A stretch of 34,490 nt of DNA from Acidimicrobiaceae bacterium. Its GTDB lineage: Bacteria; Actinomycetota; Acidimicrobiia; Acidimicrobiales; RAAP-2. Within the stretch, counting starts at the first letter, position 1. Each line of letters begins with the position of its first letter. The notes below the pieces were generated by a model. It ran no database searches. It was not told the origin of the DNA and saw only the letters and a program-made list of their open reading frames with translations. Location of the stretch: positions 1-34,490 of the forward strand of contig DAHUZM010000034.1 in the NCBI GenBank assembly GCA_027306525.1. The letters are read 5' to 3'. Shown piece by piece: positions 1 to 34,490 of the stretch. A program made the translations under genes and the position numbers.

Positions 1-77
1 CTGCGATCCGAGTCGATGACCCGGTGCGCCGCCTCGACCTTGTACTCGGTCGTGAATCTCCGTCTGGTCGGTGACAT
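1..77 (-). mobile_element. IS3-family-type transposase OrfA, N-terminus only (truncated by window edge)
   Basis: Reverse complement from ATG at 77..75 reads MSPTRRRFTTEYKVEAAHRVIDSDR, typical of the N-terminus of IS3-group OrfA (HTH_Tnp_1: RRxFTxEYK). ORF runs off the window edge. Confidence 0.6.
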
Positions 78-179
78 GGGAACATCCTTCAGCGAACCTC
101 ATGCTCGCATCGTGGATGTCCACAATTCGTGGGGAACCTCAGGTTGGCTGTCTGGGATGTGCTGATCTAGGTGAGAGCG

Positions 180-1022
180 CTAAGCGAAGTAGTGACCGTG
201 GTCGAGGTCTTCGAGTAGCGGAGGGCCGGTCGGCGTCCAGCCGAGCAGCTTGCGCGTCGATTCGTTTGACAGGACGACGTCCATGCCGGCGAACGGGAAC
301 GCCGCGAAGTGCGACGGGTCGACGCTTTGTGCTGGGAGATTCAGGTGTCGTCCAATCGACTCGGCGATGGCGCGCACCTCGACCGGCGGCTCGCCGGCCG
401 CGACCAGCTGCGCTCCGCGCGGCGCCTTCTCCAGCGCGAGGACGTAGAGCTGGGCGAGGTCGTCGACGTGCCCGGCGGCCCAGTGGTTGCTGCCCTCGCC
501 GAGGTAGCCGGAGACGCCGGTCTCGCGCGCGAGCCGGATCATGATGGGGATGAAGCCGTGCTTGTCTCGATCGCTGTGAGTGGAGTTCGCGACGGCGACG
601 AGCACCGCCCGTACGCCTTGGGTGGCGTAGCCGGAGATCACGTTCGCGACCGCGCCGCGCGGGTTCTGGGTGACGGCCGTGCCTAGTCCGATACCGAAGA
701 AGGCCTTGTCCGTGCCGACCAGCGCGTCACCGATCGCCCGCGCGACGGCGAGGTCCTTGGAGACGGCGCCGGCGAAGTCTCCGGCCATCATCGTTTCGTG
801 ATCAAATGCGAGGTGGACGGTCGCGTCAGCCTCAGCCGCTGCCGAGGCCAGGAGGTCGAGATCAGCCAGGCCGCCACGGACGACGGCCGCGCCCATCGCC
901 GTGACCTTTGCAGCCGACTCGTCGGAACGGGCCAGGCCGGTGACCTCGTGGCCGGCAGCGATCAGTGCGGGGACGGTCGCGGATCCGATATAGCCGCTGG
1001 CGCCCGTGACGAACACGCGCAT
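180..1022 (-). CDS. NAD(P)-binding SDR / NAD-dependent epimerase-like protein
   Basis: 280 aa; N-terminal MRVFVTGASGYIGSATVPALIAAGHEVTGLARS Rossmann GxxGxxG motif. Confidence 0.85.
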   Translation of the reverse strand: MRVFVTGASGYIGSATVPALIAAGHEVTGLARSDESAAKVTAMGAAVVRGGLADLDLLASAAAEADATVHLAFDHETMMAGDFAGAVSKDLAVARAIGDALVGTDKAFFGIGLGTAVTQNPRGAVANVISGYATQGVRAVLVAVANSTHSDRDKHGFIPIMIRLARETGVSGYLGEGSNHWAAGHVDDLAQLYVLALEKAPRGAQLVAAGEPPVEVRAIAESIGRHLNLPAQSVDPSHFAAFPFAGMDVVLSNESTRKLLGWTPTGPPLLEDLDHGHYFA

Positions 1023-1037
1023 GGGAACTCCTCACAA

Positions 1038-1091
1038 TGACGGTACTTGGTAACATCATTGTACACGCCGTGACGGTACTTGGTCACATCA
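1038..1091. promoter_or_regulatory. Two tandem operator-like repeats in the divergent SDR/tetR intergenic region
   Basis: TGACGGTACTTGGTAACATCA (1038-1058) and TGACGGTACTTGGTCACATCA (1071-1091), one mismatch, 33-bp period. First copy lies in the imperfect palindrome AATGACGGTACTTGGTAACATCATT. Confidence 0.7.
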
Positions 1092-1106
1092 CCTAGGCTG
1101 GGTGCC

Positions 1107-1694
1107 ATGGCCCGGTGGGAACCGAACGCGCGACTGCGTCTCGTGCGCGCGGCGCTCGAGCTTTGTACCGATCAGGGCTATGAGGCCACCACCGTCGCCG
1201 AGATCGCCGACCGCGCCGGGCTGACCAAGACGACGTTCTTCCGGCATTTCCCGGACAAGCGTGAGGTGTTGTTCGCCGGGCAGGACGAGCACTCGCGGAT
1301 CCTCGCCGAGGCGATCGCGGCAGCGCCGGCCGAGGCGACCCCGATCGAGACCGTCGCTGCCGCCGTCGTCGCGCTCGCGGTGAGCTTCACCGACGAGAAC
1401 CGCGCGTTCGGCCGGATGCTGATCGCGCTCATCGCCGCGAACGACGACCTCAAAGAGCGTGCCGCCTACAAACACGCCAGTCTCGCGCAGGCGACGGCCG
1501 AGGCACTCGAGGCGCGCAAGGTGCCGGCGGCGACAGCCGGGCTCGCCGCCGAGCTTGGGGTGCGCGCGTTCCACGAGGCCTTCGCCCAGTGGATCGAGCC
1601 CGGCACCGAGCGCTCGCTCGTGACGCTCACCAACGCCAGCCTCGACCGCCTGCGCACCGCAGCCACCATGCTCGACGCCTCCCACGCCGGCTGA
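1107..1694 (+). CDS. TetR-family transcriptional regulator
   Basis: MARWEPNARLRLVRAALELCTDQGYEATTVAEIADRAGLTKTTFFRHFPDKREVLF is a classic TetR N-terminal HTH. ATG at 1107 preferred over the upstream TTG at 1080. Confidence 0.92.
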   Translation: MARWEPNARLRLVRAALELCTDQGYEATTVAEIADRAGLTKTTFFRHFPDKREVLFAGQDEHSRILAEAIAAAPAEATPIETVAAAVVALAVSFTDENRAFGRMLIALIAANDDLKERAAYKHASLAQATAEALEARKVPAATAGLAAELGVRAFHEAFAQWIEPGTERSLVTLTNASLDRLRTAATMLDASHAG

Positions 1695-1982
1695 CCGCCC
1701 GCCAAGCCTGCCCGGCCGTCGCATCGTCGCATTCACGGTCCCGGGGATGGCTGAGTCCATCCAGCGCCCTGATTGTGACATCGCCAGGCCGTTGATCAGG
1801 GTGGTGAATGTATACGCGAGTCTGGCCATCTGGCTGGCGGATTGGTCGATTTGAAGGATGGCCTTGACGCTGCTCCGCTGCACCCCTCGGATGCTCGACT
1901 TGATCGGTGGGATGCCAGTTTTGGTTGACCGTCCACCCCAGCCTGACGACTCCAAATTGTTCGTGCCCCGGCCGCGCGATCT

Positions 1983-2639
1983 TTACCGGGGAGCCGCTGT
2001 CGCTCGAGGCGCGCCGCGCCCAGAACCCTTGTCCCGGAGCTGATCCAACAACCGCCGCTCGTCACTGCCCAGCCGCTGTGCAATGCGTTCTCGACTCGGT
2101 CGGCTCTCCATCCGGTCGGTCAGAAGCGCAAGGTTCCCGGCGGTGTGCTCGAGCTGCTCCGCGAGGGCATCGCGCTGTTCGGCAAGCGCGCGGGCTTCGG
2201 CCTTCGCGCGAGAGAGCGCCTGCTCGAGCTCGGCGTTCAGTCGCTGCAACCGCTCGATGCGGCGACGTGCCCACGCGTCAACGTCAGTATTCGATCGGGC
2301 GCCCGTGGAGATCGCCTCGGCGGCACGGACGAGGAGCGCTTCAGCCAGCCGTTCGTAGTCCAGTTCAGCCGTGCCTCCGCCATCATGCGTTCGATCAGGC
2401 GAGAGGTCCTGTGGCATTCCCGCAATGGCGATCCGATACGTCCGCTTGCCTTTCGTGGTCCTTTCAATCTCTCCGGACCGCTCCATCGCCGACAACAACT
2501 GGGAGAACCCGGCGGGCGACCCCTGATAGCCAACGGCAGTTTTGAGCTTGGTAGTCGCCCTTCCGCCATCATCTTCAACAGGCCCATGTTCCTTCAAAAA
2601 GCTCGCGACCTGTGGGCGGCTATGACGCTGCGGAGCCAC
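1983..2639 (-). CDS. Hypothetical protein: N-terminal winged-helix-like region plus long coiled coil
   Basis: 218 aa; SRPQVASFLKEHGPVEDDGG...GFSQLLSAMERSGEIERTTKGKRTYRIAI resembles a wHTH, followed by an Ala/Glu/Arg-rich coiled coil (RRIERLQRLNAELEQALSRAKAEARALAEQRDALAEQLE). Confidence 0.6.
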   Translation of the reverse strand: MAPQRHSRPQVASFLKEHGPVEDDGGRATTKLKTAVGYQGSPAGFSQLLSAMERSGEIERTTKGKRTYRIAIAGMPQDLSPDRTHDGGGTAELDYERLAEALLVRAAEAISTGARSNTDVDAWARRRIERLQRLNAELEQALSRAKAEARALAEQRDALAEQLEHTAGNLALLTDRMESRPSRERIAQRLGSDERRLLDQLRDKGSGRGAPRATAAPR

Positions 2640-3183
2640 TCGACTCTCCTCGATAAGGCAATATGACCTGCGACAAGCCTGGCACGTTCGGCCTGCTCAT
2701 ATGAGTATACGGGGTCACTAGCAGATCGATGTCCGTTAATCACCATGTCATTCGCACCCCGCATTTGCGCCCATTTTTTTCCCGGGCTCCCGCACCGCGC
2801 AGGCCTGCCACCGCCGCGTTGGCTCGAACTGACGACCGAGTATGAGGGCTGGTGCAGCCGCCACGGTGCGTGAGACCCAGATTTTTCGCCAAACACGCGG
2901 GCGAATCCCAATGCTGTGCTGCAGGTACTCACGACTTCAGCCATTCGTGCCATAGCTTTGAATCGGTCTCGGAGTAATCGTTGCATCGGTGGACAGAGGT
3001 CTCTACCATTCGACCCAAATTCGCTTCGATCCTGAGCATCGGAGGATTTCGTTGGCTGGGGTGGTGCGACGTGTGTCCGGTGATCTCGGGTGTGAACCTG
3101 TCGCTCGCGGCATGTCGCTTGCACCGAAGTCAAGAGCCAGGTTGACGGTGCTCCACCTCTCGAAGCGGCAGGGACGGAATCGC

Positions 3184-4293
3184 ATGGATCTGTGGCAAGA
3201 GATCCATGGTCGAGTGCGCGGGTTGAACCACCGCAGGACAAGCAAATGGACATCATGGGGACTTGCCTCGGTGATTTCGATCCTCACATGCTGTTGTCTC
3301 GCACTAGCCGTGCCCGCCGCTGCGACGGTCTCAAGGACCCGACGGCCCTCCCTCAGGTGGTCTCGGCCCATTCGTATTGACTCGACGGCGAACTCCCCGT
3401 TGAGTTCCGTGTCGTGTCCATCACCAACCTTCTGCATCGCTGGGGATTCGTCGGGCCACGTCATCCGCTATGCGCGCGGACACTGGGGTCGACCGACGAG
3501 CGTCGACACCTCCGGAGGAGCGGAGAACATCGACGCCATCTCGTGCACTTCGGCCAGCTCCTGTGTAGCCGTGGATTGGGCGGGCAACGTCTTGAGCTTC
3601 AACGGCAAGTCCTGGTCGACGCCGCGGGCCATCTATCCCAACGGCGGCGGCCTCTATACGGTGTCGTGTACGAAGGCCAAGTCCGAGTTCTGTGTCGCTG
3701 GTGGCGGTACCTCTGGGACACCGAATGCGAGTGGTCCGAGCTCCGATATTGCCGGCGGCCTGTTCACCTACCGAGACGGGAGGTGGACGTCAGCCCCGGT
3801 CACGGACCAGTACTACATCACCGGTGTCTCGTGCGCGAGTCCGACCTTCTGCCTTGCCGTCGACCATGACGGCGGGGTGCTCACCTACAACGGCAAAAGC
3901 TGGTCGGATTCAAATGGCCTCAGCTACGCCGCGGATGGCGATGGCTTCAGCGCGGTTACGTGTCCAAAGCCAGGTTTCTGCCTGGCCGTCACCGGTGGAG
4001 GGCTCGTCGAGGCCTACGTGAACAAGAGCTGGCACCGGACAAAGGTGACCACGAACGATGGTGCAGGAGGTTTCGCGATCTCCTGTGTTCCGAAGACCTA
4101 CACGTGCACCATCGCTGATGACACTGGCAGAGTCATCACGTACAACGGGTTTGCGTGGTCATCACCGAAGATGATCGACACGATCAAGCTCCCGAAGTCC
4201 AGCCAACCCGCTCTGACCTCCGTGAGTTGCCCGAATACAGGCTTCTGCGTTGCTACGGACTACTTCGGCAATGTGATCCTCGCCAAGGGCTGA
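3184..4293 (+). CDS. Predicted secreted repeat (beta-propeller-like) protein with Cys pairs
   Basis: Signal-like segment (WGLASVISILTCCCLALAVPAAATVS) then about six repeats of the pattern SCxxxxxCxAxDxxGxVxxYxGxxW (e.g. ISCTSASSCVAVDWAGNVLSFNGKSWSTP, VSCASPTFCLAVDHDGGVLTYNGKSWS). ATG at 3184 preferred over 2989. Confidence 0.7.
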   Translation: MDLWQEIHGRVRGLNHRRTSKWTSWGLASVISILTCCCLALAVPAAATVSRTRRPSLRWSRPIRIDSTANSPLSSVSCPSPTFCIAGDSSGHVIRYARGHWGRPTSVDTSGGAENIDAISCTSASSCVAVDWAGNVLSFNGKSWSTPRAIYPNGGGLYTVSCTKAKSEFCVAGGGTSGTPNASGPSSDIAGGLFTYRDGRWTSAPVTDQYYITGVSCASPTFCLAVDHDGGVLTYNGKSWSDSNGLSYAADGDGFSAVTCPKPGFCLAVTGGGLVEAYVNKSWHRTKVTTNDGAGGFAISCVPKTYTCTIADDTGRVITYNGFAWSSPKMIDTIKLPKSSQPALTSVSCPNTGFCVATDYFGNVILAKG

Positions 4294-4454
4294 GAGGCGC
4301 TGGCCCAACACACGAGGCGAGCGCCAAGGCACCGAGATCGCGGCTCATGGTTACCCGACCTCCGCTTGGAACGCGTCGTCTCCCTTCTTTCGCGTGAGGC
4401 TCAGCGCCCCGACGAGCACGCGGGGCGATGGCGAGGCATTCATCCGTGGCGGGC

Positions 4455-5708
4455 TCAGTTGCCGAAGTCCCAGCCTTCGCCCTTCGCGAACTGGCCGAGG
4501 ACATTCTTCGCGATGAGGATGCGGTGCACCTCGTCGGGGCCGTCCGCCAAGCGGAGCGTGCGTGCGCCGAGATACATCTGCGCGAGCGGAAGGTCATTCG
4601 AGATCCCGGCTGCACCCCAGACCTGTATCGCCCGGTCCACGACCCGCGAGTAGGCAGACGGCACGAAGATCTTGATGGCGGAGATGTCGGTGCGGGCTTC
4701 CTGCAATCCATGGTCGATCTTCTCGGCGGCGTGCAGCGTCATGAGTCGAGCCGCTTGGATGTCGATGTAGCTGTCGGCGATGAAGCCCTGGATGAACTGC
4801 TTGTCTTGGAGGAGCCCACCGTGCACCTCCCGGGTGCGTGCCCGTTCCACCATGAGATCGAAGGCCCGCCACATCTGGCCAACCGAATTCATGCAATGGT
4901 AGATGCGACCCGCGCCGAGGCGGTCCTGGGCCGCTTGGTGGCCTTGTCCAACCCCGCCGAGAGCATTCTCGAGCGGGACGCGGACGTCGTCGTAGCGCAC
5001 CTCGCAGTGGTCGGACTCCCTCCGACCCCAAATGCCGATCCCGCGAACGATCTCGACCCCCTTTGTGGTGGTCGGGACGATGATCTGCACCATCGGATCG
5101 CCGACGGCAGGCGCAGCGCCCGGCTCGACCACGCGGCACATCACGATAAAGAAATCCGCATCGATCCCATTGGAGGTGAACCATTTGTGCCCGTTGATGA
5201 CCCAGTGGTCGCCATCGCGCACCGCCGTCGTCTTCAGTGAGCGCGGATCGGAGCCGGGATTCTCGGGCTCGGTCATCGAAAAGCCAGACTCCATCACCCC
5301 GTCGATGAGCGGGAGGAGCCAGCGTTCCTTCTGCGATTGGGTCCCGTACTTGACGAGGATCGATTCGTTACCCGAGTTCGGAGCCACAACTCCAAAGAGG
5401 CTGGCTGCCCCGACGGCATAGGCGAGGACCTCGTTCATGTAGGCATGCGCGAGAAAGTCGAGGCCCATTCCCCCGTACTCCTTGGGCAGATGGGGCGCCC
5501 AGAGCCCGGCTTTCTTCACCTTTTCCTTGATCTCTGCCCGCAGTTCGAGGACCTCGCGGCGATGCTCCATCGACTCGCCCTCCCGGCGTGAGGCCCAGAG
5601 CCGGTCCTCGTTGGGGAGAATGTCCTCGTTCACGATCTCAGCCGTGCGCAGGCGGATGTCGTTGATGCGCTCGTCGAGCGCTGGAACGGGTTTGCAGTTC
5701 ATGGCCAT
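4455..5708 (-). CDS. Acyl-CoA dehydrogenase family protein
   Basis: 417 aa; motifs GFSMTEPENPGSDPRSLKTTAVRDGDHWVINGHKWFTSNG and RVVDRAIQVWGAAGIS typical of ACADs. Confidence 0.93.
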   Translation of the reverse strand: MAMNCKPVPALDERINDIRLRTAEIVNEDILPNEDRLWASRREGESMEHRREVLELRAEIKEKVKKAGLWAPHLPKEYGGMGLDFLAHAYMNEVLAYAVGAASLFGVVAPNSGNESILVKYGTQSQKERWLLPLIDGVMESGFSMTEPENPGSDPRSLKTTAVRDGDHWVINGHKWFTSNGIDADFFIVMCRVVEPGAAPAVGDPMVQIIVPTTTKGVEIVRGIGIWGRRESDHCEVRYDDVRVPLENALGGVGQGHQAAQDRLGAGRIYHCMNSVGQMWRAFDLMVERARTREVHGGLLQDKQFIQGFIADSYIDIQAARLMTLHAAEKIDHGLQEARTDISAIKIFVPSAYSRVVDRAIQVWGAAGISNDLPLAQMYLGARTLRLADGPDEVHRILIAKNVLGQFAKGEGWDFGN

Positions 5709-5907
5709 GGCGGATCGTCACCTCCAATAGCCGACTATTCACCAATTCCCGCCACAGGGGCAATGGCGCTGTCCTCCTGCTCAGGACCGCTGCGCCTCGA
5801 GGCCGAGCGGCGACGGGGATCACGTGCTCCCAGGTGCCCGAAACGAGGCGTGGGCACTCTCGCCAACCTGGTGGCATCGGAGCCCGCCGGTCGGTAGACC
5901 TGGGCCC

Positions 5908-6423
5908 ATGGAGACATGGGATGCCATCCGCTCTCGCCGCAACGTGCGCCGGTACTCGGACGCGCACATCAGTCCCGGGGACCTCGAACGAATCCTGGAG
6001 GCCGGGCGTCGGGCGCCGTCCTCGAGGAACTGGCAGCCATGGCACTTCGTCGTGGTCAGCGACCGCGCGCAGCTCACCGAGCTCGCCGAGGTCTGGCGGG
6101 GTGCGGGCCACGTCAGGGGCTCCGCCGCGACGGTCGCCCTCGTGGCTGAGGCGTCGAGGAGCGAGCAGGATCGCGACCGATTGCACTACGACTTGGGCCA
6201 GGCGACAGCGAACATGATGCTCGCCGCGGTCGACCTCGGGATCGGCTCGGGTCACTCCGCCGTCGCGGACCAAGAGCGGGCCCAGCGGGTCCTGGGCTTT
6301 CCCGCCGGTTACTTCTGTGCCTACCTGATCGCCTTCGGCTACCCAGATGATCGACCCCTACGACCGATCATCTCCCCCAACCGCCGCCCCTTCGACGACG
6401 TCGTGCACTGGACGACGTGGTAG
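5908..6423 (+). CDS. Nitroreductase family protein
   Basis: METWDAIRSRRNVRRYSDAHISPGDLERILEAGRRAPSSRNWQPWHFVVV matches the nitroreductase N-terminus; ATG at 5908. Confidence 0.92.
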   Translation: METWDAIRSRRNVRRYSDAHISPGDLERILEAGRRAPSSRNWQPWHFVVVSDRAQLTELAEVWRGAGHVRGSAATVALVAEASRSEQDRDRLHYDLGQATANMMLAAVDLGIGSGHSAVADQERAQRVLGFPAGYFCAYLIAFGYPDDRPLRPIISPNRRPFDDVVHWTTW

Positions 6424-6495
6424 GGCCTCCCACGCGCCGCACCGGGCCGGGACCGGACGGAGGCGCCGCTCGACGTCACCTTCGGCCAGCGCGAG

Positions 6496-7746
6496 CTAGT
6501 TCCCGATGCGACCCATGCCGCCGAGCGAGTAGGCGCTCTCGGCGTGCTGGGTGAGGTCGAGACCGGTGAACTCCGCTTCGGGGCTCACCCGCAGCCCGAT
6601 GGTCATGTCCACCGCCTTCGCCACGAGCCAGCTCATGGCGAAGCTGAACGCCACCGTCACGACTGCGGCCATGCACTCGACGCCGAGAAGGTGAAGGCCG
6701 CCCCCGGTGAACAGCCCGTTGGCCCCGCTCGGATCGATGGACTTGGTCGCGAACAGGCCGAGGAGCACCATGCCCACGAGGCCTCCGACGCCGTGCACCC
6801 CGAGGACATCGAGCGAGTCGTCGTAGCCCAACTTGAACTTCATCCGGACGGCCATGGCACATGCGACCCCGGCCACGAGCCCGATGACAACGGCGGCCAT
6901 GGGGGCCACAAAGCCCGCGCAGGGCGTGATGGCCACCATGCCGGCAACGGCTCCCGAGGCCGCACCGAGCGTGGTCGGATAGGACTCACGGACCCGTTCG
7001 AACACGATCCAGCTCAACAGTGCCGCGGCGGCCGCAAGCTGGGTGTTGACGAAAGCGGACACCGCGACGCCGTTCATGCCGAGGGCAGATCCGGCATTGA
7101 AGCCGAACCAGCCGAACCACAGGATCCCCACGCCGAACAGGCTCAGGGGAACCGAATGGGGTGCCATCCCCTCGTTCGACCAGCCGCGGCGCCGGCCGAG
7201 GACCAGCACGATCGCGAGCGTCGAGAATCCCGAGTTGATCTCGACCACCGTCCCGCCCGCGAAATCCAGCACGCCCTGCTTGGCCAACCAGCCTTGAGGG
7301 CTGAAGACCCAGTGTGCGAGGGGTGCGTAGACCACCAGCAGCCAGATGCAGATGAAGACCACGAAAGAGGTGAACTTGATTCGATCGACGGTGCCGCCGC
7401 TGATCAGTGCCGCCGTGATCACGGCGAACATCATTTGGAAGACGAGGATCGACATCGGGGATGCCCCCACGTGCACGAACCCCGCGAGATGACGTCCGAG
7501 TCCGGTCAGGCCGGCCAGCGACAGGTTGCCGATGATGCCGCCGCCGGCGTCCTGACCGAAGGCGAGGCTGCCCGCGACCACCGCCCAAAGCACGCTGACC
7601 GCGCCGATCGCCACGTAGTTGTTCATCATGATCGCCAGGACGTTCTTGGACCGCACCATTCCTCCGTAGAAGAGGGCGAGACCGGGCGTCATGAACAAAA
7701 CGAGCGCGGCAGAGACGAGGACCCAGGTCGTGTCGATGGCCTGCAT
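6496..7746 (-). CDS. amt: Ammonium transporter (Amt/MEP family)
   Basis: 416 aa; FMTPGLALFYGGMVRSKNVLAIMMNNYVAIGAVSVLW, FAGGTVVEINSGFSTLA, LGVHGVGGLVGMVLLGLFA. Confidence 0.96.
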   Translation of the reverse strand: MQAIDTTWVLVSAALVLFMTPGLALFYGGMVRSKNVLAIMMNNYVAIGAVSVLWAVVAGSLAFGQDAGGGIIGNLSLAGLTGLGRHLAGFVHVGASPMSILVFQMMFAVITAALISGGTVDRIKFTSFVVFICIWLLVVYAPLAHWVFSPQGWLAKQGVLDFAGGTVVEINSGFSTLAIVLVLGRRRGWSNEGMAPHSVPLSLFGVGILWFGWFGFNAGSALGMNGVAVSAFVNTQLAAAAALLSWIVFERVRESYPTTLGAASGAVAGMVAITPCAGFVAPMAAVVIGLVAGVACAMAVRMKFKLGYDDSLDVLGVHGVGGLVGMVLLGLFATKSIDPSGANGLFTGGGLHLLGVECMAAVVTVAFSFAMSWLVAKAVDMTIGLRVSPEAEFTGLDLTQHAESAYSLGGMGRIGN

Positions 7747-7799
7747 GGCCGTGCATGCTCCTTAAGACGAAGATCCGATGGGCCTGATCCCCTCCGGGA

Positions 7800-8204
<405 letters not shown>

Positions 8205-8314
8205 TCAACAGGGCGGGTGGGGCTCCGCCGGGTGCGGTTGAAGAGGGCGTCCCGGGCCGGTGCCGCTTGGGACGCGCTCTCGCCGATCGATCGCTCCGAT
8301 GTTGTAATGGCGAG

Positions 8315-9400
8315 ATGGTCGTCGCGCGCCACCGGGTCGCACTGGTCGGCTACGGACTCGCCGGACGGGTGTTCCACGCGCCATTGATCGCGGCCACGCG
8401 GAAGCTCGAGCTCGCAGCGATCGTGACCGCCAACCCCGACCGGGTCGCTCGGGCGCGTCAGGATTACCCAGGCGTCGAGGTCTTGGCCGACACGACGTCG
8501 CTCTTCTCGGGATCTCGACACATCGACCTCGTTGTCGTCGCGACTCCCAACGAAGCGCACGTGCCAGTCGCGCTCGAGAGCATCGCCGCGCACGTTGCCG
8601 TCGTGGTCGACAAGCCGCTCGCCCCGAGCTCCGATGCGGCGCTCGAACTGATCGCTCGTGCCGGTGGCGCCGGGGTCTTGTTGAGCGTCTTCCAGAACCG
8701 TCGCTACGACGGAGACTTCCTCACGCTGCGCCGCCTCATCCAGAGCGGACGCCTCGGGCGCATCCAACGCTTCGAGTCACGATTCGAGCGTTGGCGCCCG
8801 GTGGTCGATCCGACACGCTGGCGGGAGGATCCCGACCCCGCCCGCGCCGGTGGGTTGCTCTTCGACCTCGGTGCCCACCTGATCGACCAGGCACTCGTGC
8901 TCTTCGGCCCGGCAAGGCGCGTGTACGCCGAGCTCGACGTCCGGCGCAGCGGCGCGGCGGTCGACGACGAGACCTTCGTCGCGATCACCCATGTGAGCGG
9001 CGTCCGCAGCCACCTCTTCGCGAGCGCAGTCGCCGGCCTGCCCGGCCCGCGCTTCTCGGTCTCAGGCGACCGGGCGGGCTACCGAAAACCCGGGATGGAC
9101 GTCCAAGAGAGCCAGCTCAACAAGGGACTTCGACCCGGAGACGCCGGCTGGGGGGTCGAGGACCCCGCCTTGAGCGGCCTGCTCGGCGCCGGTGAGGAAG
9201 TGGAGAGCATTCCGACCGCGCCCGGGTCCTACGAGACCTTCTACGGCGAGATGGCCGTCGCACTCGAGGGAGGGGGCCCGGTGCCCGTCGACCCCAACGA
9301 CGCGCTCGCGACCCTACGCGTGATCGAAGCGGCACGCGAGTCCGCCGTCACGCGACGCGTCGTCGAGCTCGGACGCCAGGTCCGCGGCGCCCCGGGGTGA
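8315..9400 (+). CDS. Gfo/Idh/MocA family oxidoreductase
   Basis: VARHRVALVGYGLAGRVFHAPLIAATRKLELAAIVTAN Rossmann start and VVVDKPLAPSSDAALELI (EKP-like) motif; ATG at 8315. Confidence 0.92.
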   Translation: MVVARHRVALVGYGLAGRVFHAPLIAATRKLELAAIVTANPDRVARARQDYPGVEVLADTTSLFSGSRHIDLVVVATPNEAHVPVALESIAAHVAVVVDKPLAPSSDAALELIARAGGAGVLLSVFQNRRYDGDFLTLRRLIQSGRLGRIQRFESRFERWRPVVDPTRWREDPDPARAGGLLFDLGAHLIDQALVLFGPARRVYAELDVRRSGAAVDDETFVAITHVSGVRSHLFASAVAGLPGPRFSVSGDRAGYRKPGMDVQESQLNKGLRPGDAGWGVEDPALSGLLGAGEEVESIPTAPGSYETFYGEMAVALEGGGPVPVDPNDALATLRVIEAARESAVTRRVVELGRQVRGAPG

Positions 9401-9414
9401 CCGAGCTGCAGAAC

Positions 9415-11241
9415 TCACCCGTCGATGGGACGTGACGTCCAGAGCCCGAGAGCCGGCTGTGCGATGTGCTGGAAGGGCCCACCTTTCGAATCGGTGCGGG
9501 GACCACTGACACTCCCCCCGCCGACGCCGAGCCGCGCCAGCTCGGCTCCGAGCGGCCGCCACTCGTAGCCCACACCCTCGACTGCCTCCCTGCTCAGGCC
9601 ACCCGAGGCGGGATCGGTGCAGTAGACGATCCGAAAGCGGCCCTCGGAGCTCCCCTGGATCAGGTGGCCGGCCGCCCCCAGATTCGAGGCCAGCTCCGGG
9701 TCGCTCGCCATGGCGTCGCGAACGACCGCTGTGCCTCGGTAGCCATGGCGCCGGATCAGCCCGTCGAGTGCGTCGTCTTCGCCAAAGCGCGTGACGCCCG
9801 GCGCGAGGACGACCAGCTCGCCACCGTCGGCGACGGCCATCCGGGTCCGGTACACCGCCTTGTTGGCGAGCCAGGTGGAACGGAACTCCTCCCCGTCCAG
9901 CCAACACGACACGCGCTCGAAGGGCTCGGTGACCTCTGCGATGTTGGTGCTCGCCGAGAGAGCCGCGGCGGCCCGGAAGGCCGCGCCGCCAGTCTCGGCC
10001 GACCCACCGCGTCCCGCGAACAGCCCGCGCTGGACGACCCCATCAGTCGTGCTCTCCATGACGGTGAGCAGCCAGAGCACTCGTAGGCGAGGAGCGAGCA
10101 GGCGGTCGAAGGCTGCGTCGACCACGTCGCGCACCGGCGTCCACACACGACCCATCACCTCCTCGATACCGCACAGCGCGCTCATGAGGTGCGTCGCGTT
10201 GATCGTTCCGGCGCCACCCAGCCCGATCACGAGGTTCTTCGTGAAGTTCGCCATGCCGATCACCTCGTGCGGCAGCACCTGTCCGACGGACACGACCGCA
10301 TCCCACGGCTCGAACAGGGCGGTGTCGACCTCGACGGGCACCCGATCGGACGACCGGGAGGCCGAGGCCGCCGCCACCTCGGCACCGGAGATCTCGCCCA
10401 CCCGCTCGAGGCCCTGGCGCCACCGGTGCGCGCGCAGACGCCCGGCGGGCACGCGACCCCCGAAGAGCCGGTCCGCGTCCGGAGGGTCCAGGGGACGGTG
10501 GGTCCCGGTCGCCGGCAGCACCGTCACATCGCATCCGGCGGCCGAGAGCTCGGAGAAGACCGAGGCGCCGATCTCTCCAGCACCACTGCGTGCCCGGGTG
10601 GCATCCGGCGGGACGACCAGGATCCGCCGAGCGCCGCCTTCGAGCACGTCGGCCCGGACCAACTCCCTCACGAGCGCGTCCACCTCCCCCGACCCGAGGA
10701 CCCGTTCGATCGAGCCATCGGCGAGCAGTGGTGACACGGCAACGCCGGGCCGCACGTGCTCGAGCGCTCCCTGTGCCCGCATCACCACCTGGGGGGGCGG
10801 CCCCGCGGCATCTACGCGCGCGACGTCGGTCTCCTGGGGCGCCGGTGGTTCAAGGGTCGCGAACTGGCCGTCGACCATGCCCGCCTTCATGAAGTGCCCG
10901 CCACGGTGCTCGAGCCGGCGTCTCGCCTCGCCTGCGGTGACGACGAGGTAGACGAAGCGGACGCCCTCGGCCCTGCGCAAGGCGTCCCGATAGCTGCGTC
11001 GCAGGGCCGAGCACGCCACGACCACCGCGTCGGAGGATCGCAGGGTGCTCCGGACCGCGGCCAGCCAGGGCCAGCGGTCCTCGTCGTCGAGCGGTCTGCC
11101 GGCCACCATCTTGGCGACGTTGGCCGGCGGATGGAGCTGGTCGCCGTCGACGAAGGCCGAGCGGCGGCGCGTGGCCAGCTCGAGGCCGACGGTCGACTTG
11201 CCCGATCCGGCCACGCCCATCACAACGATCCGGTCCGTCAC
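9415..11241 (-). CDS. Bifunctional fusion: gluconokinase (GntK) N-terminal domain + LarA-like (DUF2088 / nickel-pincer racemase-epimerase superfamily) C-terminal domain
   Basis: Continuous ORF. GntK part: GVAGSGKSTVG P-loop, FVDGDQLHPPANVAKM, CSALRRSYRDALR, RLEHRGGHFMKAGMVDGQFATLE. LarA-like part: PPDATR, ATGTHRPL, VLPHEVIGMANFTKNLVIGLGGAGTINATH. GTG at 11241 lies 2 nt after the uxaC stop (11246-11244). Confidence 0.88.
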   Translation of the reverse strand: MTDRIVVMGVAGSGKSTVGLELATRRRSAFVDGDQLHPPANVAKMVAGRPLDDEDRWPWLAAVRSTLRSSDAVVVACSALRRSYRDALRRAEGVRFVYLVVTAGEARRRLEHRGGHFMKAGMVDGQFATLEPPAPQETDVARVDAAGPPPQVVMRAQGALEHVRPGVAVSPLLADGSIERVLGSGEVDALVRELVRADVLEGGARRILVVPPDATRARSGAGEIGASVFSELSAAGCDVTVLPATGTHRPLDPPDADRLFGGRVPAGRLRAHRWRQGLERVGEISGAEVAAASASRSSDRVPVEVDTALFEPWDAVVSVGQVLPHEVIGMANFTKNLVIGLGGAGTINATHLMSALCGIEEVMGRVWTPVRDVVDAAFDRLLAPRLRVLWLLTVMESTTDGVVQRGLFAGRGGSAETGGAAFRAAAALSASTNIAEVTEPFERVSCWLDGEEFRSTWLANKAVYRTRMAVADGGELVVLAPGVTRFGEDDALDGLIRRHGYRGTAVVRDAMASDPELASNLGAAGHLIQGSSEGRFRIVYCTDPASGGLSREAVEGVGYEWRPLGAELARLGVGGGSVSGPRTDSKGGPFQHIAQPALGLWTSRPIDG

Positions 11242-11243
11242 GT

Positions 11244-12665
11244 TCAGGCCTGAGCGCCGCACCCGAAGAACGCCCGGGCGTTGGCGCAGCACACATCATG
11301 GACCACTTCGGCGAGCCGGGCCCGGTCAGGGGGAATCCGACCCTCGTCCACCAGGCGGCCGACGAACGCGCAGAGCACGCGCCGGAACACCTCGTGACGC
11401 ACCATCGAGAGGACCGAACGGGAATCGGTCACCATGCCGACGAAGGCTCCGAGCTGACCGACGGCTGCGAGGCAGGCCAGGTGCGCCTCGATGCCCTCCT
11501 CGTGGTCGTTGAACCACCACGGTGGCCCCCACTGCACGAGCCCGCGGACCCCGGGCCGCGCGAAGGCGCCCGCCAAGGCGGCGAACACGGTTCCCTGGGC
11601 CGGATGAAGGTTGAAGAGCACGCTGCGAGGCAGGCACCCCGACGACTCGAGGTTGGCGAGGAGGCGCCGCAGGCCCGGCTCTTGAGGGAGGTCGGTCACC
11701 GCGTCACCGCCTACGTCTCGGCCGACGATCGCGGCGAGCCGCGGCGAGGCGTCGCGTCGTGCCCCCAGGTGCAGCTGGAACACCCGGTCGTTCGCTTTGG
11801 CGTGGCGGGCCGCCAACCAGAGCACCTCGAGCGCGAGGGCGTCGCGCTGCTCGCCCGACGGTTTCCGGCCCTGACGGGCCAAACGGACCGCCTCATCGGC
11901 GAGCCGTTCGTCACGCTCGCGATCGGGCACGCAGAGGAGCCCATGATCACTGCCGAGCCCACCGGCCCTCGCGAACCGCGCCAACGACGCTTCGAGGGCC
12001 GCGACGAGCGACGGGAGGTCCCCGACGCCGAGCCCGGTCACGTCCTCGAGGCGCTCGACCCACACGTTCCAGGCGTGCGGGTCGGGGAGCAGCCCGAGCA
12101 CCTCGTCCGGGCGCCAGGTCGGCACGACCGCCGGCATTCCCGGCTGCCCCGCCTCGCGCAGCTCCGCGTGTGCCAGGAGATCGTCGCCGGGGTCGTCGGT
12201 GGTTGCGAGCAGCTCCACGCCGAAGCGAGCGAGAAGGGATCGTGTCGAAAGACCCGTCAGCTGCCGGTTCGCCTCGTCCCAGATCTCCCGGGCGCTCCCG
12301 GGATGCAGGGCGACGTCGACGCCGAAGACCCGGCGGAGCGCGAGGTGACCCCAGAGATAGAGCGGGCTGCCGATCAGCCTCGGCATCGTGGCCGCCCACG
12401 CCGCAAAGGTGTCCCAGGGGTCCGCGCCGCCCGTCACCAGCGTCTCATCGACGCCCGCGAGCCGCATGGCGCGCCACGTGTAGTGGTCCTCGGTGAGCCA
12501 GAGCTCGCTCAACGTCGTGTAGACGCGGTCGGCCGCCACGTCGGCCGCGCGTAGGTGACTGTGGAAGTCGATGATCGGACAGCCGACCGCCGTCCCGTGA
12601 AAGAGCTCCCGGGCGGTCGACGTCGACAGCAGGACGTCTTCGCCCACGAACATGCCGGCCTCCAT
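11244..12665 (-). CDS. uxaC: Glucuronate (uronate) isomerase
   Basis: 473 aa; PIIDFHSHLRAADVAADRVYTTLSELWLTEDHYTWRAMRLAGV and GMVTDSRSVLSMVRHEVFRRVLC are UxaC hallmarks. Confidence 0.93.
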   Translation of the reverse strand: MEAGMFVGEDVLLSTSTARELFHGTAVGCPIIDFHSHLRAADVAADRVYTTLSELWLTEDHYTWRAMRLAGVDETLVTGGADPWDTFAAWAATMPRLIGSPLYLWGHLALRRVFGVDVALHPGSAREIWDEANRQLTGLSTRSLLARFGVELLATTDDPGDDLLAHAELREAGQPGMPAVVPTWRPDEVLGLLPDPHAWNVWVERLEDVTGLGVGDLPSLVAALEASLARFARAGGLGSDHGLLCVPDRERDERLADEAVRLARQGRKPSGEQRDALALEVLWLAARHAKANDRVFQLHLGARRDASPRLAAIVGRDVGGDAVTDLPQEPGLRRLLANLESSGCLPRSVLFNLHPAQGTVFAALAGAFARPGVRGLVQWGPPWWFNDHEEGIEAHLACLAAVGQLGAFVGMVTDSRSVLSMVRHEVFRRVLCAFVGRLVDEGRIPPDRARLAEVVHDVCCANARAFFGCGAQA

Positions 12666-13459
12666 CAGATGCTCACGGTGCTGAAGCCGCCGTCGACCAC
12701 GACCTCGGCCCCGGTGATGAAGCGCCCGGCGTCACCGGCGAGGAGCAGCGCCGCTCCGGCGAGATCCTCGGGCATCCCCAGACGACCGAGGGGGGTATGA
12801 CCGACGATCGCCTCGATCCGTTTCTCATCGAGCAGCCGCCGGTTCTGCTCGGCAGGCATGAAGCCGGGCACGAGCAGATTGCAGCGGATGCCGAAAGGGC
12901 CCCACTCACGGGCCAGGTTCTTCGTGAGGTTGTGCACGGCGGCCTTGGCCATCGCATAGGTGAAGACCCGCGAGAGAGGAGACATCGCTGCCATGCTCCC
13001 CAGATTGATCACGCTTGCGCCGGTGCCTTCCGCTGTCGCCCTCGCCACGAAGTACCGTCCGAACTCCTGACAGCTGCGGACCACCGCCAGCTGGTCGACG
13101 GCCACGATGCGATCCAGCTCATCGTCGGAGATCTCGAGGAACGCCGTGCCCGAATTCATGCCCGCTCCGTTCACGAGCACGTCGACGCGACCATGGGACA
13201 CGAGGACGCGTTCGACGAGGCCGGTGAGCTCCTCGCGTCTCGTGGCGTCACACCGCTCGAAGCGCACGTCGGCGTGGGCGCCGGCCAGCCCCGCCGCCAC
13301 GGCCGCACCCCTGGCCTCGTCGCGCCCCACGACGACGGTTCGTGCGCCCGCATCGGCGAGCGTGGCGGCGATGCGCCGACCCAGCACACCGGTGCCGCCG
13401 ATCACGACCGCGACCCGATCATCGAGGCGGAACGACGGGGCCCCGCCCAGGCGGTCCAC
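12665..13459 (-). CDS. SDR-family oxidoreductase, probable D-mannonate oxidoreductase (fructuronate reductase, Bacillus UxuB-like)
   Basis: FRLDDRVAVVIGGTGVLGRRIAATLADAGA cofactor motif, YAMAKAAV (YxxxK), FITGAEVVVDGGFS C-terminus. GTG at 13459; stop overlaps uxaC start by 1 nt (TGATG). Specific function inferred from operon context. Confidence 0.8.
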   Translation of the reverse strand: MDRLGGAPSFRLDDRVAVVIGGTGVLGRRIAATLADAGARTVVVGRDEARGAAVAAGLAGAHADVRFERCDATRREELTGLVERVLVSHGRVDVLVNGAGMNSGTAFLEISDDELDRIVAVDQLAVVRSCQEFGRYFVARATAEGTGASVINLGSMAAMSPLSRVFTYAMAKAAVHNLTKNLAREWGPFGIRCNLLVPGFMPAEQNRRLLDEKRIEAIVGHTPLGRLGMPEDLAGAALLLAGDAGRFITGAEVVVDGGFSTVSI

Positions 13460-13623
13460 GAGAGACGAGTGTACAGAGGGCCGCGCCCAGTGCTGCGGGC
13501 CACGCCCTCGTGACGGCCGACGAACCCCAAGCACCGCTCGACATCGGTCGACGAGATCGCTGAACTCGACGCGGGCGGACGTACCGGGTTTCACCGGGGG
13601 CCGCGGCTCGTCAAGATGGGCAG

Positions 13624-14394
13624 ATGAGCGAACTGCGCGCCGAGACCACCGCCGCCGCCTCCGCCGTGCGAGTTGCCCTGCGCATGGCGGCCCGGGGTCC
13701 CCGAGAGGTGCGCTCGAAGGGCGACCTCGACATCGTGACCGACGCCGACGTGGCCATCGAGGATTACCTACGTGGCGCGCTCGGGGATGCGGCCCCGCAC
13801 CCGGTGATCGGCGAGGAGCGCGGCGGCAGTGCGCCCGCGCAGGGCGCATATTGGCTGGTGGATCCGGTGTGCGGCACCACCAACTACGCCTCGCGCATCC
13901 CGCTGTTCGCCATCAACGTCGCGCTGGTGGAAGAGGGGAAGGTCACCGCCTCGGTCGTGGGCGACGGTTCCTCGGGCCGGCTCCTCGCCGCCGAGGCCGG
14001 CCGCGGTGCGTGGCACCTCGATGACCGGCGCCTCGACCCGCTGCGTGCGTCGACCGAGACCATGTTGGTGGACTTCGGCGCGTGGCCCGGGCCAGCGGAC
14101 GAGCGTCGGCGCTCGGCGCATATCGCGGCGAGCGCCATCGGCTCGGGCCGGTGGAACGTCCGCTGCTTCTCGAGCACCCTGTGTTTCGCGTACGTGGCGT
14201 CGGGCCAGATGGCCGGCTACGTGCTCTTCACGGCGCCCGACGTCATGCACACCGCCGCGGGCGCCCTGCTCGCGGCCGAGGCGGGTGCCGTGCTCACCGA
14301 CACCGAGGGCAGGCCCTGGGATCTCGATTCGCGCTCCTTTGTCGCCGCTGGGAGCGCGCAACTCCACGCGGAGCTTCTGGCGCTGTTCGGCTGA
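13624..14394 (+). CDS. Inositol monophosphatase-family (IMPase/FBPase-like) protein with altered metal-ligand motifs
   Basis: 256 aa; GDLDIVTDADVAIEDYL, GEERGG, YWLVDPVCGTTNYASRIPLFAINVALV, TAAGALLAAEAGAVLTD. Confidence 0.85.
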   Translation: MSELRAETTAAASAVRVALRMAARGPREVRSKGDLDIVTDADVAIEDYLRGALGDAAPHPVIGEERGGSAPAQGAYWLVDPVCGTTNYASRIPLFAINVALVEEGKVTASVVGDGSSGRLLAAEAGRGAWHLDDRRLDPLRASTETMLVDFGAWPGPADERRRSAHIAASAIGSGRWNVRCFSSTLCFAYVASGQMAGYVLFTAPDVMHTAAGALLAAEAGAVLTDTEGRPWDLDSRSFVAAGSAQLHAELLALFG

Positions 14395-14443
14395 CCCACC
14401 GCCCGAGCGCGGCGCGCACCGCCGCGGCCGTCGGCGACTCTGC

Positions 14444-16408
<1,965 letters not shown>

Positions 16409-16410
16409 GT

Positions 16411-17052
16411 TCAGTTCGCTCGCCTCAGTTCCAGTGGCTTTCCTACGTAGAGTACGTGTCGTCCGGCCATCCCGTTCACCACGCCTGCGGCCGAGGTGTA
16501 CCAGGCCGCGGCGGCCGTGATGACGCCGAGTACGCCGGCGGCCTTGAGGATGTTGGCACCCGAAGAGTTCCAGTTCCCGATCACGAGAAGGATCTCCGTG
16601 ATCTCAAGGGTGAGGAACACCATGAACACCGCCTGAGACACGAACAGGCTCCAGAGCAGCAGGTAGGTGTTGATGATCAAGAACCCGAGGACGATCCAGC
16701 CCAGGTCGTTGTTGGCGATCGCCACCGACTTGGCGCCCGGTGCCACCAGTTCGGCCCACAGGCCGAGGCCGATCCAGAAGCCGCCGTACGTCGAGAACGC
16801 CGTGGCGCCGAACACGTTGCGGTTCTTGAATTCCCACATACCGGCCAGGAGCTGGACCAGGCCGCCGTAGCCGAAGGCATATCCGAGCCATTCGTTGCCG
16901 GTTCCCCGGATCCAGTGGGCGTTCGCCGCCGACAACAAGAACGTCGTCAGTGCGAAGCCCGCCAGGCCCAGCGGCGCAGGATCGGCGATTGGCGGAAGGG
17001 CCGTGACCTCCACCGACTGCGCGGCGCGGTCACCGCCCATCGTCATCGACAT
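16411..17052 (-). CDS. GPR1/FUN34/YaaH (SatP) family acetate transporter
   Basis: PLGLAGFALTTFLLSAANAH, YAFGYGGLVQLLAGMWEFKNRNVFGATAFSTYGGFWIGLG are family signatures; ATG at 17052; 2 nt upstream of acsA. Confidence 0.92.
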   Translation of the reverse strand: MSMTMGGDRAAQSVEVTALPPIADPAPLGLAGFALTTFLLSAANAHWIRGTGNEWLGYAFGYGGLVQLLAGMWEFKNRNVFGATAFSTYGGFWIGLGLWAELVAPGAKSVAIANNDLGWIVLGFLIINTYLLLWSLFVSQAVFMVFLTLEITEILLVIGNWNSSGANILKAAGVLGVITAAAAWYTSAAGVVNGMAGRHVLYVGKPLELRRAN

Positions 17053-17299
17053 GTCTCCACCCCCTCCGGCCCGTGGCCGGTCTCGTCGCTGCCGGGTCTC
17101 CCAGCAGCCATGGCGGATACTGCGGCCCGGCCCACCTCGTGGCAAGGCGTCGTCGTCGAGCGGCCGGAGCCGTCGCCAAGCGGTCGACGAACGGTCAGGT
17201 TCGAGCGACGAGCGGCGCTGCCCCGAGCCGACCGGCGGGGCTCGTGGCAGACTCTTGGGTGACGCGGCCCTCACCGCGGAGGCCGCTCCGGGGGAGACC

Positions 17300-18475
17300 A
17301 TGAGAGAGGCCTTGTGGTTGTCGCTGATCGTCGCGGTCCTCGTGATCGGCAGCGTCGCGTGGTTCGCCCTGCGCGGCGGCCGGCATCTCGGCACCCCGAC
17401 CCAGCGCGCCACCTATGAGGCTCTCCACACGGCCAGCCTCGCCGCTCTGGCACTGCGCGCCGGGCTGAGCCACGACAGCGCGGCGCGAGCGGTCCCGCAC
17501 CTGCGCACCCTCCTCGGCGCACGGGGCGCCGCCCTGGCGGACCTCGGAGGCACCCTCGCCAGCGACAACGTCGACGAGGGGCACGCGGCGCTCCTCGACG
17601 CCCCGGTGCATGCCGCCATGTCGAGTGGGCGGCCCCAGACCCTCGCCCCCGAAGAGCACGCCTGTGGCGACTCGGGCTGCCCGCTCGAGGGCGGCGTCGT
17701 CGTGCCGATCCAGGTGGACGGTGTCGTGGTCGGCGCGCTGGCCTCCACGGGCCCGGCCAGCTCGGCCGGACAGCTCCGCCTCGCCGGTGAGGTCGCGCAG
17801 TTCGTGTCGAGGCACCTCGAGCTCGCCGAGCTCGACCGGTCCCGGCGTCGCGCCGACCAAGCCGAGCTTCGCTTCCTGCGCGCACAGATCTCACCGCACT
17901 TCATCTACAACGCGCTCAGCGCGATCGAGTCCTTCGTGCGGACCGACCCCGAGCGGGCGCGCGAGCTCTTGATCGGGTTCGCCGACTTCACCCGCTACAG
18001 CTTCCGGAGCCACGGCCAATTCGTGACGATGGCCGAGGAGCTGCGGTTGGTCGACACCTATCTCGACCTCGAGCGGGCGCGCTTCAGCGACCGGCTTTCG
18101 ATCACCTTGCGGGTGGCGCCCGAGGTGCTGAGCGTCGTGCTCCCCTCGCTCGTGCTCCAACCTCTCGTCGAGAACGCCGTGCGCCACGGCATCGAGCCGA
18201 GCGAACGCTCGGGCAAGCTGTCCATCGTCATCGCGGATGCCGACAGCGAGGCGGTCGTGAGCATCGAAGACGACGGCGTCGGCGCCGATCCCACCTACCT
18301 CGGCCGCGTGCTCTCGGGGACGAGCCAGGGACCGGGGATCGGTCTGCACAACGTGGACGAGCGGCTGCGCGCGGTGTTCGGCGAGGACTACGGGCTCACG
18401 ATCGAGACCGCCGTGGGAGCGGGCACCAAGGTGCAGATGCGCATCCCGAAGTTCCATGCCGGGGTGCACGTGTAG
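17300..18475 (+). CDS. LytS/YehU-type sensor histidine kinase
   Basis: RFLRAQISPHFIYNALSAIESFVRTDPERARELL (His_kinase H-box), LVLQPLVENAVRHGIEP, GPGIGLHNVDERLRAVFG; one N-terminal TM then a GAF-like region. ATG at 17300. Confidence 0.92.
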   Translation: MREALWLSLIVAVLVIGSVAWFALRGGRHLGTPTQRATYEALHTASLAALALRAGLSHDSAARAVPHLRTLLGARGAALADLGGTLASDNVDEGHAALLDAPVHAAMSSGRPQTLAPEEHACGDSGCPLEGGVVVPIQVDGVVVGALASTGPASSAGQLRLAGEVAQFVSRHLELAELDRSRRRADQAELRFLRAQISPHFIYNALSAIESFVRTDPERARELLIGFADFTRYSFRSHGQFVTMAEELRLVDTYLDLERARFSDRLSITLRVAPEVLSVVLPSLVLQPLVENAVRHGIEPSERSGKLSIVIADADSEAVVSIEDDGVGADPTYLGRVLSGTSQGPGIGLHNVDERLRAVFGEDYGLTIETAVGAGTKVQMRIPKFHAGVHV

Positions 18476-19186
18476 ATGGCGCTCTCGATCCTGGCCGTCG
18501 ACGACGAGAAGCCGTCCCTCGACGAGCTCTCCTACCTCCTGCGCACCTCGGACATGGTCGGCCCGGTGGCGGTCGCCAAGAACGCGACCGAGGCCCTCCG
18601 GCATCTACGCGACGACCGGTTCGACGTGGTACTCCTCGATATCAGGATGCCGGGGCTCGACGGCCTCGAGCTGGCGCGGGTGCTCGGGCGCTTCTCGCAC
18701 CCCCCGGTCGTGGTCTTCGTGACCGCCCACGAGGAGCACGCACTCGAGGCCTTCGACGTTGGGGCGGCCGGCTATCTGCTGAAGCCGGTCAACAAGGAGC
18801 GCCTCGAGCGCGTCCTCTATCGGGTGGCCGGTGCCGGCCAAGACGACCTCGAGACGGTCAGCGTCGAGTTCGCCGGTCGGACGATCATCGTGTCGCGCCA
18901 GGACATCAGCTGGGTCGAGGCCGCTGGGGACTACGTCCGGCTGCACCTGCGTGAGGGGCCGAGCCACCTCCTCCGGGCATCGATGTCCTGGCTCGAGGAG
19001 CAGTGGTCCGGCTTCGTCCGAATCCATCGCAGCTACCTGGTCGCCCTCCACGACATCGAGGAGCTGCGCACCGACGGGGCCCACACGTCGGTCAAGGTGG
19101 CCGGCAGCGAGCTGCCAGTCAGCCGGCGGCACCTCCGAGAGCTGCGGGACCGCCTCGTCCGCCACGCGCGCCCGGCCGGCCGATGA
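18476..19186 (+). CDS. LytTR-family response regulator
   Basis: Receiver ILAVDDEKPSLDELSYLL...VVLLDIRMPGLDGLELAR; C-terminal LytTR DISWVEAAGDYVRLHLREG...FVRIHRSYLVALHDIEEL...LPVSRRHLRELRDRL. Confidence 0.95.
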   Translation: MALSILAVDDEKPSLDELSYLLRTSDMVGPVAVAKNATEALRHLRDDRFDVVLLDIRMPGLDGLELARVLGRFSHPPVVVFVTAHEEHALEAFDVGAAGYLLKPVNKERLERVLYRVAGAGQDDLETVSVEFAGRTIIVSRQDISWVEAAGDYVRLHLREGPSHLLRASMSWLEEQWSGFVRIHRSYLVALHDIEELRTDGAHTSVKVAGSELPVSRRHLRELRDRLVRHARPAGR

Positions 19187-19551
19187 CCGAGCGCCAGGTC
19201 GTCCGGGCCCCGGTCCGGCATTCGCCAGCGGTGCGACAGTCGCCCGCCGCGGGTGACCTCTACCAGCAGGACAACTACGGGCGCACGCTGCTGCGCTCGC
19301 TCATCCGAGCCCAGCTGGGCGCAACCATCGCGGTGCTCGTCCCGGCCGCCGCCCTCCTGCTCCTCTACCCGCTGCTAACGGTCCTCGTGCCGAGCCTCGG
19401 CCAGGCCTCGGTCGGTGGCGTGCCGCTCACCTTCATCGTCCTCGGCGGCGGCATCTATCCGCCGCTCGTCCTCCTCGGGTTCTGGTACCGGCGCCGGGCC
19501 GAACGCGTCGAGGACCGATTCGCCGAGCTGCTCGAACAGCGCGATGACTGA
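19183..19551 (+). CDS. DUF485-family membrane protein (YjcH-like)
   Basis: Two TM helices, RSLIRAQLGATIAVLVPAAALLLLYPLL...FIVLGGGIYPPLVLLGFWYRRRAERVEDRF; ATGA overlap with the response regulator; immediately precedes the SSS transporter. Confidence 0.8.
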   Translation: MTERQVVRAPVRHSPAVRQSPAAGDLYQQDNYGRTLLRSLIRAQLGATIAVLVPAAALLLLYPLLTVLVPSLGQASVGGVPLTFIVLGGGIYPPLVLLGFWYRRRAERVEDRFAELLEQRDD

Positions 19552-21268
19552 GCCGCTCATCTTGGGAGCGATCGTGGCGGTGGCCGTCGGGACCGCGGTG
19601 CTCGGCGCACGCGGGGTCCGCGTCGCGAAGACGCCGGCCGACTTCCTCGTGGCCGCCCGACGGGTGCCCCCGACGCTCAACGCCTCCGCGATCTGCGGCG
19701 AGTACCTCTCGGCCGCCTCGTTCCTCGGCATCGCAGGTCTCGCCCTCCAAGAGGGGCTCGGCGCCCTTTGGTACGCCGTGGGGTACGCGGCCGGCTACCT
19801 CGTCCTTCTGGCCGCAGTCGCGGCCCCACTTCGCCGCTTCGGGGCCTACACCATCCCCGACTTCGCCGAGGGCCGCCTCGACTCGCCGCTGCTGCGCCGT
19901 GCCGCGACCGTGATGGTCCTCGTGATCTGTGGCTTCTATCTGCTGCCCCAACTCCAAGGGGCCGGCCTGACCGTGCAGGAGGCCGTCGGTGGTCCCGCCT
20001 GGATCGGCGTCGTCGTCCTCGGCGTCGTCGTGGTGGTCGGCATCGCGAGCGGCGGCATGAAGGGCATCACCTTCGTGCAGGCGTTCCAGTACTGGTTGAA
20101 GCTCGTCGCCATCGCGGTGCCGGCACTCGTGCTGTTGATGCTCGTACAGCACCCGGCACTGACGCCGGTGAACCGTGCCGCGCCGCCGATCTTCCACAAG
20201 GTGACCAAGGTCGAGTTCCCCGATGCCGAGGTGGTGCGGGTGCAGCGGCCGGTCACCGTCGACGCGCTCGGTGTGGTCGATGGCGTCCGACGGAACGGCC
20301 CAATTGTGCTCGCCGGCGGTGACTACCGCATCGGCGCAGGCACCACGCTGACCTTCCCGAGAGGCACGCCGGCCCCGAGCGTCGCCTCCAACGCGGTGCT
20401 CTCCTATCGCCAATGGGAACTGCCGCTCGTGCGGATCGGCGGGCACGTGGCCCACCGCCTCGCCTCCACCTACGGGGTGGTGCTCGCGACCTTCCTCGGC
20501 GCGATCGGCCTGCCCCACATCCTCGTGCGCTTCTACACGAACCGTGACGGGGTCGCGGCCCGCAAGACGACCTCGGTGGTCTTGCTCCTGCTCGCGTGCT
20601 TCTACGTCTTCCCCGCCATCTTCGCCCTCCTCGGTCGGCTCGAGGCACCCGGGCTCTACACGAGCGGACAAACCGACTCCGTCGTCCTCGCCCTTCCGAG
20701 AATGGCCGCCGCCGGCACGGCCGGGATCGTGCTCTCGGCGCTCACCGCCGCCGGGGCCTTCGCAGCGTTTCTCTCCACCTCTTCGGGCCTGCTCATCTCC
20801 ATGGCCGGGGCGCTGTCCCACGACCTCTTGCGCCGCGGGGTGAGATCCTTTCGGACCTCGGCCGTGGCGGCCGGCGTGGTCGTCACCCTGGCCGCCCTCC
20901 TCGTCGGCGGCATCGCCATCAACGTGCTCGTGGGGTGGGCATTTGCAATCGCCGCCTCCTCGTTCTGCCCGCTGCTCCTGCTCGGCATCTGGTGGCCCGG
21001 GCTGACCTGGAAGGGCGCGCTCTTGGGCCTCGTCCTCGGTGGCGGGGCGTCGTCGCTCGGCGTGGTGCTCACCATCGCCGGCGTCGGCAAGAGCGGCTGG
21101 CCCGCCGTCCTCCTCGGCGAGCCGGCGATCTGGACGGTGCCGCTCGCGTTCGCGGCGATGGTCGGTGGCTCGCTGTTGACCCGCCGGTCACTCCCAAGAG
21201 ACGTGACCCGCAAGCTGCTCGCGCTGCACCTACCCGAACGGGTGCGCGTCCCGGAGGTGAGCGGGTAG
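19544..21268 (+). CDS. Sodium:solute symporter family, ActP/MctC-like (acetate/monocarboxylate)
   Basis: KTPADFLVAARRVPPTLNASAICGEYLSAASFLGIAGLALQEG, FVQAFQYWLKLVAIAVPALVLL, LGAIGLPHILVRFYTNRDGVAARKTTSVV; ATG at 19544 overlaps DUF485 ORF by 8 nt. Confidence 0.93.
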   Translation: MTEPLILGAIVAVAVGTAVLGARGVRVAKTPADFLVAARRVPPTLNASAICGEYLSAASFLGIAGLALQEGLGALWYAVGYAAGYLVLLAAVAAPLRRFGAYTIPDFAEGRLDSPLLRRAATVMVLVICGFYLLPQLQGAGLTVQEAVGGPAWIGVVVLGVVVVVGIASGGMKGITFVQAFQYWLKLVAIAVPALVLLMLVQHPALTPVNRAAPPIFHKVTKVEFPDAEVVRVQRPVTVDALGVVDGVRRNGPIVLAGGDYRIGAGTTLTFPRGTPAPSVASNAVLSYRQWELPLVRIGGHVAHRLASTYGVVLATFLGAIGLPHILVRFYTNRDGVAARKTTSVVLLLLACFYVFPAIFALLGRLEAPGLYTSGQTDSVVLALPRMAAAGTAGIVLSALTAAGAFAAFLSTSSGLLISMAGALSHDLLRRGVRSFRTSAVAAGVVVTLAALLVGGIAINVLVGWAFAIAASSFCPLLLLGIWWPGLTWKGALLGLVLGGGASSLGVVLTIAGVGKSGWPAVLLGEPAIWTVPLAFAAMVGGSLLTRRSLPRDVTRKLLALHLPERVRVPEVSG

Positions 21269-21446
21269 GGCGCTCGGGCTCGCGCGCTCGGCGCGTGACG
21301 GTGCGTCGGTGCACGCGACGTTCCGCTCGGGGTTCATCCGCCGCAGCGCCCGCCCTGTCGCTCCGACGCCGCTCGGGGCGCTGCGGGCGATTCCTTGGCT
21401 CTCGACGTCCAAGCGGACGTGTCGGCCGAGCCCGTAGCCTTGTCGG

Positions 21447-21734
21447 GTGATCGAGACGATGCGCTTCACCCTGGCCCAGGGCGCCTCGATGGCCGAGTTC
21501 CTCGCCGCCGACAAGGCGCTCCAAGAGGGGTTCGCCTACCGGCAGCCGGGGCTCCTCCGCCGGACCACGGCCCGAAGTGACGACGGTGGCTGGATCGTGA
21601 TCGACCTGTGGGCGTCGGCCGAAGCCTCGGCCGACGCTGCCCGCCGGTGGGACGACGATCCCTTCGCGCAGCGCTTCATGGCCCTGCTCTACGCGTCGAG
21701 CGTCGCTGTCGAGCGCTACGAGGAGATCGGCTGA
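21447..21734 (+). CDS. Small protein, possible dimeric alpha/beta-barrel (ABM-like)
   Basis: 95 aa; MRFTLAQGASMAEFLAADKALQEGFAYRQPGLLRRTTARSDDGGWIVIDLWASAEASADAARRW resembles antibiotic-monooxygenase-like folds. Confidence 0.55.
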   Translation: MIETMRFTLAQGASMAEFLAADKALQEGFAYRQPGLLRRTTARSDDGGWIVIDLWASAEASADAARRWDDDPFAQRFMALLYASSVAVERYEEIG

Positions 21735-21735
21735 C

Positions 21736-22089
21736 CTACTGCTGGACCAGCACGAGCGGGTTGCCCTCGGGGTCCTCCATGAACGCGATGGTGGGACCGC
21801 CGGGTACGTCGAAGGGACCGCTCAGGACCCGCGCACCGAGCTCGTCGGCCCGGGCAATGGATGCCGCGATGTCGCGGACCTGGACGTAGAGGGCGATCGC
21901 CGGCCTGTCCCCTTTCCGGATGTGTCCGCCGGGTCCGGGCTCGGGTCCGCCGATGCCCGGGGGGATCTGCGCGATGGGTCCCTCGCCGATCGACCAGTTG
22001 AAGAGCTCCCCGTAGAAGGCGGCCTGCGCGTCGGGATCCCTCGCGACGATCTCCCAGTGGACCACCGGCCGCGCCCAGTCGCTCCCCAT
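21736..22089 (-). CDS. VOC (glyoxalase/bleomycin resistance) family protein
   Basis: VVHWEIVARDPDAQAAFYGELFNWSIGEG...ALYVQVRDIAASIARADELGARVLSGPFDVPGGPTIAFMEDPEGNPLVLVQ. Confidence 0.92.
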   Translation of the reverse strand: MGSDWARPVVHWEIVARDPDAQAAFYGELFNWSIGEGPIAQIPPGIGGPEPGPGGHIRKGDRPAIALYVQVRDIAASIARADELGARVLSGPFDVPGGPTIAFMEDPEGNPLVLVQQ

Positions 22090-22211
22090 CGCCTCCCCCT
22101 CTCGCCGGACCAACGCTACCGGCGACCCGCGCGTGCTCGGCCCCTCGGGGGAATGGCCGACTCGCCCCCGGCGTTGGATGAGCCGTTCGCAACGCATCGG
22201 GAGGTGCCCAG

Positions 22212-23177
22212 GTGCCTGCAGTGACCGTCGAAGATCTTCTCGTGCTGCCCCGGATCGGTCCGCCGGATCCCGCGCACACGGTGCTCCGCCCCGTGAAGAG
22301 CGTGACCACGGCCCCCTCGGGCTTCGAGGGCGAGGGCTTCCCCGTCCGGCGCGCCTTCGCCGGGGTCCCCCTGGCGGATCTCGACCCGTTCGTCCACATG
22401 GACCAGATGGGGGAGGTGCACTACGGGCCCGGCGAGCCGAAGGGCACAGCGTGGCACCCCCACCGCGGGTTCGAGACCGTGACCTACATGATCGACGGCA
22501 TCTTCCAGCACCAGGACTCGATCGGTGGCGGCGGCCTCATCACCGACGGCGCCACCCAGTGGATGACCGCCGGTTCGGGCATCTTGCACATCGAGCGGCC
22601 GCCCGAATCGCTCGTCGTGACGGGCGGGCTCTTCCACGGCATCCAGCTCTGGGTGAACCTGCCCGCGGCATCCAAGTGGGTGGACCCGCGCTACCAGGAC
22701 ATCGAGCCTGGCGCCGCAGTGCTCCTCGCCTCGGCGGACGGCGGCACCCTCGTCAGGGTCATCGCGGGCGAGGTGGCCGGGCACAGGGGGCCGGGCCTGA
22801 CCCACACCCCGATTGCCATGGTGCACGCGACGCTCGCTCCGAGCTCGCGTCTCGTGCTGCCCTGGCCCCGGGAGTTCAACTCGCTCGCCTACGCCCTCGC
22901 CGGACGCGGGACGGTGGGCGAGGAGCGCCGTCGGTTCGCGATGGGGCAGCTCGCGGTGCACGGAGGCGGCGATGCCATCGTGCTCGAGGCCGATCGCTCG
23001 CAGGACGGCGACGTGCAGGCCCTCGAGGTGCTGGTGCTCGGCGGGACGCCGATCCGTGAGCCGGTCGCCGCCTACGGGCCCTTCGTGATGAACACGCGGG
23101 CGGAGCTGGCCCAGGCGTTCGAGGACTTCCAGGCGGGCCGGCTCGGCACCGTGCCGGCCAACCACATCGGCAACTGA
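22212..23177 (+). CDS. Pirin family protein
   Basis: FVHMDQMGEVHYGPGEPKGTAWHPHRGFETVTYMIDG; HIERPPESLVVTGGLFHGIQLWVNLPAASKWVDPRYQ. Confidence 0.94.
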   Translation: MPAVTVEDLLVLPRIGPPDPAHTVLRPVKSVTTAPSGFEGEGFPVRRAFAGVPLADLDPFVHMDQMGEVHYGPGEPKGTAWHPHRGFETVTYMIDGIFQHQDSIGGGGLITDGATQWMTAGSGILHIERPPESLVVTGGLFHGIQLWVNLPAASKWVDPRYQDIEPGAAVLLASADGGTLVRVIAGEVAGHRGPGLTHTPIAMVHATLAPSSRLVLPWPREFNSLAYALAGRGTVGEERRRFAMGQLAVHGGGDAIVLEADRSQDGDVQALEVLVLGGTPIREPVAAYGPFVMNTRAELAQAFEDFQAGRLGTVPANHIGN

Positions 23178-23180
23178 TCC

Positions 23181-23645
23181 CTACGCGCCCTCGGCGGCGC
23201 GATGGAGGAGGAAGGTCCCGGTCGCCCGCGTGAAGAGCTGGCCCTCCCCGTCGCGCAGCGTCGCCTCCCCGTAGGCGACCTGCTTCGCCATCCTGACGAC
23301 CTCGCCACGCATGCGATAGGTGGTGCCCGGGACCGCCGGTCGCATGGTTTCGGTCTTGAGCTCGAGGGTCGCCCGGGCCCGGTCTCCTCGGGGCAGCGCC
23401 GCGTTGATCGCGAAGTTGATGCACGCGTCGAGGAGCAGGGAGTGGACGCCGGCCTGGACGATGCCGCCGAGGTTGCAGGCGAGCTCCGTCGGGGAGAACG
23501 AACCCTCGACCCAGCCGAGGTCCTCGCCGTCCACGCCATAGGACTCGAGGGCGCCCCCGACGGCGGCGATGATCTTCATCCCGCCGTCGCCGAGCCAGCG
23601 GTCCATGTCGCGCGGGGCGCGAGATGCGGTGGTTGCATCGCTCAT
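23181..23645 (-). CDS. PaaI/hotdog-fold thioesterase-like protein
   Basis: LACNLGGIVQAGVHSLLLDACINFAINAALPRGDRARATLELKTETMRPAVPGTTYRMRGEVVRMAKQVAYGEATLRDGEGQLFTRATGTFLL. Confidence 0.82.
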   Translation of the reverse strand: MSDATTASRAPRDMDRWLGDGGMKIIAAVGGALESYGVDGEDLGWVEGSFSPTELACNLGGIVQAGVHSLLLDACINFAINAALPRGDRARATLELKTETMRPAVPGTTYRMRGEVVRMAKQVAYGEATLRDGEGQLFTRATGTFLLHRAAEGA

Positions 23646-23794
23646 CGGAGCGACGCTACTCGCCCCCGAAGGAGTGGCTCCCCGCCGAGGCGCGGGGCGA
23701 GGCCGCTCGGGGCCCGGAGGCGGCCGCAGCGGGGTGGCAACTAGCATGGACAGGGCCGCAACCAGGGCACCCCGCAGCATCGGGAGGAGATTCC

Positions 23795-24973
23795 ATGACC
23801 ACCGCCGTGATCGTTGACGCCGTTCGGACCGCCGGAGGCAAGCGCAACGGGAAGCTGCGCAACTGGCACGCCGTCGACCTGGCCTCCGAGCCGCTGAAGG
23901 CCCTCCAGGAGCGCAACGGCTTCGATCCGGCCCAGATCGACGACGTCATCACCGGCTGCGTCATGCAGGTCGGCGAGCAGTCGCTCAACATCGGCCGCTC
24001 GGCGGTGCTCGCGGCGGCCTGGCCCGAGTCGGTGCCCGCCACGACCATCGATCGGCAGTGCGGCTCGTCCCAGCAGGCTGTCCACTTCGCCGCCCAGGGC
24101 GTCATGGCCGGCGCGTACGACATGGTGGTCGCAGGCGGCGTCGAGGTCATGACCCGCGTCCCCATGGGGTCCTCCATCGTCCGGGAGGTCGGGTTTCCCT
24201 TCGGGCCGCGGGTGGCGGCCCGCTACGCGGAGGTCGGTGGGCTGGTCAGCCAGGGCATCGGGGCCGAGATGATCGCCGACAAGTGGGGCATCTCGCGCGA
24301 GGACCTCGATCGTTTCGGCGCCCAGAGCCAGCAGCGGGCCGCTCGTGCGACCGCCGAGGGCCGCTTCGAGCGCGAGATCATCGCGCTTCCCGTCCGAGAC
24401 GACGAGGGCAACGACACAGACGAGATCTTCCGCGTCGACGAGGGCATCCGCCCCGACACCACCGTCGAGACGCTCGCCAACCTGAAGCCCGCCTTCAAGG
24501 AGGACGGCAAGGTCACCGCTGGCAACTCGTCGCAGATCACCGACGGGGCGTCGGGTGCCCTCATCATGAGCGAGGAGAAGGCGGCCTCTCTCGGCTACAC
24601 GCCGCGGGCCCGCTTCGTCGCCTTCGCGGTGACGGGCGCCGATCCCGTCTCGATGCTGACTGGCCCGATCCCGGCGACCAGGATGGTCCTCGAGCGCGCC
24701 AAGCTCTCGATCGATGACATGGACGCGGTGGAGATCAACGAGGCCTTCGCCTCGGTCGTGCTCGCGTGGGAGAAGGAGCTCCACCCCGACATGGAGAAGG
24801 TGAACGTGAACGGCGGCGCCATCGCCCTCGGTCACCCGCTCGGCGCGTCGGGCGCCAAGCTGCTGTCGACCCTCTTGAACGAGCTCGAGCGGACGAACGG
24901 CCGCTACGGGCTGCTCACGATGTGCGAGGGCGGCGGACTCGCCAACGCGTGCATCATCGAGCGGATGGGCTGA
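23795..24973 (+). CDS. Thiolase (acetyl-CoA acetyltransferase family)
   Basis: DRQCGSSQQAVHFAAQGVMAG (active Cys), EINEAFASV, GGAIALGHPLGASGAK, MCEGGGLANACIIERMG; ATG at 23795. Confidence 0.96.
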   Translation: MTTAVIVDAVRTAGGKRNGKLRNWHAVDLASEPLKALQERNGFDPAQIDDVITGCVMQVGEQSLNIGRSAVLAAAWPESVPATTIDRQCGSSQQAVHFAAQGVMAGAYDMVVAGGVEVMTRVPMGSSIVREVGFPFGPRVAARYAEVGGLVSQGIGAEMIADKWGISREDLDRFGAQSQQRAARATAEGRFEREIIALPVRDDEGNDTDEIFRVDEGIRPDTTVETLANLKPAFKEDGKVTAGNSSQITDGASGALIMSEEKAASLGYTPRARFVAFAVTGADPVSMLTGPIPATRMVLERAKLSIDDMDAVEINEAFASVVLAWEKELHPDMEKVNVNGGAIALGHPLGASGAKLLSTLLNELERTNGRYGLLTMCEGGGLANACIIERMG

Positions 24974-24979
24974 GGACCC

Positions 24980-25270
24980 TCAGCGATATCGCGTCGCCAT
25001 CATGAAGGCAGCGAAGATGATCACGAGGCCCGTGATCAGATACCAGACCGACACCGCCCCGGGCAGGACGGTCAGGTAGTTGAGAAGGATCATGAGGATC
25101 CCGAAGACCATCATGAAGACGATCAGCGGGCCGTACCACCTCGCGCTCCGGCGGACCTTCGTCGGCACCGGGCGGGTGTAGCGGCCGCTCTGCTCGGGCG
25201 GCGTGTAACGACCGACGCGACGCGACGACTTGGGCTGGGCGCGGCCGGATCCAGTGGTCTTCGGTGCCAT
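24980..25270 (-). CDS. crgA: Cell division protein CrgA
   Basis: KSSRRVGRYTPPEQSGRYTRPVPTKVRRSARWYGPLIVFMMVFGILMILLNYLTVLPGAVSVWYLITGLVIIFAAFMMATRYR; position next to trpG/pknB. Confidence 0.93.
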   Translation of the reverse strand: MAPKTTGSGRAQPKSSRRVGRYTPPEQSGRYTRPVPTKVRRSARWYGPLIVFMMVFGILMILLNYLTVLPGAVSVWYLITGLVIIFAAFMMATRYR

Positions 25271-25306
25271 CGGCCCCGAGACTACAGAGAGGACGGCGCC
25301 GCTACC

Positions 25307-25900
25307 ATGGCGCGCGCCGTGGGAGCCCGGGTCCTGCTCATCGACAACTACGACTCGTTCGTCTACAACCTCGTCCAGGAGCTGGGCGAACTCGGGGCCG
25401 AGCCGGTGGTCCACCGCAACGACGCAATCGACGTCGCCGGCATTGCGGCGGCCGAACCCGACGGCATCGTGATCTCACCGGGTCCCGGGCGGCCCGAGTC
25501 GGCCGGCGTCTCGATGGAGGCCGGGTCGGCCTTCGCCGGCAAGATCCCGATTCTCGGCGTGTGCCTCGGCCACCAGTGCATCGGAGAGGTCTTCGGCGGG
25601 CGGACCGTTCCGGCCCCCACCCTCATGCACGGCAAGACCTCCGAGATCCACCACGACGCCGCCGGTGTGTTCGCCGGGCTCCCCAGCCCCCTCGTGGCGA
25701 CCCGCTACCACTCCCTCGTGATCGAGCCCGAGAGCGTCCCTGGCGACCTCGAGGTGAGCGCACGAACGAGTGACGGGGTCGTCATGGGGTTCCGGCATCG
25801 CTCGTTCGCGCTCGAGAGCGTGCAGTTCCATCCCGAGTCGATCCTCACCGTGTCGGGCCCGCGGCTTCTCGGGAACTTCCTCGGCCAGCTGGCCGCCTGA
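25307..25900 (+). CDS. trpG/pabA: Anthranilate/aminodeoxychorismate synthase component II (glutamine amidotransferase)
   Basis: VLLIDNYDSFVYNLVQELGELGAEPVVHRND, GVCLGHQCIGEVFGG, SVQFHPESILT. Confidence 0.95.
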   Translation: MARAVGARVLLIDNYDSFVYNLVQELGELGAEPVVHRNDAIDVAGIAAAEPDGIVISPGPGRPESAGVSMEAGSAFAGKIPILGVCLGHQCIGEVFGGRTVPAPTLMHGKTSEIHHDAAGVFAGLPSPLVATRYHSLVIEPESVPGDLEVSARTSDGVVMGFRHRSFALESVQFHPESILTVSGPRLLGNFLGQLAA

Positions 25901-25911
25901 GCGCGCCCGCC

Positions 25912-26709
25912 TCAGAGCGCGATCGGCGCCGAGGGCGCCGAGGGGGCGCCGCCGTTGGTCGGCTGGATCCATGAGGGGCGGAAGCCAACCGCCTCGGGGG
26001 GCGAACCCACATGGATCCGCTCCCCCCATCGCCCGAGCGTCATCACCCCGGGGCCACCGCCCGAGGTCGTCTCCTCGAGCGGCAGCGGCCTCCCGCTTCT
26101 CGGGACGTACAAGGTGGCCGGTCCGCTCACGCCCCCGAGCGAGAGGGTCCCCACGATGCCGAGCACGCGATGGCCGAGCACCCTGGTGCGCCGCGCCCTG
26201 TGCAACCGGCCGGTGAGGTTGAGCTCCTCGACGGTGCTCTTCACCGTGAGTCCCGCCGCGATCACCTGGAAGAACGACTGGCTCGAGGGGATCGCGATCC
26301 ACCGGTTGACCTCGGCCGAAGCCGCGGCCGGGGTGAACCCCTGGAACAGCAGGCTGGCGGCGGTGGTCCCTCGCATGTAGACGGTGTTGCCGAACAGCTT
26401 GATCGCGATGGACCCGGCGTTGCGGGCGCCGACCTTGACGGTGACCGTCTGGGTGCCCCGGGAGACTCCGGCGTTCGTGGTCTCGATCACGGTCGCGCCG
26501 TTCGACGAGGAGGTGCCGCGCCAGAACACCGAGCGCTGCGCGCGCGACGCCGCGAGCGCCTTGGAGAGGGCGCTCGCGAGGGGATGGGGGTTCGCCACGA
26601 CTGCGGACGCGGGTGCCGGCACGGCGAGCCCGAGGCCCGCCGCGACCAGCGTCGCCGCGGCACCTCGCCGCGCCCTGCGGGTGCGTCTCGCGCCGGCGCG
26701 GTCGGACAT
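25912..26709 (-). CDS. Predicted secreted protein of unknown function
   Basis: Arg-rich N-terminus plus hydrophobic AAATLVAAGLGLAVPAPASAVVA signal-like peptide; otherwise unrecognised; lies downstream of pknB. Confidence 0.65.
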   Translation of the reverse strand: MSDRAGARRTRRARRGAAATLVAAGLGLAVPAPASAVVANPHPLASALSKALAASRAQRSVFWRGTSSSNGATVIETTNAGVSRGTQTVTVKVGARNAGSIAIKLFGNTVYMRGTTAASLLFQGFTPAAASAEVNRWIAIPSSQSFFQVIAAGLTVKSTVEELNLTGRLHRARRTRVLGHRVLGIVGTLSLGGVSGPATLYVPRSGRPLPLEETTSGGGPGVMTLGRWGERIHVGSPPEAVGFRPSWIQPTNGGAPSAPSAPIAL

Positions 26710-26726
26710 CGGTCGGACGCGTCCTC

Positions 26727-28643
26727 CTAGGGCACCGTGGTGGTGGTGGTCGTCGTGGTGGTCGTCGGCGACGGGGCGTTGCAGACCGTGATCGTGTCGG
26801 TCGCCGGCAGGGTGACCTGCGTGCCGGCTGCCGGGCTCTGGGCAACCACGTTGCCCTGGTCCGATGCGTTGCACGTCGTGGTGGTGGCAACCTGGACGGT
26901 GAGCCCCTGCCCCTGGAGCGCGGTCGTCGCCGCGCTCTGCGACTTGCCCTGGACGTTTTGGATGATCACCTGACAGGGACCCGACGAGATCGTCAGGTTG
27001 ACCGCGGTCCCCCGGCCGACAGAGGTGCTCGCGGCCGGGCTGGAGCCCGAGACCTCACCCGAGGGGACCGAGTTCGAGCACGCGTTGGACTGCGACCCGA
27101 CGGTGAGGCCTGCGCCGCTCAGCTGGGCGGAGGCCTGGGGCGGGGTGAGCCCGATGAGATCGGGCACCGACACCTGATTCGTCGGCTTGGGCACCGAGAT
27201 CGTCACGGTCGATCCCTTCCGGATGCTCGTGCCGCCGATCGGCGACTGGGAGAGCACGACGTTCTGCTGTCCGGGGCTGTTCACGAATTTCACCCTGGGT
27301 ACGAGCCCGACGTTGGTGATGAGCGCCTCGGCCGCTCCGAGGTCGTCGTTCACGACGTTTGGGACCTGCACCTTCACCTCGCCCGCGCTGATCACCAGGT
27401 TCACGACCGCCTTCTTCGAGACGTGCGTACCCGGGGCCGGGTCGGTGCTGAGCACGGTGCCCGACTTGGCCGTGTTGGTCACGTGGCGCGTCGTGCCAAT
27501 GACGAGCCCCTTCGAGGTAAGAATCTGCTCGGCCTGCGTCGCGGGCTTGCCGACGACGTTGGGGAGGGCGAACCCGCCGGTGAACGTGCTCACCAGGAGG
27601 TACGCGACGACGGCGAGCGCTGCGAGCAGGACGACGAGGAGCGTGATCCAGCCCCACGGTCGCCGACCGTTCGGCCGCTCGCGAGGCCGCGTCGGGGAGC
27701 GGAACGCCCGGGTGCTCGGCCCGACGGCAGCCGTCGCGTCCATGGCACCGACGGCGCCGATCACCCCGGTCGCTGCCATGTTGCCGTTGGGCGGGCTCGC
27801 CTCGACGGGCTGGCCCTCGACGAAGCGCAGCAGGTCCGACCGGAACTCTTCGGCGCTCTGGTATCGCTGATCGGGCTGCTTGGCCATCGCCTTCATGGTC
27901 ACGGCCTCGAGCTCGGCCGGCACGGTGTCGAGCAACTCCCGCGGGGTCGGGGGGATGTCACGCACGTGCTTGGACGCCACGGACACCGGCGTGTCACCGA
28001 GGAAGGGCGGACGCCCGGTCAACATCTCGAAGAGCACGACACCGAGCGAGTAGATGTCCGTGCGCGCGTCGACGCCGATGCCCTCTGCCTGCTCGGGCGA
28101 GAAGTAGGTCGCGGTGCCCATCACCGCGCCGGTCTGGGTGAGGCTCTCCTCGGTGTTGACGGCTCGGGCGATGCCGAAGTCGGTGACCTTCACCTGGCCG
28201 TCGTGGGTGATGAGCACGTTGCCGGGCTTGATGTCTCGGTGCACAACGCCGTGGCGGTGTGCGGAGGCCAGTGCCGCCGCGACCTGGGCGGTGACCTGCG
28301 CAGCGCGCGCCGGCTCGATGGGGCCCGTCTCGCGCAACACCGCCGAGAGCGGGCGGCCGTCGACGAACTCCATCACGATGAAGTACGAGCCCGAGTCCTC
28401 GCCCCAGTCGAACACCGGAACGATGTTGGGATGCGAGAGCTTCGCCGCCGCCTGTGCCTCCCGCCGGAACCGCTCGACGAAGGCCCGGTCGACCGAGAGC
28501 TCGGGGAACAGCACCTTGAGCGCGACGGGGCGGTCCAAGAGCCGGTCCCGGGCTCGATAGACCTCGGCCATCCCACCCCGAGCGATCAGGTGCGTAAGCT
28601 CGTAGCGGTCCGAGAAGACGCGTGGGGTCTCGACGGGCTGCAT
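26727..28643 (-). CDS. pknB: Serine/threonine protein kinase with PASTA repeats (PknB-like)
   Basis: YELTHLIARGGMAEVYRARDRLLDRPVALKVLF, HRDIKPGNVLI, DFGIARAV; TM helix; four PASTA repeats; Thr-rich C-terminal tail. Confidence 0.96.
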   Translation of the reverse strand: MQPVETPRVFSDRYELTHLIARGGMAEVYRARDRLLDRPVALKVLFPELSVDRAFVERFRREAQAAAKLSHPNIVPVFDWGEDSGSYFIVMEFVDGRPLSAVLRETGPIEPARAAQVTAQVAAALASAHRHGVVHRDIKPGNVLITHDGQVKVTDFGIARAVNTEESLTQTGAVMGTATYFSPEQAEGIGVDARTDIYSLGVVLFEMLTGRPPFLGDTPVSVASKHVRDIPPTPRELLDTVPAELEAVTMKAMAKQPDQRYQSAEEFRSDLLRFVEGQPVEASPPNGNMAATGVIGAVGAMDATAAVGPSTRAFRSPTRPRERPNGRRPWGWITLLVVLLAALAVVAYLLVSTFTGGFALPNVVGKPATQAEQILTSKGLVIGTTRHVTNTAKSGTVLSTDPAPGTHVSKKAVVNLVISAGEVKVQVPNVVNDDLGAAEALITNVGLVPRVKFVNSPGQQNVVLSQSPIGGTSIRKGSTVTISVPKPTNQVSVPDLIGLTPPQASAQLSGAGLTVGSQSNACSNSVPSGEVSGSSPAASTSVGRGTAVNLTISSGPCQVIIQNVQGKSQSAATTALQGQGLTVQVATTTTCNASDQGNVVAQSPAAGTQVTLPATDTITVCNAPSPTTTTTTTTTTVP

Positions 28644-28719
28644 GGCGCTCAGAGCCTACGCGGCAACGTGCGCCGCCTGGGGTAGGTCGGGTACCCCTCG
28701 GGAAGACTCCAACGCCTGG

Positions 28720-30252
28720 TCACGGGGCCAGCGCAGCGAGGAGCATGGTCTTGACGATCGGGCCGGCGATCGTCGCGCCGGCCGTGGAGAGCGGCTGTGA
28801 CGGCACGACGACCGCGATGGCCACCCTGGGGTTCGTGGCCGGCGCGAAGCCGATCATCCAGTCGGCGACCGAGGTGATGCTCGGGTAGCCCACCTGGGCC
28901 GTGCCCGTCTTCACCGCGACGTGCAAGGCGGGGGGGAAGCCGACGCCCGAGGCGGTGCCCGACGGGGACGTCGCGACCGCCTCCATGAGCGGGATCACGT
29001 TGGCCGCCGCGGCGCCGGAGGTCGCCTGCCTCCAGACGTGCGGCCGGTACCTCTTGACGACCTGGCCCTGGGCATCGGTGACCTTGGCCAAGAAATGCGG
29101 CGCCATCACCGCTCCCCCGTTGGCTATCCCCGCCGCCACGAGCACGTTCTCCAAGGCGGTGGTCGCCACGTCCTGCTGGCCGAAGGCCGAGTAGGCCTGG
29201 CCGGGCACGCCGGGGTCGCCTCCCGGGCTCAGCTGTCTGGCGTTCGGGTAGCGCGACGGCTGGACGTAGCCCGCTGGCAGATCCAAGGGTGGCACGGCGT
29301 TGAAACCGAACAGCTCCGCCTGCCGGGCAAGGTGGTCGGCACCGAGAAGCAGGCCGAGCTTGGCATATCCAGGATCGCAGGACTCGGGCAGCATCGCGGC
29401 GATCGTCCCGCCGCAGGGTGTGGCCGCAGCCGCAGTGTCGGCGTCGTTGCAGATCTGCTGATTCGTGTCGGGGATGTTGGTGAGGCATCGTGTGACCGGG
29501 AAGTCGTAGGAGGCGAGCACGGGATCGAGGTTGAAGATGGCCGCCGTGGTGACGACCTTCGCCGTCGACCCGGGTGGGATCGCGTTGTAGGTAGCCAAGG
29601 GGTAGATGGGGGCGTAACCCTCCGCGTCCTGGGCGTGGTAGGCGTTCCAAGCAGCGCGCTCCTCCCCGTAGCTCGGGGCGGTGAGCGGCGTCGGGTCGTA
29701 GCTCGGACTCGACGCCATCGCCAGGACCGCGCCGGTACGGGGGTCCACCATCACGATCGCCCCGTCCCGGTTGGGCCCCGGAAGGCCGTTCAGGGCGTCG
29801 ACAGCGGCTCGCTGCAGGGCCGGTACCACCGTGAGCGTGATGTCGTCGGTGGTCGCGCCGGGCGGTGAGAGCAGCTGGCTGAGCGTCTCGGCCGAGCGCT
29901 CGTGCCGTTCGAGGTACGAGCCGTAGGTGGCCTCGACCCCGGTGGAGCGGTAAAAGGGCGAGTAGGTCCCGACGATCTGAGAGAACAGCGCTCCGGTCGG
30001 GTACACCCGCTTGAACTGGTAGGAGTGCGAGCCGCTGGGCGCAATTCGTACCGACGTGGCGAGCAGCGTGCCGTCGGCGGCGTACACGTTTCCCCGATCC
30101 TCCTCGAGATAGTTGGGGACCCGATTGACCGGATTGGAGCCCGATTGCGCGAGCGACGGGCCCTTGGAGACCTGGATGTTCACGAGCTGCACGACCACGA
30201 GGGCGAAGCACACGATGAGGACGAGCCCCAACCAGCGGATGCGCCGGGACAC
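28720..30252 (-). CDS. pbpA: Penicillin-binding protein (class B transpeptidase, PbpA-like)
   Basis: N-terminal TM, PPGSTAKVVTTAAIF (SxxK) and VAVKTGTAQVGYPS (KTG) motifs; GTG start overlaps pstP stop (TAGTG). Confidence 0.94.
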   Translation of the reverse strand: MSRRIRWLGLVLIVCFALVVVQLVNIQVSKGPSLAQSGSNPVNRVPNYLEEDRGNVYAADGTLLATSVRIAPSGSHSYQFKRVYPTGALFSQIVGTYSPFYRSTGVEATYGSYLERHERSAETLSQLLSPPGATTDDITLTVVPALQRAAVDALNGLPGPNRDGAIVMVDPRTGAVLAMASSPSYDPTPLTAPSYGEERAAWNAYHAQDAEGYAPIYPLATYNAIPPGSTAKVVTTAAIFNLDPVLASYDFPVTRCLTNIPDTNQQICNDADTAAAATPCGGTIAAMLPESCDPGYAKLGLLLGADHLARQAELFGFNAVPPLDLPAGYVQPSRYPNARQLSPGGDPGVPGQAYSAFGQQDVATTALENVLVAAGIANGGAVMAPHFLAKVTDAQGQVVKRYRPHVWRQATSGAAAANVIPLMEAVATSPSGTASGVGFPPALHVAVKTGTAQVGYPSITSVADWMIGFAPATNPRVAIAVVVPSQPLSTAGATIAGPIVKTMLLAALAP

Positions 30253-31631
30253 TAGAGCCCGCCATTGAGCGCCGCGCTGTTCTGTTGCGCCAAGAACTCT
30301 TGGTGCAGGTTTGCGATGTATTGCTCGCCCGCCCGCAGCGACGGCTCGTTCACCGTCGCGCGCAGAGCGGGGAGCCTGCGTGGGAGCACCTGTGCGGTGG
30401 TCACGCCCGTGAGGTCCAAGAGCTTGGGCTGGAACCCGAGGAACCCACCCTTGCGGCCCTGGTAGACGGCCAGGTGGTCGTGGTCGACCGCCACGTACCA
30501 GTTGTCCATCGCGTACCAGTGCACAACGGCCACCGCCCCGGCCGGCACGGCCAGGACGAGGACGAAGAACAGGATCACGCGCAGCGTAATCCGGCGGGGG
30601 ATGCCCAGCCTGCGCCGGCGCTCGCGCCGCGTCTCGCGGGGCAGCGGGGCCAGCTCGGGCCGGGGCCGGTACTCGCGCGGGGGAAGGGTCTGCACGGCGG
30701 CCGGCGAGGAGACGAAGGCCTCGGCGGCCGGCGCGTCGGGGTCACGTCCGCCTGGGACCGCCCGCACCACCGCGGTGATCGGGTCTCCCCCCGGATGGGT
30801 GCCGGTCACGGGGGGGGCACCCTCGGCGCCCGAGGCCCTCCGCACCACGTTCACCGGTCCGGGCACCGAGACCCGCGAAACCGCCGAGGGTTCGGGCGCT
30901 CCCTCCTCGCCGACGAGCACGTCCACCACGACGACGGTGATGTTGTCGCTCCCACCGTGGGCGTTTGCCCGGTCGACCAGGGCTCGGGCCGCCTTGCGGG
31001 GGTCCTTGACCGTCTCGAGCACCTGCGAGATCTGGGCGACGCTGACCTCGTTGGTCAATCCGTCGCTGCAGAGCAGCAAGCGGTCGCCCGTGTGGACGTG
31101 CAGCTCCCAAAGATCGACGTCGACGTCGGGGCCGACACCGAGCGCCCGCGTGAGGATGTGCCGGTGCGGGTGCACCTCCGCCTCGGCCTCGGTCATCTCG
31201 CCGTGGCGGACCCGCTCCTCGGCCAGGCTGTGGTCGGCGGTGATCTGGCGGACCTGGCCGCCCGACATGAGATAGGCCCGCGAGTCGCCGACGTTGGCGA
31301 GGCACATCACGTCCCGGCCGTCGGAGCCCACGGTCAGCCCGGCGGCCGTGAGGGTCGTGCCCATCCCCCGCAGCTGCTCGACCTCGAGGCTCTTCTCCCA
31401 GATCGCCGAGTTGGCCGCGACGAACGCCTCGCGCAATCCCGCGATCGTCGGGTTCTGGTCATAGGCGCTCTGCAGCGTGTCGACGGCGATGCGCGCCGCC
31501 ACCTCGCCTCCGACGTGGCCCCCCATCCCGTCGGCCACTGCGAAGAGGGTGTCGCCAGCGGCGGCGCGGTCCTCGTTGCTGTCCCGGGCCCGACCGACAT
31601 CGGTGGCGACCCCGGACCGCAGGACTGTCAT
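30252..31631 (-). CDS. pstP: PP2C-family serine/threonine phosphatase (PstP-like)
   Basis: DSNEDRAAAGDTLFAVADGMGGHVGGEVAA, NVGDSRAYLMSGGQVRQITADHSL, SDGLTNEV, GGSDNITVVVV; one TM and extracellular tail. Confidence 0.96.
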   Translation of the reverse strand: MTVLRSGVATDVGRARDSNEDRAAAGDTLFAVADGMGGHVGGEVAARIAVDTLQSAYDQNPTIAGLREAFVAANSAIWEKSLEVEQLRGMGTTLTAAGLTVGSDGRDVMCLANVGDSRAYLMSGGQVRQITADHSLAEERVRHGEMTEAEAEVHPHRHILTRALGVGPDVDVDLWELHVHTGDRLLLCSDGLTNEVSVAQISQVLETVKDPRKAARALVDRANAHGGSDNITVVVVDVLVGEEGAPEPSAVSRVSVPGPVNVVRRASGAEGAPPVTGTHPGGDPITAVVRAVPGGRDPDAPAAEAFVSSPAAVQTLPPREYRPRPELAPLPRETRRERRRRLGIPRRITLRVILFFVLVLAVPAGAVAVVHWYAMDNWYVAVDHDHLAVYQGRKGGFLGFQPKLLDLTGVTTAQVLPRRLPALRATVNEPSLRAGEQYIANLHQEFLAQQNSAALNGGL

Positions 31632-32125
31632 CGGCGGACCTCGAAGACCGTCGCCCCGATCTGCAACAGATCGCCCTTGGCCAGGCGGGACGGTTGCGAG
31701 ATCCGCTCCGAGTTGACGAACGTGCCGTTGGTCGAGCCCAGGTCCTCGACCCAGACCTGGCCGCCGCTTCGATAGAGCCGGGCGTGCACCGTGGAGCTGT
31801 ACGCGTCGTAGGTCGTCGGGATCCCGCAGCCGTTGGAACGGCCGACCGTCACCTCGCCATCGAGGTCGTAGACGGTGCCCTCACGCTCGTGTGGCTCGAT
31901 GACCTCCAGGCGCAGTTGACGGCGCGACCGGGTCTCACGCAGCGGGCGCTGGTCCTCGTCCTCCGCCCTGCGCTGCGCCCGCCGCTGGGCGCGTGTCGGT
32001 CCGGCAGGGCGAACCTCCACGAACACGGCGCGGACGACCCGAAGGAAGAACAAGAAGATCAGGATCACGACCAACCACTGCAGTGGCCGGATGATCGCCG
32101 AGTAGTTGGTGCCTAGAAGGAGCAC
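31628..32125 (-). CDS. fhaB: FHA-domain membrane protein (FhaB/FipA-like)
   Basis: N-terminal TM; GTVYDLDGEVTVGRSNGCGIPTTYDAYSSTVHARLYRSGGQVWVEDLGSTNGTFVNSERI. Confidence 0.93.
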   Translation of the reverse strand: MLLLGTNYSAIIRPLQWLVVILIFLFFLRVVRAVFVEVRPAGPTRAQRRAQRRAEDEDQRPLRETRSRRQLRLEVIEPHEREGTVYDLDGEVTVGRSNGCGIPTTYDAYSSTVHARLYRSGGQVWVEDLGSTNGTFVNSERISQPSRLAKGDLLQIGATVFEVRR

Positions 32126-32138
32126 GGGAGATGCGCCC

Positions 32139-32807
32139 TCATAGCATCTCGAAGATGAGGGTCGTGGAGCCCACGGTGATGCTGTCGCCGGTCGAGAGGT
32201 AGCTCTCCCGCACCGGCATCCCGTTCACCCTGGTGCCGTTGGTGGACCCGAGGTCCCGGATCATGAAGGCGTCGTTCATTCGAAGCACCTCGGCATGACG
32301 CCGGCTCACGTTGGGGTCGCTGAGCACGATCGAGCACTCGGGCATCCGGCCGATGACCAGGGGCTCGCCTTCGATCTGGACCCGGCCACCCCCAGGAAGC
32401 ACAAGCTCGGCGGGTGCGAGACCGTCGGGGCCCTCGATGACCTCGGCATCGATGTTGAAGCGGCCTGCCCGGAGCCTCGGCCCCTCCAGGATCTGGACAT
32501 CGATCGGGCCCACGAAGATGTACTGCTCGTTGCGAGCGTGCTCCCGCGCCGCCTCGGCGAGCTCGCGGACGAGCGCGTCGAGGAAGTTGGCGAACCGGTC
32601 GACGTCGGGCTTGGCGAGCGTCACCGAGAAGGAATTGGGCGCGATGAGCCCGCGCACGCCGACACGCCGATGGAGGTCCATCTCTCGTGTCAGGCGGCGC
32701 CCGATCTCGACCGGCTGGAGGTTGCTACGGAAGGGTTTGGCCAACGTTCCTTCCACAAGGCGCTCGAGTCTGTCCTCGAACTGCTGGAGTCCCATGGTCT
32801 CGGACAT
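32139..32807 (-). CDS. fhaA: DUF3662 + FHA domain protein (FhaA-like)
   Basis: MGLQQFEDRLERLVEGTLAKPFRSNLQPVEIGRRLTREMD N-terminus; VIGRMPECSIVLSDPNVSRRHAEVLRMNDAFMIRDLGSTNGTRVNG FHA. Confidence 0.94.
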   Translation of the reverse strand: MSETMGLQQFEDRLERLVEGTLAKPFRSNLQPVEIGRRLTREMDLHRRVGVRGLIAPNSFSVTLAKPDVDRFANFLDALVRELAEAAREHARNEQYIFVGPIDVQILEGPRLRAGRFNIDAEVIEGPDGLAPAELVLPGGGRVQIEGEPLVIGRMPECSIVLSDPNVSRRHAEVLRMNDAFMIRDLGSTNGTRVNGMPVRESYLSTGDSITVGSTTLIFEML

Positions 32808-32909
32808 CCTACCGGCAGGGGCTGGAAATCCCGATGCGCTGTGCCGCGCCGGCCCTGCTCACCGCGGGTGGAGACGGGCGCAGTGGCTTGACTAGCCTGA
32901 TCCGGCTCC

Positions 32910-32996
32910 GGGCGAGTGGCGGAATAGGCAGACGCGCAGGATTCAGGTTCCTGTGTCCGCAAGGACGTGGGGGTTCAAGTCCCCCCTCGCCCACCA
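32910..32996 (+). tRNA. tRNA-Leu (anticodon CAG), CCA encoded
   Basis: GGGCGAG...CTCGCCC-A-CCA acceptor stem, long variable arm, CAGGA-UUCAGGU-UCCUG anticodon arm, GGGGGTTCAAGTCCCCC T arm. Confidence 0.95.
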
Positions 32997-33056
32997 GGGT
33001 GATTCCGACCGGGCGGGCGATTCGGCGGGTTCCGACGCCGCCCGTGGGAACCAGAT

Positions 33057-33100
33057 TGTCAGGTTTCTCCTGACGCCTTGCTGTAAGGTGGCGCCTGACA
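33057..33100. promoter_or_regulatory. Candidate operator/promoter: TGTCAGG...CCTGACG...CCTGACA inverted/direct repeats upstream of the ClpX-type zinc-finger gene
   Basis: TGTCAGG 33057-33063, CCTGACG 33069-33075, CCTGACA 33094-33100, just upstream of RBS GAGGAGGT and ATG 33117. Confidence 0.45.
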
Positions 33101-33116
33101 TCGAGGAGGTCGCGAC

Positions 33117-33479
33117 ATGGCCGGGACCACGACTCCCATCGCCTGCTGCTCGTTCTGCCTGAAGCCCAACACCGAGGTGAAGAAGCTGGTGGCGGGGCCG
33201 GGCGTGTACATCTGCGACGTCTGCGTCGGGCTGTGCACCACCGTCATGACCGAGACGTCGAGCGGGCCACCCCGTCCACTCCCCTGGCAGGGCGAGCTGA
33301 CGGGCGACCAGCTCTTGGCGATGCTCCCCAGCTATGCGGCGGCCGGGACCCAGGTCGAGGCGAACCTCACCGAATGCGTGCGTCGAGCCCGCGAGCTCGG
33401 CGCCACCTGGGCCAAGGTCGGCGAGGCGCTCGGCATGACGCGCCAGTCGGCGTGGGAGCGCTTTTCCGGGGAGGACTAA
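33117..33479 (+). CDS. ClpX-type C4 zinc-finger protein with C-terminal HTH-like region
   Basis: [35 protein letters not shown] matches ClpX zf-C4; C-terminus [26 protein letters not shown] resembles an HTH. No AAA+ domain. Confidence 0.85.
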
Positions 33480-33489
33480 GAACGTCGTC

Positions 33490-34305
33490 ATGCCCGACGA
33501 CGCCACCCCCGCCCCCCGCTACACCCACGGCCATCATGCGAGCGTGCTTCGCTCGCACCGCTGGAGGACCGCTGAGAACTCGGCCGGCTATCTCCTCCCC
33601 CACCTGCGACCGGGACTCGAGGTGCTCGACGTCGGCTGCGGGCCCGGGACGATCACGGCGGGCCTCTCCGCGCTGGTCGCCCCCGGGAGCGTGCTCGGTC
33701 TGGACCGCTCCGAGCAGGTGGTGCGGGCCGCGCGGGAGTCCACGGTTGGCATTCCGGACCTCGCATTCGTCCCAGGCGATGTCTACGCAATGGAATTCGC
33801 CGATCACGCCTTCGACGTGGTGCACGCGCACCAGGTCCTCCAGCACCTCGATGACCCCGTGGCCGCGCTGGTCGAGATGCGTCGGGTGTGCCGCCCGGGG
33901 GGGCTGATCGCGCTGCGTGACGGCGACTACGCCACGATGGGGTGGTATCCCGACTACCCCGAGCTCGCCCAGTGGCTCGACCTCTACCGCCGCACCGCCC
34001 GCGCGAACGGCGGGGAACCCGATGCGGCGCGCCACCTCGTCGCATGGGCACGCGCCGCCGGGTGCATCGGCATCGAGCCCTCCGCCTCGGCGTGGTGCTT
34101 CGCCACCCCCGAGGACCGCCGCTGGTGGGCCGAGACCTGGGCGGAGCGCTTCACCGCGAGCGCCGTCGCGACCCGGATCCTCGAGCTCGGCCTCGCCGAC
34201 CAGGCGACACTCGAGGCAATCGGCGCGGCGTGGCTGCGCTGGGCGGACGAACCCGACGGGTGGTTCTCGGTTCTCCACGGCGAGGTGCTGTGCCGCCCCG
34301 GATGA
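33490..34305 (+). CDS. Class I SAM-dependent methyltransferase
   Basis: HLRPGLEVLDVGCGPGTITAGLSALVAPGSVLGLDRS, FDVVHAHQVLQHLDDPVAALVEMRRVCRPGG. Confidence 0.94.
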   Translation: MPDDATPAPRYTHGHHASVLRSHRWRTAENSAGYLLPHLRPGLEVLDVGCGPGTITAGLSALVAPGSVLGLDRSEQVVRAARESTVGIPDLAFVPGDVYAMEFADHAFDVVHAHQVLQHLDDPVAALVEMRRVCRPGGLIALRDGDYATMGWYPDYPELAQWLDLYRRTARANGGEPDAARHLVAWARAAGCIGIEPSASAWCFATPEDRRWWAETWAERFTASAVATRILELGLADQATLEAIGAAWLRWADEPDGWFSVLHGEVLCRPG

Positions 34306-34490
34306 GCGCCCTCGGGTGCCCGTCGCGAGGTGCTCGCCGGCGCGGTCCGGCGCAGTGATCGAATTGGCTGGTCAACAGGTACGATGTCGGCACCGTCGGA
34401 CGGCCGGCGGCTTACGATCGACGAGGTGGCCGGGTGATTCTGCACCGTGACGGGTCGACCCGTCGCAGCGCGGCCGAACCCAGGCCCTCG

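Follow-up and report, generated by a model that had tools for sequence, protein, structure and literature searches.

A stretch of 34,490 nucleotides from an Acidimicrobiaceae bacterium (contig DAHUZM010000034.1), referred to here as the window, carries on its minus strand a gene (9415..11241) in which a GntK-type gluconokinase is joined to a LarA homolog resembling group 18 of the LarA homologs (LarAH). This raises the question of which compound the two halves act upon, and in which order. From the fusion itself, its residues, its operon, the cofactor genes of its genome and its orthologs we infer the identity of the substrate, the order of the steps, the activity and any benefit of the fusion: with a probability of about three in four, the protein is a two-domain enzyme of a glucuronate operon, which would turn mannonate into gluconate and gluconate into 6-phosphogluconate on one chain.

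Two enzyme domains in one reading frame

The original prediction placed the fusion in an open reading frame extending from 9415 to 11292 on the minus strand. That frame is present and spans both the kinase and the LarA parts; because only 2 bases separate the stop of the upstream uxaC gene (which ends at 11244) from a GTG codon at 11241, the latter is the better, probable start, giving a protein of 608 aa and lowering the residue numbers of the original prediction by 17. Profile searches detected both domains above family cut-offs, and the fusion is real. The gluconokinase domain (residues 1-160; 10762..11241, minus strand) matches the GntK/IdnK gluconokinase family TIGR01313 of NCBIfam over residues 5-153, with 175.9 bits against a cut-off of 113.75. 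It retains the P-loop (GVAGSGKS) and the DGDxLHPxxN motif (DGDQLHPPAN), both of which had been claimed, as well as CSAL and GHFMKAGMVDGQF, and is therefore assigned to GntK with a predicted kinase function. The LarA-like NPN epimerase domain (residues 181-608; 9418..10701, minus strand) exceeds the cut-off of Lar_N (Pfam PF09861; 45.5 versus 23.3 bits). Its best family match is NCBIfam NF052594, a 'nickel-dependent putative hexonate epimerase' family that represents LarAH group 18, found over residues 201-602 and profile positions 22-410 of 411 (429.5 bits, E 1e-128). This score lies below the curated cut-off of 500 bits, which we count against our reading; among 398 genomes sampled from the order, none passes that cut-off.

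The AlphaFold2 model of the window protein was built from a 39-row alignment (mean pLDDT 94.7, pTM 0.93). In Foldseek searches its C-terminal part matches 4nar (TM 0.80 by target) and LarA holo-structures, with 5huq also among the fold matches, and its N-terminal part matches gluconokinases, with a TM of 0.84 for 3t61; 1knq and 4eun are further PDB relatives of the kinase half. Full-length matches of this kind, in profile and in structure, rule out a chance spacing of motifs. The domain junction occupies residues 161-180 (10702..10761, minus strand); in eight orthologs, residues 146-180 are free of indels and residues 181-204 contain one gap, with low sequence conservation. Together with a similar model of the ortholog in locus L011 (57% identity; 94.8 and 0.93), this weakly suggests a fixed domain geometry instead of a floppy tether, as both models were built from the same sequences.

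A scan of 85,488 species genomes yielded nine full-length fusions and one cut by a contig end. With the results of further genome searches added and duplicates merged, at least 13 further genomes, mostly of Acidimicrobiales, were found to encode the fusion in a single open frame at 54-74% identity, so that the architecture is present in at least 14 genomes including the one studied here, and a sequencing error that artificially joined two genes is ruled out. The carriers are mostly uncultured actinobacteria; one metagenome-assembled genome labeled Acidobacteriota (L005) may be misassigned, and in aligned segments it matches a genome of this order (G238). A group-18 gene was found in 11 genomes of the 398-genome sample from the order: eight are fused to the kinase, two are unfused, and one (G376, locus L116) belongs to the fused clade and has no kinase half, which also counts against our reading. 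Neither GntK nor LarC was found anywhere in the G376 assembly, which is 94% complete. In the tree of the LarA half all fused proteins form one clade (support 96/97), pointing to a single origin of the fusion; since G376 is nested within this clade, it has likely lost the kinase. The kinase tree does not by itself demonstrate a single origin, because there the fused kinases share their group with two kinases from this order that are not fused (support 100/99). The absence of the kinase half in G376, and altered kinase motifs in some orthologs (P-loop G to A in L004, GHFM to HHVF in L012), could be taken to mean that the fusion is a relic or an artefact with one non-functional half. We consider this extremely improbable: at least 14 genomes have the fusion in a single unbroken frame, the motifs of the window protein are intact, and so is the conservation of the kinase core, which is 34% invariant across eight orthologs, similar to the LarA part.

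Active site of the LarA half

The LarA half was aligned to 4nar, the structure of GntE2 from Thermotoga maritima (LarAH20), a demonstrated D-mannonate/D-gluconate epimerase. The alignment is verified by the mapped positions R41, E155, S156, K164, H180 and G286, which equal the numbers published for GntE2 (PMC7583248). In LarA itself, R75, K184 and H200 interact with NPN, H200 being the coordinating histidine of nickel, and D72, H108, H174 and K298 are catalytic (PMC7583248). As judged by the alignment, every NPN-binding and catalytic residue known for LarA and GntE2 has a counterpart in the fusion, which points to membership in the LarA superfamily.

All of these counterparts are encoded on the minus strand. 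D213-A-T-R216 (10594..10605) corresponds to D72/R75 of LarA and D38/R41 of 4nar, and H248 (10498..10500) to H108 and H73; here the alignment agrees with the original assignment of Arg233 and His265 (in the present numbering R216 and H248) to Arg75 and His108. H325-E326-V327 (10261..10269) aligns with H154, E155 and S156 of 4nar; its histidine is the catalytic one (LarA H174), and the two residues after it belong to the E/V specificity loop seen in groups 18-20. K335 (10237..10239) is the equivalent of the NPN-interacting K184 (4nar K164) and H351 (10189..10191) that of the nickel-coordinating H200 (4nar H180). The trio given earlier as His342/Lys352/His368 is thus present with the spacing claimed, but its description as a set of nickel-pincer ligands has to be amended, since the H174-type histidine is catalytic and not a ligand of nickel (PMC7583248). 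W457...K461 (9859..9873), aligned with LarA Y294/K298 and 4nar W283/K287, contributes the catalytic lysine K461, a position that the original prediction had left aside. The catalytic and NPN-interacting positions are kept in all related rows examined except one incomplete row. On the strength of residues and motifs, both halves would appear to have intact active sites, as had been proposed.

Groups 18-20 have in common an E-V/S loop and a tryptophan in helix 11 (PMC7583248), and both features are found in the fusion. Two differences count against our reading. The residue preceding the catalytic lysine is N460 in place of G286 of GntE2, and G525 and Q529 (residues 525-529; 9655-9669) occur only in the window protein, all 22 relatives compared having Ala and His; this change possibly signifies a shift in specificity or activity. 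The selectivity residues of GntE are usually E, V, A and H (PMC11770544), of which E326, V327 and H526 are present and G525 stands where relatives have Ala, the last two positions being tied to LarA W358/T359 by a presumed mapping. For group 18 a 2020 study (PMC7583248) hypothesized a 'hexonate' substrate only, and our literature search found no published assay of any member of this group; D-mannonate to D-gluconate activity has been published for relatives in groups 19/20 with the same E-loop and W features.

Genomic context and probable substrate

The gene upstream of the fusion, uxaC (11244..12665, minus strand), encodes a glucuronate (uronate) isomerase (PRK02925, 425 bits versus a cut-off of 387; Pfam UxaC). 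It is preceded by a gene for an SDR oxidoreductase (12665..13459, minus strand, start near 13459), a candidate fructuronate reductase whose best match is the D-mannonate oxidoreductase subfamily PRK08277; its 199.5 bits fall short of the family cut-off of 281, another point against our reading. The operon order is SDR, uxaC, fusion, with the first two genes overlapping by 1 base and the fusion starting after a gap of 2 bases behind uxaC. The same trio is found in L004, L007-L009 and L012, and uxaC lies directly upstream of the fusion also in the shorter loci L005, L113, L114, L119 and L120. L011 differs from this arrangement: just after the fusion it has a gene for a member of the mannitol dehydrogenase family, a relative of fructuronate reductase. 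In L006 the SDR-uxaC pair is separated from the fusion by about 3.8 kb, in which a gene for Gnd (TIGR00873, 715 bits versus 427) ends directly upstream of the fusion. Elsewhere in the window, an acetate-CoA ligase gene adjoins a gene for a GPR1/FUN34/YaaH-family transporter (14444-17412), which probably serve acetate uptake and activation, and genes for a PASTA Ser/Thr kinase, a PP2C phosphatase and two FHA-domain proteins (26727-32807) form the usual actinobacterial cell-division signaling cluster.

Unfused group-18 genes, in phyla other than that of the fusion, have Gnd at a distance of no more than about 6 kb in L014 (LarA-SDR-GntK-Gnd), L015 (LarA-SDR-PfkB kinase-Gnd), L016 (MFS-LarA-SDR-Gnd), L018 (LarA-Gnd) and L030 (Gnd, UxaC, LarA, SDR), mostly accompanied by an SDR. 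A separate GntK gene adjoins the group-18 gene in L014, L122 and L123, the latter two being loci from the same taxonomic order as the window, with a stand-alone GntK directly after LarA. The PfkB-family kinase of L015 (8156-9310), which occupies the place of GntK between SDR and Gnd, is possibly a non-homologous gluconate kinase.

The genome that contains the window encodes LarB, LarC1/C2 and LarE, all above cut-offs and all on one contig (C158); their presence is necessary for our reading and not specific to it, because many members of the order have these genes (of 61 relatives, 47 for LarC and about 50 for LarE). The fused kinase is the sole above-cut-off GntK in each of 11 fused genomes, and the window's own genome has no other GntK above the cut-off. 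UxuA was not found in the window's own genome, where absences weigh less than presences because the assembly is 89% complete, nor in 9 of the 11 fused genomes, the other two having one sub-threshold and one real match. A short NAD-type 6-phosphogluconate dehydrogenase is encoded in this genome (TIGR00872, 372.6 bits, cut-off 297); use of the Entner-Doudoroff dehydratase (Edd) is unlikely, as there is a single ILVD_EDD protein per genome, probably IlvD. The genome also has a second uxaC (540.7 bits; contig C84, L109:1-2082) beside another LarA homolog, which is cut by the contig end and has NF052594 as its best, weak match, and a 529-aa protein of the LarAH14/15/16 family (888 bits versus a cut-off of 740; contig C54, L108:1730-3319).

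In the pathway that we propose, UxaC would convert glucuronate to D-fructuronate, which the SDR would reduce to D-mannonate. The LarA half, supplied with NPN by the LarB, LarC and LarE proteins encoded elsewhere in the genome, would then invert the configuration at C2, handing a hydride to the nickel-pincer and taking it back, to yield D-gluconate, and the GntK half would phosphorylate the latter with ATP to 6-phosphogluconate, which would enter the oxidative pentose phosphate pathway via 6-phosphogluconate dehydrogenase. An effectively irreversible phosphorylation joined on one chain to a reversible epimerization would pull the flux forward. A bolder and attractive version, in line with the channeling that the original prediction suggested, which we offer tentatively and regard as rather unlikely, is that of a rigid two-site machine, where mannonate/gluconate or their 6-phospho forms pass from the NPN site to the kinase site without release; it would be the first NPN-dependent epimerase to carry its own kinase as a one-way drive.

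The original prediction held that the fusion fixes the product of the epimerase as gluconate. Gluconate is indeed likely because UxaC, a mannonate-oxidoreductase-like SDR and Gnd are present and UxuA was not found, but the fusion alone does not fix it, since a mannonate kinase and a 6-phosphomannonate 2-epimerase are documented in extracts of Lactobacillus suebicus. There phosphorylation comes first, probably by a GntK-like kinase (PMC6978723), and the kinase half studied here could likewise make 6-phosphomannonate from D-mannonate, to be epimerized by the LarA half to 6-phosphogluconate. Gene context cannot separate the two orders, as both it and the net product are identical; we nonetheless judge this reverse order, the serious rival to our reading, unlikely, since the GntE enzymes of Thermotoga and Corynebacterium work on unphosphorylated mannonate, the usual motifs of GntK are retained in the fused kinase and E. 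coli GntK, according to a report cited in PMC6978723, does not use mannonate. UxaC enzymes also accept galacturonate. The LarA half might thus epimerize some other hexonate of the operon, for example a tagaturonate-derived one, whose product the kinase would phosphorylate; the SDR has no specific assignment and PMC7583248 names only 'hexonate' for group 18. Such a substrate is distinctly improbable in view of Gnd, located beside the fused gene in L006 and near the unfused genes of the loci listed above, which points to 6-phosphogluconate.

Relation to known systems

The enzyme types, the pathway and NPN-dependent D-mannonate/D-gluconate epimerases are already known; what look new are the fusion itself and the context linking group 18 to gluconate. 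We found no earlier report of a GntK::LarA fusion in the open literature, most subscription papers lying outside the search. The fused kinase, Gnd nearby in several phyla and the lack of a uxuA match in most fused genomes make the substrate of group 18 directly and cheaply testable, and the fusion offers a single polypeptide for the study of a reversible nickel-pincer epimerization pulled forward. The fusion also suggests how uncultured Acidimicrobiia might use glucuronate with no need of mannonate dehydratase.

Compared with GntK of E. coli (1knq) and Sinorhizobium (3t61), the kinase half has intact motifs and 47% identity in the fold alignment to 3t61, and differs in being the N-terminal domain of a larger protein. 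LarAH group 18 (NF052594) is the best-matching LarAH family, nearly full-length and with all signature residues, from which the fusion departs by its score below the curated cut-off and its attachment to GntK. GntE2 has the same fold, the same catalytic and NPN-interacting residues, the E of the loop and the W of helix 11, and likewise lies among genes of hexuronate catabolism, gntK being one of its neighbors (as cited in PMC6978723); it is a separate protein of another LarAH group, with about 21% identity in the fold alignment and a glycine before the catalytic lysine. Both PMC6978723 and PMC7583248 cite Rodionova et al. 2012 for the proposal of the Thermotoga scheme, in which gntE and gntK are separate; a demonstration of the epimerase step came later. 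The L. suebicus route leads from mannonate to 6-phosphogluconate overall, as proposed for the fusion, but phosphorylates first, and the study that described it did not identify the genes (PMC6978723); in the fusion, the two activities would reside in one protein encoded next to uxaC.
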